Shown one piece after another: positions 1 to 64,000 of a stretch of 64,000 nucleotides of DNA (position 1 is the first letter of the stretch; every line of letters begins with the position of its first letter). The position numbers were made by a program, and so were the translations under genes. Source of the stretch: Caldalkalibacillus uzonensis (GTDB lineage Bacteria; Bacillota; Bacilli; Caldalkalibacillales; Caldalkalibacillaceae). Under the pieces are notes generated by a model. It did no database searches and had not been told where the DNA came from. It saw only the letters and a list, made by a program, of their open reading frames with translations. Location of the stretch: contig NZ_JAUSUQ010000001.1 of assembly GCF_030814135.1 (NCBI RefSeq), positions 372,001 to 436,000 on the forward strand, written 5' to 3'.

Positions 1-158
1 TGCAAATAGGTGGGGCAGGCTTCCAAGCACATCCCGCAGTGCACACAAACTGAAAACTTATCTTCGTCCGGTGGATCCTCCCACAAGTAATTGCTTGGCG
101 ATTGACACGTAGGTGCTGCTCGACCGCTTATCTTTAGATGCTGTCCGGGAACACTCAT
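1..158 (-). CDS. glcF: Glycolate oxidase iron-sulfur subunit GlcF (N-terminal part, cut by window edge)
   Basis: Only the first 52 codons are present; the gene continues past the left edge. The visible protein carries a ferredoxin-type motif with Cys38, Cys41, Cys44 and Cys48 (CVHCGMC followed by EACPT), the first [4Fe-4S] ligand set of the GlcF/LutA-like family. GlcF passes electrons from the flavin subunits of glycolate oxidase to the membrane quinone pool. The ATG directly follows the TAA of glcE with no gap, which implies translational coupling. Since only the N-terminus is seen, another CCG-type oxidoreductase subunit is possible, but the glcE neighbour makes GlcF most likely. Confidence 0.8.
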   Translation of the reverse strand, partial: MSVPGQHLKISGRAAPTCQSPSNYLWEDPPDEDKFSVCVHCGMCLEACPTYL

Positions 159-1466
159 TTATAACCCCCCTACAAATCGTTTGTGGTTTAAGGTGAGCTG
201 AGGATCGATTGTTTTGCGGATGCCTTCCAAGATGGAAAAATAAGCTGGCTTGTTCCCCCAGACACTCACTTTTTGCCTGAACGAGAGCGGTGCATGCCGT
301 ATGACGACGTAGCCGTTTTTTTGCTCTACAAAAGAACGAATCTTATTGACAACTGTCTCAGTTTGCGGACTATTCTCCCTGATATAAACCGTTGACAAGC
401 CATGGCCCACTCCACCATGGGCTTCCAGAGCCACCCCGTGCTGGCCAGCCAAGCGCTGACACGCTTCAACAATGGGCAACACATCCAGGTTTTTGCTCCC
501 GATTTTTAATGCAACTTCGCGCTGAGCTTGCTCATATTGTTCGCTGGGATTGGGGGGAAGTATGGCAAAACGGTGCCACCATTCTCTTGCCTTGTCCTGC
601 TTTAAGATATTCACATAGGTTCCCTGTGGAACGTTGTTTTTGATCCATTGCACCTGGTAATCGACTGCCTTTTCCCGGTCTTCAAAGGCGATGGCCAGCC
701 CATACCCCTCCTGTTCTGCCAGTCGTTTGTTCAGCAAGGGATTGAGCAGTTCCAAGGTGACCGGTTCCAGTACCGAATCTAAAAGCTGGATAACAAACTG
801 GCGAATTTCATCTGTTTTGTCCTCCTTAAATGTAAGCAACACGAGCCGTTCATCTTTAGGGAGAGGGCGCAATTTCATGGTGATTTCAGTCAACACGCCC
901 AATGTCCCCATGGAACCGATAAATAACTTATTCATATCATAACCGGCTACATTTTTGACCACTTTACCGCCGCTTCTGATAATTCGGCCGTCGGGATAAA
1001 CAGTGCAGAGCCCAATGACATGGTCCCGCGCAGAACCGTATTTCAAACGCTTTGGCCCACTGTCATTGGCCGCAACAACGCCGCCAATCGTAGCCGTTTG
1101 GGGCCAATACGGGTCAAGAGGCAGCATCTGTCCACGCTCCGCCAAAGCTGCTCTGATTTCGGCAATCGTTGTTCCAGGCTTGACGGTGATGGTCAAATCC
1201 CCCGGAGAATGCTCCACAATCCCTCTTAAGCGTGATAAACTAAGCAACAAATCTGCTTTGGCAGAAGTTCCGCCAAATCCCCGCTTAGTGCCTCCTCCCA
1301 TGGGGATGACTTTTAACCCTTTACGGCTGGCAAAGCTTAAAATGCGGGCCACCTCATCTTCACTTTGCGGATAAACCGTATAGGGTGCCCAGTTGCCAAA
1401 TGGATCAATATCATGCGCATTCTCCTCAATGTGCTCTGTATGCTGTTGCAATTCAGTTATTAGCAT
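159..1466 (-). CDS. glcE: Glycolate oxidase FAD-binding subunit GlcE-like
   Basis: A 435-residue FAD-binding oxidoreductase of the PCMH/vanillyl-alcohol-oxidase type. The N-terminal half has the FAD-binding pattern: a GGGTKRGFG loop near residue 58, ATIGGVVAANDSGPKRLKYG around 125-144 and GGKVVKNVAGYDMNKL around 167-182. These are close to GlcE rather than to the longer GlcD. The C-terminal half is the weaker substrate-domain region. With GlcD and GlcF it would oxidise glycolate to glyoxylate, the substrate of the malate synthase encoded upstream in the same direction. The ATG at 1466 follows an AGGGGAAAGG stretch. No glcD is visible between the regulator and glcE, so it may lie beyond the left edge or elsewhere. 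Other 2-hydroxyacid oxidase subunits remain possible. Confidence 0.8.
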   Translation of the reverse strand: MLITELQQHTEHIEENAHDIDPFGNWAPYTVYPQSEDEVARILSFASRKGLKVIPMGGGTKRGFGGTSAKADLLLSLSRLRGIVEHSPGDLTITVKPGTTIAEIRAALAERGQMLPLDPYWPQTATIGGVVAANDSGPKRLKYGSARDHVIGLCTVYPDGRIIRSGGKVVKNVAGYDMNKLFIGSMGTLGVLTEITMKLRPLPKDERLVLLTFKEDKTDEIRQFVIQLLDSVLEPVTLELLNPLLNKRLAEQEGYGLAIAFEDREKAVDYQVQWIKNNVPQGTYVNILKQDKAREWWHRFAILPPNPSEQYEQAQREVALKIGSKNLDVLPIVEACQRLAGQHGVALEAHGGVGHGLSTVYIRENSPQTETVVNKIRSFVEQKNGYVVIRHAPLSFRQKVSVWGNKPAYFSILEGIRKTIDPQLTLNHKRFVGGL

Positions 1467-1502
1467 ACCTTTCCCCTGCCTTTATCTCTCTTTTGTAACG
1501 CT

Positions 1503-2189
1503 TTATTTCTTGTTCAGCAGTGCTTCTACGTAACATAAATGTTCAAACATGGCCTCCCTGGCCTGTTCTGCTTTTTGCTCTTTAATCGCCAAATAGATGG
1601 CCACATGCTGCTTCCGGATGGATGAGGAAACTGCTTCTGAATGGAGTGCCATATTGTGACAGTTGATAATCGCCTTTTTTAACAAAACCGACACTGTCTC
1701 CATCAAACGGATAATCACCTTATTGCGCGTCGCCTCAGCAATGGCCATATGGAAGGCATAATCTGCCTCCCAATCTTCGAGGGAATCAGAGTTTTCTAAC
1801 ATCTGTAAAGCTTTTTCCATCTGCTGTACATGGGCTGCAGTACGGCTTGTGGACGCCAGCTCAGCACTGCCCACTTCTAAAATTTTGCGCACGTTAAACA
1901 CATCAGTCAGATCCTGTTTATCTAGAAGCAACAGTTGTTCAAACAACTGTGCCGAATCAAACGAACGGATGAACGCCCCTTCCCCTTGCTTCACTTCCAA
2001 AATGCCTTTCCCTTTTAAGGTGGTTATGGCATCCCGCACCGCCGAGCGCCCCACATCAAACATGTCACACAATTGACGGACAGAGGGGAGTTTATCACCC
2101 GGCTGCAAGTGTTGGGAGATAATCCATTGTTCCAACTGTTCTGCTACCTGCTCAGATATCTTTTTGGGGGTAATTTTCTCTACATTCAT
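1503..2189 (-). CDS. GntR-family (FadR subfamily) transcription regulator
   Basis: A 228-residue regulator with an N-terminal winged helix-turn-helix (about residues 8-75, including LQPGDKLPSVRQLCDMFDVGRSA) and a helical FCD ligand domain from about 95 to the end, with the usual His/Asp-rich helices (DWEADYAFHMAIAEAT). The start at 2189 has a strong GGAGGGAG Shine-Dalgarno sequence; the frame stays open 40 codons further upstream without a site. It lies between aceB and glcE in the same direction, so it probably senses a glycolate, lactate or glyoxylate-type acid and controls this cluster, as GlcC or LldR do elsewhere. The ligand is inference. The palindrome at 3964-3990 upstream of aceB is a candidate operator. 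Confidence 0.85.
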   Translation of the reverse strand: MNVEKITPKKISEQVAEQLEQWIISQHLQPGDKLPSVRQLCDMFDVGRSAVRDAITTLKGKGILEVKQGEGAFIRSFDSAQLFEQLLLLDKQDLTDVFNVRKILEVGSAELASTSRTAAHVQQMEKALQMLENSDSLEDWEADYAFHMAIAEATRNKVIIRLMETVSVLLKKAIINCHNMALHSEAVSSSIRKQHVAIYLAIKEQKAEQAREAMFEHLCYVEALLNKK

Positions 2190-2323
2190 CAAGCTCCCTC
2201 CTTTCCCCCTGTCCCACATATGCTGCCAACATCTCCAACTGATATATAACAGCTTGTGTTTGGAAAGAGGGAACGCTTTTATATCTCGTCGTACTAAGCG
2301 TTCCCTCACTGGCAGATCACAGG

Positions 2324-3931
2324 CTAGTCAAGGTATTCATAGCATGGCAGGGTTAAGAAGTCGACCAGTTCTTCGGCAGTGGAAATTTTGGTAAACAGGT
2401 CAACAGCCAAGTCATATTTCCCCGCTTTAAACCGTTCTTCACCCACCATTTCTTTAATTTTTTGCAGTTCCTCATCGACCAGTTGGTTAAATACTTCTAC
2501 GGTTACCTTGCGTCCGTCATCCAGTACCCCTTTGGGATGCTTAATCCACTGCCATACCTGGGTTCTGGCAATCTCAGCTGTTGCCGCATCTTCCATCAGG
2601 TTGAAAATGGGCACTGCCCCGGAACCGTTCAGCCATGCTTCTAAGTATTGAATGCCAACGCTGATATTGTTACGCAAGCCGGCTTCGGTAATCTTTCCTT
2701 CCGGCACGGCTAAAAGATCACTTGCTGTAACCTGTACATCGTCACGTTTTTTGTCAATCTGGTTAGGAGTCGGCATATATTGATCAAACACTTCCATTGC
2801 TACAGGCACAAGTGCGGGGTGAGCCACCCAGGTGCCATCGTGTCCGTCCTTTGCCTCTCGCTCCTTGTCTGCCCGCACTTTGGCAAAAGCTTCTTCGTTC
2901 GCCTGGGGATCATCCTTGACCGGGATTTGGGCTGCCATGCCGCCAACCGCAGGCGCATTGCGCCGGTGGCATGTTTTAATGGTCAACAAGGTGTAAGCCC
3001 GCATAAAGGGAACGGTCATAGTGACCGAATTGCGGTCAGGTAAAATAACATCAGGATGATTGCGCAAAACTTTAATGTAACTGAAAATATAATCCCAGCG
3101 TCCACAATTAAGACCGGCGGAGTGCTCACGCAATTCATACAAAATCTCATCCATTTCAAACGCAGCCAGGATGGTTTCAATGAGCACAGTGGCTTTGATA
3201 GTGCCTTGGGGGATGCCCAGTTCTTCCTGAGCCATGACAAAGATATCATTCCACAATCTGGCCTCCAGGTGGCTCTCCATTTTGGGCAGATAGAAGTAAG
3301 GTCCAGACCCCTGTTCGATCAGCGCCTTGGCATTATGGAAGAAATACAGGGCAAAGTCAAAAATACCGCCAGGCACAGGTTTGCCATCCACCAAGACATG
3401 CTTCTCATCCAAATGCCAGCCGCGGGGCCGGACAATCAGGGTGGCCACCTCATCCTTCAGTTTATATTCTTTGCCTTCTGGCGTGGTGAAATCAATTTGA
3501 CGGCGAATAGCATCGCGCAGATTAATTTGACCTTGAATGGTATTTTCCCAGGTCGGTGAATTGGCGTCTTCAAAGTCCGCCATAAATGTTTTAGCGCCTG
3601 AATTGAGAGCATTGATCACCATTTTGCGCACGCCAGCCGGCCCTGTAATCTCTACACGGCGGTCTTCGAGATCCTTAGGCAACGGGGCAATGGTCCAATC
3701 ACCGTTGCGGATGTGCTCTGTTTCCTTCAAAAAGTCAGGTAAACGGCCGGTATTAAATTCCTTTTGCCTTTCCACCCGCTTGTGCATCAATTCATCCCGT
3801 CTGTCTGCAAACGTTCTGACCAGCTTGGCCATAAAAGAGACTGCTTCCGGTGTCAAAATCTCGGCAAATTCAGATGTAACCGGCGCATTAATTTGCACAC
3901 CGTCAATGTTCCGGTAAGCCTGTGTAGCCAT
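2324..3931 (-). CDS. aceB: Malate synthase A
   Basis: A 535-residue malate synthase that condenses glyoxylate and acetyl-CoA to malate. The family signature [19 protein letters not shown] is at about residues 319-337, and the barrel segment [15 protein letters not shown] is at 116-130. The length matches the A-type enzyme (about 530 residues), not the longer G-type usually found with glycolate genes. The start at 3931 has an AAAGGAAGGG site. It is the first gene of a minus-strand cluster running through a GntR regulator to glcE and glcF, so glyoxylate from glycolate would feed straight into it. No isocitrate lyase gene is present in the window. A consensus-like promoter and a palindrome precede it. 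Confidence 0.95.
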
Positions 3932-3963
3932 ATCGAATCCCTTCCTTTCTCAATTCTTTTGTA

Positions 3964-3990
3964 GTTGTCTGATATGTGATATCTGATAAC
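3964..3990. promoter_or_regulatory. Palindromic operator candidate upstream of aceB
   Basis: A 27-bp imperfect palindrome. The left arm GTTGTCTGATATG and the complement of the right arm, GTTATCAGATATC, agree at 10 of 13 positions around one central base. It starts directly after the -10 box on the transcript side, covering the likely start site, which suits a repressor operator. The GntR protein of the same cluster is the obvious candidate binder; that assignment is inference. Confidence 0.5.
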
Positions 3991-3997
3991 CACTTAC

Positions 3998-4027
3998 ATT
4001 GTAGTAAAGTTACCTATGTTTTGTCAA
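3998..4027 (-). promoter_or_regulatory. SigA-type promoter of aceB cluster
   Basis: On the minus strand a TTGACA -35 box (4022-4027) and a TACAAT -10 box (3998-4003) are separated by 18 bp. Transcription would start near 3991 and give a leader of about 60 nt before aceB. The rest of the 349-bp gap up to 4280 is AT-rich and shows no other gene. Confidence 0.7.
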
Positions 4028-4280
4028 ACATTAATTTTCTGTTATATATAATTTTCAGACATGTATTATCTTGGGAATCACCGGAGCTCAAATTTAGTGG
4101 ATCAAAAGTGCAATAACAAAAAGCACCCAGCTATGTGCAGTTTCGCTGTGAATACAATCCAAAGACGATAAAGGAGTGTAGAAAAAGGAAAACACCTCTT
4201 CCCTGTCGAAGGATCTAGGGACAGGATCATAAAAAATACAGGATTGCTGGTAAAGTTACTGAGTTATAGGAGGCGCAAGT

Positions 4281-5483
4281 ATGGCTGAGATTCGCCGTTT
4301 AACAGAAGCTGATATGGATGAAAGTTTCCGACTGTCCCAGTTTGCTTTTCAATACACCCTGTCAGAGGACGAATTGGCTGAAAGATTAAAGGAGGCAAAT
4401 CCGGCAGAAACGCTATGCTGCTTTATAGACGGGCAACTGGCCTCCAAGTTAACCATTCTCCCTTTGGCCATTTATTTACATGGTGAACGTTTTCCAATGG
4501 GGGGAATAGCGGATGTGGCCACTTGGCCAGAATACCGCCGCCAGGGGCTGGTTCGCCTCCTGATGCAACAGGCCTTAAAACAAATGAAAGATGACGGGCA
4601 GATCGTATCACTGCTGGCCCCCTTCCGCTACAGCTTTTATGATCAATTTGGCTGGGGCAAGATGAGCGAATACAAACATTATGAACTGAAAGTGGAGGAA
4701 ATCCCCCGTTTTCCCCGCCTTGAAGGACGGATACACCGTCTGGACCGGGGAGAAAGCCATCAGCTATACGATATTTATGACCGGTTTGCCCGCCGCTACA
4801 ATGGCATGCTGGCCCGCAAACCGGATTGGTGGGAAAAACGGGTGCTGAAGCGCAAACAGGGCACCATCGCGGTTTATGAAAACGTAAGCGGGACAAAGAC
4901 CGGTTATGTCCTTTATGAGGTAAAAGACCGTCAGATGACGATCCATGAATGGGTGGCGCTGGATGGGGAATCTTTCCGTTCCTTGTGGCACTTTATCGCC
5001 ATGCACGACTCCATGATTGACCGGGTCACATGCGATGTGCCACAGGACGATCCTTTACCCTTCTTGCTGCCAGAGCCCCGTATCAAGCAGGAAGTGGTGC
5101 CTTATTTCATGTGCCGCGTGGTGGATGTGGAAGCTATTTTGGCCAGCTATCCTTTTGAGGAACAGGACGCGGATATCCGCTCCCCGCTGTTTATCCATGT
5201 AGAGGATAGATATGCTCCTTGGAATCAGGGCACGTTTCAAGTGTCATGGATGGATGGAACACGGAAAGTGAGCGTTTTTTATCCAAAAGAAAAAGGACAG
5301 TGTGTTCATCCCCCAAACAGGGGCATACGCTGCTCCATTCAGGTTCTGTCCTCAATGTTATTTGGATATGGCCGGCCTGAAACCTGGTATGCCTGTGGCC
5401 AACTACAGGGAAATGCCCAGGATGTTCAACGCCTGGAACGGATGATTCCACGCCGTATCCCGCACTTGTTGGACTTTTTTTAA
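4281..5483 (+). CDS. Eis-like GNAT acetyltransferase
   Basis: A 400-residue protein of the Eis/enhanced intracellular survival type. The first GNAT domain (about 1-150) has the acetyl-CoA binding segment VATWPEYRRQGLVRLLMQQA near residues 79-98 followed by LAPFRYSFYDQFGWG. A second GNAT-like domain and a C-terminal SCP2-like domain fill the rest, as in the roughly 400-residue Eis family. Members N-acetylate amines such as aminoglycosides or protein lysines; the substrate here is unknown. The ATG at 4281 has a close GGAGG site. It appears to be a single-gene unit between divergent aceB and the convergent DUF4062 module. Confidence 0.85.
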   Translation: MAEIRRLTEADMDESFRLSQFAFQYTLSEDELAERLKEANPAETLCCFIDGQLASKLTILPLAIYLHGERFPMGGIADVATWPEYRRQGLVRLLMQQALKQMKDDGQIVSLLAPFRYSFYDQFGWGKMSEYKHYELKVEEIPRFPRLEGRIHRLDRGESHQLYDIYDRFARRYNGMLARKPDWWEKRVLKRKQGTIAVYENVSGTKTGYVLYEVKDRQMTIHEWVALDGESFRSLWHFIAMHDSMIDRVTCDVPQDDPLPFLLPEPRIKQEVVPYFMCRVVDVEAILASYPFEEQDADIRSPLFIHVEDRYAPWNQGTFQVSWMDGTRKVSVFYPKEKGQCVHPPNRGIRCSIQVLSSMLFGYGRPETWYACGQLQGNAQDVQRLERMIPRRIPHLLDFF

Positions 5484-5500
5484 AAAAGCTAGGAGAATTT

Positions 5501-5529
5501 AAAAAATAGGAGGAGACATCCTCCTATTT
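5501..5529 (-). terminator. Rho-independent terminator of the DUF4062 module
   Basis: The inverted repeat AAATAGGAGGA/TCCTCCTATTT (11 bp, 4-nt loop) is followed on the minus strand by a run of six T. On the plus strand there is no T-run, so it mainly ends the minus-strand pair 6731-5549 and may partly stop the acetyltransferase transcript. Confidence 0.75.
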
Positions 5530-5548
5530 CACATATGACGTTTTTCCT

Positions 5549-5704
5549 TTAACAATTGGCTAACGGGTTTTCAAACCTGATCTTTTTTGAGGCAACTTCA
5601 CGTATCACATCTTGAGTCTTAATAATGGAAGGGCCTGAGTTGTACTGTCGAAAGGCTTTTTGTGTATCCTGAACTTTCTTAGCCGGACTTTTTTTATCCT
5701 TCAT
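5549..5704 (-). CDS. Small basic protein overlapping the DUF4062 gene (51 residues)
   Basis: A 51-codon reading frame whose ATG lies inside the last codons of the DUF4062 gene (11-nt overlap), preceded by AAAGGGTGAG. The product starts MKDKKSPAKKVQDTQ and ends FENPLANC; the N-terminal part is lysine-rich and there is no hydrophobic segment. I do not recognise the family. The overlap, the shared terminator just downstream (5501-5529) and the site at a suitable distance argue that it is translated with the upstream gene and acts with it. The isolated C-terminal Cys is notable. Confidence 0.6.
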   Translation of the reverse strand: MKDKKSPAKKVQDTQKAFRQYNSGPSIIKTQDVIREVASKKIRFENPLANC

Positions 5705-6731
5705 CGTTCTCACCCTTTGCAAAAAAGAGATTAAAAGTATTAAAAAGCACTTTGTTTTTGTTGTAGATCTCCTCGAGAATCAAGTTCTCGTCATAACGTT
5801 TTTGGTACTCTTGTTCCACTAAGAAATGTAGAGTAAGAATGAATTGTTTTGCTATGGGGATGCATAAAATGTTCTCTTTTTCTCCAGCAGCTGTCTCTTT
5901 TTCAAATAACTTTGATTCTTGGCTTTGAAACGTGACAGATACGTAACTGGAGTGATCATTTAGATTGTAGGCTGTCCTCCCGCCCACATCTCCGGTTGAT
6001 CCAACTTTAATCAATTCCTCACCATGATCCGCTGAACGATATAGCGTTGCGCCTGTCGCTTTGCTTAATCTAATTATGGGCTGTGGAATAAAGTCTTGAT
6101 TATTGATATCTCCACTTTCTAACTCCTGGGTAAAAGCTGCAATGATTCGATTGTAATCGGTTTGGTTCTCGATGAGGGAAATGGCAAACCGAAAATAACT
6201 TTGAAATCTTTTCCCTCTATTTATTATATCATGAATTTCCCTTGCAGGTAGTTGTAGTTCCAGATAGCCTTTTAACAAATGAGACAATTGTGCGCGTATG
6301 TAGTTGAATGCTTCTTCAGAATTGCTAAAAGTCTTGACATAATGCCTGAAATTGGAGCTTACTTCTGAAATGAACTTATAAAATTCCTGGTCCAATTTTT
6401 GTGGGGCTTGTTGATATAATACCCACGTTTCATTTAATATAACAATAAATATCGGTTTTTTCTTTGCTTTTGCCTGATGATATTCAGCCTGAGTGATACT
6501 TAATCCTTCTTTAACTTGTGAACCAAAGTATTTGCCAATGAGTAACACATATACATCGGAATTCTCTACTTCTTGAAGGCAGCTTTTTATTATGTCTTCC
6601 CTAGTCCAATCAAATCTAATGGATTCAGACATGACAACAGTATGACCTAAGTAAGTTTCAATTTTGTCCCCCAGGGTATGCCGAACGTAATGCAAATCTT
6701 TGATTGTGGAGCTTAAGAATACCCGCAACAC
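5694..6731 (-). CDS. DUF4062 (TIR-like) protein with GAF-like C-terminal domain
   Basis: A 345-residue protein. Residues 1-105 fit DUF4062: RVFLSSTIKDLHYVRHTL at the start, then WTREDIIKSCLQEVENSDVYVLLIGKYFGS and SITQAEYHQAKAKKKPIFI. This domain resembles TIR/nucleotide-hydrolase folds and usually sits at the N-terminus of STAND-type signalling or defence proteins. From about 170 to the end the predicted alternation, with TGATLYRSADHGEELIKVGS and ENILCIPIAKQFILTLHFL, looks like a GAF-type ligand sensor; this is weaker. There is no NTPase Walker motif, so it is a short two-domain form. It starts at a GTG (6731) with an AGGGG site. The gene is visibly more AT-rich than its neighbours, which suggests acquisition. 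Role unknown; defence or stress signalling is inference. Confidence 0.7.
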   Translation of the reverse strand: MLRVFLSSTIKDLHYVRHTLGDKIETYLGHTVVMSESIRFDWTREDIIKSCLQEVENSDVYVLLIGKYFGSQVKEGLSITQAEYHQAKAKKKPIFIVILNETWVLYQQAPQKLDQEFYKFISEVSSNFRHYVKTFSNSEEAFNYIRAQLSHLLKGYLELQLPAREIHDIINRGKRFQSYFRFAISLIENQTDYNRIIAAFTQELESGDINNQDFIPQPIIRLSKATGATLYRSADHGEELIKVGSTGDVGGRTAYNLNDHSSYVSVTFQSQESKLFEKETAAGEKENILCIPIAKQFILTLHFLVEQEYQKRYDENLILEEIYNKNKVLFNTFNLFFAKGENDEG

Positions 6732-7004
6732 TTGATCGACCCCTAAAATAAACGAAATATTTTTTATTATTTTAACATAATCAGGATAAATTTACATCCC
6801 TTCACATCATATTTCGACTTTCTTATTGTAAGATCCTTCCAAGAACTTTAAGCACTTCTTAGAACACACTGTATCATCGAATCAAATCATGATGATGTGT
6901 TACAATAGCTATAATGGGAAGTTCTTCCTTGCCAATAAACCATCATGGCTCAGAACGACACCGATCGATGTGAGGAAGCGCGACATCAATACGTTTAAAA
7001 GGAT

Positions 7005-9095
7005 GTGTTTCTATTGGTTACAGACCCCAATAACCCAAAATACACGAACCGATTAATACACGAAAAGTCACCCTATCTTCTTCAACATGCCCACAATCCT
7101 GTAAACTGGTACCCTTGGGATGAGGAAGCCTTTGAAAAAGCAAGACGGGAAGACAAACCCGTTTTCCTCAGCATCGGTTATTCCACCTGTCACTGGTGCC
7201 ATGTCATGGAGAAGGAGTCTTTTGAGGATGAAGAGATTGCTGATATTTTGAACAACCATTTTGTCTCCATTAAGGTAGACCGGGAGGAGCGCCCCGACGT
7301 GGATGCGATTTACATGGCGGTCTGCCAAGCTTTGACCGGCCATGGCGGCTGGCCGCTGACCATTGTCATGCATCCCGACCAAAAGCCGTTTTTTGCAGCC
7401 ACTTATCTGCCCAAAGAAGGCAAATGGGGACGGTCCGGTTTGAAGGAAGTTTTACACAAAATTCAACAGCTATGGGTTGAGGACCGGCAGAAACTGAACG
7501 AAGCAGGGCAGAAAATTACCCAAGCCATCCAAGAGATGAAGCACCGCTCCAAAAGCGGAAAGCTGAGCAAAGAGACCCTCCATCGTGCCTATGTCCATTT
7601 TGAACGCAGCTTTGACCCGGACTACGGCGGTTTTGGAGAAGCCCCAAAGTTCCCCCTGCCCCACTATTACCTGTTTTTATTGCGCCATTGGCAGCTGACC
7701 AAAGAGCCTAAAGCGCTGGAGATGACGGAGCAATCCCTGCAGGCCATGCGCCGGGGCGGCATCTATGACCACCTGGGCCACGGGTTTGCCCGCTATTCCG
7801 TGGATGAAAAATGGCTCGTACCCCACTTTGAAAAAATGCTGTACGACAACGCCCTCTTAGCCTATGCCTATACGGAGACCTATCAAGCAACCAGAAATCC
7901 ATATTACAAACAGGTGACGGAAGACATTTTTGATTATGTTGAGCGGGTGATGACCGCACCTGAAGGAGGGTTTTACTCAGCAGAAGATGCTGATTCCGAA
8001 GGGGAAGAAGGCAAATTTTATGTATGGACACCAAAGGAGATTTTTGACGTCCTGCAGGAAGATGAGGCCGAAATATTCTGTGATGTCTACGACGTAACGC
8101 AGCAGGGCAATTTTGAGGGAAAAAATATTTTGCACCTGATTGATGTAGATCTGGAACAAAAAGCCAAACAGTATGGTTTATCCCTGGAGCAGCTTGAGCA
8201 GAAACTGGCCGAAGACCGGCATAAATTGTTTTTACAGCGTGAAAAACGGGTTCACCCCCACAAAGATGACAAGGTCCTGACGTCCTGGAACGCCCTGATG
8301 ATCGCTGCATTAACCAAAGCAGCCGCCGCATTTGGCCAGGCGCACTACCTGCAGATGGCCAAGAAAGCAGCCCGCATGATTGAAGACCGCTTGACGGACA
8401 ACAATGGACGCCTTCTAGCACGATATCGGGACGGCGAAGCACAGTATTTGGCTTATATTGATGACTATGCCTTTTATATTTGGGCGCTGCATGAGCTGTA
8501 TTTTGCCAGCGGTGAGGCCACTTATTTGGAACGGGCCAAAGCTTTGCTGGCCCAATCCCTGGAGCGCTTCTGGGATCAGGACAACGGGGGCTTTTTCTTC
8601 TCGGCCAGCGATGCAGAGACGCTCATTACCAATCCAAAGGAGATTTATGACGGTGCCACACCTTCAGGCAACGGCGTGATGGCCTTTAATCTGGTACGCC
8701 ACTACCTGATTAGCGGTGAAGACATTTACCGGGAAAAGGCTGAACAATTACTCCAGGCTTTTGGGCAGCAAATTAACGATTACCCCTCAGGCCATACATT
8801 TTCTTTGCTGGCCTTGCAACTGCTCACTGAAAAACACGCTGAGCTGGTGATTGTGGAAGGCAAAGACCGGGACACGTATGAGCGCATGGTAGAAAAGGTG
8901 CAGCAAACGTATCTTCCTTTTGCCGTTGTTGTGTATAAAACCCGTGAAGAAGAACAGCACTTGCCTGAGTTGGCACCCGCTCACCAGGATAAACAGGAAG
9001 TGGATGGTGCATCTACCTTCTATTACTGCGTGAACTTTGCCTGCCAGCAGCCGGTCCAGTCCGTGGAACAGATGGAACAGCTCCTTCAATCTTAA
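7005..9095 (+). CDS. yyaL: Thioredoxin-domain protein of the YyaL/DUF255 family
   Basis: A 696-residue protein of the spermatogenesis-associated-20/YyaL family. The N-terminal thioredoxin-like domain (about 10-170) has [20 protein letters not shown], a CHWC redox-type motif at 62-65 and [14 protein letters not shown]. The rest is an alpha/alpha-barrel glycosidase-like region ([52 protein letters not shown]). The biochemical role of the family is not settled. The frame can start at a GTG (7005), but AAAGGA at 6998-7003 fits better with a TTG at 7014, which would remove three residues. It is monocistronic, followed by an inverted repeat and the convergent parC. Confidence 0.85.
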
Positions 9096-9135
9096 CGGCG
9101 GCTCAACCTTCATCCGGAGGATACCATAAAATAAT

Positions 9136-9196
9136 AAGCCCGAACCTCATCTGCTGACCTTAAATTGAGCCAAAACAAAGATGTGGGTCCGGGCTT
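9136..9196. terminator. Long imperfect hairpin between convergent yyaL and parC
   Basis: An inverted repeat with arms AAGCCCGAACCTCATCT (9136-9152) and AGATGTGGGTCCGGGCTT (9179-9196), with a few mismatches and a loop of about 26 nt. It is flanked by short AT stretches, not strong T-runs. It lies between the ends of two convergent genes, so it is probably a weak two-way terminator. The remaining bases to 9296 show nothing else. Confidence 0.4.
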
Positions 9197-9296
9197 TAAA
9201 TGTGGTTCCTCGACTTGATTTTTCTATATGGCACCTCTCTTTGTCTTTCTGTTTGGTGCTTCAAACTGATCTTTCTACTCCGTCTATCCGATCTGA

Positions 9297-11567
9297 CTAC
9301 TCCGTCAAGATGAGATATTCCTTCACCTTGGTGGGGCTGTTGCGTTTTAATAGGGCAATCCCACGGCGGGCACGGGTCATTTTCTCCACCTGCGCCAGAT
9401 CAATGGAACGAATGGCTCCGCGGCCGGTTTCAATCTGGATTTGGGCCAGTCTCTCTCCTTCAGGGATCACATAGCCGCTGACCACCTCATCATATTCTTT
9501 TAAGTTAATGCCTTTGACCCCCTGTGCTTTTTGGCCCACTTCACTCACTTCTTCCCCACTGAACCACAGCAAATAGCCCTGCCTGCTGCCTATGACGATA
9601 TCTTCATGGCCAGTGGTGAGGTGAACGGCCAGCACCTCATCTCCGGCTTTGAGTTTGAGAGCTACCATTGGCTTGGAATAACGCTGGGCCTCATACTCAG
9701 CCAAGGGTGTCTTCTTGACCATGCCCTGCCGGGTGAAGAAGAGCAGTTTGCGCTCATCACCAGCGAAATCGATGACATTGTGGGCAGCCACGATGCGTTC
9801 ATCCTTATCGATGGGGATCAGGTTGCTGATGTGCTGACCCAGCTCCTTCCAGCGGATATCAGGCAGTTCATGCACAGGGAGATAGAGATAGCGCCCTTTG
9901 TTGGTAAAGAGCAGTAACGTATGGGTGGTGTTGGATTCATACTGGAAGAGCAGTTCGTCCTCCTCTTTCATGCCCACTTCTTCCCCATTAGAGGCGGCAT
10001 AGGAACGGAGGCTGGTCCGTTTCACATAGCCGTCCCGCGTCACCGTGACGATCACATTTTCCTGTGGCACCATGACCTCCAGGTTAATGTTTAACTCTTC
10101 GATTTCTTCCTGAATCTCGGTGCGGCGTTCGTCGGCATACTTCTCCTTGATTTGCCCCAGCTCTGTTTTGATGACGTCAATTAACCTGGCCTCACTGCCC
10201 AGAATCGTTTCCAGCTCTTCAATTTTGCGCTTCAGTTCCTGCGCTTCTTCTTCCAGCTGGGTAATATCCGTATTGGTCAAACGGTACAGCTGCAAAGTGA
10301 CAATCGCTTCCGCCTGCTGTTCCGTAAAACCAAATTGAGCCATCAGATTTTCCTTGGCATCCCCTTTGTTTTTGGAAGCCCTGATCGTGGCAATCACGTC
10401 ATCCAAAATAGAGATGGCCTTGATCAAACCTTGCACAATGTGCTCCCGCTCCCGGGCTTTGGACAGATCATACTGGCTGCGCTTTTTGACCACTTCTTTC
10501 TGATGATCAATATAGGCTTGCAGCAATTGCTTCAGGTTAAGCAATTTTGGTGCCTTATTATGTATGGCCACCATGTTAAAGTTGTACGAAATTTGCAAGT
10601 CGGTATGCTTAAACAGGTAATTAAGCACGCCTTCTGCATCGGCATCCTTTTTCAGTTCAATCACAATGCGCAGGCCGCTGCGGTCTGTTTCATCGCGTAC
10701 CTCAGCAATACCTTCCACTTTGCGGTCAAGGCGACATTCATCAATTTTGCGGACCAACTGGGCTTTATTGACCTCATAGGGGATCTCAGTAATCACAATT
10801 TGCTCCCGTCCGCCTTTAACCACATCAAAGGATGTTTTGGCCCGCAGCACGATTTTGCCTTTGCCCGTCTCATAGGCTTGCTTAATGCCTTCGATACCCT
10901 GGATAATGCCTCCCGTGGGGAAATCGGGGCCGCGCAGGACTGTCATCAGTTCGTCCACCGTCACAGCAGGGTTGTCCAGCTGCATCAGCACGGCGTCAAT
11001 GACCTCACCCAGGGGATGGGGCGGGATTTCCGTGGCGTATCCGGCGGAAATGCCAGTCGAGCCGTTCACCAACAGATTAGGAAAACGGGCCGGCAACACT
11101 GTAGGCTCTTTGGTTGTATCATCAAAGTTAGGCGCGAAAGCGACCGTCTCCCGGTCAATATCCCGCAGCATCTCGGCAGCAATGCTGGACAAGCGGGCCT
11201 CTGTATAACGCATGGCCGCCTGCGGATCGCCATCCATACTGCCGTTGTTGCCATGCATTTCAATCAGGATATGGCGCATTTTCCAATCCTGGGACATGCG
11301 CACCAGCGCATCATACACCGATGTGTCACCGTGAGGGTGGTAATTGCCGATCACCGTACCCACTGTTTTAGCTGATTTGCGGAAAGGCTTGTCATGCGTG
11401 TTCCCTTCTTTGAACATGGCGTACAAAATCCGCCGTTGCACCGGCTTCAACCCGTCCCGCACGTCGGGCAAGGCCCGGTCCTGAATAATATATTTGGAAT
11501 AGCGGCCAAAGCGGTCGCTGATGATCTCTTCAAAGGGTAAATCTAGAAATTTCTCCAACAAAGACAA
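9297..11567 (-). CDS. parC: DNA topoisomerase IV subunit A
   Basis: A 756-residue type IIA topoisomerase subunit. The winged-helix/CAP region has KPVQRRILYAMF, HPHGDTSVYDALVRMSQDWKMRH (quinolone-determining region, residues 77-99) and the catalytic Tyr121 in AAMRYTEARLS. A coiled-coil follows at about 370-480, and then a short beta-pinwheel domain. It lacks a gyrase-type GQRG box, and its partner encoded just upstream is ParE, so it is topoisomerase IV, which decatenates daughter chromosomes. At 756 residues it is somewhat shorter than the B. subtilis protein (about 800). It starts at TTG (11567), one base after the parE stop, with GGGGAGG at a good distance. Confidence 0.93.
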   Translation of the reverse strand: MSLLEKFLDLPFEEIISDRFGRYSKYIIQDRALPDVRDGLKPVQRRILYAMFKEGNTHDKPFRKSAKTVGTVIGNYHPHGDTSVYDALVRMSQDWKMRHILIEMHGNNGSMDGDPQAAMRYTEARLSSIAAEMLRDIDRETVAFAPNFDDTTKEPTVLPARFPNLLVNGSTGISAGYATEIPPHPLGEVIDAVLMQLDNPAVTVDELMTVLRGPDFPTGGIIQGIEGIKQAYETGKGKIVLRAKTSFDVVKGGREQIVITEIPYEVNKAQLVRKIDECRLDRKVEGIAEVRDETDRSGLRIVIELKKDADAEGVLNYLFKHTDLQISYNFNMVAIHNKAPKLLNLKQLLQAYIDHQKEVVKKRSQYDLSKAREREHIVQGLIKAISILDDVIATIRASKNKGDAKENLMAQFGFTEQQAEAIVTLQLYRLTNTDITQLEEEAQELKRKIEELETILGSEARLIDVIKTELGQIKEKYADERRTEIQEEIEELNINLEVMVPQENVIVTVTRDGYVKRTSLRSYAASNGEEVGMKEEDELLFQYESNTTHTLLLFTNKGRYLYLPVHELPDIRWKELGQHISNLIPIDKDERIVAAHNVIDFAGDERKLLFFTRQGMVKKTPLAEYEAQRYSKPMVALKLKAGDEVLAVHLTTGHEDIVIGSRQGYLLWFSGEEVSEVGQKAQGVKGINLKEYDEVVSGYVIPEGERLAQIQIETGRGAIRSIDLAQVEKMTRARRGIALLKRNSPTKVKEYLILTE

Positions 11568-11568
11568 C

Positions 11569-13545
11569 CTATCTTGCCTCCCCTGTCAATACAATTTTTT
11601 GGTTCATCAACAGCTCTTCGTCATCTTCCAAGCTAAAGGCCACGTTGCTTTCGATCCACTTGCGGCGCGGCTCCACCTTGTCACCCATCAGGATGGACAC
11701 CCGCCGCTCAGCCCGGGCAGCATCATCCAAGGTGACCCGGATCAGGGAGCGTGTTTCCGGGTTCATCGTGGTTTCCCACAACTGGTCCGCATTCATCTCG
11801 CCCAAACCTTTATACCGCTGAATGGTGTAACCCTTGCCTACCTTTTTCACTGCGGCGGCCAGTTCCTGCTCATCCCAGGCATAGACCACCACTTCGTTCC
11901 TTCCTGTCCCTTTGCTTACCTTATACAGCGGGGGCAAGGCAATGTACACTCTCCCGGCTTCAATCAGCGGGCGCATATAGCGGTAAAAGAAGGTGAGCAG
12001 CAACACCTGGATATGGGCCCCGTCCGTATCTGCGTCGGTCATGATGATCACTTTGTGGTAATTGGCCTCTTCCAGGGTAAAATCAGCGCCGACACCGGCT
12101 CCAATCGTATGTATGATGGTGCGGATTTCTTCATTTTTCAGAATGTCTTCCAGCTTGGCTTTTTCAGCGTTGATCACTTTCCCCCGCAAAGGAAGGATGG
12201 CCTGAAAGCGGCGGTCCCGTCCCTGCTTGGCTGAACCGCCTGCTGAATCCCCTTCCACCAGGAACAGCTCATTACGTGAGGCATCTTTGGATTGGGCCGG
12301 GGTCAGTTTACCGCTCAACAGTGCCTCTTTTTTCTTGCCCTTCTTGCCGGAGCGGGACTCTTCCCGGGCTCTTTTCGCTGCTTCCCTGGCCTGGGCGGCC
12401 CGGATTGCTTTTTTAATCAGGCTGCTGGCCACATCAGGGTTTTCCTGCAGGTAGATCAAGAGGCGCTCAGCCACAAAAGTGTCCACCGCTGAGCGGGCCT
12501 CCGGCGTGCCCAACTTGCCTTTGGTTTGGCCCTCAAACTGCAGTTTTTCTTCCGGCACCCGAATGGAGACAATGGCCGTTAACCCTTCCCGGACGTCGGA
12601 ACCTTCCAGGTTTTTATCCTTTTCTTTTAACAACCCTGCTTTGCGGGCATACTCGTTAAACTGGCGGGTCATAGCCGTTTTAAAGCCCGCTTCATGTGTG
12701 CCACCGTCTTTAGTGCGCACATGATTAACGAACGAGAGCACATTTTCAGAAACACCGTCATTATATTGGAAAGCAATTTCCATCTCAATGCCATTCTGCT
12801 CACCCTGAAAGAAAACCACTGGATGGAAAGTGGTTTTATCTTCGTTGATATATTCTACAAAAGCCTCGATGCCGTTTTCAAACTGAAAAATGTCCTGCCG
12901 CACCTGTTCACTGTCACGTTCGTCTTTGACTTCAATGGTTAAGCCTCTGAGCAGAAAGGCTGCTTCCCGGCAGCGTTCGGCCAAAATATCGTATTGGAAC
13001 TTCACTGTGCTGAAAATGGAAGCATCCGGCTTAAAGCGCACACAGGTCCCTGTCTTTGTGCTGGTGCCAGTGACCTCCAGCCCGGTCACCGGCTGGCCAC
13101 CATTTTCAAAGCGCTGCCGGTAGACTTTCCCATCGCGCTGAATGGTCACTTCCAGCCATTCGGACAAAGCGTTGACCACGGAGGCACCCACCCCGTGCAA
13201 ACCACCTGACGTCGCATACCCTCCTTGTCCAAATTTTCCTCCGGCATGTAAAACAGTAAAAATCACTTCCGGTGTCGGTTTGCCAATTTTATGTATACCT
13301 GTGGGAATCCCTCTTCCCTCATCCTCCACACTGACGCTGCCGTCTGTATGGAGCGTCACTCTGATATGATTACCGTAGCCTGCCAGGGCTTCATCCACCG
13401 CGTTATCAAGTATTTCATACACCAGGTGGTGAAGACCTTTTGTATCGGTGCTGCCAATGTACATACCCGGCCGTTTGCGCACGGCATCCAGGCCCTCCAG
13501 CACCTGAATGGCATCATCATTATAGTCATAGCTAATGTTGGCCAC
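11569..13545 (-). CDS. parE: DNA topoisomerase IV subunit B
   Basis: A GHKL ATPase-type subunit of about 658 residues. It shows [22 protein letters not shown] and [20 protein letters not shown] in the ATPase domain, then the TOPRIM domain with [19 protein letters not shown] and [18 protein letters not shown]. It supplies ATP-driven strand passage for ParC. The frame opens with TTG-ATA-GTG; the GTG at 13545 is 9 nt from the AGAGGGG site, and the TTG at 13551 is too close, so GTG is preferred. parE and parC are practically abutting and form one unit. A weak promoter (TTGTAA and TAGGAT) may lie in the 300-bp gap upstream. Confidence 0.93.
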
Positions 13546-13761
13546 TATCAAGAACCCCTCTCAAAACTTTATTTCCTAGCTCCTTATATTTTCGGTGTGA
13601 GACATTTCGGGAACATATGTTTTTTATCATCCTACCATCTTTATCGTCATTTTACAATCTCATGTCATTATGTTACTCAACAGTCGTCCAAAATGGAAGG
13701 ACCAACGTTAATGAACCCGGACCATGATCAAAGGCCAGGTTGTTGGAGATGTGATAACCAA

Positions 13762-13789
13762 CATAGTTTAAAGGTAACGAGTCATACTA
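13762..13789 (+). promoter_or_regulatory. Forespore (SigG-like) promoter candidate
   Basis: CATA (13762-13765) and CATACTA (13783-13789) are 17 bp apart on the plus strand, which fits the SigG pattern gHATR-N17/18-CATnnTA. The same arrangement with the same spacing stands before the 59-residue gene at 23794. Transcription would start near 13798, ahead of the small gene at 13847. The rest of the roughly 300-bp parE-to-13847 gap shows no clear gene. Confidence 0.4.
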
Positions 13790-13846
13790 AGGAGGGAGTA
13801 TGCGGCTCAGTTTAACAGACAGTATGTAAAAAGGAGCGATAGAGCG

Positions 13847-14230
13847 ATGACAATGCCTAACAATGAAAAAGCCATTATAGCTGGTTTTAAAACCATGAGA
13901 GATGCCGAACAAGCCCTAGAGGCCTTAAAAAAACTGCCTGTTGTTGACATGCGTGTGAACAGGATGAGTGAACACCCCATCGAAGAGTTGGACACCGACC
14001 CGCAAAATGCTATTACCGGTGATTTTCCAGGTCTGGCCAATGCCGTGTATAATACCGTTATGGACCTGAACAGCAGTGTTTTGGTTAACGCGGACCCCAG
14101 TGCATCGGGACTGAGTGACGGCGGCGGGGATAACAACATCGGCACTGATGTGGTACTGACCGTTGTGGTCAATGAGGATCAGTTTGCACAGGCCAAACAA
14201 ATTGTCCAGCAACACGGAGGTCAATTTTAA
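13847..14230 (+). CDS. Small protein of unknown function, stress-protein-like
   Basis: A 127-residue soluble protein. It opens with a beta-alpha unit (KAIIAGFKTMRDAEQALEALKKL) and ends with another (VVLTVVVNEDQFAQAKQIVQQHGGQF), separated by an acidic, glycine-rich linker with GLSDGGGDNNIG. The layout recalls the YflT/general stress protein 17M-like domain, where a small residue-rich linker joins two such units, but I cannot assign the family with certainty. AAAAAGGAGCG lies before the ATG at 13847; a second ATG two codons later is also possible. It is followed by a terminator that is repeated 71 bp downstream. The SigG-like promoter upstream would make it a sporulation-time gene, which is inference. 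Confidence 0.75.
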   Translation: MTMPNNEKAIIAGFKTMRDAEQALEALKKLPVVDMRVNRMSEHPIEELDTDPQNAITGDFPGLANAVYNTVMDLNSSVLVNADPSASGLSDGGGDNNIGTDVVLTVVVNEDQFAQAKQIVQQHGGQF

Positions 14231-14250
14231 TAGTACAGCCCGCTGACGAA

Positions 14251-14276
14251 GCTCGCCAATCGGCGAGTTTTCTTTA
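14251..14276 (+). terminator. Rho-independent terminator, copy 1
   Basis: Stem CTCGCC/GGCGAG with loop AATC, followed by TTTTCTTT. It lies 21 bp after the stop of the small gene. The same 26 bases recur at 14322-14347. Confidence 0.85.
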
Positions 14277-14321
14277 CACTAAAGTATAAGGGCAACTACG
14301 CCTCTGTCTTCGCCCTAAAGG

Positions 14322-14347
14322 GCTCGCCAATCGGCGAGTTTTCTTTA
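14322..14347 (+). terminator. Rho-independent terminator, identical copy 2
   Basis: An exact 26-base copy of 14251-14276, with 45 bp of unrelated sequence between the two. It lies about 97 bp before ispG, so it protects ispG from readthrough. A local duplication is the simplest origin. Confidence 0.8.
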
Positions 14348-14443
14348 TTAAACATATGAGTTATAATGAGGTGAGTAGTGTTGTCAAGCCTGTTCTTTAC
14401 ATAAACAGGTTAACTTTTGTGGTGAAATAAAGGAGCGATCAGC

Positions 14444-15538
14444 ATGTATCATCGTACGCAAACGCGTCCTGTTCGCGTCGGCAACTTAACCATTGGCGGC
14501 AATGACCAAGTGGTGATCCAAAGCATGACCACGACCAAAACGCATGATGTAGACGCTACTGTGGCCCAAATTAACCGCTTGGCAGAGGCCGGATGTCAAA
14601 TAGTCCGTGTTGCCTGCCCGGATATGCGTGCGGCTGAAGCCATTCCAGAGATTAAAAAGCGGATTGACATCCCCCTTGTAGCTGATATCCATTTTGACTA
14701 TAAACTGGCCTTAAAAGCCATCGAAGGCGGCATTGACAAAATTCGCATTAATCCCGGGAACATTGGAAAAAGGGAAAAAGTAGAAGCGGTTGTCAAAGCG
14801 GCCAAGGAAAGGGGCATTCCAATTCGGATCGGTGTGAACGCGGGGTCCCTGGAAAAGCGCATTCTGGAGAAATACGGCTATCCGACGGCAGACGGCATGG
14901 TAGAAAGTGCCTTATACCATATTTCCATCCTGGAAGAACTTGATTTCCATGACATTGTCGTTTCACTGAAAGCTTCCGACGTGCGCCTGGCCATAGAAGC
15001 TTATCAAAAGGCAGCCAAAACCTTTAATTATCCTTTGCACCTGGGGATTACTGAAGCTGGCACCTTGTTTGCCGGCACCGTCAAAAGTGCAGCTGGATTG
15101 GGTGCTCTCTTGGCCCAGGGCATCGGTTCCACCATTCGCGTCTCTTTAAGTGCCGATCCGGTTGAAGAGGTCCGGGTGGCCCGTGAACTGTTAAAAACCT
15201 TTGGCTTGGCGGCGAATGCAGCCACGCTGATCTCCTGCCCCACTTGTGGCCGGATTGAAATCGACCTGATATCTATTGCCAATGAAATTGAAGAGTATAT
15301 TGCCAAAATCAAGGCTCCGATTAAAGTCGCTGTTCTGGGCTGTGCAGTTAATGGACCGGGTGAAGCCAGGGAAGCGGACATCGGTATCGCCGGGGCCCGC
15401 GGAGAAGGCCTCTTGTTCAGGCACGGTGAAATCATCCGCAAAGTGCCGGAAGAAACCATGGTGGAAGAGCTTAAAAAAGAAGTGGATAAGCTGGCTGAAG
15501 AGTACTTTAAGAAGCAAAAAGCTGAACAAATCCAATAA
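14444..15538 (+). CDS. ispG: 4-hydroxy-3-methylbut-2-en-1-yl diphosphate synthase
   Basis: A 364-residue IspG (GcpE), the [4Fe-4S] enzyme that converts methylerythritol cyclodiphosphate to HMBPP in the non-mevalonate isoprenoid pathway. The TIM-barrel part carries [14 protein letters not shown] and RINPGNIG. The cluster ligands are Cys265, Cys268 (SCPTCGR) and Cys300 ([11 protein letters not shown]), with Glu at the expected fourth position after GPGE. The length fits the short bacterial form. The ATG at 14444 follows AAAGGAGCG. Its product feeds the heptaprenyl chain made by hepS/hepT at the other end of the window. A possible co-transcribed small gene follows 70 bp downstream. Confidence 0.95.
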
Positions 15539-15608
15539 CCCGCTGTACCTCAACTCACTATTTAATCGTTGTATGAAGGATTTAAGCAGTTGATTCAGGA
15601 GGAGAATC

Positions 15609-16007
15609 ATGTTTTTTTCAAAAAAAAGCGGATATCATGCGCTCGTTTTGTACATTCATCATGATCATCCCCAGCCTTTGCTTGTGGTCATGCCAAGTGA
15701 TGTGGCAGGTGATGTGTTGTCCACCTTAAAAAAATTTGAAAAATCATCCTTAAATACTGAAACATATATAGGCTCATTAGGTCCGTTTGCCATCATTCAT
15801 GAAATCCGCAGCTTTGAGAAAATCGCCATTCACAACGATGGTTTGCCGTGGAGCGAGCCGATGCTGTACACCGATTTTGCCAAAAAAATCAGTGACCGTC
15901 TGCAGGAATTCATGGATGATGTGCCCTCAGACATTGAGGAAGAACTGGTTTACTTTGTCGGAGAGTTTACCATGATGCAGGACAACGGCTTTGTGGCTCC
16001 TTTCTAA
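15609..16007 (+). CDS. Hypothetical protein (132 residues)
   Basis: A 132-residue soluble protein that I do not recognise. It starts with a short basic stretch (MFFSKKSGYHALVLYIHH), has alternating beta and alpha segments, and has an acidic C-terminal half (FMDDVPSDIEEELVYFVGEFTM). There are no Cys residues and no membrane segment. An AGGAGGAGAA site precedes the ATG. It may be read from the ispG transcript, since the gap is only 70 bp and shows no promoter or terminator. It is followed by a good terminator at 16056-16084. Confidence 0.7.
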   Translation: MFFSKKSGYHALVLYIHHDHPQPLLVVMPSDVAGDVLSTLKKFEKSSLNTETYIGSLGPFAIIHEIRSFEKIAIHNDGLPWSEPMLYTDFAKKISDRLQEFMDDVPSDIEEELVYFVGEFTMMQDNGFVAPF

Positions 16008-16055
16008 ACCGAACAGGCAGACAAACAATAGACAAGGGCTATCAGGTATACAATA

Positions 16056-16084
16056 AGCGGGGATGCATTCCCCGCTGTTCTTAT
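16056..16084 (+). terminator. Rho-independent terminator after the 15609 gene
   Basis: Stem AGCGGGGA/TCCCCGCT with a 5-nt loop, then GTTCTTAT. It lies between convergent genes, so it ends the ispG-side transcript and may also help stop the nth transcript. Confidence 0.7.
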
Positions 16085-16102
16085 GCCTTCCATAATAGCC
16101 AC

Positions 16103-16756
16103 TCAGACACATTTCTGTTTAAAACGCTTCTTTCCTTCACGGCACATATCGAACAAAGGACATACCTCACATTGGGGATTTTGCGCCTTGCAATGGTACC
16201 GCCCAAAAAAAATGAGACGATGGTGAGTAATGGCCCACTCCTCTTTGGGCACTTTTTTCATCAGTGTTTTTTCCACCTGCAAGGGGCTGTCTTTCCAGCG
16301 GCAAATCCCCAGGCGCTTGGTCACCCGTTCCACATGGGTATCCACGGCGATAGCCGGATAGCCAAAAGCTGTGGACATAATCACATTGGCGGTTTTGCGG
16401 CCGATGCCGGGCAATTGCATCAATTCCTCATGGGAACGGGGGATTTCACCATTATATTTTTCAATCAGGATTTGGCACATCTTTTTTATATTTTTGGCCT
16501 TATTGCGGTACAAACCGATTTGGCGGATATCCTGTTCCAATTCCTCCAACGGAACACGCACATAATCTTCCGGTGTGCGGTATTTTTTAAACAGATCTTT
16601 GGTCACTTTATTGACCATTTGGTCTGTGCATTGGGCCGAAAGCATCACCGCAATGGTTAATTCAAACGGATTGGAATGATTTAATTCACAATGTGCATCA
16701 GGAAACATCTCAGCGATAGTATCCAGCACATGGCGAACTTGTTTTTTGGTCAGCAA
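16103..16756 (-). CDS. nth: Endonuclease III
   Basis: A 217-residue base-excision DNA glycosylase/AP lyase for oxidised pyrimidines. The helix-hairpin-helix LPGIGRKTANVI holds the catalytic Lys121, the GVD-type loop VDTHVERV holds Asp139, and the [4Fe-4S] ligands are Cys189, Cys196, Cys199 and Cys205 (spacing 6-2-5). It is last in the aspB-asnS-dnaD-nth order known from B. subtilis. The start is TTG at 16756, read from AAAGGTGA, 6 bp after the dnaD stop. Confidence 0.95.
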   Translation of the reverse strand: MLTKKQVRHVLDTIAEMFPDAHCELNHSNPFELTIAVMLSAQCTDQMVNKVTKDLFKKYRTPEDYVRVPLEELEQDIRQIGLYRNKAKNIKKMCQILIEKYNGEIPRSHEELMQLPGIGRKTANVIMSTAFGYPAIAVDTHVERVTKRLGICRWKDSPLQVEKTLMKKVPKEEWAITHHRLIFFGRYHCKAQNPQCEVCPLFDMCREGKKRFKQKCV

Positions 16757-16762
16757 GATTAA

Positions 16763-17500
16763 TCACCTTTCAAGCCAATTATAAAACGGAAACTCAACCG
16801 TTTCATTATACTCTGTTTTACCTGTTTTTGATGCTTGTTGGCGACGAAACTGTTTAATATGATCACGTACCGCTTCCACGGATCTTAATCCGTTTTTTTG
16901 CCAGTCGAGCAGGATCTTATCAATATAGCGCAGAGAGCGTTTGTTGGCGATAACGGCTTCTTTTAAGGCCAGCAAAATAATGTGTGGATCAAGCTGGTCT
17001 TCATCCAGCCAAGTGGTAATGGTTTCACACTCCATGGGGCTCAGGGGCCGGCCAAACTCTTGCTCAAAACGCTTGAAAATGAGCCCCTCCGCCGCTTCAG
17101 GACGTTCCACTTCAGCCGGCCAAACATCCCGCTCTTTCGCTGCTGCAACTTCCTCCACATTGATGGTCAAATACCGGCACAGTTTCTCCCATAACGGTTC
17201 AAGGGAGAAATGTTCCACCACACGGTTGTTTTCATCCAGGTTTGAGCGAATGTCCAGAAACCTCTCTTTTCGCAAGCGGTTCAGCATTCTGGTTAATTCC
17301 GCCTGTGAACAGGTCATCCGCTCCTCCAACTGTTTAATGCTGGGGAAAGAAATACCCTCACTCACAAAAGCGTGAATATGGATTAACAACATCATTTCGG
17401 TATCAGACAAATGCAGTTTTTTATAGTTTTCCAGCAGCAGATGAGGAATTGAGGCGTTACCTTTGTTCATCCATTTTGCCCATTCATGTACTGAAATCAC
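16763..17500 (-). CDS. dnaD: DNA replication initiation protein DnaD
   Basis: A 245-residue DnaD. The N-terminal winged-helix oligomerisation domain (IPHLLLENYKKLHLSDTEMMLLIHIHAF, then a wHTH) is followed by the DnaB_2/DnaD C-terminal domain (FEQEFGRPLSPMECETITTWL, residues about 142-165, and the YIDKILLDWQKNGL motif near 204-217). The YxxxIxxxW motif used for DNA binding is present. It helps load the replicative helicase at oriC and at restart sites with DnaB and DnaI. The start is a GTG at 17500 behind GGGAGGAGAGAGG. It sits between asnS and nth as in B. subtilis. Confidence 0.93.
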   Translation of the reverse strand: MISVHEWAKWMNKGNASIPHLLLENYKKLHLSDTEMMLLIHIHAFVSEGISFPSIKQLEERMTCSQAELTRMLNRLRKERFLDIRSNLDENNRVVEHFSLEPLWEKLCRYLTINVEEVAAAKERDVWPAEVERPEAAEGLIFKRFEQEFGRPLSPMECETITTWLDEDQLDPHIILLALKEAVIANKRSLRYIDKILLDWQKNGLRSVEAVRDHIKQFRRQQASKTGKTEYNETVEFPFYNWLER

Positions 17501-17527
17501 TGCCTCTCTCCTCCCCGGCTCAAAAGT

Positions 17528-18817
17528 TTACGGGTATAAACGGTTTAATAAACGCGGGAACGGAATGGTTTCCCGGACATGTTTCGTTCCGGTAATCCAA
17601 GCCACTGTCCGCTCCAGGCCCAGCCCAAATCCTGAATGGGGCACGGTACCATACTGACGCAGATCCAAATACCACTGGTAAGCCTCCCGCGAGAGTTGGT
17701 GCTGTTCAAAACGTTGCTCCAGCAGAACAGGATCATCAATGCGTTGGCTGCCGCCGATAATTTCGCCATACCCTTCGGGGGCAATCAGATCAGCACAAAG
17801 CACCACTTCAGGACGGTCAGGGTCCGGTTTCATATAGAAAGCTTTAATTTCTGTAGGATAACGGGTAATAAACACCGGCTTGTCAAACTCTTCGGCAATA
17901 GCTGTTTCATCAGGTGCACCAAAGTCTTCTCCCCACTTGATGTCGTGCCCTTTATCTTGCAGGAGTTGAATGGCCTGGTCATAAGTGATGCGCGGAAACG
18001 GGGCTTCCACCTTTTCCAATAGCGTCGTATCCCGTTCAAGCACCGCCAGTTCCTGTCTGCAATTTTTCAGTACCGTTTGCACGATATGCGTGACAAAACG
18101 CTCCTGGATCTGAAGATTCTCCTCGTGATCGACAAAGGCCATCTCCGGTTCTACCATCCAAAACTCAATCAGGTGGCGGCGGGTTTTAGACTTTTCCGCC
18201 CGGAACGTGGGCCCGAACGAATAGACCTTGCCAAAAGCCATTGCCGCTGCTTCCATGTAGAGCTGGCCGCTTTGGGACAGGTAGGCATCTTCGTCGAAAT
18301 ACTTGGTATGGAACAGGGAAGTCGTTCCTTCTGCCGACGTCGGCGTTAAGATCGGCGGGTCCACTTTGACGAAGTTTTCTTTGTTGAAAAAGTCATGGAT
18401 GGCCTGAATAATGTGATGGCGAATGGTTAACAGGGCATGCTGCCGCTTGGAACGGATCCACAAATGACGGTGATCCATCAGGAATTCAGTGCCATGCTCT
18501 TTGGGTGTAATGGGATAATTCTCTGCGATTTGAATCACGTCGATGTCGGTGACAGATAATTCATAGCCGCTCGGCGCACGTTCATCTTCCCGTACGACAC
18601 CTGTCACATACAGGGAGCTTTCCTGGGTTAATTCCTTGGCTGCCTCCCATACCTCTGGGGGCACTTCCTTTTTCACCATCACACCTTGAATAAATCCTGT
18701 TCCGTCGCGCAATTGTAGAAACTGGATTTTACCACTGGACCGCTTGTTATATAACCATGTGCCAATGGTGACTTCCTGGCCGACATATCGTCCCACTTCT
18801 GCAATCGTGATTTTCAA
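17528..18817 (-). CDS. asnS: Asparaginyl-tRNA synthetase
   Basis: A class IIb synthetase of 429 residues that charges tRNA-Asn. It has an N-terminal OB-fold anticodon domain ([26 protein letters not shown]). The catalytic core carries motif 2 ([21 protein letters not shown]) and motif 3 ([15 protein letters not shown]). The frame extends to 18835, but the GGAGGGA site (18824-18830) is only 2 nt from the ATG at 18823 and 8 nt from the TTG at 18817; TTG gives the length typical of the family (430 residues in B. subtilis). No T-box leader is seen upstream. It lies about 100 bp downstream of aspB. Confidence 0.93.
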
Positions 18818-18919
18818 CGCCATTCCCTCCAGCAATGATTGATGTCTTATGCTGCATGTGTAAAACGGTTCACCGTAACATTATACATGGTTATGGCCGG
18901 TGAGAAAAGCAAGGGCCTT

Positions 18920-20095
18920 TTATTTTTCCAAAAAACGTCTGATCCGTTTGACCGCTTCTTCCAAGGCCTCCAAAGAGGTGGCATAAGAAATGCGAATGTT
19001 GTCCGGTGCACCAAAGCCGCTGCCAGGCACCAAGGCTACTTTCTCTTCTTCCAGTAAGGCTTTGGCCCATTCATCAACTGTTGAATAGGGACTGTGATTC
19101 ACGGCTTGCCGCACATTAGGGAACAGGTAAAAAGCCCCTTCAGGCTTGACGCAGCTCACACCCGGCAATTCAATCAGTTGGGCATAAATTTGATCGCGCC
19201 GTTCTTTAAAGGCCTTCTTCATCTGTTCCAATGGTTCCTGGGTGCCTTCCAAGGCAGCCAAAGCGGCGTACTGGGCCACCGAAGTGGGGTTGGATGTGCT
19301 GTGGCTGGCCAGGTCGGCAATCGCTTTCATGTAGGGCTGGGGGCCGGCCACATAGCCGATTCTCCATCCGGTCATGGAGTATGGTTTAGACATACCATTC
19401 ACCACAAACGTTTTGGCAAACACCTCATCGGAAAGTGAGGCTATGCTGACATGCTCAGCTTCGCCGTAAATCAGCTTTTCATAAATCTCATCAGATATGA
19501 TGAAGATACCATGTTGCAGACAAACCTCAGCCAGGGCAGCCAGCTCCCGCTCTTGATACAAGCTGCCGGTTGGATTGCTGGGCGAGTTAAGAATAACGGC
19601 TTTGGTTTTTGGTGTGATGGCCTCCTCCAGCTGTTCCGGAGTGATCTTAAACTGGTTTTCTTCCTTGCCTTCCACAAACACCGGAACTCCTTCCGCCAAT
19701 TTAACCTGTTCCGGATAGCTAACCCAATATGGGGTTGGAATAATCACCTCATCTCCGGGATTGACCAGGACTTGAAAGATGTTATACAAAGCATGTTTGG
19801 CTCCGGTGCAAACAACCACCTGATCCACCGTGTATGTCAAAGCATTATCCCGTTTCAGCTTATGTATAATGGCTTCTCTCAGCTGAGGGATACCAGCGGC
19901 AGGCGTATATTTGGTATGTCCTTCTTTCATCGCTTGGTACGCTGCTTCAATAATATGCTCCGGTGTGTTAAAATCTGGCTCACCTGCACCCAAGCCGATC
20001 ACATCATGCCCTTCGGCCCGCAGTGCTTTGGCTTTAGCTGTAATGGCCAGTGTAGATGAAGGTGTCAAATTTGAGACACGGTTTGCTAACGGCAT
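18920..20095 (-). CDS. aspB: Aspartate aminotransferase
   Basis: A 391-residue class I PLP aminotransferase that makes aspartate from oxaloacetate and glutamate. The PLP lysine is Lys237 in NGMSKPYSMTGWRIGY, with SPSNPTGSLY and the DEIY motif before it. The close relation to B. subtilis AspB is supported by the aspB-asnS-dnaD-nth order. The start at 20095 has GAGGAGG at 10 nt; the frame is open nine codons further without a site. Its aspartate serves asnS charging, panD and dapB pathways in this same region. A promoter candidate overlaps the upstream terminator. Confidence 0.93.
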   Translation of the reverse strand: MPLANRVSNLTPSSTLAITAKAKALRAEGHDVIGLGAGEPDFNTPEHIIEAAYQAMKEGHTKYTPAAGIPQLREAIIHKLKRDNALTYTVDQVVVCTGAKHALYNIFQVLVNPGDEVIIPTPYWVSYPEQVKLAEGVPVFVEGKEENQFKITPEQLEEAITPKTKAVILNSPSNPTGSLYQERELAALAEVCLQHGIFIISDEIYEKLIYGEAEHVSIASLSDEVFAKTFVVNGMSKPYSMTGWRIGYVAGPQPYMKAIADLASHSTSNPTSVAQYAALAALEGTQEPLEQMKKAFKERRDQIYAQLIELPGVSCVKPEGAFYLFPNVRQAVNHSPYSTVDEWAKALLEEEKVALVPGSGFGAPDNIRISYATSLEALEEAVKRIRRFLEK

Positions 20096-20133
20096 ACGTC
20101 TAAGTCCTCCTCGTTTAATCACATTATTCTTTT

Positions 20134-20161
20134 ATTATACAAAAAACCCCCTCATCTCCAA
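20134..20161 (-). promoter_or_regulatory. Promoter candidate for aspB operon
   Basis: TATAAT (20134-20139) with TTGGAG 16 bp upstream (20156-20161) on the minus strand. The -10 box is perfect and the -35 box is poor. The promoter lies inside the terminator hairpin of the preceding gene. Confidence 0.4.
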
Positions 20162-20169
20162 AGGGGGTT
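20141..20169 (-). terminator. Rho-independent terminator after the FtsH-like gene
   Basis: Stem AACCCCCT/AGGGGGTT with a 9-nt loop, then six T on the minus strand. It overlaps the stop codon of the FtsH-like gene and separates it from aspB. Confidence 0.9.
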
Positions 20170-21667
20170 AAGAAATTTCTTTTGTTTTGCCTTCCTGCGT
20201 TAACAATTGGCGAAAGGCATCGCCGCTTAAACGCTCTTCTTGGAGCAAAATAGCGCAAGCTTTTGTGAAAACGTCGTTATGCTCCAGCAATAGTTGCTTG
20301 GTTCGTTCATACAATTGGTCAAAGATGAAGGTCATCTCTTCCTGCAGGCGTGCTTTGGGTACATGTTCTACTGAGACAATTCCCAGGCGGGACAAACCAG
20401 TCTCAATCATTTGCTGCACATAGCCTAAAGCCTGGTCAAAATCATTTTTGGAACCTGTGCTCCGTTCCCCGAAATAGATCTCCTCTGCTGCTGCACCGGC
20501 CAGACAAATCATAATCTGTTCTTCAATGTAGGATTTGGTGTATAAATGGCGTTCCGTAGGGGGAGATTGACGCACATACCCGAGGGCACCACCTCTGGGG
20601 ATCAACACCACTTGACTGACAGAGTAGGGACGCAGCACCTCGGAGCAAATGGCATGCCCCAGCTCATGATAGGCCACCCGCCGCTTTTCTTCCTCTGTTG
20701 ACTCCTTATCTGTTTGTTCACCCATCATTACTTTTTCGATGGCCTGGGCAATGTGTGCGCGGTCGATGGATGAGTCACCTGATCGGAAGGCATAAATGGC
20801 CGCTTCATTAGCCACACTTTCCAACTGGGCTCCCGAAAAGCCATACGTATCTTTGGCTACATCGTCCAGGTTGACGTTGTCGGCCAAGGGCTTCCTGCTG
20901 AAATGGAGCTGGAGAATATGTCTGCGCGCCTTTTTGTCAGGCAGATCAACACGAATCAGGCGGTCAAAACGTCCTGGACGCAAGAGGGCAGGGTCAAGCA
21001 TGTCCACACGGTTGGTGGCCGCAATCAGCAGAATACGTGGCTGATCCGTGGTGCTGATCCCGTCCATTTCCGTCAGCAGCTGATTTAGCGTTTGGTCATA
21101 TTCTTTTTGCTGCTGGCCGTCACGTTTGCCGCCAATCACATCAATTTCATCAATGAAAATGATGCCGCGGGAAAGGCCTTTTTCCCTTGCCAGCTGTTTC
21201 ACTTCTTTAAATAAGTCCCTGATCCGGCTGGCGCCCACACCCACATACATCTCAACAAACTCACTGCCTGAAGCGGCCACAAATGCCGCATCAGCATAAT
21301 TGGCTGCCGCCTTGGCTATTAAAGTTTTCCCTGTTCCAGGAGGTCCCGTTAACAAAATGCCTTTTAAGGGGCGAATGCCATACTTCCGAGCCCGCTCATC
21401 TTCCTTCAGAAGATCAATCGCTTCTTTCAGCTCCTGTTTGGGCTTGTCCAGCCCGCCAATATCATCAAAGGTGACCCCCGTCTCATTCACTTCACGGGCG
21501 TGCTTCCGCTTGCTTCTGCCCACAGGCAAAGCCCCTTGCCGGTGCAGAAGATAGGCGACCACAGACACAATCAAGCCCAGGAATAAAATCGGCCCTACGT
21601 TATAGCCCAAGTAAATCAGAAACAGAACCAGAATGGGAACTGCACCGATCAGCCATTCTTTAGTCAT
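20168..21667 (-). CDS. Short FtsH-like membrane AAA+ zinc protease
   Basis: A 499-residue FtsH paralogue. Two close hydrophobic segments (about 6-20 and 24-41) replace the usual pair separated by an extracytoplasmic domain. The AAA+ module has Walker A GPPGTGKT (108-115), Walker B FIDEID (171-176) and the SRH (ATNRVDMLDPALLRPGRFDR). The zinc protease motif HELGH is at 334-338, with Asp409 in TGSKNDFDQA as third ligand. All catalytic residues are present, so it should be active; full FtsH is about 600-650 residues. It starts four codons into the upstream gene's shadow with GGAGGGTG and follows 21674-22198 directly. Its place in the ypmB-aspB gap is unlike B. subtilis. The role is unknown; membrane protein turnover is inference. 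Confidence 0.9.
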   Translation of the reverse strand: MTKEWLIGAVPILVLFLIYLGYNVGPILFLGLIVSVVAYLLHRQGALPVGRSKRKHAREVNETGVTFDDIGGLDKPKQELKEAIDLLKEDERARKYGIRPLKGILLTGPPGTGKTLIAKAAANYADAAFVAASGSEFVEMYVGVGASRIRDLFKEVKQLAREKGLSRGIIFIDEIDVIGGKRDGQQQKEYDQTLNQLLTEMDGISTTDQPRILLIAATNRVDMLDPALLRPGRFDRLIRVDLPDKKARRHILQLHFSRKPLADNVNLDDVAKDTYGFSGAQLESVANEAAIYAFRSGDSSIDRAHIAQAIEKVMMGEQTDKESTEEEKRRVAYHELGHAICSEVLRPYSVSQVVLIPRGGALGYVRQSPPTERHLYTKSYIEEQIMICLAGAAAEEIYFGERSTGSKNDFDQALGYVQQMIETGLSRLGIVSVEHVPKARLQEEMTFIFDQLYERTKQLLLEHNDVFTKACAILLQEERLSGDAFRQLLTQEGKTKEIS

Positions 21668-21673
21668 GCCGGT

Positions 21674-22198
21674 TCACCCTCCTTTCACTGCCAGCTCGTC
21701 AGGCAAGGGAAAATGGAGATACACCTCTTCAGCAGAGGAAGGCGCAAGATAGATGAACACACCCTGGCTGGTGACTAACACATAACCATCCTCTACCTCT
21801 TGCTGTGCTTTCAGCTCTTCAATATGCTGTTCAATGGCACTGAACTGACGGTGATGAATCGCTTCGGCAAACTCAGCCGAATGCTTCAGCCATAAGGGGT
21901 GATATTCTCCTTGTTCCCGAGCAATGGCAATCACGTATGGCTGACCCATTCCTTGTAAAAAACGATCCAATTCAGCATATAAGCGGTAAAATTGTTTAGG
22001 ATCATGGAAACGGACCGTCACTTCCGTCAGACCCCGGCTATTCTCCATGTGTACCAATTCAATGCCCTGTTTATGCTCAAACCACGCCTGGATTGGTTTT
22101 TCCGTATTTAAATATTGGTATATAAACCAGCCGCCAAATAACACTAAGGCGGTCAACAGACAGGAAAGAAGGACTGTTTTCCATTTTAGTTGCTGCAT
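21674..22198 (-). CDS. Membrane-anchored hypothetical protein
   Basis: A 174-residue protein with one N-terminal membrane segment (about residues 8-27, VLLSCLLTALVLFGGWFIYQYL) and a soluble, probably extracytoplasmic domain of mixed alpha/beta type. No family recognised. The start at 22198 has AGAGG at a good distance; the frame runs 34 codons further but without a site. It ends at a TGA that is within the Shine-Dalgarno region of the FtsH-like gene, so the two are translationally linked, and this protein may be a partner or substrate adaptor of that protease (inference). A perfect palindrome lies just upstream. Confidence 0.75.
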   Translation of the reverse strand: MQQLKWKTVLLSCLLTALVLFGGWFIYQYLNTEKPIQAWFEHKQGIELVHMENSRGLTEVTVRFHDPKQFYRLYAELDRFLQGMGQPYVIAIAREQGEYHPLWLKHSAEFAEAIHHRQFSAIEQHIEELKAQQEVEDGYVLVTSQGVFIYLAPSSAEEVYLHFPLPDELAVKGG

Positions 22199-22236
22199 TG
22201 AACCTCTTCCTTCCTCGTGATTAAATGCATAATTGA

Positions 22237-22257
22237 GTATATCACATTTTGATATAC
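22237..22257. promoter_or_regulatory. Perfect palindrome upstream of the FtsH-like pair
   Basis: Arms GTATATCA and TGATATAC (8 bp each, exact) with a 5-nt spacer. It lies 39-59 bp before the start of the 22198 gene and overlaps a possible -10 TATACT. Its size and position suit a dimeric repressor operator; no -35 box is clear. Confidence 0.45.
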
Positions 22258-22280
22258 TTTTCCCTGGCACATCTTGCCAA

Positions 22281-22310
22281 ACAAAAACCTCCGCTGCCAA
22301 GACGGAGGTT
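22281..22310 (-). terminator. Rho-independent terminator after ypmB
   Basis: Stem AACCTCCG/CGGAGGTT with a 9-nt loop and TTTTTGTTT on the minus strand. It overlaps the ypmB stop codon by 2 nt, and so the next pair (22198 and FtsH-like) must have its own promoter. Confidence 0.85.
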
Positions 22311-22782
22311 AGTGTTCCAAGGTATAGCTTTTGATAAATTGCCCATCGGCCATCGTGTAATAGGCATAAATCATACGTCCTTGATCATCAACGGCCAACA
22401 CTTCCCAGCACAGTTGCTGATTAACATAAGCAGGCCTGACCGCTTTTACTGTCCAATCCGCATATTCTGCGGACACCATTTGAGCCACATCTTCTTGAGT
22501 TAAACGGGCTTCTGCCGCAGGAAAGGATTTCAGCTGTCCCTGTTCATCAACAACCACATAAAACTTCTGTTCACTGTCATCTTCTATAGTGAAAATAAAA
22601 TAAGTTTGCTCTCCATGAAAACGGAACTGCTCTAGCACCTCTCCGCCTGTTTCCTGTTCTGCCACCGCTCTCGCCTCAACGAAACCAGCATGTTGGTCTT
22701 GCTTCAGGGAAAGGCCGATATTGACCATAAGCCATATGATTAGACCAATACACAAACTACTTGCAATCAGCCACTTCTTCAT
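22309..22782 (-). CDS. ypmB: YpmB-like protein (DUF5590)
   Basis: A 157-residue protein with an N-terminal membrane anchor (about 4-24) and a PepSY-like domain after it (YFIFTIEDDSEQKFYVVVDEQGQLKSF and CWEVLAVDDQGRMIYAYYTMADGQFIKSY). It matches the YpmB/DUF5590 pattern in length and layout. In B. subtilis ypmB lies just before aspB; here the order is kept but two genes are inserted between. The function of YpmB is not established. It lies 17 bp downstream of the lipoprotein gene and is probably co-transcribed with it. Confidence 0.8.
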   Translation of the reverse strand: MKKWLIASSLCIGLIIWLMVNIGLSLKQDQHAGFVEARAVAEQETGGEVLEQFRFHGEQTYFIFTIEDDSEQKFYVVVDEQGQLKSFPAAEARLTQEDVAQMVSAEYADWTVKAVRPAYVNQQLCWEVLAVDDQGRMIYAYYTMADGQFIKSYTLEH

Positions 22783-22799
22783 TTGTCTCTTTCCTCTGC

Positions 22800-23570
22800 T
22801 TATTCAGATTTGATCTCCTTCTCAAAATCAAAGTTCAATTCTTCCAACACATCACCATGTTTTTGCAATTGGAACGTAAAACCGCTGATACGCCAACGAT
22901 CATCATCTTCTTTTATCAATAACTCATACATCAGGCTGAAATCAGTCAAGGGAACCTGCCGAAGGGATTGAACGTGCTGGGCTAAAAAGCCACTAAATAG
23001 ATCCATTATTGTCTCACCAGGCATCAATACTTGTACATGCCACTCTCCGTCAGAAGGCATTAACGCTACTTGCTCATATGTTTTTTGCTTAACACCTTCA
23101 CTTAAGAGTTGAAAATGGTACACAGGAAGCAAAAAGTCCACTTCTCCCTGTGATAAGCGGCGCTTTTTACCGTCATGTTTCAAGTTCACATTTTCATTGT
23201 TATTTTCCACTATAAACAGCGGTTCGTCATTTTCAACGGCCTTGAGCTCCCAGTGATCAACATTGTGGTAACGAACGGTATACAGCCGCTTCTCTTCACC
23301 GCGTTCTTCAATCACATAAGCCCGTTCTTTTCCATCACCTGTCATCCAGGCAGTCAACATTTCAGACAACACTTTGAGCAGTTCTGTATCCTCATAGGCC
23401 TTTTCCCATGTTGCCATCCAAGTGCTGTGTTTGTTAAGCTTACTCTCCTCATCTGTCAAAGCCGGTTCTGAACGAGATGGAGGCGTACTTACTTGCTCTC
23501 CTTGGCAGGCAGTTAAAAGCGTTAAGCTCAACAGGATGAAGAGGGCTGTTACTGCCAGAGTTTTACTCAC
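22800..23570 (-). CDS. Putative lipoprotein of unknown function
   Basis: A 256-residue protein with a lipoprotein signal peptide: a hydrophobic core at 6-20 and the lipobox LLTAC with Cys at residue 22. The mature part is charged and Lys/Glu-rich, with several beta segments (RAYVIEERGEEKRLYTVRYHNVDHWELKAVENDEPLFIVENN). No known domain recognised. It starts at a GTG (23570) behind AAGGAGGGG. It is first in a two-gene unit with ypmB, and no gene of this type is known to me at this spot in B. subtilis. Confidence 0.75.
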   Translation of the reverse strand: MSKTLAVTALFILLSLTLLTACQGEQVSTPPSRSEPALTDEESKLNKHSTWMATWEKAYEDTELLKVLSEMLTAWMTGDGKERAYVIEERGEEKRLYTVRYHNVDHWELKAVENDEPLFIVENNNENVNLKHDGKKRRLSQGEVDFLLPVYHFQLLSEGVKQKTYEQVALMPSDGEWHVQVLMPGETIMDLFSGFLAQHVQSLRQVPLTDFSLMYELLIKEDDDRWRISGFTFQLQKHGDVLEELNFDFEKEIKSE

Positions 23571-23735
23571 ACTCCGCCCCTCCTTTTGAAGACAAACCTA
23601 AAGCAGTTAACGTTCCAAGTTTAATCCCTGTTACTACATGTATATCCTTTTTGCAGCCGTATATGTCTGAGGGATATACTTCGTAAAGAGTGGAGGGGGT
23701 GCCAAATCCATAACCTCCGGCTAAATACTGTTACT

Positions 23736-23763
23736 CATAGCGGGAGCAGTTTGACTCATACTA
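23736..23763 (+). promoter_or_regulatory. Forespore (SigG-like) promoter candidate
   Basis: CATA (23736-23739) and CATACTA (23757-23763), 17 bp apart, on the plus strand. The boxes and spacing equal those at 13762-13789. A start near 23771 would give a leader of about 23 nt to the ATG at 23794. Confidence 0.45.
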
Positions 23764-23793
23764 AACGTACGCTCTTGAAGGAGGGCGAGTCAC

Positions 23794-23973
23794 ATGCACA
23801 GCGAACAGCTGGACAAGTCAGTGCCATCTTCGTTGCCAAGCACCTGGGATGCCCGCTATAACCCCATCCTGTTTGAACAAACAAAAGAGTGGTATCGCCC
23901 GCATGCTGCCGTGGAGAAAAACTGTCTTACCGATCTGGCCTATCGCCACATTTTTTTCCCGCATCAGATTTAA
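23794..23973 (+). CDS. Small protein, 59 residues, unknown
   Basis: A 59-codon gene with a near-perfect AAGGAGGG site 8 nt before its ATG. The product begins MHSEQLDKSVPSSLPS and ends YRHIFFPHQI. It has an unusual number of aromatic and proline residues, one Cys, and no membrane segment. No family recognised. It is the only plus-strand gene between two minus-strand units, with a SigG-like promoter upstream and a hairpin after it, so it is a complete stand-alone unit. A spore protein made in the forespore is a reasonable guess from the promoter alone. Confidence 0.6.
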   Translation: MHSEQLDKSVPSSLPSTWDARYNPILFEQTKEWYRPHAAVEKNCLTDLAYRHIFFPHQI

Positions 23974-23995
23974 AAATATCCCCTACCCTACACCG

Positions 23996-24016
23996 GCTCA
24001 ACCGTCATGGTTGAGC
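23996..24016. terminator. Hairpin between convergent small gene and mtaD
   Basis: Perfect stem GCTCAACC/GGTTGAGC with a 5-nt loop, 22 bp after the small gene's stop. There is no T-run on the plus strand and only a weak AT stretch, so it is a poor terminator by itself. Confidence 0.4.
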
Positions 24017-24039
24017 TTACATACCAGCCATGAACCGTA

Positions 24040-25344
24040 TTAATTCCGGCTCAGTTCCCGCCAGACCCGGTTAGCTTCATAAATCACTTTTTCCTCATCA
24101 AGGGTGATGCAGCGGCCATCTTTGACGACCTGTTTGCCTTGGACATAAACATGGCGCACATCAGAACCGCTTGCAGCATAAATGATATGGGAGACTGGAT
24201 CATGTACCGGCTGCAAATGGGCCTGCCCCGGGTTGATGATGATGAAATCTGCTTCCTTACCTTTTTCCAGAGAGCCTACATGGGGAACAAAGGCACATTC
24301 AGCCCCCCACTTCGTCCCCATTTTTAGGGCTGCCTCAGCCGGGACAACGGTGGGCTCCTGGTGAACCCCTTTGTGTATAAGTGCAGCCAAACGCACTTCC
24401 TGAAACATGTCCAAATTGTTATTGGAGGCGGCGCTGTCAGTGCCGATGGACAAGCGGAAGCCCCTTTCCAGCAAACGGGGAACCTGGGCAATACCTGAAC
24501 CTAATTTCAGGTTGCTGGCCGGATTGTGAGAAATTTTGACATCATACTCCTGTAAGATATCCATTTCCTCTTCTTCCAGATGAACGGCATGGGCCACAAG
24601 GGTGGGCCGCTCAAAAACCCCTATATCACGCAAATGGGGCACCGGACGCTGGCCGTAATGGCGAATATTTTGACGGACTTCCTTTGCCGTTTCCGATAAA
24701 TGAATATGCACAGGCAAATCAAGCTGCTGAGCCCGCTCCACTATACGGTGAATATAGGCAGGCGGACAGGTGTAAGGCGCATGGGGAGACATCATGGTCG
24801 TGATCCTCCCTCCGGCCTGCTGGTGCCATCTTTGGGCAAACGCTGTGGCCTCATTCAGTTTGGCTTTCTGTTCTTCCTCGGGGCAAAGGCCGATAATGCC
24901 GCGGGCCAACACCCCCCGGATACCAGCCTCTTCCACCACTTCCGCCACCGTATCCATATGATCATACATATCCACAAAACAAGTCGTGCCTGATTTCAAC
25001 ATCTCTACAACAGCTAAAGCCGTCCCCCAGCGTACTGTATCAGCTGTAAAGCGGGCTTCCATGGGCCACATCTTTTCCTCCAGCCATTCTTTTAAGGGGG
25101 CATCGTCTGCATAGCCTCGTAAAACAGACATGGCCGCATGTCCATGGGTATTTACCCAGCCGGGCATCAACCATTGTCCTTTTAGATTGATCACCTGATC
25201 CGCTTCGGCTTCTGATTCCGTGTCAGGTTGCCCTGAACCAACTGCGGTAATGGTTTTGCCCTCAACCAGCAGATAGCCTTCCCGAAACCACTCGTTCTGT
25301 TCATTGGCCGTAATAATGACACCATTTTTAAATAGTGTTTTCAT
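24040..25344 (-). CDS. mtaD: 5-methylthioadenosine/S-adenosylhomocysteine deaminase
   Basis: A 434-residue amidohydrolase of the MtaD/SsnA group. Metal ligands are visible: the HxH of NTHGHAAMS after the N-terminal beta domain, the His in VHIHLSETAKE, the next His in LVAHAVHLEEEE, and the Asp of GTDSAASNNNLDM. The NNNLDMFQE stretch is typical of MTA/SAH deaminases, so it likely converts these nucleosides to inosyl forms in a salvage route. The exact substrate is inference. The ATG at 25344 is 8 nt from AAAGGA; the ATG three codons earlier abuts the site. It lies where dinG would be expected after panD by B. subtilis order. Confidence 0.85.
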   Translation of the reverse strand: MKTLFKNGVIITANEQNEWFREGYLLVEGKTITAVGSGQPDTESEAEADQVINLKGQWLMPGWVNTHGHAAMSVLRGYADDAPLKEWLEEKMWPMEARFTADTVRWGTALAVVEMLKSGTTCFVDMYDHMDTVAEVVEEAGIRGVLARGIIGLCPEEEQKAKLNEATAFAQRWHQQAGGRITTMMSPHAPYTCPPAYIHRIVERAQQLDLPVHIHLSETAKEVRQNIRHYGQRPVPHLRDIGVFERPTLVAHAVHLEEEEMDILQEYDVKISHNPASNLKLGSGIAQVPRLLERGFRLSIGTDSAASNNNLDMFQEVRLAALIHKGVHQEPTVVPAEAALKMGTKWGAECAFVPHVGSLEKGKEADFIIINPGQAHLQPVHDPVSHIIYAASGSDVRHVYVQGKQVVKDGRCITLDEEKVIYEANRVWRELSRN

Positions 25345-25423
25345 TGTGCTCATCCTTTGCTATGATGCTTTTCCTCATTTCTATTCTCTTCCTTTATTCT
25401 CTTCCGTCGGTTTAAATTCCTGC

Positions 25424-26314
25424 TTAGCTGGGCAAAACAAATACCCGGTAATCCTCCTTCTGGCTGACCACCAGAATGTGTCCATGTTTTTTCACCGGAT
25501 AGACGTCCATCCAGGATGATTCCAGCCGCTCCATCACTTCTGGTTCTATCGTGTCAGCAGACCGGTAAAAAATAATGGCCACATGGGCATCTACTTCTTC
25601 TAAAAAAGCTTCACTGGAAGCATTTGTGCTGCCAAAGTCACTCACTTTTAATATGTGAGAGCGTAAATCATGCCGTTTGATTAATTCTTTTTCAACTTTT
25701 TTGGAGACCGTTCCGGTAAATAAAAAACATTGGTCACCATGAACGAGCTGAAAAACAAGAGAGTTGTCCTGCAAAGAAAGGGACAAGCGGGGCTGGGGAT
25801 GAAATACTTTAATTGCACATGCCTCATCCAGGGTAACTTGATCCCCTTCGATTAAAGGATGCAGCTCAGCTTGTGCTGTCAGTTCCAAAGATGTAAACAG
25901 GTCGTCCAAATAAAAGGGGTAATAGAGATGTTGAGGTTCATATAGGTCAGCAATCAGCTCAAAATTTCCCATAAATTCTTCCTGTTGGCTGGTAATAACC
26001 AAATGATGGATATGTTCAATCTGCTGTTCACTTAGAAAGCGGATTAATTCCTTTTGTGACGTTTTGCTGCCTGTATCGACCAGCATGCCTTCACCATTTT
26101 CCAGTTGAATAAAGGTGGCTTCACCGCTCTTAAGTTGAATAAAGTATACTTTCATTCCCTCATCAGGAATCATTTTCCGTAAGTTTTTGGGAGTAAATGC
26201 TTCGCTTGAGGGTCCTCCCATACTGAGACAAAGCAGGGTAACCACCAGGAATATATACAAATACCTGTACCAGCTGCGGGTCAAATGGATCATTATCATC
26301 CGCCACCTTGTCAT
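25424..26314 (-). CDS. Degenerate metallo-beta-lactamase-fold protein (ComEC C-terminal-like)
   Basis: A 296-residue protein with an N-terminal hydrophobic segment (about 17-33; signal peptide or anchor) and a beta-lactamase fold resembling the C-terminal domain of ComEC/Rec2. The fold landmarks are present: KVYFIQLKSGEATFIQLENGEGMLVDTGS (LVDTGS at 78-83), CFLFTGTVSKKVEKELI, and HILKVSDFGSTNASSEAFLEEV. However, the metal motif THxHxDH is replaced by TSQQEEF at 108-114, and later His/Asp ligands are also changed. It is therefore unlikely to bind two metals and may be structural or regulatory. It overlaps the upstream TPR gene by an ATGA, which points to coupled expression. Confidence 0.75.
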   Translation of the reverse strand: MTRWRMIMIHLTRSWYRYLYIFLVVTLLCLSMGGPSSEAFTPKNLRKMIPDEGMKVYFIQLKSGEATFIQLENGEGMLVDTGSKTSQKELIRFLSEQQIEHIHHLVITSQQEEFMGNFELIADLYEPQHLYYPFYLDDLFTSLELTAQAELHPLIEGDQVTLDEACAIKVFHPQPRLSLSLQDNSLVFQLVHGDQCFLFTGTVSKKVEKELIKRHDLRSHILKVSDFGSTNASSEAFLEEVDAHVAIIFYRSADTIEPEVMERLESSWMDVYPVKKHGHILVVSQKEDYRVFVLPS

Positions 26315-27495
26315 TCATCTTCCTGTGAGAGATGCTGATACGCTACTGTGTCAACAACCTGGGGATATTGACCGTTGTAAAGCTCCCTTAACCCCTCAAC
26401 AAGGGGATGAGCGTGTGCCAGCTGTTCAAGACGGGAAATGGCTTCCTGTGCCTTTTGTTTCCGATTCCAAAACAAAAGCATCCAGGTATAAGAGAGCTGA
26501 ATGTCCAACTCTTGGGGAAAAAGGGATAATGCTTTTATGAACAGGGGCTGGCTGTGCTCCATATCTCTGACCAGACCATAGTTCCAAGCTAATCCGGCCC
26601 ACACTTCGGGATCCAGGCATTTTTCATTGTGTTTTAATATACGTTGATAGCACTGAATGGCCATCTGATACATCGCTTTTTGTTCAAAATGCTTGGCCAT
26701 CCGCTTTAACAGCTCAGGATTTTCCTCCATTTGCATGGCTTCGAACCAGTAAGCCAATCCTGCCTCCTCATCACCCAGTTGCAGATACACTTGACCGATC
26801 ATATAAGGGCCGCGCCAGTCATGAGGTTCCAGGGCAACGTATGTCTTAAATTTCTCCAGACTTTGAGTGTACCATTGCAGCTGATATAATGTTTGGGCAT
26901 GATTAAAGGTAATAATGCCTTTCCATTCGTCACGGACCTGCTCTAAATTAATCTTTTCAAAATAATAATGAGCCTGCTCATAGGCCTTTAAGGTGCCTTG
27001 CAGGCAAGCCAGACCGTGAGCCGCTAAATGATAAAGATCATCTTTTTGTGTTGTGTCAAGCAAAAATTGCAAGTGATACTTTGCTTTTTCCAGTTGATTG
27101 GTGGCCAAATAGGCATGGGCCAAAAACAGACGGGCCTGCTCAAAATCAGGATGTTTGCCCACGACATGGCAAAAATGCGGAATGGCTTGTTCAAACATCA
27201 TTAAATCGTAAAAGGCTTTGGCCTGTTTCCAAGCAGATGACTGGGTTACAGCTGAATTTAACGGGACAGTGCCCGGTTGACCGTGCATCATGTTGTCTGT
27301 TCCGCCGGGAACAAAATCAATTTGGGACAAAGCCTCCTCAAATTTGATCCACTCTTCCAAGATCAGTTCGCTTTCCTTCTGCAAAGCAGCCAGCTCATCC
27401 TCATACACTTCTTTTGGCACTAAGCCTTTGGCATATTGATGAGACAAATCCATCAATCTTTTGTGAAGCTGCTCAAAATACGTTTTTATTTCCAT
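26311..27495 (-). CDS. Tetratricopeptide-repeat protein
   Basis: A 394-residue protein made mostly of TPR-like helix pairs from about residue 75 on (AKAFYDLMMFEQAIPHFCHVVGKHPDFEQARLFLAHAYLATNQLEKAKYHL and further repeats to the end), after an N-terminal helical region. No signal or membrane segment, so it is cytosolic and probably a scaffold. The ATG at 27495 has GGGTGGG at 7 nt; a GTG start four codons earlier would be inside that site. Its stop overlaps the start of the degenerate beta-lactamase-fold gene. A long inverted repeat covers its Shine-Dalgarno sequence. The partner is unknown. Confidence 0.85.
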   Translation of the reverse strand: MEIKTYFEQLHKRLMDLSHQYAKGLVPKEVYEDELAALQKESELILEEWIKFEEALSQIDFVPGGTDNMMHGQPGTVPLNSAVTQSSAWKQAKAFYDLMMFEQAIPHFCHVVGKHPDFEQARLFLAHAYLATNQLEKAKYHLQFLLDTTQKDDLYHLAAHGLACLQGTLKAYEQAHYYFEKINLEQVRDEWKGIITFNHAQTLYQLQWYTQSLEKFKTYVALEPHDWRGPYMIGQVYLQLGDEEAGLAYWFEAMQMEENPELLKRMAKHFEQKAMYQMAIQCYQRILKHNEKCLDPEVWAGLAWNYGLVRDMEHSQPLFIKALSLFPQELDIQLSYTWMLLFWNRKQKAQEAISRLEQLAHAHPLVEGLRELYNGQYPQVVDTVAYQHLSQEDE

Positions 27496-27503
27496 AAAAA
27501 AAC

Positions 27504-27569
27504 CCACCCATTATGTTTGTTTGTAGTGTTTCTCACAGCAAGGCTAGGTATGCAACACATAATGGATGG
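27504..27569 (-). promoter_or_regulatory. Inverted repeat covering the TPR gene ribosome-binding site
   Basis: Arms CCACCCATTATGT (27504-27516) and ACATAATGGATGG (27557-27569) pair over 13 positions with one mismatch, 40 nt apart, in the panD-to-TPR gap. In the minus-strand RNA the 3' arm contains most of the GGGTGGG site and is followed by seven T and the start codon, so it could act as a terminator of the pan transcript or hide the ribosome site. Confidence 0.45.
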
Positions 27570-27597
27570 TTCTACAGCTTGGAAGGTCGGGCCAGCC

Positions 27598-27981
27598 TTA
27601 GCTTACTGTCCCATGAATTTCTTGCTCAATTAGATCTTGAATCCGGTTATCCTTGTCCATAATGGCCACTTTCGGTTTAAAATCAGCCAGCTTTTCCTCG
27701 GCAACCAGGGCATAGGAAATAATAATTACAGTATCACCAGGCTGGACCAGCCGGGCAGCCGCTCCGTTGAGGCAAATGGTGCCAGACCCTCGTGGACCTG
27801 GGATCACATAGGTTTCCAAGCGGGCACCGTTGTTATTATTCACAACCTGAACTTTTTCATGAGGCAGAATGTCAACGGCTTCCAACAAAGCTTCATCAAT
27901 GGTAATGCTGCCTACATAGTTGAGATTGGCCTCCGTCACCGTTGCTCTGTGAAGTTTCGCTTTCATCATGTGCCTAAACAT
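27598..27981 (-). CDS. panD: Aspartate 1-decarboxylase
   Basis: A 127-residue pyruvoyl enzyme that makes beta-alanine for pantothenate. The self-cleavage site Gly24-Ser25 lies in NYVGSITID, and [13 protein letters not shown] and [17 protein letters not shown] follow as in the family. The start at 27981 lies in the 3' end of panC (8-nt overlap) with GGAGG 9 nt before; the frame is open eight codons further. panB-panC-panD order is as in B. subtilis. Confidence 0.95.
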
Positions 27982-28855
27982 GCACTCTCTCCTCCCCCAT
28001 GTCAATGATCACGTTATCAATCAGGCGGGTACGGCCGATTTTGACCGCCACTGCGACGATCACCTGTCCCTTGACCCCATCCAGCGACTCAAGGGCCTTA
28101 AGCCCGGGGAATGAACGGATGTCAATATAATCAAGTTCAATCAAAGGCTGGCTGAGCAACATTGCTTTCATGTGTTCTTTTATCTTGTCTGTGTCCCGTT
28201 CTCCCTGTTTAATCAAAGCCTTGCCCTCTTGCAGGCTTTTGTTTAAAGCGAGGGCCTGCTGGCGCTCTTCAGCTGACAAATACACATTGCGGGAACTCAT
28301 GGCCAGCCCGTCCTCTTCCCGGACAATGGGACAAGGTCTAATGATCACGGGGATATTCAGATCGTGTACCATTTGCTGAATGACAGCAACCTGCTGGGCA
28401 TCTTTCAGCCCAAAATAGGCGTAATCGGGCCGGATAATATTAAACAGCTTCGTCACAACGGTGGCCACTCCTGTGAAATGTCCAGGCCGTGACTGACCGC
28501 ACATCACCTCGGTGATGCCGGACACTGTCACCGCTGTTAACGGTTCTTGGGGATACATTTCACCTAACTCCGGTACAAACAGGACATCCACCCCAAGTTT
28601 AGCCGCCAGAGCTTGATCTCGCTTAAGGTCGCGGGGATAACGATCAAAATCCTCATTCACTCCGAATTGGAGAGGATTGACAAATATACTCATGACAACG
28701 ATGTCACATTCCACTCTGGCCTGTTTCACCAGGCTGAGGTGTCCTTCGTGCAAATAACCCATGGTAGGCACCAAGCCAATTTTACAATGATAATTCTGCT
28801 CCTTCAAACGGACATATTCTCTTCTCCACTCCTCAATAGAGCGCAAGGTTTTCAC
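27974..28855 (-). CDS. panC: Pantothenate synthetase
   Basis: A 293-residue nucleotidyltransferase-superfamily ligase that joins pantoate and beta-alanine using ATP. The HIGH-like motif is in [12 protein letters not shown] (residues about 32-43), and [19 protein letters not shown] and the KMSKS-equivalent [10 protein letters not shown] are present. The start is GTG (28855), which overlaps the panB TGA as GTGA, behind GGAGG. It is coupled to panB and panD by overlaps. Confidence 0.95.
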
Positions 28856-29703
28856 CGGCCATCCACCTCCCCACCGTACAGCCTGGCTAACACGCTGTCA
28901 TCCATCTTGTAGCTGTGTTCAGCAGTGGGAAAGCGGCGCTCCCGCACTTCAGCCACATACTGCCGCACCGCATCCACCACCTCACACCCAACCTGGGCAT
29001 ATTGTTTGACGAATTTGGGCTGAAGCTCACTGCCGAAACCAACCAGGTCATGAAAAACAAGCACTTGTCCATCGCAGTGGACACCGGCACCGATGCCGAT
29101 GGTGGGAATCTCTAACATAGCTGACACCTGTTTAGCCAGAGCAGCGGGCACACATTCCAGAACAATGGCAAACACACCTGCTTCTTCCAGAGCCTTGGCA
29201 TCAGCGATCAATTTTTTGGCGGTGAACTCATCCTTGCCCTGAACCTTATAGCCGCCGAGCTGGTAAACGGACTGGGGTGTTAAGCCAAGATGACCCATAA
29301 CCGGCACACCAGCATCTGTCAAGCGCTGAACAAGGTTAGCCACTTCCTGTCCACCCTCCAGCTTGACAGCTTGAGCACCGCCTTCCTGCAACAACCGGCG
29401 GCAGGCATCAAGGGTGCGGTCAAAAGAGCCGTGATAGGTTAAAAACGGCAAGTCAGTCACCACTAACGCGTGCTTAGCCCCTCGTGTAACCGCTTTCGTA
29501 TGGTGCAACATATCTTCAATCGTGACAGGTATGGTCGAGTCATAGCCCAATACAACCATGCCCAGTGAATCACCGACCAGAATCACGTCAATACCCGCCT
29601 CATCTACCAGCTTGGCTGTAGGATAATCGTAGGCCGTTATCATGGTGATGGGCCGTTCTTCGCCTTTCATTTGTCGTAAAGTGGCAGTTGTTGTTTTACC
29701 CAT
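28852..29703 (-). CDS. panB: 3-methyl-2-oxobutanoate hydroxymethyltransferase
   Basis: A 283-residue TIM-barrel enzyme, the first step of pantoate formation from ketoisovalerate with methylene-tetrahydrofolate. Magnesium-binding Asp residues are expected in [19 protein letters not shown] and [10 protein letters not shown]; the [16 protein letters not shown] and GHLGLTPQS segments are family-typical. The ATG at 29703 has GGGGAGG. It is first of panBCD and follows a structured leader with two terminator-like hairpins. Confidence 0.95.
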
Positions 29704-29784
29704 TCAGGATCCTCCCCTTTTTATCTTCATTTCATTGATCACGGGTAACCTGCGGATCAGGGAGGAATCGTTCATTAAAAACGA

Positions 29785-29813
29785 TCAAAAAAACCTTCTG
29801 CAGGTGCAGAAGG
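29785..29813 (-). terminator. Rho-independent terminator in the panB leader
   Basis: Stem CCTTCTGC/GCAGAAGG with a 4-nt loop, then seven T on the minus strand. It lies 82 nt before panB and directly after the hairpin at 29821-29847, which itself has six T behind it. Confidence 0.8.
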
Positions 29814-30053
29814 CAAAAAAGACATACGGAACCTTTCCGTTAATGTCCCTAACGATCCCTCTGTCCCTGTCCATGACGGTTCAAGGCAGAATATCGCGGA
29901 GCTCGTTTGACTATATGCAGTTGCATCCACCTTATCCAATGCTGTTCAGCATGTGTCACACTGAAAGATGAGTATGGCTCCCGATAGATGCCATCTCTTC
30001 ACCATTCCTCTTAGGCTTAGGTTTATTATACCAGAAGCAGACTATAATGTCTC
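29785..30053 (-). promoter_or_regulatory. Candidate regulatory leader of panBCD (promoter, hairpins, terminators)
   Basis: On the minus strand a TATAAT box (30025-30030) with GAGACA 17 bp upstream (30048-30053) sits at the birA stop. About 200 nt follow with several short stems. The last one, 29821-29847, pairs GACAT with ATGTC and ACGGAA with TTCCGT, leaves two bulged bases on the 5' side and is followed by six T. CGTTA at 29853-29857 can pair with TAACG inside that stem, which would be an antiterminator. The setting matches the known pan RNA motif ahead of panB in Firmicutes; the match itself is not verified. Confidence 0.45.
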
Positions 30054-31016
30054 GATATCTGCTGAATAAATTCTGTGTACATGGCCCTGTCCGTCTTCCA
30101 GCAGCAACGCACCTTCGTCGGTGATGCCTCTGGCGACGCCTTCCACTTGGCCATGGGGAGTTCTGGCCACGATGCGCTGCCCCAAGGAACAAGTATGGGC
30201 TTCCCACAATGTTTTGACCGGACCAAAACCATGCTGCTGGTACAAGTTATACACATTCTCCCACTCCTGAAGAATGGCAACAACCAGGTCTTTGCGTGAA
30301 ATTGGTTTCTGGGCCGCCAGTTTTAATGAGATGGCTTTACTGCTAAGTTCAGGAGGGAAATCTTCCGCCTCTTGATTAACGTTAAGGCCAACGCCAATGA
30401 CCACATAATTGACCCTGTCTGCTTCTGCGTTTAATTCAGTCAAGATGCCGGCTACTTTTTGCCCGCCATATAACAAATCATTGGGCCATTTAATGGACAG
30501 AGCAATGGAGGTGGTTTGTTTGACGGCCCTCAGCACGGCCACTGCTGTCAATAACGTCAGTTGGGGAACCGAGGTTAAGGGGATATGGGGCCGGACGACC
30601 AAACTCATCCACAACCCCGTCCCTTTGGGCGAAAACCATGTCCGTCCCAATCTTCCTTTTCCTGCCTGCTGATGATCAGCCAGCACGACAGTTCCAGCAG
30701 GAGCCCCTTCCCTGGCCAGACGGTGGGCAATCGTCTGGGTCGATTCCACTTCATCAAAGTAATGAAGATCGTGTCCCAGCCACTTGGTACGCAAATGGGA
30801 GGCAATGACAGAAGGGGACAATGTATTGGGTTCTGCTACCAGCCTGTAGCCCTGTTTGCGTACGGCTTCGATTTGATATCCTTCTTTACGCAGTTCCTCA
30901 ATATGTTTCCAAATCGCCGTACGGGAGACACTGAGCTGTTGACTCAACTCCTCTCCAGAAACAAAACCACGGCTTGCAAGCAATGCCTGCAGCAGTTGTT
31001 TGCGAATCTCATTCAT
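30042..31016 (-). CDS. birA: Biotin-protein ligase and biotin operon repressor
   Basis: A 324-residue bifunctional BirA. It has an N-terminal winged helix (about 1-65, SGEELSQQLSVSRTAIWKHIEELRKEGYQI), a central catalytic domain with the biotinoyl-AMP loop GKGRLGRTWFSPKGTGLW and IKWPNDLLYGGQKVAGIL, and the C-terminal SH3-like domain. It attaches biotin to carboxylases and can repress biotin genes. The ATG at 31016 has GGAGG at 9 nt and overlaps the cca stop by 8 nt. cca-birA-panB order is as in B. subtilis. Confidence 0.95.
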   Translation of the reverse strand: MNEIRKQLLQALLASRGFVSGEELSQQLSVSRTAIWKHIEELRKEGYQIEAVRKQGYRLVAEPNTLSPSVIASHLRTKWLGHDLHYFDEVESTQTIAHRLAREGAPAGTVVLADHQQAGKGRLGRTWFSPKGTGLWMSLVVRPHIPLTSVPQLTLLTAVAVLRAVKQTTSIALSIKWPNDLLYGGQKVAGILTELNAEADRVNYVVIGVGLNVNQEAEDFPPELSSKAISLKLAAQKPISRKDLVVAILQEWENVYNLYQQHGFGPVKTLWEAHTCSLGQRIVARTPHGQVEGVARGITDEGALLLEDGQGHVHRIYSADIETL

Positions 31017-32226
31017 GTTTCTCATCCTCCATCACAAAAGCCCGGATCGCTTCACGTTCATTGGGCACTTTACCTTCGACGACGGCTTTAACCAAACGGT
31101 CCAGCTCCTCTTGGATCCAAGGGCCGGGAGAACGTTTCCTAAACAACTGTAAATCCTTGCCATTGACACACAATTCCTGGGGATGACGAATGGGCAAGTT
31201 ATCCAGCACAGTTCTGATTTGTTGTCGCAGGTCAGTGGCCACCGAGCGGTTGAGCATCAGTTGGTTTAGCTTTAATAAAGAAACAAAATCCTCTTCTCCC
31301 AGACGGATCAGGTCATAAGCAGGAATGTCTTCTACATCAATGACGTGTTCATAGTGTTCCAGGTGGCGCAGAAGCCGCTTGATTTCTTTCACAAATGCTT
31401 TTGGGAGGCGCAAGGCGTGCAGAAAGGAAGCCCTGTACTGCTCATCCATATGGTATAAAAGCAATACCCAGCGCTCCCGTTCGGTTAAGGCCTGTATCGA
31501 AAAGCTCAAGATTTCCCTTAATCCTTTATGCAGATAATGAAAAGGAGAAACATCACGAGTTATTCCGCTGCTCCATAAGAGACGCAACCCTTGCTCAACA
31601 TAGGGCGCTTGCAAAAGTTTTTGAAATTCATGGGTGATCCGCTCCCGGGCTACTTTCTCCAGCAAGCGGCGGTGAATCCGTATGGCAGATAATACCTTTT
31701 CTCCCACACTGAAACCCAATTGCCCGCTAAAGCGGATCGCTCTAAACATCCGCAAAGCATCTTCTGCAAAACGTTCCCGGGGTTCCCCCACTGTACGGAT
31801 CACTTGGCGCTCAAGATCACGCCGGCCCCCGAAGTAATCATATAAGCGGTCAAAACGGTCTAACGCCATGGCATTAATGGTAAAATCCCGCCGACTCAGG
31901 TCTTGCTTGAGGGAATCCACAAATTGAACCCGGTCCGGCCGGCGATAATCCGAATAGCCTTCCTCCGTTCGGAAAGTGGTCACTTCAAAAGGAACATCAT
32001 CTTCTACAACTGTGACAGTCCCGTGCTTCAAACCGGTAGGCACTGTCCTTTCGAAGAGACTGATCACTTCCTCCGGTCTGGCCGAGGTACAAATATCGAT
32101 GTCATGCAGGGGACGGTTTAACAACATATCCCGTACACAGCCTCCCACCATGTAAGCCTCAAACCCGCTCGATTCAAGTTTTTCCAGTATCCGTTTGGCC
32201 GTCATCACGAGTTGCATCCCCATCAC
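31009..32226 (-). CDS. cca: CCA tRNA nucleotidyltransferase
   Basis: A 405-residue class II nucleotidyltransferase that adds or repairs the tRNA 3'-CCA end. The catalytic head has YMVGGCVRDMLLNRPLHDIDICTSA with the DxD pair, then the neck EDALRMFRAIRFSGQLGF and RIHRRLLEKVARERITHEF. The start is uncertain: GTG at 32226, ATG at 32223 or ATG at 32217, none with a strong ribosome site. It overlaps birA downstream. A gap of 217 bp separates it from bshA. Confidence 0.93.
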   Translation of the reverse strand: MMGMQLVMTAKRILEKLESSGFEAYMVGGCVRDMLLNRPLHDIDICTSARPEEVISLFERTVPTGLKHGTVTVVEDDVPFEVTTFRTEEGYSDYRRPDRVQFVDSLKQDLSRRDFTINAMALDRFDRLYDYFGGRRDLERQVIRTVGEPRERFAEDALRMFRAIRFSGQLGFSVGEKVLSAIRIHRRLLEKVARERITHEFQKLLQAPYVEQGLRLLWSSGITRDVSPFHYLHKGLREILSFSIQALTERERWVLLLYHMDEQYRASFLHALRLPKAFVKEIKRLLRHLEHYEHVIDVEDIPAYDLIRLGEEDFVSLLKLNQLMLNRSVATDLRQQIRTVLDNLPIRHPQELCVNGKDLQLFRKRSPGPWIQEELDRLVKAVVEGKVPNEREAIRAFVMEDEKHE

Positions 32227-32234
32227 ACACTTTC

Positions 32235-32262
32235 ACATATTCAGCTTCATATACCATATACT
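32235..32262 (+). promoter_or_regulatory. SigE-like promoter candidate
   Basis: ACATATT (32235-32241) and CATATACT (32255-32262), 13 bp apart, on the plus strand. They resemble the mother-cell SigE boxes (KMATATT and CATAnnnT). The promoter would read toward the 22-residue frame at 32355. Confidence 0.3.
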
Positions 32263-32354
32263 AAGAATGTTTGACACTAATTACGGTCAAAGCATGATGT
32301 TGTGATTAACACAGTGTCTTTATCAGATTGAACAGAAAGAAAGGGGAGTCGCTG

Positions 32355-32423
32355 TTGCGTACATTATATGGCTTATTTATCCTCATTGCCAAAGTACTTC
32401 AAGGACGAAAGCGAACACGTTGA
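32355..32423 (+). CDS. Possible 22-residue membrane-active peptide
   Basis: A TTG-initiated frame of 22 codons behind AAAGGGGAG (7-nt spacing), in the 217-bp gap between cca and bshA on the opposite strand. The product has a hydrophobic N-terminal part (LYGLFILIAKVL) and a basic tail (QGRKRTR), like a short amphipathic membrane-binding peptide. A SigE-like promoter stands about 100 bp upstream. No family recognised and the size gives little statistical support, so it is a proposal. Confidence 0.3.
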   Translation: MRTLYGLFILIAKVLQGRKRTR

Positions 32424-32443
32424 CCGCTGTGTAACCCAGGTTG

Positions 32444-33595
32444 TTATCCGTTTAACACCCTTTGATACAGGGTGAGGTATTGCTCCAAAATGATATCTGC
32501 GGCAAACTGGGTCCGGGTTCGCTCCAATGCTGCTTGTGAGAAACGCCTGTAAACATCTGGCTGGCTCAGTAATGTGACGGCACCATGGGCCATCCCTTCA
32601 ATATCTCCCACCGGATAGATCAAGCCTGTTTGACCTTGTGCAATGACCTCCGGTATACCACCTGTATTAGAGGCAATGACAGGCACGCCACAAGCCATTG
32701 CCTCCAAAGCCACCAGACCGAAGCTTTCTTTTTCGGAAGGCAATAGCATCAGATCGGTTTGGGACAAGATTTCAGCCACATCATCCTGTTTGCCCAAAAA
32801 ATGGACATACGAATCAAGGTGGTGTTCTTTTAGCCAGTGGCACACTCTTGGAAAATCAGGGCCTTCACCAATAAAAATCAGCTTGGCCGGAATCTCCCTC
32901 AGGATCAACTGAAAAACCTTAGCCACATCCAATACCCGTTTCACTGGCCGGAAATTGGAAATATGAACCACTAATTTTTCCCCGTTGGGGGCATATTGTT
33001 TTCTGAATAAGGGATGTACAGACCGTTCATACTGGCGAAGATCAACGAAATTATATACTTTATATATATCCTTATTGATGTGTAATAGCTCATACGTTTC
33101 ATTAATCAAATGGTCCGATACGGCTGTCACCAGATCCGATTGTTCGATGCCGTAGCGAATCATCTCTTTCAGTGTCTCATCATAGGCTAAAACGGTAATG
33201 TCCGTTCCATGTAAGGTGGTGACCACTTTTAAGGGGTGATCAACCATTTGTCTGGCCAAAATGGCACACACTGCATGGGGAATAGCATAATGGACATGTA
33301 AGAGATCCAATTTTTCCCGGTTTGCCACTTGAGCCATTTTGCTAGCCAGCGTTAAATCATAAGGGGGATAACGGAAGACCTCATATTGGTTCACTTCCAC
33401 CTCATGATAATAAATATTAGGATAAAATTTTCCCAGCCGGAATGGGACACCAGGGGTAATAAAATGAATTTGGTGACCATGTTCAGCCAAAAGTTTGCCC
33501 AGTTCAGTGGCCACAACACCTGAACCGCCCAGCGTCGGGTAACAGGTAATCCCGATTTTTAGTGAGCGATTTGGTAAGGGACAGTTAACCTTCAC
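32444..33595 (-). CDS. bshA: N-acetyl-alpha-D-glucosaminyl L-malate synthase BshA
   Basis: A 383-residue GT4 glycosyltransferase that makes GlcNAc-malate, the first step of bacillithiol synthesis. It has the GT-B layout with IGITCYPTLGGSGVVATELGKLLAEHGH at the start, EVNQYEVFRYPPYDLTLASKMA, VTTLHGTDITVL and the nucleotide-sugar site SEKESFGLVALEAMACGVPVIASNTGGIPEV. The close match to BshA and the bshB1 neighbour make the call firm. It overlaps bshB1 by 11 nt. Confidence 0.95.
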   Translation of the reverse strand: MKVNCPLPNRSLKIGITCYPTLGGSGVVATELGKLLAEHGHQIHFITPGVPFRLGKFYPNIYYHEVEVNQYEVFRYPPYDLTLASKMAQVANREKLDLLHVHYAIPHAVCAILARQMVDHPLKVVTTLHGTDITVLAYDETLKEMIRYGIEQSDLVTAVSDHLINETYELLHINKDIYKVYNFVDLRQYERSVHPLFRKQYAPNGEKLVVHISNFRPVKRVLDVAKVFQLILREIPAKLIFIGEGPDFPRVCHWLKEHHLDSYVHFLGKQDDVAEILSQTDLMLLPSEKESFGLVALEAMACGVPVIASNTGGIPEVIAQGQTGLIYPVGDIEGMAHGAVTLLSQPDVYRRFSQAALERTRTQFAADIILEQYLTLYQRVLNG

Positions 33596-34319
33596 GCCGG
33601 TCAGCCTCCGCTTCAGGCCAAACTAGACTTGGTAAAGAAAGAGGAGTTTTAACCATAAACCCTTCCGCGTAAGGGACCTTAATCATGCTCCCGAACCACC
33701 GTTCCCTTCCTTCAATCGCTTCCATAAACCCTGTATTTAACCTGGTGGCAATACTGCCTTCCGTTTGCTCAAACTGTGACCGGTATACCTTCAAAGCCTG
33801 TTTTTTAATCTTCATCTCTTGCGTAATATCGACCAAGATATCCGGTTTGGCTACACTGTTAATGAAATAATAATAAAGTTGGGCAACTTGATGGGGGGCT
33901 TGTCTCTTCTCGCCCCACTGATACTTACCAATATTGGCCGTAAAGACCGCTTCTTCAATCCACTGTGCTGTTTGGTTATGATCCGGATGCCGGTCATGGT
34001 CATATGGAGCAAAAACTGCCCTTGGCCTATGCCGACGGATAAGCTCTACAACAGCACCGATAATTGATTCTCTGTCCGTCAAGGCGCGGTCAGGAAATTT
34101 TAGATTGAAGCGCTGTTTGACGCCCAGCACCCGGGCGGCTTGCGCTGCTTCTTCCTGCCTTGCTTCCACGGTCCCGTTAGAGGACAACTCAGCCATAGTT
34201 AAATCGATGATGCCAACTGCATAACCTTGAGCCACATGCTTGGCGATCGTTCCGGCCATGCCGATTTCCACATCATCCGGGTGGGCTCCAAAACAAAGTA
34301 AGTCAAGGGCTTCTCCCAC
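33585..34319 (-). CDS. bshB1: Bacillithiol biosynthesis deacetylase BshB1
   Basis: A 244-residue PIG-L/LmbE-type zinc deacetylase that removes acetate from GlcNAc-malate. Zinc ligands: His13 and Asp16 in GAHPDDVE, and His114 in the HPDH at 111-114. The start is GTG at 34319 behind GGGAGGG. It lies between mgsA and bshA as in B. subtilis. BshC, the last enzyme, is not in this window. Confidence 0.95.
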   Translation of the reverse strand: MGEALDLLCFGAHPDDVEIGMAGTIAKHVAQGYAVGIIDLTMAELSSNGTVEARQEEAAQAARVLGVKQRFNLKFPDRALTDRESIIGAVVELIRRHRPRAVFAPYDHDRHPDHNQTAQWIEEAVFTANIGKYQWGEKRQAPHQVAQLYYYFINSVAKPDILVDITQEMKIKKQALKVYRSQFEQTEGSIATRLNTGFMEAIEGRERWFGSMIKVPYAEGFMVKTPLSLPSLVWPEAEADRREG

Positions 34320-34371
34320 ATTGATTCCCTCCCTGTAATCGTCTCTCCCGCTCCTATATTTATATACCGTC

Positions 34372-34776
34372 TTATGACGTATGTTTGCGCAACTCCCGCC
34401 AGTCCAGATAGCCCGCTTCCATGGCCCGTAGAATAATCTCTGCTGTAGCCATATTGGTAGCTAACGGAATTTGGTGAACGTCACAGAGACGCAGCAAGGC
34501 AATAATGTCCGGTTCGTGAGGTTGAGCTGTTAATGGATCACGGAAAAAGATAACCAGATCCATTTTGTTTTCAGCAATGAGTGCCCCAATTTGCTGGTCA
34601 CCACCCAGAGGGCCCGATAAAAAGCGGGTGATCTTCAGTCCGGTATGTTCCATGATTAACTTGCCGGTGGTACCTGTGGCATACAGATCGTATCTGTTCA
34701 GCACAGACTCATAGGCAATGGCAAAATTGACCATGTCCTGCTTCTTTTTGTCATGGGCAATTAAGGCAATGTTCAT
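34372..34776 (-). CDS. mgsA: Methylglyoxal synthase
   Basis: A 134-residue MgsA that turns dihydroxyacetone phosphate into methylglyoxal and phosphate. It shows [16 protein letters not shown], the phosphate loop [26 protein letters not shown] and [15 protein letters not shown], all family signatures. The ATG at 34776 lies 6 nt from AAGGGGG. Methylglyoxal is detoxified with bacillithiol, made by the two genes just downstream. Confidence 0.95.
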
Positions 34777-34800
34777 CAACTAGCCCCCTTCTTACTGTAC

Positions 34801-35601
34801 TTATTCATCCAGCAACTTATCTAGACCATACACCAACCGCTCCAGTTTGACCACTTTTTTGATCGCCAGATTGACTCCAGGCATAAAAGAGGTCCGGTTG
34901 ATGGAGTCATGGCGGATGGTCAATGTTTGCCCTTCACTACCGAATATCACTTGCTGGTGCGCCACTAAGCCGGGCAAACGCACACTATGTATGGGGAATC
35001 CTTGGTAAAAAGCACCACGTGCCCCCTCTAGTTCCTCTTTTTCCTCCGGATGACCCTGTCGATGTTCTTCCCTCACTTCCCCGATCATTTCTGCTGTTTT
35101 AATCGCCGTACCGGAAGGAGCATCTAATTTTTGATCATGATGCATCTCAATAATCTCCACCTCCGGCATATATTTGGCTGCCATTTGAGCAAATTTCATC
35201 ATTAAAATAGCACCAATGGCAAAGTTGGGCGCAATAATGGCACCCATTTTATTTTGTTCGGCCAGTTGTGAGAGCTCTTCAATATCCGCTTGTGTCAACC
35301 CTGTTGTGCCAATCACGGGTCTGACCCGGTAATGGATGGCCAATTGGGCATGCCGTTTGACTGACTGGGGGGTGGTAAAGTCAACCATGACGTCTGGATT
35401 AAAGTCAGTCAAGGCCCGTTCCAGATCGTTAACAAAGGGAGCGCCTATAGGGCCTAGGCCAATCACTTCCCCCACATCGGTACCGTTTAATGCGGAGTCG
35501 ACCCCACACACCAATTGCAGCTCATCATCACTATGAATCATTTTTACTGTTTCCGATCCCATTTTTCCTTTAGCTCCTACCACAATGACACGGATCGCCA
35601 T
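34801..35601 (-). CDS. dapB: 4-hydroxy-tetrahydrodipicolinate reductase
   Basis: A 266-residue NAD(P)H reductase of lysine and dipicolinate synthesis. The nucleotide loop GAKGKMG is at 9-15, the substrate segment EIIEMHHDQKLDAPSGTAIKTAEMI carries the catalytic His and Lys, and the C-terminal NRTSFMPGVNLAIKKV is typical. The ATG at 35601 is 6 nt from AGGAGTG; the GTG three codons earlier is within that site. It is first of dapB-mgsA-bshB1-bshA. ypjD, which precedes dapB in B. subtilis, is not here. Confidence 0.95.
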   Translation of the reverse strand: MAIRVIVVGAKGKMGSETVKMIHSDDELQLVCGVDSALNGTDVGEVIGLGPIGAPFVNDLERALTDFNPDVMVDFTTPQSVKRHAQLAIHYRVRPVIGTTGLTQADIEELSQLAEQNKMGAIIAPNFAIGAILMMKFAQMAAKYMPEVEIIEMHHDQKLDAPSGTAIKTAEMIGEVREEHRQGHPEEKEELEGARGAFYQGFPIHSVRLPGLVAHQQVIFGSEGQTLTIRHDSINRTSFMPGVNLAIKKVVKLERLVYGLDKLLDE

Positions 35602-35623
35602 TAAAATCACTCCTATTGAATTG

Positions 35624-35652
35624 TTGAATCACGGTTACAATACTACTACAAT
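35624..35652 (+). promoter_or_regulatory. SigA-type promoter of ypjC
   Basis: TTGAAT (35624-35629) and TACAAT (35647-35652) with a 17-bp spacer. Transcription would start near 35659, 43 nt before the ypjC start. It lies between divergent dapB and ypjC. Confidence 0.55.
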
Positions 35653-35701
35653 TTTACTATATGGCCCTTTATTTTGCGAACGAGGAAAGAAGGGGAGAGA
35701 C

Positions 35702-36565
35702 ATGCCACTGAAAGTAAGAAACATGGCCATGATTATCCTGGGCAGTGCCATCTATGCTTTCGGCTTAAACTATTTTAACATTGCTAACCAATTGGTGGAA
35801 GGCGGGTTTACAGGCGTCACTTTATTGCTTAATTATCTGTTTGGTTTTAGTCCGGCTATCACTAACCTCGTGCTTAATATTCCGCTGTTCTTCATCGGCT
35901 GGAAGGTGCTTGGGCGCACCGCGTTCATTTACACCATTTTAGGTACCCTTTCCTTGTCATTATTTTTGTGGCTGTTTGCAGGCTTTCATCTATACCTTGG
36001 TGAGGATTTGCTGCTTGCTGCCCTGTATGCCGGTGTCACAGCAGGCATTGGCTTGGGTATTGTTTTCCGCTACGGAGGGACGACTGGAGGGGTGGATATC
36101 ATTGCCCGCCTGGCCAAAAAATATCTGGGCTGGAGCATGGGCAAAACGATGTTCGCCTTCGATGTGGGCGTGATCACCCTGTCCCTCATCTATCTGGATC
36201 ACAAACTGGCCATGTACACCATCATTGCCGTCTATATCGGGGCCAGGGTGATCGATTTCGTTCAGGAGGTGGCCTACGCTGGCAAAGCGGTGATGATTAT
36301 TTCAGACTCGGCCCCTGAAATTGCCCAAATGATCCTTAAAAAATTGGACAGGGGAGCCACGCTGTTAAAGGGAAAAGGCGGTTACACCGGCAGCCAGAAA
36401 GAAGTGCTTTATTGCGTCATCAGCCGCAACGAATTGGTCCGCTTGAAAAACTTGATCCGGGAGATTGACCCCTACGCCTTTGTGGCCGTTCATGATGTCA
36501 GAGATGTGCTGGGGGAAGGTTTTACCCATGATGAGCAGAAAAAACCGTTACGGGATGACATGTAA
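35702..36565 (+). CDS. ypjC: YitT-family membrane protein YpjC
   Basis: A 287-residue protein with five to six N-terminal membrane segments (GSAIYAFGLNYFNIANQLVEGGFTGVTLL, then LVLNIPLFFIGWKVLG, FIYTILGTLSLSLFLWLFAGF and more) and a C-terminal soluble DUF2179 domain (GAPEIAQMILKKLDRGATLLKGKGGYTG-like segment, then VLYCVISRNELVRLKNLIREIDPYAFVAVHDV). This is the YitT layout; transport function is not established. The ATG at 35702 has AAGGGGAGAG. It is the only plus-strand gene in a long minus-strand region, as ypjC lies near dapB in B. subtilis. Confidence 0.88.
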   Translation: MPLKVRNMAMIILGSAIYAFGLNYFNIANQLVEGGFTGVTLLLNYLFGFSPAITNLVLNIPLFFIGWKVLGRTAFIYTILGTLSLSLFLWLFAGFHLYLGEDLLLAALYAGVTAGIGLGIVFRYGGTTGGVDIIARLAKKYLGWSMGKTMFAFDVGVITLSLIYLDHKLAMYTIIAVYIGARVIDFVQEVAYAGKAVMIISDSAPEIAQMILKKLDRGATLLKGKGGYTGSQKEVLYCVISRNELVRLKNLIREIDPYAFVAVHDVRDVLGEGFTHDEQKKPLRDDM

Positions 36566-36600
36566 CAAAAAAGCTTGCAGACACATGCAGTCTGCAAGCT
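36566..36600 (-). terminator. Rho-independent terminator of the YugP-like gene
   Basis: Perfect 11-bp stem AGCTTGCAGAC/GTCTGCAAGCT with a 7-nt loop; six T follow on the minus strand. On the plus strand no T-run follows, so it may stop ypjC only partly. Confidence 0.85.
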
Positions 36601-36673
36601 ATACAGGTCAGATGATGCCTGATGGCCAATCACATCGCTGACCTGCTGTTTGGATCTATGTTGGTACATGTTC

Positions 36674-37348
36674 TTAATCATTGTTCATACCGGCATATAC
36701 CATAATAAAGCGTAACAGTTCCAGTACAGCGACCACGGTTGCGGCAACATAAGTGAGAGCAGCTGCATTGAGCACTTTTCGGGCGGCATGCTCTTCGTTC
36801 ATGCCAATGACATTGAGGCTCACCATTTGGTTCAAGGCCCGGCTGCTGGCATTAAATTCAACCGGCAGAGTGACAACTTGAAACAGCACAGCAAAGGCCA
36901 TGGTGAGGATGCCAAGCAGGATCATGTTCGTTGAGTATAGCAGAAGGCCTAGGAAAATAAAAATGAAAGACGCGTTGGAACCAAATGTGGCCAGCGGAAC
37001 CAGCGCATGTCTGAAGCGCAAAAAGGCATAATGCTCTGCATCTTGAATGGCATGGCCGACCTCGTGGGCAGCCACCGATACGCTGGCAATGGATGAACCA
37101 TAGTAGTTATCACTGGAAAGGCGGACCGTTTTTGTCGTCGGATCATAATGGTCTGTCAGTTTTCCCCTGACTTCTTCCACTCTGACGTCATACAAACCGT
37201 TAGCATCCAGTATTTTGCGGGCCACTTCTCTCCCTGTTAAACCGGAAGCGGCAGCAATGCGCAAATGGTCCGCAAAAGTCCGTCTCAAATAAAACTGGAC
37301 TAAAATAGGAATAGTAATAATGAGCAGAAAATAGATAAGAATTGTCAT
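36674..37348 (-). CDS. YugP-like zinc metallopeptidase
   Basis: A 224-residue membrane protein of the neutral zinc metallopeptidase family (PF04298 type). N-terminal membrane segment at about 2-20, HEVGH zinc motif at 95-99 within VSVAAHEVGHAIQDAEHYAFLRFRHALVP, and two to three later membrane segments (FIFIFLGLLLYSTNMILLGILTMAFAVLFQVVTLPVEF and LTYVAATVVAVLELLRFI). Substrate unknown. It has its own promoter and terminator, so it is a single-gene unit between ypjB and ypjC, an insertion relative to B. subtilis. Confidence 0.9.
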   Translation of the reverse strand: MTILIYFLLIITIPILVQFYLRRTFADHLRIAAASGLTGREVARKILDANGLYDVRVEEVRGKLTDHYDPTTKTVRLSSDNYYGSSIASVSVAAHEVGHAIQDAEHYAFLRFRHALVPLATFGSNASFIFIFLGLLLYSTNMILLGILTMAFAVLFQVVTLPVEFNASSRALNQMVSLNVIGMNEEHAARKVLNAAALTYVAATVVAVLELLRFIMVYAGMNND

Positions 37349-37393
37349 TTGACCGCCTCCTTCTCCACCTCGTTCAGTCCTGTTGTACTATTT

Positions 37394-37422
37394 ATTATAG
37401 GGCAAAGGTCAAATATAGTCAA
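37394..37422 (-). promoter_or_regulatory. SigA-type promoter of the YugP-like gene
   Basis: TTGACT (37417-37422) and a perfect TATAAT (37394-37399) on the minus strand, 17 bp apart. The start near 37387 gives a leader of about 40 nt. Confidence 0.75.
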
Positions 37423-37433
37423 TTACATCTGCA

Positions 37434-38285
37434 CTACATACTTCTCGCCTTGCGCCAAGGAACGGTTTCGGCTTCCTGCTCACCCCTATATTTTTTCCAG
37501 CCCACATAACTTAATACGCTAACAATCAGTAAGGATATCCCTACCAATAACAGAATGAAAGCGCCTTGCTGCTCTCCTGACTCTTGGAAAAATGCGAGGT
37601 CAATCTGTTTTTCTAATCGATCCAGTACTTGCGCTGTCTGTTCTTTTTTTTGCCACAGTTCAGCCGAATACCGGTCCAGATAGGCAACAAGTGAATCAAG
37701 CTGGGTATATACTTGAGGAGGATGACTCACAACGATGGCCGGGCGGATAAATTCATAATGATTGAACAAGCGATTTAAATACCGGAAAAATTGGTCCCGA
37801 TCCCCCTTATTTATACTTTGTTTCAGAGCAGTCAAGTCTTCGGCCAGCTTAGGATAAAAATTAATCCATAGCGGCTGCTCAGTATGACTCACAGCGTTGA
37901 TCGTTAAGCGCATCCGTAAAACCTGCTGGTAGACCTGATTCTCGTTGAGCTTCACTTGGGTAAGGGCTCCTTGGGCTTGTACGACCGTTTCCGTCAAAAT
38001 ATTGGCCTGTTCCACATGTTGCAGGTATTGTCCCAATTGTACAGTTAGCAGACGTTCAGAAATCTCCAGCACTGTTTGACGGGCTTGATCATACTGTTTC
38101 TCTTCAACCAAGCGGAATGCTTTATCTGCCAGTTCATCTATTTCAAGCCACTTACGCAATTGTTCATCTCTGGTATTGTTATGGCTGTCCGCATATGTGA
38201 CACCAATATTCAAGCCAATCGTGACAAACATAACCAAAATGAACATTTTAACTGCCCAGTGGTCACGAACCATACGTCTTCTCAT
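37434..38285 (-). CDS. ypjB: Sporulation protein YpjB
   Basis: A 283-residue protein with an N-terminal signal segment (about 13-32, VKMFILVMFVTIGLNIGVTYA), a long helical domain (33-230) and a C-terminal membrane segment (QGAFILLLVGISLLIVSVLSYVGW, about 244-267) followed by a basic tail. This matches the YpjB layout and the ypjA-ypjB order. YpjB is linked to sporulation in B. subtilis, without a known mechanism. The ATG at 38285 has GGAGGGG at 5 nt. Confidence 0.85.
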   Translation of the reverse strand: MRRRMVRDHWAVKMFILVMFVTIGLNIGVTYADSHNNTRDEQLRKWLEIDELADKAFRLVEEKQYDQARQTVLEISERLLTVQLGQYLQHVEQANILTETVVQAQGALTQVKLNENQVYQQVLRMRLTINAVSHTEQPLWINFYPKLAEDLTALKQSINKGDRDQFFRYLNRLFNHYEFIRPAIVVSHPPQVYTQLDSLVAYLDRYSAELWQKKEQTAQVLDRLEKQIDLAFFQESGEQQGAFILLLVGISLLIVSVLSYVGWKKYRGEQEAETVPWRKARSM

Positions 38286-38378
38286 CTTATCCCCTCCCCT
38301 AACACATCCTATGGGACAAGGGACAAGTTTAGACCATTTTTTTGTCTAGGGGATCACTTGTCAGACGCCCAGCGATGC

Positions 38379-39008
38379 TTAATGACGTTTGGGGACGTGG
38401 CGGGCGACCCTTTTCCCCCTGCAAACCACCGACAGATAAAAAATCAGGAGTCCGACCAAACTTAAACAGACGGTGAAGGTATAAATTTGGGGCAAAAAGG
38501 GATGTAGCCGGTAATTCAACCACGGAAAAATACCCAGCGTATAATCTAACACATCATTAGTTAGGGTCCATGTGGCAACCAGTAGCAGATGGTGCAGCTT
38601 GAAGCTGAAATAAGGGATGTACAACAAAGCTTGAACGGCCATCCCAATGTGGGAAAAAATGAGCATATAATGCTGCCAGGTCAATTCCCCACCGAGCAAA
38701 CCTGTCCAAACAATCATCACCGTAGCCCAGACCCCATATTTGAAGAGAGTGACTGCTGCAAAAGCTTCCACGAACCGCCACTGTCTGCCCATTAAAAAAG
38801 CCACCAGTACAAAGCAGAAAAATAAACTGGCCGTCGGGCTATCCGGAACAAAGGGTAATAAGTACCACTCAGTTGCTGCCAGCTGGTTTTTGTACCAGTA
38901 ATAGCCGTATATCGTTCCCAGTGTATTGATGACCAGTAACGTCCATAAGCCTGATCTTTGACCCAGCCACTTTGTCAGCCATTTAAACCACAACATGACC
39001 GCATTCAC
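38379..39008 (-). CDS. ypjA: DUF1405 membrane protein YpjA
   Basis: A 209-residue integral membrane protein with about six segments (LWTLLVINTLGTIYGYYWY, ASLFFCFVLVAFLMG, FVEAFAAVTLFKYGVWATVMIVWTG and others) and short basic loops. The PFVPDSPTASLFF and FKYGVWATVMIVW stretches are DUF1405 landmarks. Function unknown. The start is GTG (39008) behind AAGGGGCG. It lies between qcrC and ypjB as in B. subtilis, but a terminator separates it from qcrC. Confidence 0.85.
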   Translation of the reverse strand: MNAVMLWFKWLTKWLGQRSGLWTLLVINTLGTIYGYYWYKNQLAATEWYLLPFVPDSPTASLFFCFVLVAFLMGRQWRFVEAFAAVTLFKYGVWATVMIVWTGLLGGELTWQHYMLIFSHIGMAVQALLYIPYFSFKLHHLLLVATWTLTNDVLDYTLGIFPWLNYRLHPFLPQIYTFTVCLSLVGLLIFYLSVVCRGKRVARHVPKRH

Positions 39009-39070
39009 ACACTATGCGCCCCTTTTTAAATATCTTATTGTGTTTGTTAAGCTCATTTTCATTGTAAAAG

Positions 39071-39103
39071 GCAAAAAGCTGACCTAAACAGCCAGCTTTT
39101 TGC
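39071..39103. terminator. Terminator after qcrABC
   Basis: 11-bp stem GCAAAAAGCTG/CAGCTTTTTGC with an 11-nt loop, just after the qcrC stop. The T-run lies within the stem, so it can work in both directions; it ends the qcrABC transcript. Confidence 0.75.
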
Positions 39104-39112
39104 TTCAGTACA

Positions 39113-39907
39113 TTATTCTTCACCATCCAGTGAAGCAAGCCATTCAGCAAGTGCCTGCAAATCTTCTTCATCGTCAACAAGACCACTTGGCATAGCACCC
39201 TGTCCGTTAATAATTACATTTCTAATTTGATCTTCTGAAAGCTCAGCCCCAACCAGGTTTAACGGAACACCAACTGCTCCACCTTCCAGATTTTCACCGT
39301 GACAGTTGATACATGTATATTGGGCATATAACTCATAGGACGGATGGGTGGTATCGATCTCCACATCAAAATATGGGCTGTCCCAAGCGTACACTTCGTT
39401 TTGGGACCAGTCATGCCCTTTATACGCATCATAAGTTAAGACAAACAGCGATACGATAACAAGTAGCATGATCCCAGAAGCAATAGGCCGCTTAATCGGT
39501 CGCCGTTCCTTGCTGCGGTCCAGCCATGGAGCCAACAGCAAAGCTGTGAAGGCCAAACCAGGTATCACAACGGTTCCGATCACGGTGTAGGGACCAGAAG
39601 CAAAGCTGTATTTTAAGAGCTGAAAGAGAAATAAGAAGTACCAGTCTGGCACCGGGGAATAACCGGTATCGGTCGGGTCAGCGAGACGTTCCAATGGCGG
39701 TTCATGGGCAACCGTCAACACAAGAAATCCGATCAAAACAACGGCCCCAACCATCCACTCTTTTAAAAGAAAGTTAGGCCAGAAGGGCTCAGTCTTGCCC
39801 GGAAACTCCGAATAGTCTTTGGGAATGTTTGGTACACGCCGGGCCAGGATACGTGAATCTTCCACATATTTAACCTCTTTATGGTGATTGTCATGATTAC
39901 TTGCCAT
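39113..39907 (-). CDS. qcrC: Menaquinol-cytochrome c reductase cytochrome b/c subunit QcrC
   Basis: A 264-residue fusion of a subunit-IV-like membrane part (three segments: about 52-68, 105-128, 144-160) and a C-terminal cytochrome c domain with the heme site CINCH at 199-203 and a likely Met ligand in GAMPSG (Met239). This fusion is characteristic of Bacillus-type b6c complexes. It carries electrons from the Rieske protein toward the terminal oxidase. It is last in qcrABC and followed by a terminator. PDWYFLFLFQLLKY near 87-100 is the subunit IV quinol site region. Confidence 0.95.
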   Translation of the reverse strand: MASNHDNHHKEVKYVEDSRILARRVPNIPKDYSEFPGKTEPFWPNFLLKEWMVGAVVLIGFLVLTVAHEPPLERLADPTDTGYSPVPDWYFLFLFQLLKYSFASGPYTVIGTVVIPGLAFTALLLAPWLDRSKERRPIKRPIASGIMLLVIVSLFVLTYDAYKGHDWSQNEVYAWDSPYFDVEIDTTHPSYELYAQYTCINCHGENLEGGAVGVPLNLVGAELSEDQIRNVIINGQGAMPSGLVDDEEDLQALAEWLASLDGEE

Positions 39908-39940
39908 GTTTTACCCCCCTCAGTTGGAGAGAACTCCATT

Positions 39941-40612
39941 TTATAGTGGTCCAGAGATTCCCTGTCTGCGAATCAGGATAAAGTGGATCCCCATCAAGGC
40001 CAGCAATGCGGCAGGCAGGAAAAAGACATGAATGGCAAAGAAACGTGCCAATGTCTGGGCACCCAACACATCACCGCCAGCCAGGAATGTTTCAATCATT
40101 CCCCCAATAAGCGGCACACTTGAGGCAATTTCAATCCCAACCGCAGTGGCAAAGTACGCTTTCATATCCCAGGGCAGCAAATAGCCGGTAAAGCCAAGAC
40201 CCAGCATCACCCCAAAGATCATCACACCTACAACCCAGTTCAACTCGCGGGGCTTTTTATATGAGCCGGTAAAGAAGACGCGCAGTGTATGTAGGAACAT
40301 CATGACAATAACCACACTGGCACCCCAGTGGTGCATGCCGCGCACAATCTGCCCGTAAGCCACTTCATTTTGCAGATATTTAACTGATTCATATGCATTA
40401 ACAATATCCGGAACATAGTACATGGTGAGAAACATCCCGGATAAAATTTGGATCACGGTGATGAAAAAGGTTAAGCCACCGAAACAGTAAATAAACGCCG
40501 AGAAGTGATGTGCCGGGTTCACATGTTCGGGGACCTCATGGTCGGCCAAGTCCCGCCACATCGGGGTAATATCAACCCGTTCATCAACCCAATCATATAA
40601 CTTTTGCAGCAT
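39941..40612 (-). CDS. qcrB: Menaquinol-cytochrome c reductase cytochrome b6 subunit QcrB
   Basis: A 223-residue cytochrome b6 with four membrane segments and two pairs of heme-b His ligands (HHWGAS and HTLR in helix B; the paired His residues of helix D near FFAIHVFFLPAALLALMGIHF). Cys43 (IYCFGG) corresponds to the Cys that binds the extra c-type heme in b6-type complexes. It starts MLQKLYDWVDERVDI, as in Bacillus QcrB, and lies 3 bp after qcrA. Confidence 0.95.
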   Translation of the reverse strand: MLQKLYDWVDERVDITPMWRDLADHEVPEHVNPAHHFSAFIYCFGGLTFFITVIQILSGMFLTMYYVPDIVNAYESVKYLQNEVAYGQIVRGMHHWGASVVIVMMFLHTLRVFFTGSYKKPRELNWVVGVMIFGVMLGLGFTGYLLPWDMKAYFATAVGIEIASSVPLIGGMIETFLAGGDVLGAQTLARFFAIHVFFLPAALLALMGIHFILIRRQGISGPL

Positions 40613-40615
40613 GGC

Positions 40616-41134
40616 TTATCCCAACTCCTCTCGTGGCACTGCTCGGCCTAAATACAGTTTGCCGTCTTCACCCACTTCATATTGATAAACATCAAGTGGG
40701 GCAATAGGCGGCGTACCGGGAATGTTAATGCCGTTTTCATCGTATAGTCCGTTATGACACGGGCAGAAGAAATGATTGGGATAATCGTCGTTGGTGTCCC
40801 ACTGCACAGTGCACCCTAAGTGCTTACAGACGGGAGACAAGGCTTGCACTTCACCGTTGTCCAACACTCTGACCCAGGCGGAGTACAATCTTTCATACTC
40901 TGTCCAACCGTCCTTGATCAATAATTTAAAATCGACCCGTTTGTACTCTTTGCCGAATTCGGAGATGTCGCCAACAGGAACCATCTCCTGCTCCGCACCG
41001 ACTTTTAAAACAGGGTCTATGGCAAAGCGGATCATCGGAGCCACCGTCGCTGAGACGAGGAAACCGCCGACGCCCATTAAAGTGTAATTAAGGAACTGCC
41101 GTCTGGACACCTGCTGTTTCTCTTTGTCACTCAT
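40616..41134 (-). CDS. qcrA: Menaquinol-cytochrome c reductase Rieske subunit QcrA
   Basis: A 172-residue Rieske [2Fe-2S] protein. The twin-arginine-type segment SRRQFLNY (10-17) precedes the single membrane anchor (about 18-34). Cluster ligands are Cys103 and His105 (CKHLGC) and Cys124 and His127 (CPCH), with Cys108 and Cys126 for the disulfide. It oxidises menaquinol together with QcrB. It heads qcrABC and has a promoter at 41208-41236. Confidence 0.95.
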   Translation of the reverse strand: MSDKEKQQVSRRQFLNYTLMGVGGFLVSATVAPMIRFAIDPVLKVGAEQEMVPVGDISEFGKEYKRVDFKLLIKDGWTEYERLYSAWVRVLDNGEVQALSPVCKHLGCTVQWDTNDDYPNHFFCPCHNGLYDENGINIPGTPPIAPLDVYQYEVGEDGKLYLGRAVPREELG

Positions 41135-41207
41135 CCTTTAACCTCCCTACACACATAGACTGACCATTCAATGAAGCCGATAACAAACAATAGACTAGGA
41201 CATAATC

Positions 41208-41236
41208 ATGATAGCTCATGCGGAAAATCACGTCAA
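41208..41236 (-). promoter_or_regulatory. SigA-type promoter of qcrABC
   Basis: TTGACG (41231-41236) and TATCAT (41208-41213) with 17 bp between, on the minus strand. A start near 41201 gives a leader of about 67 nt before qcrA. Confidence 0.65.
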
Positions 41237-41287
41237 GAATTATCAATTTCGGCCATTTCCAACCATTGTTCGGCATACATTCACATT

Positions 41288-41743
41288 TTACCCTCTTTTC
41301 CATAAACTAATGAGCTTGGGCACATATTTTTGCGCACAGTTGAACAAAGTCTGGCTAGATTGGTCCTCAACATCCACTTCGTGCAGATCAATATATAACA
41401 AACTGGCAGTAAGCATCTCGCTCTTCTTCTTCCACATGTCATCAACTGTAATATACACTTGATGTTGAAAACCGTTTTGCAACACATCATCCGTATAGCG
41501 GTTTAAATAAGTCACAAGCTCCTCTTCTTGATGGGATTCCGCATAGGTCACCGGAGGAAGCAGCAGAACCCGTCCTGCCAGCTGCTCTTCAATATGATTG
41601 ATCACTCCCGAAAGCCAGGTTGCCTGTAAGGCACTTTCCCGGGTGCTTGGCCCAAGCTTGACCTTAAAAAGAGGGACCAGGGCCGTATCGATATAGGCCT
41701 TGTTTTCAATATAGTCATCAATGGTTAAACGATCCCATTTCAT
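41288..41743 (-). CDS. ypiF: YpiF family protein (DUF2487)
   Basis: A 151-residue soluble protein starting MKWDRLTIDDYIENKAYIDTALVPLF, which is the DUF2487/YpiF pattern. It has no catalytic motif that I can see and no membrane segment. In B. subtilis it lies between ypiB and qcrA, as here. Function unknown. It probably belongs to the ypiB transcript. Confidence 0.85.
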   Translation of the reverse strand: MKWDRLTIDDYIENKAYIDTALVPLFKVKLGPSTRESALQATWLSGVINHIEEQLAGRVLLLPPVTYAESHQEEELVTYLNRYTDDVLQNGFQHQVYITVDDMWKKKSEMLTASLLYIDLHEVDVEDQSSQTLFNCAQKYVPKLISLWKRG

Positions 41744-41821
41744 ACTTTCACCACCTGTGCAATAAATAAGACCCGATCAGGTGACCGGGCAACTTATCTT
41801 TCAATTATACTCTATTCTACA

Positions 41822-42376
41822 CTATTCTTCATGCTCACTAACTAATTTCATCCATTGTTCACTTAATTGTAAAAAACGGTTCTTATCTTGCTGGTCCAAA
41901 GCTTCATCTATTTGCCTATACAATTGCTGCTTTTTATATTGATACATGGCTTCGTCCAATATCATCTCCGCAAACAGGGCATACAATCCATTAGAGGGAA
42001 GTTTTTGTTTTTTCATCAGACCGTCCTCCCTCACCGCGGCATACTCAGGAGAAGTTTTGGCCGCTTTAAAGTTTAATTTGATTTGTATGGTTTGATGAGG
42101 ATGTTGCCTCAAGTCATGAAACGCTTTTTCAACATCGGTTGTTAACAACTTCCCTTTTTGAAATTGGAATGAGACACCGTCTAAACACGTGGTAGACATG
42201 ATAATCGAACGTTCCGTTACATCAATTTCATCTACAAACCGAACCCGCCCTAACAGCTTGTCGTCAGACATCATGTAAGTCAACAGCCAAGCGCCTTCCC
42301 GCTTTTGCAGCTCATAGGTTTGAAGAAACCATTCCAAAAAACGTTTCTTTTCTGCATTGGTGATCAACGGCTTCAT
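41822..42376 (-). CDS. ypiB: UPF0302 protein YpiB with IDEAL domain
   Basis: A 184-residue protein of the UPF0302 family. The N-terminal part (FLEWFLQTYELQKREGAWLLTYMMSDD) is followed by a beta-rich region (RSIIMSTTCLDGVSFQFQKG) and a C-terminal IDEAL domain (LYRQIDEALDQQDKNRFLQLSEQW, about 148-171). Function not established. A promoter and a strong GGAGGGG site precede it. The order ypiA-ypiB-ypiF-qcr is as in B. subtilis except for one inserted gene before ypiB. Confidence 0.88.
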   Translation of the reverse strand: MKPLITNAEKKRFLEWFLQTYELQKREGAWLLTYMMSDDKLLGRVRFVDEIDVTERSIIMSTTCLDGVSFQFQKGKLLTTDVEKAFHDLRQHPHQTIQIKLNFKAAKTSPEYAAVREDGLMKKQKLPSNGLYALFAEMILDEAMYQYKKQQLYRQIDEALDQQDKNRFLQLSEQWMKLVSEHEE

Positions 42377-42394
42377 GTCTACCCCTCCTTCTTG

Positions 42395-42422
42395 TTTATA
42401 CTATACATATTCGCTTTCACAA
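42395..42422 (-). promoter_or_regulatory. Promoter candidate of ypiB-ypiF
   Basis: TTGTGA (42417-42422) and TATAAA (42395-42400) on the minus strand with 16 bp between. It follows directly on the terminator of the preceding gene. Confidence 0.5.
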
Positions 42423-42455
42423 AAAAATTCCCTGCTGAAGAGCGGGAATTTTTTT
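42421..42455. terminator. Two-way terminator before ypiB
   Basis: Long stem of AAAAATTCCC/GGGAATTTTT with an inner GCT/AGC pair and a 4-nt loop (CTTC on the minus strand). Runs of seven A and seven T flank it, so it works in both directions; it ends the 43535-42462 gene. Confidence 0.85.
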
Positions 42456-42461
42456 AAATCT

Positions 42462-43535
42462 TCACTTTATTTTCACATAGTAGCGACCAGCTGACTCATC
42501 TGCCAGCAACATCACCAGCCCCAGGTGAGACATCATGCCCAGTATGCGCTCCTGGATCAGTGTGCTCACATCGTCAAAATAATAAGCTTTAAGCCACGGT
42601 GAAAGGAGGCTGGCCAGTTTGTCTGCTCTTATCCACTGACCATTTAAACCCGATGTGAGCAGTTCAAACAGAAATGGGAGAGAAGGAATAGGTTTCTGGT
42701 AAAGGATGAGCCAATAGCGGGTTAATTGCTCTATTAGCTGAGCCTGATTGGACGGGGCAGCCACAATGTGTTCTCCCTTCGGAGTAAGGGACAAACAGTG
42801 CTCCCCCTCCATAATCCATCCCTGGGCATAACAAAAGTCATAGATCAAAGCAAAACGGTTGGGGTATGCGGGGAAGCGCCGGCCGTAGCCAAACCGCCAG
42901 CGCTGTTTGCCCAGTGGATCCTCGGGTACGGCAAAAGAGTTGAGCAACCGTTGTTGGAAGCGTCTGTGAATCACACCTGTTTTGGTTAAAGGAACCGGGT
43001 CAGCCGCCACAAAACGCAGAAAACAGAACAGGTCTCCAACAATTGCCTGCCGCTCGTCTCGTAACTTAAACTGGTCTTGCTCCTGTAGTTCTTCATCTGG
43101 CACAGGCTGAACCAGATGAAGAAACCGGTTTTTCAGCACTTGACGCAACAGGTGATGGATATCAAGCGGGATTTCGATTTGCTTGTGGCAGGGATCTGGA
43201 ATGATAAACAGCCAGCCCCGTTTAATAAGCTGGGTCAACCATTGCTCAGGTTCAGCTTCGATCCCGGTAACAGATTGAACAAAGCGGCCTTTGGCCATGA
43301 GTTCTTCAATAGAATACGTCCGCTTAGGCTGAAAGATGAGAAATTGCACAAAGGGAAGGAGGTTATCCCCCAGTTCCTGTAATGCTGCTTGGCAGGCCTG
43401 TTTATTAAGCAGCTGAAAGTGAATAGACTGAACCAATTCTAATTTTGAGTGACGGTTACACTCACAACGGTAAAATGAAGCCAGACGGTTTAATTGGCCA
43501 ATATCCTGCTGGAGCAAACAATCTATTAATTTCAT
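42462..43535 (-). CDS. Hypothetical winged-helix-like protein (357 residues)
   Basis: A 357-residue soluble protein, rich in Leu, Gln and Arg. Residues about 8-42 look like a SAP/helix-extension-helix unit, and at least two later segments resemble winged helices (RTYSIEELMAKG near 77-88; PVPLTKTGVIHRRFQQRLLNSF near 186-207). The pattern recalls the N-terminal helical part of XPB/Ssl2-type helicase-like proteins, but no helicase motif is present. DNA binding is a guess. The ATG at 43535 has GAGGG at 8 nt. It is preceded by ypiA and ended by a strong terminator. It is not part of the B. subtilis order. Confidence 0.75.
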   Translation of the reverse strand: MKLIDCLLQQDIGQLNRLASFYRCECNRHSKLELVQSIHFQLLNKQACQAALQELGDNLLPFVQFLIFQPKRTYSIEELMAKGRFVQSVTGIEAEPEQWLTQLIKRGWLFIIPDPCHKQIEIPLDIHHLLRQVLKNRFLHLVQPVPDEELQEQDQFKLRDERQAIVGDLFCFLRFVAADPVPLTKTGVIHRRFQQRLLNSFAVPEDPLGKQRWRFGYGRRFPAYPNRFALIYDFCYAQGWIMEGEHCLSLTPKGEHIVAAPSNQAQLIEQLTRYWLILYQKPIPSLPFLFELLTSGLNGQWIRADKLASLLSPWLKAYYFDDVSTLIQERILGMMSHLGLVMLLADESAGRYYVKIK

Positions 43536-43652
43536 CGTCTCAACCCTCACATACCTGTTGCTCTATGTTCTGCTACATCGAGTCTCTAGTTGATGTGTTA
43601 AAGATAGTATGAGAGCACACTGAGCAAATTATACTCCTCCTTCCACCTTCAA

Positions 43653-44912
43653 CTATTTCATATCTTGCTCATAACGCTCTATCATGTCCATGATCTCCCA
43701 CTGGTCAGGTTGAAGCACTAAGGATTTCTTCCACAACCGAACCGCTTCTGTCAATTGGCCTTCGTCCCGGAGCAAATAAGCCAGCCTGTTCAATACATTG
43801 ACGTCATCAGGAACAAGCGTTAGCGCTTGCCGGTAGCTATCCCGAGCTTCATGCCATTCTTCCAATTCCTCATACAGCCGCCCCTGCTCAATCCACAAGT
43901 CCGGCCGTTCGGGGCTGATGTCAAGCAGCTGCCGGAGATAAGCCAGGCATTGTCTGAGATCCCCTGTTTCCTGACTAAGCTGGATCAATGCTTCCAGTAC
44001 TTGGGCATGTCCAGGTTCCAGCTCCAAGGCATAGCGCAGCGCGTTTTCAGCCTCTTCATATTTTTTCTGTTTGAGCAGGACCTCTCCATGCAGGTAAAAA
44101 AGTTGGGGGTTTGTTTCATCATACCGTAGTCCCTGTTCAATCGTCGCCAATGCCTGGCCAATATCATTCAGTTTTAAGTAGGACTGGGCCAGGTAAACAT
44201 ATGCTGATGCGTAATAGGGATCTATGTCTAACAGGTCGCGGAAATAATTTACCGCCCTTTCCCACTCCTTCAGCCGGAAAGCAACAAACCCGGCTCCAAA
44301 CAGCACATCTGGCGTTCTGTGCTGCTTTAAGGCCAGTTCATAATGAGTGAGGGCTTCTTCCAGCTGACCGAGATGGGCATAACAGTCGGCCAATTTGGCC
44401 AAGGGCGTGTGCGTACCTTTTTGAAAGTTGAGTAGGGCCAAAGCATATTCTTCCTGTTCATAATAGATTTCCCCTAATGCTTGGTACAATACTTTTTCTT
44501 CCGGATAAACGCTCTGCGCCTGTCTGATTTTATGTTCAGCCACTTCAGTCAGCCCTTGCCTTAAACTGATTTCTGCAGAAAGAAGTACGGCCCGTAAATA
44601 GTTATCATCCTCTGCCGGCACCTCTCTTAAATGGGAGAGGGCTTCATCCTCTTGCCCGTCCTCAGCATAATATTCGGCCAGAGTGACCATCAGTTCAGAT
44701 TCGGCCGGATAGCGGGTATACAAATCCCGTAAAATGGCAATGGCCTCACTGACAAACCCCTGGGAATAGAGGGCTGTGGCCAGCTCAAAACGTAATTCAT
44801 CGGTCATGTCCCTATGATCTAACAGCTCATTTATGGCATTTAAGCCTTGGTCCACATCTCCCTGCTCCAATTGACGCAAGGCTCTTTCAGCCTTTTTTAA
44901 GATGACATCCAT
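43653..44912 (-). CDS. ypiA: TPR repeat protein YpiA
   Basis: A 419-residue protein made of about eleven tetratricopeptide repeats from residue 4 on (for example EVLLKQKKYEEAENALRYALELEPGHAQVL). No signal or membrane segment. Position after aroA matches ypiA of B. subtilis, whose function is unknown; interaction scaffolding is usual for such proteins. The ATG at 44912 follows AAAGGA. Its 160-nt leader contains a terminator, described separately. Confidence 0.88.
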   Translation of the reverse strand: MDVILKKAERALRQLEQGDVDQGLNAINELLDHRDMTDELRFELATALYSQGFVSEAIAILRDLYTRYPAESELMVTLAEYYAEDGQEDEALSHLREVPAEDDNYLRAVLLSAEISLRQGLTEVAEHKIRQAQSVYPEEKVLYQALGEIYYEQEEYALALLNFQKGTHTPLAKLADCYAHLGQLEEALTHYELALKQHRTPDVLFGAGFVAFRLKEWERAVNYFRDLLDIDPYYASAYVYLAQSYLKLNDIGQALATIEQGLRYDETNPQLFYLHGEVLLKQKKYEEAENALRYALELEPGHAQVLEALIQLSQETGDLRQCLAYLRQLLDISPERPDLWIEQGRLYEELEEWHEARDSYRQALTLVPDDVNVLNRLAYLLRDEGQLTEAVRLWKKSLVLQPDQWEIMDMIERYEQDMK

Positions 44913-44976
44913 TTCCTTTCATCCTTTCTGCTCTTACTTACCTATAAGAAGTATATGTGAAAATAGTTAATCAAAC

Positions 44977-45025
44977 AAAAAAAAGACCGCATATCGAAGT
45001 CTGTGTAAGGGCTTTCAATATGCGG
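44977..45025 (-). terminator. Terminator in the ypiA leader
   Basis: Stem CCGCATAT/ATATGCGG extended inward by a wobble pair and GAA/TTC, then eight T on the minus strand. It ends readthrough from aroA, but it lies downstream of the promoter at 45081-45108 and 65 nt before ypiA, so it may act as an attenuator. Confidence 0.8.
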
Positions 45026-45049
45026 CAAAGAAAATATTTATCAATGGAT

Positions 45050-45100
45050 AGGAGTGGAGAGAAACCATACTGTGATTACTATTATACCCTCTCCACTCCT
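45050..45100. repeat. 12-bp perfect inverted repeat around the ypiA promoter
   Basis: Arms AGGAGTGGAGAG (45050-45061) and CTCTCCACTCCT (45089-45100) pair exactly, with 27 nt between. One arm lies between the -35 and -10 boxes, the other about 13-24 nt after the start site. Operator half-sites or a hairpin in the aroA readthrough RNA are possible. Confidence 0.6.
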
Positions 45101-45108
45101 TTTGTCAA
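45081..45108 (-). promoter_or_regulatory. Consensus SigA promoter of ypiA
   Basis: Perfect TTGACA (45103-45108) and TATAAT (45081-45086) on the minus strand, 16 bp apart. It lies just after the aroA stop. Transcription would start near 45074. Confidence 0.75.
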
Positions 45109-45114
45109 GCCTCT

Positions 45115-46461
45115 TTACTCAAAAAATTTAACTGAAACACCTAATTTTTTCAGCTCTTCATAAAACATCGGGCAGGTTTTGGACACACAACCTGGATTTT
45201 CAATCTTTATGCCAGGTACTTTTAAGCCAAGCAGGGCAAATGTCATCGCTTGCCGGTGATCATCATGGGGATCCAGTGTCGCTCCATGGGGCTCTCCCGG
45301 ATACACAGTAAACCCATCCTCCTGCTCCTCTACCTGTATGCCCGTCTTGCGCAAGGCAGTACAAATTACGGCAATGCGGTCTGATTCATGATGGCGGATA
45401 TGGGCGACATTGGTGACCCTGACAGGTGCGTCTGCAAAAGGAGCAAGCGCAGCGATGGTAATGGCTTGATCTGACATGGGTTTCATATCAACGGTAAAAC
45501 CGCCTTTTAATTGGGCTGGGCCTGTCACCTGCAAATAGGTCTGTGTCTTTTCACACTGACAACCCATACGCTCCAGCACATCGATAAAATTGGCATCAGG
45601 CTGAAAAGAGGAATAGCCCACATTGGTGATGCGCACCGTTCCCTGTGTTAAGGCGGCGGCTGCCAAAAAATAACAAGCAGTAGACGCATCTGCCTCCAGC
45701 ACAGCTGTTTGTCCCGTATAACCGCCTGGTTCTACTACAAAAGACCGATAGTGGTCATCATGTTCAACATGTGCTCCAAACTGGCGCATTAACTGAACGG
45801 TGATCCCCACATAGGCAGGCTGAACCAAACCATTCTCCACTTGAATCTGAACCGATCCAGCTGCCATCGGGCTGGCCAGGAGTAATCCGCTCAAAAACTG
45901 ACTGGACACATGCCCTTCAATGCGAATCTCTCCACCTGTCAAGCCTGTTCCTTCAATAATCAAGGGAAGGCCTCCCGATTCACCTTGAACAGTAATCCTG
46001 GCTCCCAAATCCCCCAGTGCATCAATCAAGGGCCGCAAAGGACGTTTGCGCAATTGTTCAATGCCATCTACCACGTAGCGGCCGCCCCTTCCTGCCGCCA
46101 AAGCACCGGGTAGAAAACGGGCAATAGTACCGGCTGCCCCGATAAACAGCTGTGCTTCCTTGTTTGGCCAGTCCCCTTGTACACCCTGGATACGTACCTG
46201 ATCCTCTTCCACGGAGACCGCCACCCCCAACCGGCGTAAGGCATCCAAACACCAATAGGAATCATCGCTCTTCAAAATGCCCGACAGGACGGACTCTCCC
46301 TTAGCCAAGGCAGCAATCACAATCGCACGGTTGGTAAAACTTTTGGAACCCGGCACCCTTAGACGGGCATCAACCGGCCGGTCAAGAGGCATCACTTCCG
46401 CCAAGCGGAAATGAGTGGCCTCTGACCATGGGGAACGTGAGCTCTTCTGTTGCACAAACAT
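45115..46461 (-). CDS. aroA: 3-phosphoshikimate 1-carboxyvinyltransferase (EPSP synthase)
   Basis: A 448-residue EPSP synthase (called aroE in B. subtilis), sixth step of the shikimate pathway. Landmarks: LRVPGSKSFTNRAIVIAALA (34-53), FIGAAGTIARFLPGAL, ADASTACYFLAAAAL and VKPMSDQAITIAALAPFA-like DMKPMSDQ. The N-terminus is about 20 residues longer than usual; GTG at 46455 would be a better spaced start from GGGGG. It ends the aro-trp-his-tyr gene series. The residue pattern of the glyphosate loop (AAGT rather than GNAGT) suits class II enzymes. Confidence 0.93.
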   Translation of the reverse strand: MFVQQKSSRSPWSEATHFRLAEVMPLDRPVDARLRVPGSKSFTNRAIVIAALAKGESVLSGILKSDDSYWCLDALRRLGVAVSVEEDQVRIQGVQGDWPNKEAQLFIGAAGTIARFLPGALAAGRGGRYVVDGIEQLRKRPLRPLIDALGDLGARITVQGESGGLPLIIEGTGLTGGEIRIEGHVSSQFLSGLLLASPMAAGSVQIQVENGLVQPAYVGITVQLMRQFGAHVEHDDHYRSFVVEPGGYTGQTAVLEADASTACYFLAAAALTQGTVRITNVGYSSFQPDANFIDVLERMGCQCEKTQTYLQVTGPAQLKGGFTVDMKPMSDQAITIAALAPFADAPVRVTNVAHIRHHESDRIAVICTALRKTGIQVEEQEDGFTVYPGEPHGATLDPHDDHRQAMTFALLGLKVPGIKIENPGCVSKTCPMFYEELKKLGVSVKFFE

Positions 46462-46519
46462 ACCCCCTTTTGTTGACGATAAAGCTGTTATCCAAAAAAA
46501 AGGCTTGTCTAACTACGCT

Positions 46520-47629
46520 CTAGTCCCGGCGATAAACCGGAAAGTTTGCATCACGCAGCACTTTTTCTGCTTTTTCCAGATCACACTCATGCCGGAACGT
46601 TAAACGGAGAACACCCATAATATCCTCCCGTGTTTCCAATATAGCAATATTGGTGATGGAGATCTGATGGATCCCTAACAATGTTGTCACCTGCCCTATG
46701 ACACCCGGATGGTCGGGAATGTCCACATAAAGATCATAGAAGCTGGGGATTGCCCCCCGTTTGGTGTCCGGCAGACCGTCACGCACTTCTTTGGCATGGC
46801 GGAAAAAGTGTTCAATTCTTTCTTCGTCACCCGAGTCAATCATGTCCAAGACGTGTTCCATCTGTTTGAGCCAGTCCTTCATTTGCTGCACAATAAACGA
46901 ATGATTGCTTAAAACAATATCTCTCCACATCTTGGGATTGCTGGAGGCAATACGGGTGATGTCCCGGAACCCACCCGCAGCCAGCCGTAAGTACCATTCA
47001 CTTTCTTGCTGATATTGATACACATGCTCCACAAGGGCAGAAGCAATGACATGGGGGAAATGACTGATTGCGCCCACTACCCTGTCATGCTCGTCCGGTT
47101 TCATTTCAACCACTTTGGCCCGGGTGGAGGCAAGCAATGCTTTCAGGCGTTGTGTGTAGGCATCCTCCGTCTCTTCCGAAGGGGTTAACACATAATAGGC
47201 ATTTTCAAACAGGCGTTCTGTGGCTGCTTCCACCCCGGACTTATGGGAACCCGCCATGGGGTGCCCACCGATAAATACACCCTTTGACCGGGCTGACAAT
47301 TCTTGAGCCCGCTGCACAATTTTCATTTTTGTACTGCCTACGTCGGTTACGATGGCATCTTCTTTTAATGCCGGAGAGAGCAAAATGGGCTCCAGCAAGT
47401 GGCACACAGACTGAACTGGGGTGCAAATGAAAACCACATCTGCCCCGGCAACAGCCTTATCCAGATCCGTGGTCCCGTGATCAATAACACCCAAGGCACG
47501 AGCCAACTGAAGCTGTGATTCTTTCAGATCATAGGCCTGTATGAACACCTCATTGGGATCATGTTTCTTGATGCTGAGGGCAATCGAACCTCCAATCAAG
47601 CCGATTCCAATAATGGCAATGCGCTTCAT
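46520..47629 (-). CDS. tyrA: Prephenate dehydrogenase
   Basis: A 369-residue NAD-dependent enzyme that makes 4-hydroxyphenylpyruvate for tyrosine. The nucleotide fold starts MKRIAIIGIGLIGGSIALSIKK; GGHPMAGSHKSGVEAA near 139-154 carries the catalytic His region. The C-terminal ACT domain (about 300-369, SFYDLYVDIPDHPGVIGQVTTLLGIHQISITNIAI) is probably for feedback by tyrosine. It overlaps hisC by 4 nt. Confidence 0.95.
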   Translation of the reverse strand: MKRIAIIGIGLIGGSIALSIKKHDPNEVFIQAYDLKESQLQLARALGVIDHGTTDLDKAVAGADVVFICTPVQSVCHLLEPILLSPALKEDAIVTDVGSTKMKIVQRAQELSARSKGVFIGGHPMAGSHKSGVEAATERLFENAYYVLTPSEETEDAYTQRLKALLASTRAKVVEMKPDEHDRVVGAISHFPHVIASALVEHVYQYQQESEWYLRLAAGGFRDITRIASSNPKMWRDIVLSNHSFIVQQMKDWLKQMEHVLDMIDSGDEERIEHFFRHAKEVRDGLPDTKRGAIPSFYDLYVDIPDHPGVIGQVTTLLGIHQISITNIAILETREDIMGVLRLTFRHECDLEKAEKVLRDANFPVYRRD

Positions 47630-48717
47630 GACACGCTGTGCACCGTCTGACTAAGAAGGTGGATAATTTTCTCGTTTTGCTCCTGAGATCCGATTGTGAT
47701 CCTTAGACATGTCGGCATCCCCAGCACCTCTCCGGAACGCACGATCACACCTTGGCGGAGTAAAGCATCAAATACAGGCTGGGCGGGTCGGCCCAGGTCA
47801 ACCATGATAAAATTGGCTTCAGTCGGATAAAAAGCAAGATTTAACACCTCAAATTGCCGGTAAAAATACTCCTTTCCCTGCTTATTTTTTTCAAAGCATA
47901 CTGCCCGGTAGTCTTGATCAGCCAAAGCCGCTAGCGCCGCTTTTTGGGCCACCCGGGAAGTATTAAACGGTTCACGGACACGGTTTAACCAATCAACCAC
48001 TTCTGGACGGGCTATCCCATATCCGATCCGCAAAGCGGCAAGTCCGTAAATTTTGGAGAAAGTGCGCAAAATCAGGATATTGGGATATTGATTAAGAAGT
48101 CGGGTGGTATCGGGATAGTCTTCGGCGGTGACATATTCATAATAGGCTTCGTCCACCACAACCAGCACGTCTTCAGGAACCTGTCTTAAAAAACTGACCA
48201 ATTCGTCTTCACTGATATGCGTGCCTGTCGGGTTGTTTGGATTGCAGACCCACACCAGTCGGGTATGTTCGTTTACCGCTGCTGCCATCGCTTCAAGGTC
48301 ATAAACACCTTCTTTTAAGGGCACTTCAACAGCCTGAGCCCCCTCAATAATCACGTTAGCTTTATAGCGTGGGAATGTGGGCTCAGCCATAACAGCGTTG
48401 CTTCCCGGTGTTAAAAAGGTACGGCAAATGATTTGCACAATTTCATCCGAACCATTGCCAAAAATCAATTGATCTGGATTGACCCGATAATATTCGGCCA
48501 GTGCCTGACGCAATTCAAACGCTGCTCCATCTGGATACAAGGCCAGGTTGTCACTTGCTTCCAGAATAGCCTGCTTCACCTTAGGAGTCGGTCCAAAAGG
48601 ATTTTCATTGGAGGCAAGTTTGATGACTTCTGTCAACTTAAATTCTCTTTTTACTTCCTCTATCGGTTTTCCCGGATGATAAGGGGAGAGACCGATAATC
48701 TGCTCTTTTGGTTTCAT
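47626..48717 (-). CDS. hisC: Histidinol-phosphate/aromatic aminotransferase
   Basis: A 363-residue class II PLP aminotransferase. The PLP lysine is in RTFSKIYGLAALRIGYG, with NPNNPTGTHISEDEL and VVDEAYYEY before it. In Bacillus this enzyme serves histidine and also phenylalanine and tyrosine, which explains its place in the aromatic cluster. The ATG at 48717 has GTGAGGTG; the frame is open five codons further. It lies 63 bp after trpA. Confidence 0.93.
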   Translation of the reverse strand: MKPKEQIIGLSPYHPGKPIEEVKREFKLTEVIKLASNENPFGPTPKVKQAILEASDNLALYPDGAAFELRQALAEYYRVNPDQLIFGNGSDEIVQIICRTFLTPGSNAVMAEPTFPRYKANVIIEGAQAVEVPLKEGVYDLEAMAAAVNEHTRLVWVCNPNNPTGTHISEDELVSFLRQVPEDVLVVVDEAYYEYVTAEDYPDTTRLLNQYPNILILRTFSKIYGLAALRIGYGIARPEVVDWLNRVREPFNTSRVAQKAALAALADQDYRAVCFEKNKQGKEYFYRQFEVLNLAFYPTEANFIMVDLGRPAQPVFDALLRQGVIVRSGEVLGMPTCLRITIGSQEQNEKIIHLLSQTVHSVS

Positions 48718-48780
48718 CGAACACCTCACCACTCCTAAAAGAATGATTTTTTAAAATAAAATTATTTAACCATTATCATA

Positions 48781-49668
48781 CTATGAATCGTGCTGCAAAC
48801 ATAGCGTTTTGACAAAATTTTTTAATTGGTCAAGCCCTTTTTCTCTATGGGCCGGGTCAGTGAACAGATCTTCTGTTGCTCTCAATTGCTTGATAATGGC
48901 GCTGCCCACAATCATCCCGTCCACTTTGCCTGCCAAACGCCGCACATGCTCTGCCTTGGAGATACCAAACCCAACAGCAACGGGAACTCGGGCATATTGC
49001 TTTACTTCCGAAATAAAATAATCTAACTCGGGTGGCAAGGTGTCTCTCACACCGGTGACACCCAAGGAAGAGATACAGTAGACAAATCCTTGGGCCTCTC
49101 TCACAATCTGTTTGATCCTCTCCCGTGACGTGGGAGCCACCAGTGAAATAAGGGGCAACCCTTTCCTGTTCAATGCTTCCTTAACCGGGCCTGCTTCCTC
49201 ATAAGGCAAGTCGGGAATCAAAACCCCGCTGGCCCCAGCCTGCTGTGCCCGCTCTGCAAAACGGTCAAGGCCAACTTGAAACAGCGGGTTGACATAACAA
49301 AATATAATGATGGGAATGTGCACGCCCCGCTGCCGCATGGTCTGAATAAGGTCGAAGCCTTTCGTCAGTGTCATCCCTTTTTTTATCGCTTCCTGGCTGG
49401 AATATTGGATCATGGGTCCATCAGCCAGGGGATCGGAATAGGGAAAGCCCACCTCCAGCACATGAGCCCCTGCCTCTTGCAGTGTTAAGGCAATGTCAAC
49501 TGAAGCGTCAGCCGTTGGATAACCGGCGGTGATAAAAGGAATAAAAGCAGGCTGTCCTGCTTGCCTCCGTTCCCCGAACGCAGCAGCTAGTTGCTCCTGG
49601 CCATCCGCAGTAAATGTCACCGATAAATGCTCCTCCTCGCTTAGAACTTGTTGCTCGTTCCTCATCAT
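48781..49668 (-). CDS. trpA: Tryptophan synthase alpha chain
   Basis: A 295-residue TIM-barrel subunit that cleaves indole-glycerol phosphate. Catalytic Glu is in [17 protein letters not shown] and catalytic Asp in [14 protein letters not shown]. The barrel normally begins about ten residues before [13 protein letters not shown]; here about 25 extra, acidic residues ([19 protein letters not shown]) precede it. The ATG overlaps the trpB stop as ATGA. It is last in trpEDCFBA. Confidence 0.95.
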
Positions 49669-50885
49669 TCCCTCTCCTTTGTCAAGTACTCCCGGATGGT
49701 GTGCACATCTTTATCTCCGCGCCCCGACAGGCAGACGACAATTACTTCTCCTGCACTGGCCTCCCTGGCTCTCTTCTTGGCCTCGGCCAAGGCGTGGGCG
49801 CTTTCCAGAGCGGGCAAAATTCCCTCCAGACGGCAAAGATCTTGTAAAGCGTCCAGTGCTTCTGCGTCTGTCGCCGTACAGTAGGTGACCCGTCCGCTGT
49901 CCTTTAGATACGCGTGTTCCGGTCCTACACCAGGATAGTCTAAGCCAGCTGAAATGGAATGAGCTTCCAGTACTTGTCCTTCCTCATCTTGAAGCAAGTA
50001 AGTCATCGCCCCATGGATCACCCCAGGACGCCCCTTAGTTAAAGTGGCTGCATGGGCGCCGCTGTCTATTCCCTTCCCTGCCGCTTCCACACCCACCAAT
50101 TGGACACTGCTATCCTCAAGGAAGGGATAAAACATGCCCATGGCATTGCTCCCCCCACCCACACAGGCAATCACGGTATCGGGAAGGCGACCAAGCTGAT
50201 CCTGTACCTGTTCCTTAGTCTCGTCACCGATTACTCGCTGAAAATCGCGCACCATGTGGGGATAAGGGTGGGGCCCGATCACCGATCCGATCAGGTAGTA
50301 ACAAGTGTCCACATGGCTGACCCAGTAACGGATCGCTTCATTAGCCGCATCTTTTAACGTACGGGAGCCGGAGGTAACAGGGACCACTTCAGCGCCCAAA
50401 AGTTGCATGCGAAACACATTGAGGGCCTGGCGGCGCACATCTTCTTCCCCCATAAATACTGTGCAGGACAGACCGAAACGGGCAGCCACAGTGGCCGAGG
50501 CAACGCCATGCTGACCGGCACCGGTTTCAGCAATCAAATGCTTTTTGCCCATCCGTTTGGCCAAGAGTGCCTGCCCTATGGCATTGTTAATTTTATGAGC
50601 ACCAGTATGATTCAAATCTTCCCGTTTTAAATAGATCTTAGCTCCACCGCCCCAGCTTTCGCTTAACCGCTCAGCAAAGTAGAGCGGGGTAGAACGGCCG
50701 GAATACTGATGCAGAAGCTCACGGTAGGCCTCTTTAAACTGCGGGTCTTGCTTCGCTTCTTCATACGCCCCGGTCAGCTCCTCCAAGGCGCTCATCAATG
50801 TCTCCGGCACATATTTTCCCCCGAACGAACCGAAGCGGCCGTAAGCGTCCGGGTAGGTTGAGCTTTGCTCATCGATTTTTGGCAT
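49665..50885 (-). CDS. trpB: Tryptophan synthase beta chain
   Basis: A 406-residue PLP enzyme that joins indole and serine. The PLP lysine is in [23 protein letters not shown], with [20 protein letters not shown] and the PLP phosphate loop [15 protein letters not shown]. The ATG at 50885 lies 17 nt inside the end of trpF, with GAGGTG before it. Confidence 0.96.
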
Positions 50886-51585
50886 ACTGTTTCACCTCAT
50901 TTATGACAGCTTCTATTTTACGCATATCTTTTCTTCCCTCTGTTTCCGCCCCGCTGGCCAGATCAATACCATCAATACTATCCATGGCCAACAGTAGCCC
51001 TATATTGTCTGCCGTCAGACCACCGGCCACAAACAGTTTCACCTGGCGGCCCCCGGTTTCGTTCCAGCGCTGTACCTGAAGAGCGACGTGGGGGACGAGG
51101 CGCCAGTCAAATGTTTGGCCAGTTCCTCCTGCCTGCCCCTGTACTTTGGTATCCAGCAGCACCACATCAACCAGATCAAGATAGGTATTGATCTGTCTCT
51201 CGAGTTGAACAAGCCTTTCGCCAGTGATGCTTTCATTTCCTTGATTTGGTACAGGGATCACTTTCCAAATTAACAAGTGGGGCAAACGCTGGCGCAATTG
51301 CTGGCAATAGGCTGCCTGTTCTGTGCCGTGAAGCTGCACCTGACCAATCCCTGTCATCTCAAGCACCTGGCAGACCTCTGTCAGTGGCTGGTCCAGAAAA
51401 ACAGCCACCGCCTTGGGCAAAAGACGGGGATCTTGTTCCAGCCATCCCCTGACCCTCTCGGGTGGGACATAGCGTTTGCTGTGTGTGGTAAAAATGAAGC
51501 CCAGGTAGTCAATCTCTCCCGCAAATGGTGCTACCGCCTGTATATCTTGAGCATGATGATTACCGCAAATTTTAAGCTTCACCAT
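50869..51585 (-). CDS. trpF: Phosphoribosylanthranilate isomerase
   Basis: A 238-residue TIM-barrel isomerase. The N-terminal [12 protein letters not shown] holds the catalytic Cys, [13 protein letters not shown] and [18 protein letters not shown] the phosphate and Asp regions, and [11 protein letters not shown] the last loop. It lies between trpC and trpB and overlaps both. Confidence 0.95.
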
Positions 51586-52351
51586 ACAGTTTCCGCACCG
51601 CGCTTTCTATGTCATCCTGGCGCATAAAATGTTCACCGACAAGAAATCCGCTAACCCCGTGCGCTTCCAAATCTTTAACAACCTGAGGGGAATTAATGCC
51701 ACTCTCGCTGATCACCAGTATATCCTCAGGTATATAGGGCAACAGACTTTTGGTCCGCTCCGGATCAGTAGTAAAAGTGGAGAGATCCCGGTTATTTATG
51801 CCGATCAAAGGCGGATGCAAATGTTCCAGCACTTCTTCCAGCTCTTCTGTGGAAGCCACCTCAATCAAACACTCCAATCCTGCTGCTTCTGCTTCCCGGT
51901 AAAGTTGGACCAGTGAGGAGATGGGCAAAGCTTTGGCAATCAGCAAAATGGCATCCGCCCCCAATGCCACACTTTCAGCTATCTGCAGCGGATCGATAAT
52001 AAAGTCTTTGCGCAACACAGGTAAACAAACCTGCTCTTTAATTTGTCTGATATAATCCGGATGGCCTTGAAAATAAGTCACGTCTGTCAATACAGACAGG
52101 GCATCCGCACCAGCTGCTTGATAGGCACGGGCAATCTCCACCGGATGAAAATCGGGACGGATGACCCCTTTAGAAGGAGATGCCTTTTTAACCTCGGCAA
52201 TTAAAGCTGAGGAACGGCGGGGAGCACGCAGTGCCTCCAAGAAGGGGTAGCGGGGAATATCCCTTTGCTCATTGCTGGACAGCCAATTTGCTCTCTTGGC
52301 AGACAGCTGCTTAATTTCATCCCGTTTGGAATCCAAAATTGCGTTAAGCAT
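51572..52351 (-). CDS. trpC: Indole-3-glycerol phosphate synthase
   Basis: A 259-residue TIM-barrel enzyme. Catalytic Lys is in LIAEVKKASPSKGVI, then VLRKDFIIDPLQI, CLIEVASTEEL, IGINNRDLSTF and VISESGINSPQV. It overlaps trpD by 8 nt and trpF by 14 nt, as in a tightly coupled operon. Confidence 0.95.
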   Translation of the reverse strand: MLNAILDSKRDEIKQLSAKRANWLSSNEQRDIPRYPFLEALRAPRRSSALIAEVKKASPSKGVIRPDFHPVEIARAYQAAGADALSVLTDVTYFQGHPDYIRQIKEQVCLPVLRKDFIIDPLQIAESVALGADAILLIAKALPISSLVQLYREAEAAGLECLIEVASTEELEEVLEHLHPPLIGINNRDLSTFTTDPERTKSLLPYIPEDILVISESGINSPQVVKDLEAHGVSGFLVGEHFMRQDDIESAVRKLYGEA

Positions 52352-53372
52352 AACGAATCGCCTCTTTGTTTTCTTTCATCAATTGATAATGCCTGTAAGC
52401 CTGGCCTGAATCAATCAAGGTCTTGGCCAGTTCAACACCCTGGGCCAGCGTCGGAGCTTTCTGTCCCACATACAGCGCCGCCCCGGCATTGAAGCAGACA
52501 ATATCATAGGCCGCTCCTTTGTTTTTGCCACTCAACACATCTACAATCAGTTTTGCGCTCTCTTGGGGCGTCTCCACTTGAATGGCCCTTAACGGATGGC
52601 GGCGAAGCCCTGTCTCTTCCGGTGTCACTGTAAAGCGGTTAATCCGGCCGTCTTTCAGTTCCGTCACCCTGGTAGCCGCACAAACAGACAATTCATCCAG
52701 GCCGTCTTCACCGGCAACGATTAAAACGTGCTCAGCACCCAGCCGCTGGAGGGTGCGGGCCACTTTTTCACTATACCCGTCATCAAACAGGCCGATCACC
52801 TGATGCTTGGTCAAGGCAGGATTGGTCAAAGGCCCTAAGAGATTAAACACAGAGCGGAAGCCGATCTCCTTCCGCGGACCAGCCGCATATTTCATCGCCT
52901 GGTGATAGATGGGAGCAAACATAAAGCACATGTTGAACCGCTCCAGAGCTTTGCTGATGGCAGCTGGCGTCATTTCCACAGGCAGCCCCAGCACTTCCAG
53001 CACGTCAGCACTTCCGCTCAAACTGGAGGCGGCCCTGTTGCCGTGCTTGGCCACTGGGACCTCCCCGCTGGCAGTCACAATGGCACTGGCTGTGGAAATG
53101 TTAAATGTTTTGGCTCCATCTCCGCCCGTGCCGCAGGTGTCAACGACAGGACGGTTGACCGCCAGGCGGACCGGTGTGGCCCGCTCCCGCATGGCCCGGG
53201 CCATCCCTGTCAGCTCCTCTACTTCCACCCCGCGGAAGGTCAAAATAGAGATCAAGCTGCTGATTTGGGCATCTGTGGCCCTGCCACTTAAGATTTCTTG
53301 CATCACCTGATAGCTTTCCTGTTCTGTTAAACTTTGACGGTCCATTAATTTTTTCAAGATTTCTTTAAGCAT
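52344..53372 (-). CDS. trpD: Anthranilate phosphoribosyltransferase
   Basis: A 342-residue enzyme. The PRPP-binding GTGGDGAKTFNISTASAIV and KHGNRAASSLSGSADVLEVLG motifs are clear. The ATG at 53372 has GGAGGGG at 10 nt and overlaps the trpE stop; the long open frame above it is a shadow of trpE. It transfers phosphoribose to anthranilate made by TrpE. Confidence 0.95.
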   Translation of the reverse strand: MLKEILKKLMDRQSLTEQESYQVMQEILSGRATDAQISSLISILTFRGVEVEELTGMARAMRERATPVRLAVNRPVVDTCGTGGDGAKTFNISTASAIVTASGEVPVAKHGNRAASSLSGSADVLEVLGLPVEMTPAAISKALERFNMCFMFAPIYHQAMKYAAGPRKEIGFRSVFNLLGPLTNPALTKHQVIGLFDDGYSEKVARTLQRLGAEHVLIVAGEDGLDELSVCAATRVTELKDGRINRFTVTPEETGLRRHPLRAIQVETPQESAKLIVDVLSGKNKGAAYDIVCFNAGAALYVGQKAPTLAQGVELAKTLIDSGQAYRHYQLMKENKEAIRYA

Positions 53373-54945
53373 GAACAATATGCCCCTCCCCTTGAAATAT
53401 CTGCTCGGCCAATTGAATTGCCACCAATAGAGCCCTTGCCTTGTTGCGGGTCTCTTTCCATTCCAGTTCCGGTACCGAGTCAGCCACCACACCGGCCCCG
53501 GCCTGGATGAAGGCCTTCCCCTCTTGCATAAAAATGGTGCGGATGCTGATACAGGCATCCATGTTGCCGGTGAAAGAAAAGTAGCCGATCGCCCCGGAAT
53601 AGCCGTGCCGTACTTCCTTTTCCAGCTCAGCAATAATTTGCATTGCCCTGACTTTCGGTGCCCCCGTCACGGTGCCTGCCGGGAAGCAGGCGGCCAGACA
53701 GTCAACCAGATGACACTCCGGCTTCACTTGTCCCTCAACAGTGGAAACAATATGCATGACATGGGAAAAGCGCTCAATGACCATTTTCTTGGGCACGGTA
53801 ACCGTGCCGTAGCGGGCCACCCGCCCGACATCATTACGCCCCAGATCAAGGAGCATATGATGCTCGGCCCGCTCTTTTTCATCAGCCAACAGTTCCTCGG
53901 CCAGAGCTTGATCCTCCTCTGGCGTACGTCCCCGCCGGCGCGTTCCTGCAATGGGATTGACTAAAATTTTCCCATTTTCCACTTGAACCAGGCGTTCCGG
54001 GGAACTGCCCACCACCTGCACACCGTCACCCAAATCCAAGTAGTAGAGATAAGGTGATGGGTTAACCATGCGCAGCACCCGGTAAATATCAAACGGCTCT
54101 ACACTGGTCTCTACGGTGAAACGCTGGGAAAGCACTGCTTGGAAAATATCCCCTGCTGTGATGTAACTTTTTATTTTTTCAACAGCTCTGGTAAAAGCTG
54201 TTTTACTGAAGTTGGAGCTGACGCGGTCCCAATCCACATCCGGCCTTCGCTCTGGCAACCTGAAAGCTTGAGGCTCATCACGGTTCATCAATACACACAG
54301 CCGCTCAATTTTTTGGCGCAGCTGATTCACTTTTTGCTCATATTTTTGGCGGACGGTTTGTTCGTCCATATCTGCTGCCAGCTGCAAGTGACCCATAACC
54401 GTGACTTCCTGTTTAAGATGATCAAAAGCAATCATTTCATCACAAAACAGGAGGCGGATCTCATCCTGATCCAGCACCGGTTGCTGGTGGGGCGGTACCT
54501 TTTCCAACAACGAAACAGCGTCATAAGCAACGTAACCGATGGCCCCGCCGCTTAAGCGGGGTAAATCCAAGCTGGCTGGTGCTCTGTAGCGTGACAAGAG
54601 TTGTTGCAGATGGAGCAGTGGATCGCCGGGCAATTTCTCTGTCCGCACCGGACGCTTGGCCCGCCTCTCCCTGTCACCGTCAGTTGTTTGCTCTTGCTCA
54701 AAGTATTCAAGATAGGCCTGCCCGCTCTTAACCCTGAACACCAGAAACGGATCATGACCGATAAATGAATATCTGGCCCACATGGCCCCGCCTTCTACGC
54801 TTTCCAGCAAAAATGAATAAGGACCTTTAACATGTTGAAAAAGACGGGTGGGTGTAAAATTGTCAGACCAAATGCTTTCAGCAATGGGAATCAGAGTGTA
54901 CTCCTGGCGTAAAGAGAGCACTTCAGATAAGGAAGGATAGGCCAT
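53365..54945 (-). CDS. trpE: Anthranilate synthase component I
   Basis: A 526-residue chorismate-using enzyme. N-terminal Trp-feedback segment (LLESVEGGAMWARYSFIGHDP, with the LLES element), C-terminal chorismate-binding domain with AHHMLLDLGRNDVGRV-type DLGRND, PAGTVTGAPKVRAMQII and QAGAGVVADSVPELEWKET. No trpG follows; in Bacillus the glutamine subunit is pabA in the folate operon, so that is probably the case here. The ATG at 54945 has GAAGGGG at 8 nt. The frame above it runs through the TRAP leader and is not coding. Confidence 0.95.
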   Translation of the reverse strand: MAYPSLSEVLSLRQEYTLIPIAESIWSDNFTPTRLFQHVKGPYSFLLESVEGGAMWARYSFIGHDPFLVFRVKSGQAYLEYFEQEQTTDGDRERRAKRPVRTEKLPGDPLLHLQQLLSRYRAPASLDLPRLSGGAIGYVAYDAVSLLEKVPPHQQPVLDQDEIRLLFCDEMIAFDHLKQEVTVMGHLQLAADMDEQTVRQKYEQKVNQLRQKIERLCVLMNRDEPQAFRLPERRPDVDWDRVSSNFSKTAFTRAVEKIKSYITAGDIFQAVLSQRFTVETSVEPFDIYRVLRMVNPSPYLYYLDLGDGVQVVGSSPERLVQVENGKILVNPIAGTRRRGRTPEEDQALAEELLADEKERAEHHMLLDLGRNDVGRVARYGTVTVPKKMVIERFSHVMHIVSTVEGQVKPECHLVDCLAACFPAGTVTGAPKVRAMQIIAELEKEVRHGYSGAIGYFSFTGNMDACISIRTIFMQEGKAFIQAGAGVVADSVPELEWKETRNKARALLVAIQLAEQIFQGEGHIVHA

Positions 54946-54953
54946 AGGATCAA

Positions 54954-54977
54954 CCCCTTCAAGTGGACTTGAAGAGG
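54954..54977 (-). promoter_or_regulatory. Hairpin hiding the trpE ribosome-binding site
   Basis: A ten-pair hairpin (CCTCTTCAAG with CTTGAAGGGG, 4-nt loop) that includes the GGGG ribosome site of trpE. CCACTTAA at 54980-54987 can instead pair with TTAAGTGG at 55061-55068 within the TRAP region, which would open it. This mirrors B. subtilis trpE translation control. Confidence 0.65.
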
Positions 54978-54993
54978 AATTAAGTGGGGAGGA

Positions 54994-55023
54994 AAAATAA
55001 AAACAGGGCTGGAACAGCCCTGT
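54994..55023 (-). terminator. trp leader attenuation terminator
   Basis: Nine-bp perfect stem ACAGGGCTG/CAGCCCTGT with a 3-nt loop, then TTTTATTTTT on the minus strand. Its 5' arm can pair upstream with AGCC...GTGG within the last GAG triplets, the antiterminator. Confidence 0.9.
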
Positions 55024-55042
55024 GGGGGAATTGCGCACACAT

Positions 55043-55107
55043 CTCCACTCAGGCTCTTCTCCACTTAACTTCCTCTTGCTCAACTCAGCTCAACTCTTAA
55101 CTCACTC
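55043..55107 (-). promoter_or_regulatory. TRAP-binding site, 11 GAG triplets
   Basis: On the minus strand exactly eleven GAG triplets occur in 65 nt. Spacers are 1, 4, 2, 2, 2, 3, 11, 2, 3 and 2 nt. This equals the eleven repeats of the B. subtilis trp leader. The long gap between triplets 7 and 8 contains two AAG, which may bind weakly. TRAP is encoded in this window (mtrB). Confidence 0.9.
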
Positions 55108-55165
55108 GTGCCGTTATATAGCTATCACGATCATACACAAAAAATGCTATCACTAATTGCCATTT

Positions 55166-55195
55166 ATCATAACGCACCTTGGGTTTGTCCGTCAA
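55166..55195 (-). promoter_or_regulatory. trp operon promoter candidate
   Basis: TTGACG (55190-55195) and TATGAT (55166-55171), 18 bp apart on the minus strand, in the aroB-trpE gap. A start near 55159 gives a 214-nt leader. A second, weaker set (TTGTGT with TATAAC, near 55116-55140) lies closer to the TRAP site. Confidence 0.5.
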
Positions 55196-55251
55196 GGACT
55201 TCTTTCCCCGGGATGTTGTTTGCCCCTGCCTGCCGTTTATCACTGTTGCCA

Positions 55252-56361
55252 TTATACCTGGCTTTGAAACGGAAGGGACCACACTGCCCGCAGAATCTCT
55301 ACATCCACGTGGTCGGTAAGCACAGCCTTTCCCATACGCTCCAACAGCACCAGCCTTAATCTGCCCGCGATCACTTTTTTGTCCGAATACATTTTCTGCA
55401 GCACTTCCTCAAAAGACCAAGGCAGGGTATGCCACTCACCAGACAAACCATAGGTGGAAAGCACACGGGTAACGCGCTCAGCCAATCCTCGCTGCTGATA
55501 AACCACTTCACTGACATGGGCAGCCAGCACCATGCCAATGGCTACCGCCTCACCGTGGGTCAAGCGCTGGTAATGGCCCAGCGCTTCAAAAGCATGGCCA
55601 AAGGTATGGCCAAAATTTAAAATAGCTCTCAGCCCGTTCTCTTTCTCATCTTGACTGACCACCTGACTCTTAACCTGGCAGGCTCGGTACAAGGCCTCTG
55701 CCAAGAAAGGTTCCTGCAAGCGGCGGCAGGCCTCAGCGTTGTCTTGCAGCCACTGAACAAAGGTTTCATCCCAGATGAAACCGTGCTTAAGCACTTCAGC
55801 AAAACCGGAAGCCACTTCCCTTGCAGGCAGCGTGGCCAAAGTGGCTGTATCATAAATGACGGCTAAAGGCTGATGGAAGGCACCGATCATATTTTTTCCC
55901 AAGGGATGGTTGATAGCCACCTTGCCTCCCACACTGCTGTCATGGGCTAGCAGTGTCGTGGGCAGCTGGATAAAGGGAATACCGCGCATGAAGGTACTGG
56001 CCACAAAGCCGGCCAAATCACCCACCACACCCCCGCCCAAGGCCACAATCACGCTTTGGCGATCCAGCTTGTGCTCCAAGGCATAGGTCATGATCTTTTC
56101 ATAGCAGGCCAGGGATTTAGCTTGCTCTCCGGCCGGCACGGTATAGGAAAATACACGGAATCCGGCCTCTTGCAAACTTTGAACCACTGGTGCCAGGTAC
56201 AGAGAACCAACATGCTCATCGGTGACCACCAGCAAGGTTTGATTATGGCTAATGCCTATTTCTTGCAAATACCTCGCTACTGACGATAACAATCCCTGGC
56301 CGATCCAAATCGGGTAGGAACGTTCCCCCAGCTCAACTGTCAGTGTCTTGACACCTTCCAT
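55252..56361 (-). CDS. aroB: 3-dehydroquinate synthase
   Basis: A 369-residue NAD- and zinc-dependent enzyme. Motifs: ALGGGVVGDLAGFVASTFMRGIPFIQLPTTLLAHDSSVGGKVAINHPLGKNMIGAFHQP holds the cofactor and substrate loops in several blocks, and NFGHTFGHAFEAL supplies zinc ligands. It overlaps the aroC stop by one base (TAATG). In B. subtilis aroH follows; here the next gene is trpE. Confidence 0.95.
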   Translation of the reverse strand: MEGVKTLTVELGERSYPIWIGQGLLSSVARYLQEIGISHNQTLLVVTDEHVGSLYLAPVVQSLQEAGFRVFSYTVPAGEQAKSLACYEKIMTYALEHKLDRQSVIVALGGGVVGDLAGFVASTFMRGIPFIQLPTTLLAHDSSVGGKVAINHPLGKNMIGAFHQPLAVIYDTATLATLPAREVASGFAEVLKHGFIWDETFVQWLQDNAEACRRLQEPFLAEALYRACQVKSQVVSQDEKENGLRAILNFGHTFGHAFEALGHYQRLTHGEAVAIGMVLAAHVSEVVYQQRGLAERVTRVLSTYGLSGEWHTLPWSFEEVLQKMYSDKKVIAGRLRLVLLERMGKAVLTDHVDVEILRAVWSLPFQSQV

Positions 56362-57533
56362 TAAAATGTTTTCGCCTCCTCCAAATAACGCTCATAATGG
56401 GCCTTCATTTCAAAAATATGGTCATGGGCAAATTTTTCACAAAATGCCTTGGCCACTTCCCAAGCGACCACGTTTTCCATCACCACACACGCCGCTGGCA
56501 CGGCACAGCTGTCCGAACGCTCCACGCTGGCTTCAAAAGGCTCTTTTGTGTTTATATCAATGCTTTGCAAGGGTTTGTACAAGGTAGGGATAGGTTTCAT
56601 TACCCCGCGGACGACGATCGGCATGCCATTGGTCATGCCTCCTTCAAACCCGCCCAGACGGTTGGTTTTGCGGTAATAGCCCCGTTCACGAGACCAGGCG
56701 ATCTCGTCATGAACCTGGCTGCCAAAACGTTTGCCTGCCTCAAAGCCGATGCCAATCTCCACCCCTTTGAAGGCTTGGATGCTGAGCACGGCCTGTCCCA
56801 GCCGCCCATCCAGTTTCCGATCCCAGTGTACATGGCTGCCAAGGCCAATAGGAACACCGAACACCATCACCTCAACGATGCCGCCCACACTGTCCCCCTC
56901 TGCTTTGGCCTGATCAATCACTTTGATCATTTTTTGAGCCGCCTCCGGATCAAGGCAGCGCACGGGAGACTCTTCCGTGATGCGCTGAATCTCTTGGGGT
57001 GTAAGTTGATCCAGTTGCTCAGTATTCGCCTCGGCAGGGCCAATTTGCTTGACATGCCCCACAACCTCCATGCCAAAGTAGCGCAGCAATATTTTGGCGA
57101 CCGCCCCGCAGGCTACCCGGATCGTAGTCTCTCTGGCACTTGATCTCTCCAAAATATTACGCATATCTCTGTGAGCATATTTGATAGCTCCGTTCAAATC
57201 GGCATGTCCCGGACGGGGACGGGTGAGAACCTTACGCCCCACATGGGTTTCATCTAGCGGATCAGCACTCATCATATTGCGCCAATGTTGCCAATCTTTA
57301 TTTTCAACGACCAGGCAAATGGGTGCGCCGGTCGTCTTTCCATCACGCACCCCGGCCTTGATCTGCACCTGATCTTTTTCAATCTGCATGCGGCGTCCCC
57401 GGCCGTACCCCTTTTGGCGCCGGGCCAGTTCACGATTAATATCTTCTCTTAAGAGGGGAAGATGAGCGGGAACACCCTCAATAATCGCAGTTAACTGGGG
57501 ACCGTGAGATTCCCCGGCAGTCAAATATCTCAT
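56361..57533 (-). CDS. aroC: Chorismate synthase
   Basis: A 390-residue FMN-dependent enzyme (aroF in B. subtilis). Signatures: [14 protein letters not shown] at the start, [32 protein letters not shown] and the C-terminal [20 protein letters not shown]. It makes chorismate, the branch point for trp, tyr and phe and for folate and menaquinone. It is first of the aroC-aroB pair and follows cheR. Confidence 0.96.
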
Positions 57534-57647
57534 GTGGATGACCTCCTTGCCCCTTGCTACGTGTCACTTTACTACAATTAAGCGGTGAGATAATAAAATT
57601 TATTATACCTAATCTTCTAAAAAAAAGATAGAATGAGCAGTGGATTT

Positions 57648-58424
57648 TTATATTTTACGGTAAAAAAACGTATCCTCCGTCTCTAAGCGGTACTTTTGAG
57701 GATAAAAAATTTGTTCAGTGCTGCCCACAAAGAGCACCCCGCCCGTATTCAAGGCCTCACTAAACTTATGATACAAGAGATCCTTAGCTTCGTCTGTAAA
57801 GTAAATTATGACATTGCGGCACAGAATCAGATCAAAGCCACTCTCGAAAGGATCGGCCAAAAGGTTGTGCCTTTTAAACATAACTCTGCTTTTCACATCG
57901 TCGCTCACATAATAGAGCCCATCTCGCTGTACAAAGTAGGTTTTTAAATATGCTTGCGGCACTTCTTTAACCGCTCGTGAGGGATAGATCCCCTGCTTCG
58001 CTTTGGCTAGAGCCAGATTGTCAATATCCGTGGCCAGAACCTTGACCTGCTTTCCAGGCAACAGCTGATCCAAGAGCATCACCAGGGTATAAGGCTCTTC
58101 CCCTGTGGAACAGGCCGCACTCCATATTTTAAGCAAACGCCGTTCACTGAGCAGGCGGGGCAGTATTTTTTGTTCCAGCACTCTCCATCGTTCTGGATTG
58201 CGGAAAAATTCGGAGACGTTGATGGTTAAGCGGTCCAAACAATCATTAACCAGTTCAGGATTAGTGTCCATTTCTTTAAGAAAACGGGTAAAGGAATCAA
58301 ACCCTCTCATGTCGCGCAAGGTGGTTAAGCGCCGCTTCATCTGGGCTTCTTTGTACAGGCTCAGATCGACGCCTGTTTTCCGCTTAAACTGTTTGACAAA
58401 CCATTCAAAGTCCTTATCCACCAC
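57648..58424 (-). CDS. cheR: Chemotaxis protein methyltransferase CheR
   Basis: A 258-residue SAM-dependent methyltransferase for receptor glutamates. The N-terminal helical domain (about 1-75) is followed by the SAM fold with KIWSAACSTGEEPYTLVMLL, and FDLILCRNVIIYF and GGVLFVGSTEQIF later. The GTG at 58424 has GAGGGG at 8 nt; the frame above it is open but has no site. Between ndk and aroC, as in B. subtilis. It implies a motile organism. Confidence 0.93.
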   Translation of the reverse strand: MVDKDFEWFVKQFKRKTGVDLSLYKEAQMKRRLTTLRDMRGFDSFTRFLKEMDTNPELVNDCLDRLTINVSEFFRNPERWRVLEQKILPRLLSERRLLKIWSAACSTGEEPYTLVMLLDQLLPGKQVKVLATDIDNLALAKAKQGIYPSRAVKEVPQAYLKTYFVQRDGLYYVSDDVKSRVMFKRHNLLADPFESGFDLILCRNVIIYFTDEAKDLLYHKFSEALNTGGVLFVGSTEQIFYPQKYRLETEDTFFYRKI

Positions 58425-58446
58425 ACCACTATCCCCTCTCCATATT

Positions 58447-58469
58447 GAAAAAAGCCCTGTAAAGGGCTT
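58447..58469 (-). terminator. Terminator after ndk
   Basis: Stem AAGCCCT/AGGGCTT with a 4-nt loop and six T on the minus strand. It separates the hepS-menG-hepT-ndk unit from cheR. Confidence 0.8.
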
Positions 58470-58509
58470 ACATGAGAACAACGCCATACCTGCTTCTTAT
58501 ACTGCTTGC

Positions 58510-58959
58510 TCAGACCCATTTGTTAATATCGCGCGTGTATTCCAAGAGCTCTTCAGGTTTGAAAAACAGGTTAATTTCCCGCTCGGCACTTTCCGCAGAG
58601 TCAGAACCGTGAATGACATTCATGCTGACTTGAACGCCGTAGTCCCCACGGATGGTGCCAGGTGCAGCATCAGCAGGATTGGTTTTGCCCATCATGTCAC
58701 GGGCGATTTGAATCACATTCTCCCCTTGCCAAACCATGGCAAATACAGGGCCTGAAGTGATAAACTCCACCAGTTCGCCAAAGAACGGCTTTTCCTTGTG
58801 TTCACCGTAATGTTGTTCAGCCAATTCACGGGAGACATGCATCAGCTTGGCACCAACCAGTTGAAAACCCTTCCGTTCAAAGCGTTGTACGATCTCACCG
58901 ATCAGTCCCCGCTGGACCCCATCTGGTTTGACCATGAGAAATGTTTTTTCAACAGCCAT
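58510..58959 (-). CDS. ndk: Nucleoside diphosphate kinase
   Basis: A 149-residue kinase that balances NTP pools. The active-site His117 is in NVIHGSDS, with [18 protein letters not shown] at the start and [15 protein letters not shown] before it. The ATG at 58959 has AGGAG at 11 nt. It follows hepT as in B. subtilis. Confidence 0.95.
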
Positions 58960-59051
58960 TTTGACGTCAACTCCTATCTCTATGGTTATGCGTATGTCAA
59001 CAGGCAACATTGTATCAAATGATTCCGCTGTGAGCAAACCTGCAGCAGAGC

Positions 59052-60011
59052 TTAATAGGTACGCTGTTCAATGAAATCAGTAATTTTGATCAATGTTTTT
59101 TTACTGTACACTGCCTGCAGGTCCTCAAGGGACTGTCTGGCTTTTTCCAAGTAGCGCTGGGCGATGGTTTTAGCAACGGCGATCCCCCCGCTCTGCTTAA
59201 TCAAATTAATGATCTTGGGCATGTCAGGTGTGCCCGATTTAAATTCACTGATAATCTTTTCCCGAATAGCTGGATCCTTAAACGAAGCAAGGACAGGCAG
59301 GGTAATGTTACCCTGTCTCAAATCACTGCCGGCCGGCTTGCCCAGCTGCTGTTCACTGCCGGTAAAGTCGAGGATGTCATCGGTAATCTGAAAGGCCATG
59401 CCAACGTAATACCCATAACGATACAGAGCGTGTACCACCCGTTCCGGTGCATCACAGACCAAGCCTCCCAACTGGCAACTAACCGCAATCAGGAGAGCCG
59501 TTTTGCGCTTAATGCGCATAAAATATGTTTTCAAGGATTGATTCCATTGATAGAGGGCCTGAATCTGTTCAATTTCACCGACACACATATCAACCATGGC
59601 TTTAGACAGAATCTGATGTACACGGGGGTTGGCCAAATGCGTAACACGGGCCAAAGCTTGAGCTAAGATAAAATCACCTGTGTACATGGCCACACGGTTG
59701 TCCCATTTGGCCTTCACAGTTGGTTTTCCCCTTCTTGTTTCCGCATTATCGATGACATCATCATGAACCAAAGTGGCCATGTGGATCAGCTCCAGAGCAA
59801 CAGCCACATGTTTTAAGCGTTCAATATCATATGCCCCGCTTTTTCCACCAAGCAAAACAAAGACTGGACGGATGCGTTTGCCACCTGCTTTTAACAGATG
59901 GGATGATGTTTCCGATATCAGCGCATAATTGCTGTCAATAGAACGGTATAATTCCTGTTCAATAGCAGTAATGTCGTCTTTTAATTCCTGATAGATGTCC
60001 ATTAAATTCAT
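59052..60011 (-). CDS. hepT: Heptaprenyl diphosphate synthase component II
   Basis: A 319-residue all-alpha polyprenyl synthase. The first Asp-rich motif DDVID is at 84-88 in [15 protein letters not shown], the second is in [11 protein letters not shown], and [14 protein letters not shown] binds diphosphate. With HepS it makes the C35 side chain of menaquinone-7. It lies after menG. MNLMD offers two start sites, 60011 preferred. Confidence 0.94.
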
Positions 60012-60044
60012 CGTGCTGAATCCACCTTATTTCAATCTGCTGCT

Positions 60045-60785
60045 CTACTCCCTGATCTGGTTAATTGACGATGGGGGTTTATAGCCGATGTGCAGCGCGG
60101 CAATACCACCGGTCAAAAGATAGATCTCCACCTTCTCCAGCCCTGCCAATTCAAACATGCGGCCCAGCTCCTTGCTGTCAGGAAACTGTTTCAATGATTC
60201 CGGCAGCCAGCTGTACTGCTCATAGCGGTTGGCAAAAACTTTGCCCAAGAGTGGCAGCAACTGATTAAAATAAAGATAATACAGTTGCTTAAAACCCGGC
60301 CAGACCGGTTTGGATAATTCCAGTGAGGCGACAACACCCCCAGGCTTGACCACCCTGGTCATTTCCGACAAAACTTGATCAATGTCAGGAACGTTGCGCA
60401 AGGCAAAACCAATGGTGGCATAGTCAAAAGTATTGTCCTCATAGGGCAGGCTCATGGCATTGCCGTGGACGAGTTCAATGTGATCATATTGATTTTGGAT
60501 TTTCTTTTGCTGGGCCATCTCCAGCATATTGTGGCTGAAGTCCAGGCCAACCACACGCCCTTGAGGGCCTGCCTGTTCAGCCAAACTGAGCGTCCAGTCT
60601 CCTGTGCCACAGCACACGTCAATGGCGCTTTGGCCTGGTTGAACAGCTAATTTTTTCATGGCAAACTTACGCCAAGCTTTGTGCCTCCTGAAGCTGAGCA
60701 ATGTATTCATCATATCATATTTATCGGCGATACTTTCAAAGACCTGGTGAACATACTGTTCCTTGGTTTGTTTGTTCATCTGCAT
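60045..60785 (-). CDS. menG: Demethylmenaquinone methyltransferase
   Basis: A 246-residue SAM methyltransferase (UbiE/MenG). It shows [45 protein letters not shown], the [18 protein letters not shown] block and [12 protein letters not shown]. It does the last step of menaquinone synthesis. Between hepS and hepT, as in B. subtilis. The start may be at 60785 or two codons later. Confidence 0.95.
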
Positions 60786-60801
60786 AAATCTCCTCTTCCC
60801 G

Positions 60802-61515
60802 CTAAGGCTCGATCACCAAATAGGCCTGTTCAATCTTGTCCAACCAAAGGGTGAATTCAGAAGAGAGTACATGATCACTGAGCCGCTGGATTAACGTCTT
60901 CAGCCGTTCCACTTTGGCTTCAAATTCCCCGTCAGGAGAAATCTCTTCTTCAATCCGTATAAAAATATCGACAAAGGTATGTAAAATGTCAAACCAAAGC
61001 GCAGGTGCCCCAAACCAGGTTAATACACTTTCCGGTATCAAGCGCTTGATCCGTTGTTTTAAGTGTATCCGCTCCTGTTTGGAAAGTTGCTCCTGTTCCA
61101 TGTACAGGCGGGTCTTGTCCTCATTGATCGTTTTGACCACATGTGCCCATTTGTGGATCAGTTCCACTTCTCCTTGTTCGGCCAAATAATGATAGTAATG
61201 ACCACTAAAATGGTCACCAGACAAAATAGTAAGCTGTCTGTGTTTGATGGAACGGTCGTCTGTCACTGGCCGGTTATCAACATCATCATGACTGTCTAAA
61301 CCCAGTTGAATAAAGATCTGGGAAATACAATAGTGGTTGCGCAACGTAGGGGAAATACCGCTGTGATTCAAAAAAAGAAACAAAAAGTGCAGCTGGAACA
61401 GATTAACATCGGGAAAGGTGACATATCGCTGGGCATAAGGGTGATAAGCCCGTCGCTGTACTTCATTGAGCATTGATTCCAATTCATCGCGATAAACTGA
61501 ATCCCGTAAAATCAT
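60802..61515 (-). CDS. hepS: Heptaprenyl diphosphate synthase component I
   Basis: A 237-residue helical protein of the HEPPP_synt_1 family ([18 protein letters not shown] near 87-104, then [28 protein letters not shown]). It has no full catalytic motifs and regulates product length as the partner of HepT. The ATG at 61515 has GGAGG at 6 nt. Heads the hepS-menG-hepT-ndk unit. Confidence 0.9.
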
Positions 61516-61568
61516 CGTTTACCTCCACTTATCAGACACGCTTCCTCTCTACAGTATAACATAAATTT

Positions 61569-62099
61569 TTATTTCCTCCAGCCGGTTCCGTAAACCAAAC
61601 TGGCAAACTGCCCTAAAAATTCCTCGGCACGAGCCAAGGTCTCCTCGGCTTGGGCCAGCTCGGTCATCAATCCTTCAGTCCGTTCGCAGCTTACGGCCAA
61701 GATCAATTCAGGCTGCTCTCCCCTTTGCTGAATAAAACGGAGATAGAGCTGATCCATATTGCTGGTTTGGGTGAATACCGACGCGATGACTTGCCAGGCA
61801 TCAGTATAAGTAGCATCGTATTTCTGTTTATCCCCTGCGGTTCCTGGCCAGACAAGATCGATAAATAGTTCATTATCCTTTATTTTAACCCGTTTGTATT
61901 GATAATTTAAAGGGATTTGTTTGAAAAAAGGCACAATCAGCGATTGGTCCAGCTCAACAGGTTTCATCGCCTGAAAGACTGGCTTTCCCGCAGCCCTGTG
62001 TCCGGAAAACACTGATTGCGGTGCAAGCCACGTATTAAAAATGGTGACCAGCCCCACAGACAGAAGTGTGGCAATGATTAAGCCTCTGGCTACCTTCAA
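61569..62099 (-). CDS. Membrane-anchored hypothetical protein (176 residues)
   Basis: A 176-residue protein with an N-terminal membrane segment (about 5-27, RGLIIATLLSVGLVTIFNTWLA) and a soluble outside domain with beta segments (NYQYKRVKIKDNELFIDLVW) and an acidic C-terminal helix (TELAQAEETLARAEEFLGQFASLVYG). No family recognised. It starts at a TTG (62099) with GGGAGGGA. A terminator separates it from mtrB, so it may lead the hepS transcript; I know of no such gene here in B. subtilis. Confidence 0.75.
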   Translation of the reverse strand: MKVARGLIIATLLSVGLVTIFNTWLAPQSVFSGHRAAGKPVFQAMKPVELDQSLIVPFFKQIPLNYQYKRVKIKDNELFIDLVWPGTAGDKQKYDATYTDAWQVIASVFTQTSNMDQLYLRFIQQRGEQPELILAVSCERTEGLMTELAQAEETLARAEEFLGQFASLVYGTGWRK

Positions 62100-62154
62100 G
62101 ACAATCCCTCCCTCACTTATATCTATTCCATCTCACTGAGGAAAAGAAGGGATA

Positions 62155-62188
62155 AAGAAAAAGGCCGTCTCAAGTGTGTGAGACAGCC
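62155..62188 (-). terminator. Terminator after mtrB
   Basis: Stem GGCcGTCTCA/TGAGACaGCC with a 6-nt loop and TTTTTC on the minus strand. It ends the folE-mtrB transcript. Confidence 0.85.
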
Positions 62189-62244
62189 GTTCTGGACACA
62201 ATCGACCTGGGGATGAATCTGAAAAGCATCTTCTTTGGTCTAGC

Positions 62245-62469
62245 TTATTCGACGTCATCGGTATGCAGGGTACCGTAGCGTGACATAATCACGGCTTTGC
62301 CCCGAACTTTAACAGCCGACGTGTGCTCCGTGAATTGAGCCAACATCACTTCGCCTTTGTCCAGTTTTTCAGAGTGATGGAAACGGGTATCCTTACCTCT
62401 GGTCAAACCGATTACGTTAACGCCATTCTCTTTCGCTTTAATGATAAAAAAATCATTCACTTGATTCAT
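62245..62469 (-). CDS. mtrB: Tryptophan RNA-binding attenuation protein (TRAP)
   Basis: A 74-residue protein that forms an 11-membered ring and binds GAG/UAG repeats when loaded with tryptophan. The RNA-contact residues known for B. subtilis are kept (Lys35 in HHSEKLDK, Lys54 and Arg56 in AVKVRGK), as is the Trp pocket around NVIGLTRG and QFTEHTSAV. The ATG at 62469 has GGGGGG at 5 nt; the frame above is open 13 codons without need. folE-mtrB order is as in B. subtilis mtrAB. Its target is the trpE leader in this window. Confidence 0.96.
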
Positions 62470-62510
62470 GGTTGCCCCCCATTCTTTTCTGTATTGTTCT
62501 TTTAACACCG

Positions 62511-63140
62511 TTAGCCTTTAATCAAGCTAAACACTTCGGCCCGGGCCGCAGCATCATGTTCAAAACACCCACGAACAGCGGATGTCACCGTTTTGGCTCC
62601 CGGTTTTTTAACCCCTCTCATCGTCATACACATATGCTCTGCTTCCACAACGACGACCACGCCGTGGGGATTTAACTTCTCCATCATGGTATCGGCAACG
62701 GTCGAGGTAATCCGCTCTTGCAACTGCGGTCTTCTGGCCACGGCTTCAACCGCCCGGGCCAATTTACTGAGCCCAGTCACCCTTCCTTCCCTGGGAATAT
62801 AAGCCACATGTGCCTTACCAAAAAAGGGGACTAGATGGTGTTCACACATGGAGAAAAAAGGGATGTCTTTGACCAAGACCAATTCCTCATGATCCTCCCC
62901 AAAAATCACATTAAAAAATTGGCCCGGATCCGTGCGCATACCGGAAAACACTTCTTCATACATGCGAGCCACCCGCTTCGGTGTGTCCAAGAGTCCCTCC
63001 CGGGCAGGGTCTTCTCCGATCGCTTCTAAAATCATGCGCACTGCCTTCTCAATTTTGACTTTATCCACTTCCTGCTTAGTAAAATGGGGATCTATGTGAG
63101 CATGGGTTTGTGCGTCTGTTTTCACATCAGCCTTTGACAT
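62511..63140 (-). CDS. folE: GTP cyclohydrolase I
   Basis: A 209-residue FolE (mtrA in B. subtilis), first step of folate synthesis. It has [17 protein letters not shown], zinc ligands in [22 protein letters not shown], and [23 protein letters not shown]. The N-terminus is about 20 residues longer than the B. subtilis protein and His/Asp-rich. It lies 41 bp before mtrB. Confidence 0.95.
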
Positions 63141-63206
63141 ACCTGAGTGTCCTCCTTGTTTCGACTCATTACAGAAAATATAGCATAATTATCTCCCATA
63201 AGCAAA

Positions 63207-63239
63207 AACAAGAGTTGTGTGCAGCACACAACTCTTGTT
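63207..63239 (-). terminator. Terminator after hbs
   Basis: A 16-bp arm pair AACAAGAGTTGTGTGC/GCACACAACTCTTGTT with one central base, then a T-run on the minus strand. It lies between hbs and folE. Confidence 0.85.
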
Positions 63240-63267
63240 CGTTCCGTCATCATGACTATGTAAGAAC

Positions 63268-63540
63268 CTACTTAATACCTTCCTTCAATCCTTTACCAGG
63301 TTTAAAAGCAGGCACTTTGCTGGCAGCGATCTCAATTTCTTCACCGGTTTGAGGATTGCGTCCTTTCCTGGCGGCTCTTTCACGCACCTCAAAGTTACCA
63401 AAACCGATAATTTGGACTTTTTCCCCTTTTTGCAGTGCTTCCGTAATGGCATCAAAGACAGCATCCACTGCTTTGGCCGCATCTTTTTTGGTCAGCTCTG
63501 CTGATTCAGCCACTTTAGCTACCAATTCCGTTTTATTCAT
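63268..63540 (-). CDS. hbs: DNA-binding protein HU
   Basis: A 90-residue HU-type histone-like protein that bends and compacts DNA. The DNA-binding arm [26 protein letters not shown] is complete, and the start [12 protein letters not shown] is typical. The ATG at 63540 has GGGGGTG; the open frame above is not used. Between spoIVA and folE as in B. subtilis. A 7-bp inverted repeat with 10-nt spacer stands at 63607-63630 in its upstream region. Confidence 0.95.
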
Positions 63541-63700
63541 GTCTGTCACCCCCTTCCACAAGGCTGTCTTATTTTCCTTCATTACCCGATTTAATTGTTT
63601 TTATACATGCTGAAACTGATTTATCAGCATTTATCTGGCTTTATGGTAATACAGACCAATCAAAAATGCAATAACGAGATGCCATTTTTTTCTGCACAGC

Positions 63701-63725
63701 AAAAAAGCCTCCACTAATGGAAGCT
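63701..63725 (-). terminator. Terminator after spoIVA
   Basis: Stem AGCTTCCA/TGGAGGCT (one wobble pair) with a 4-nt loop and six T on the minus strand, 15 bp after the spoIVA stop. Confidence 0.8.
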
Positions 63726-63739
63726 CTTTAAGGCTATCT

Positions 63740-64000
63740 TTACAGGATGATGGCTATTAATCCGCCAGATCCCTCGTTAATGATTCTCTCTAATGTCTCT
63801 TTCAATTTATAACGGGCATTTTCAGGCATGCCGGCCAGTTTGGCCGCGATACCTTCTCTGACGATGGAATGCAGCGAACGGCCAAATACATCTGATTGCC
63901 AAATGGCCAGCGGGTTGTCTTCGAAATCTTGCATCATGTAACGGATCAGCTCTTCGCTTTGTTTTTCTGTGCCGATAATCGGGGCAAATTCCGACTCCAC
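63740..64000 (-). CDS. spoIVA: Stage IV sporulation protein A (C-terminal part, cut by window edge)
   Basis: The last 86 codons of spoIVA; the gene continues past the right edge. The C-terminus VREGIAAKLAGMPENARYKLKETLERIINEGSGGLIAIIL matches SpoIVA in blocks, with GSGGLIAIIL at the very end, the part that binds SpoVM. SpoIVA is the ATP-driven base layer of the spore coat. Position before hbs is as in B. subtilis. Confidence 0.93.
   Translation of the reverse strand: MESEFAPIIGTEKQSEELIRYMMQDFEDNPLAIWQSDVFGRSLHSIVREGIAAKLAGMPENARYKLKETLERIINEGSGGLIAIIL

Follow-up and report, generated by a model that had tools for sequence, protein, structure and literature searches.

The window, i.e. the whole stretch of DNA analysed here, comprises 64,000 nt of the Caldalkalibacillus uzonensis genome (GCF_030814135.1, contig NZ_JAUSUQ010000001.1, positions 372,001 to 436,000), and coordinates of the locus refer to it. 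On its minus strand lies a module of two overlapping genes: 11 nt are common to the 3' end of a 345-codon gene and the 5' end of a 51-codon gene, an arrangement already recognized in the preliminary description and borne out by the open reading frame (ORF) coordinates. The large gene is present as a single copy in the genome. The following features were located:

5694..6731, minus strand: large gene, 345 aa, DUF4062 (TIR-like) plus GAF fold, GTG start (ORF, translation, Pfam)
6471..6725, minus strand: DUF4062/TIR-like catalytic domain, residues 3-87 (Pfam and PDB match to KpSwz)
6483..6485, minus strand: codon of Glu83, the predicted catalytic glutamate (alignment to the KpSwz chain)
5709..6248, minus strand: predicted GAF-fold domain, residues 162-341 (AlphaFold and Foldseek/VIA)
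5549..5704, minus strand: small partner gene, 51 codons, ATG start (profile match; synonymous substitutions in the sister remnant)
5552..5644, minus strand: conserved C-terminal element of the partner, Y-N-S-GPSI ... VIREVA ... F-x-x-P (alignment, 18 relatives)
5508..5672, minus strand: stretch kept in the sister species G001 (G001:C17), 95% identical (genome comparison)
5504..5529, no strand assigned: 11-bp inverted repeat with A/T runs, AAATAGGAGGA-GACA-TCCTCCTATTT (sequence and scan)

The module is the most A+T-rich stretch of the window, with a G+C content of 37.3% vs 48.1% for the window, in agreement with the deviating base composition remarked upon earlier. Tiling the window at module size gave 629 segments, of which only six are equally A+T-rich, and the eight that lie no more than one point from the G+C content of the module all start between 5400 and 6100, over the module. 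The inverted repeat is situated downstream of both genes and is terminator-like on the minus strand; an Rfam search gave no match near threshold. The flanking genes, a GNAT gene (4281-5483) and a thioredoxin-domain gene (7005-9095), both named by sequence, are ordinary single genes.

The N-terminal half of the large protein was assigned to DUF4062 (PF13271) by Pfam (E=4.2e-19; 69 bits vs a curated cut-off of 24.7), and a weak match to TIR_2 was also obtained (E=0.023). A PDB search identified KpSwz of the Swarozyc system as the sole convincing solved relative (E=6e-6, residues 3-157), and it was via KpSwz that DUF4062 was described as a TIR-like NADase used against phages in the main text of a 2026 preprint (Swarozyc; PMC13174449). 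The deposited KpSwz chain has an alanine at residue 84, where relatives carry a glutamate, and Glu83 of the window protein aligns to this position. Because the E97A construct starts at residue 15, Ala84 probably represents E97A, the mutated catalytic residue; on this alignment, and with E97A taken as chain residue 84, the window protein is predicted to possess the catalytic glutamate of DUF4062 NADases. The DUF4062 half was modelled by AlphaFold with low confidence because the alignment held five sequences, and the DUF4062 fold therefore rests on Pfam and the published structure. Judged by these sequence matches, a TIR-type enzyme, probably an NADase, is well supported, in keeping with the TIR-like nucleotide hydrolase that had been proposed, and the protein would be expected to hydrolyse NAD+. 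In a tree of DUF4062 domains, the window protein occupies a long branch with weak support, and its placement with the other DUF4062-GAF proteins is not firm.

For residues 162-341, no sequence-level family match was found, including none to the Pfam GAF models. AlphaFold predicted this region with pLDDT values of mostly 63-90 and one weak loop (208-220), and Foldseek/VIA searches with the C-terminal half returned a best Z score of 11.1, nearly all top matches being GAF domains. A better GAF model was obtained for a relative with a CAP12-type TIR (L060; pLDDT mostly 83-93, VIA Z 12.3). As modelled, the C-terminal half of the window protein is a GAF fold. The term “GAF-like,” a guess in the preliminary description, was right, as was the remark that an NTPase is lacking, and the proposed compact sensor-effector pair is recovered in the combination of DUF4062 and GAF domains with a recurrent partner.

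Several relatives match the window protein in the C-terminal half alone. Their N-terminus belongs to CAP12-PCTIR_TIR (PF10137), another NADase-type TIR family, which was not found in the window protein, where DUF4062 stands instead. Nine further proteins, two Bacillus plasmid proteins among them, carry this GAF domain fused to DUF4062, and about 40 carry it fused to CAP12-PCTIR_TIR. GAF profiles of the DUF4062 group and the CAP12 group, each built without the window protein, match it at 6e-19 and 1.5e-20, respectively, and a profile-profile comparison between the two groups gave a probability of 95% (E=1.7e-8). In an unrooted GAF tree, the window protein is placed between nine DUF4062-type and 24 CAP12-type rows, and a single enzyme exchange would therefore suffice. 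The computed profiles and tree show one GAF family on which the TIR type appears to have been exchanged. This family was identified in 45 of 399 Bacilli genomes, and GAF profile searches of 398 genomes of the phylum found none outside the Bacilli. The gene pair is one example of a recurrent, unnamed module of Bacillus-related bacteria that is present in dozens of genomes.

The 51-codon frame is a genuine gene. A profile of CAP12-type partners from which the window gene was excluded ranked the window frame first among 575 ORFs (E=1e-6; next 1.9). In the alignment of 18 relatives, one proline is invariant and a second nearly so, and the C-terminal element common to CAP12-type partners reads Y-x-GPS-L/V ... 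P-x-F. A small ORF directly 3' of the large gene exists for 50 of 52 distinct proteins, mostly overlapping it and often by the 4 nt ATGA. The two exceptions are L038, a broken gene with partner-like sequence nearby, and L109, a weak and doubtful hit that was left out of the family. Under strict criteria for start and ribosome-site, which the window's own pair just misses, a partner ORF follows 44 of the 52 large genes vs 6 of 362 other long genes at the same loci. Strong purifying selection acts on the partner in a Paenibacillus clade, where its pN/pS is 0.03; when this DNA is read in the two remaining frames, the ratio is 3-6. A chance ORF is ruled out by the profile match, selection and co-occurrence. 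The partner is obligate for the module, and the small basic protein had been rightly suggested as a partner. In a genome-wide search, every strong partner match except one, in G116, adjoins a large gene or what remains of one. The G116 match is a solitary partner-like ORF of 49 aa (L148, G116:C4, 4989-5138, minus strand) in which the conserved C-terminal element is present, and a large gene was not detected nearby.

All partners checked are basic (21/21; +4 to +14) and all large proteins acidic (52/52; -3 to -22). The partners of the nine DUF4062-type proteins resemble those of the CAP12 type in size, position and charge, and in most of them G/A-S/T-like residues come after a hydrophobic stretch; profile searches detected no homology between the two types. 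The window partner is of the CAP12 kind, though the window enzyme is DUF4062. Therefore, the partner would follow the GAF type and not the enzyme, as judged from this single case. With these findings, a small frame conserved together with the large gene and a ligand-domain fold in the C-terminal region, on both of which the preliminary description had staked its reading, are in place.

In the sister species G001, the region from 5673 to about 6800 of the window is deleted and the last 40 partner codons remain, with four coding substitutions that are all synonymous (4/4). The retained stretch is 95% identical vs 79% for the neighbouring gene, a difference in sequence identity hinting that the module was exchanged more recently between the window species and the G001 species. 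Broken large genes were found in several genomes of one family (L038/L040 in G294 and G086, L037 in G267, L039 in G383:C66), which shows repeated loss, and several broken large genes adjoin an open partner frame. Apart from the doubtful hit L109, every intact large gene found had a partner. Orphan partners were also considered as maintained antitoxins; those of G076 and G206 differ at four positions, all amino-acid changing and none silent, and look like neutral remnants.

Regarding genomic context, Paenibacillus copies are syntenic within clades and located among ordinary genes, and no neighbour other than the partner was found to recur between clades. One DUF4062-GAF locus (L108) adjoins the defence system IetAS, another (L107) a DndC-like gene and a type II methylase, and the plasmid relatives are situated near toxin/antitoxin genes. 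At CAP12-type loci, neighbour matches are mostly generic. A reverse transcriptase (L087, 12797-14245), matched by many RT models and best by a generic RT model (2e-78), lies a few genes from a DUF4062-GAF module. The module was not found in viral contigs or phage records, where near relatives are detectable, and a prophage or phage origin was set aside. A defence role of the window module, as raised in the preliminary description, is plausible. It is favoured by the status of DUF4062 as a published antiphage NADase family (main text of PMC13174449) and by the two DUF4062-GAF relatives next to defence genes. Against it stand the lone window copy among ordinary genes and the constant neighbours within Paenibacillus clades, an arrangement less usual for defence.

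Among known systems, KpSwz (PDB 10wc, 11cq, 11cv) is similar in its N-terminal DUF4062 TIR-like domain with the aligned catalytic glutamate, and the two proteins are of about the same length, each with a C-terminal accessory domain. However, the accessory domain of KpSwz is described in the main text of the preprint as a helix-turn-helix/winged fold binding the phage portal, whereas that of the window protein is predicted to be a GAF fold, and the small partner gene of the window module has no counterpart mentioned in that main text (PMC13174449). Swarozyc membership was rejected because the sensor domain differs, the KpSwz match ending at residue 157 and the C-terminal half being a modelled GAF fold. 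Type II toxin-antitoxin pairs likewise consist of two short co-transcribed genes, and the module, which pairs a tiny basic protein with an enzyme that probably depletes NAD, is a two-gene unit with an obligatory partner (50/52 loci; 44/52 vs 6/362 strictly); in contrast to such pairs, its partner gene lies 3' of the enzyme and has no antitoxin family match. PDE6 with its gamma subunit was found among the structural matches of the GAF half (PDB 9cxi, 9cxg) and offers an analogy only: a GAF-containing hydrolase restrained by a tiny, basic, largely unfolded inhibitory controller. PDE6 is an unrelated eukaryotic enzyme, and the likeness of its gamma subunit to the partner is one of analogy, not of sequence relation.

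Neither the GAF domain nor the partner has a match above threshold in Pfam, NCBIfam, PADLOC or PHROGs, and beyond the TIR half the combination has no model match above cut-off (PADLOC and PHROGs for the window pair only). In the literature searched, including the main text of PMC13174449, a description of the gene pair was not found. Relatives of the individual parts are known; it is their combination, a TIR NADase of exchangeable type that is putatively gated by a GAF domain and accompanied by its own small partner, that went without such a match.

It is proposed, with moderate confidence, that the gene pair is a two-gene NAD-depleting defence module in which a small partner acts as an inhibitor by holding the GAF domain. 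The enzyme class, the GAF fold and the obligate partner are the well-supported components of this proposal. In this model, the C-terminal GAF domain would gate the TIR-family enzyme (DUF4062, predicted catalytic Glu83), while the small basic protein would bind the acidic large protein via its conserved C-terminal segment, most likely at the GAF domain, and lock the enzyme in its inactive state. Release would follow from a trigger that is probably a product of the phage or some change linked to infection, and the TIR domains would then assemble and hydrolyse NAD+ until the cell stops (abortive infection). Binding between the two proteins is suggested by their opposite charges and co-occurrence; the inhibitory role and the trigger are what we infer beyond this. 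The wider proposal, an undescribed immune or toxin-antitoxin class defined by a GAF-gated TIR NADase, a dedicated basic controller of 50-90 residues and an interchangeable TIR (DUF4062 or CAP12-PCTIR), is evenly poised in our judgement.

Inhibition is preferred over activation because the searches yielded no intact enzyme lacking a partner and because restraint is the usual role of tiny basic partners encoded by overlapping genes. In general, small proteins that overlap their target gene and are translated together with it are more often inhibitors. However, a partner needed for activity would show equally tight co-occurrence. A positive subunit (co-sensor, bait or assembly factor) that activates the TIR-GAF NADase would explain the 50/52 co-occurrence, the purifying selection and the charge complementarity equally well, and neutral drift in one orphan-partner pair removes part of the antitoxin-like argument. 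The lack of partnerless intact large genes fits an inhibitor slightly better, as does the general behaviour of overlapping, co-translated partners, and activation is regarded as possible but rather unlikely.

Inhibition of a defence enzyme also has to be weighed against a regulator that serves NAD(P) metabolism in housekeeping or under stress and whose GAF domain would sense a metabolite. Small ligands are commonly bound by GAF domains, the window neighbours are ordinary, and stable neighbours and strong purifying selection are seen within Paenibacillus clades. Such a regulator is nevertheless improbable in view of the patchy distribution (45/399 Bacilli genomes), the variety of insertion sites, the plasmid copies, the defence neighbours and the fact that the module has been deleted or has decayed in G001, G068, G267, G294, G383 and elsewhere.

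Effectors of the CAP12/PycTIR kind combine other sensors (STING, cyclic-nucleotide binding) with a linked cyclase. Their TIR family, that of CBASS and Pycsar effectors (PF10137; NCBIfam NF050171, NF050172), is the same as in the GAF relatives, and some GAF domains bind cyclic nucleotides, so that the GAF domain might be thought to bind a nucleotide second messenger from a separate enzyme. The module, in contrast, has a GAF domain and a small partner, and no linked nucleotide cyclase was found among neighbours and the PADLOC families listed. No CD-NTase or Pycsar cyclase was identified near the module among these families (92 neighbour genes; best 25 of 155, one set), the partner is the sole neighbour shared across clades, and full-length Cap12 cut-offs are missed widely (86 of 450 bits). 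The second-messenger reading was rejected for want of a linked cyclase and is considered very improbable; the “nucleotide-signal module” of the preliminary description falls with it, as no nucleotide-making enzyme recurs beside the module.

Bacterial, plant and animal immunity all rely centrally on TIR NADases, and by what means each of these enzymes is kept silent before infection occurs is under active study. The module, in which two TIR families share one control unit and the tiny dedicated partner is annotated as “hypothetical protein,” makes a compact, directly testable system that would show in what manner NAD+ depletion is gated by GAF domains and small proteins, and a function is thereby proposed for an unnamed gene pair of many Paenibacillus, Brevibacillus and Bacillus-related bacteria. 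As a minor observation, two Paenibacillus-type genomes of the same genus group carry a second, decayed module (L150, 4816-4980; L151, 5154-5318), each consisting of a short C-terminal GAF remnant and a 54-aa partner and located at different sites.
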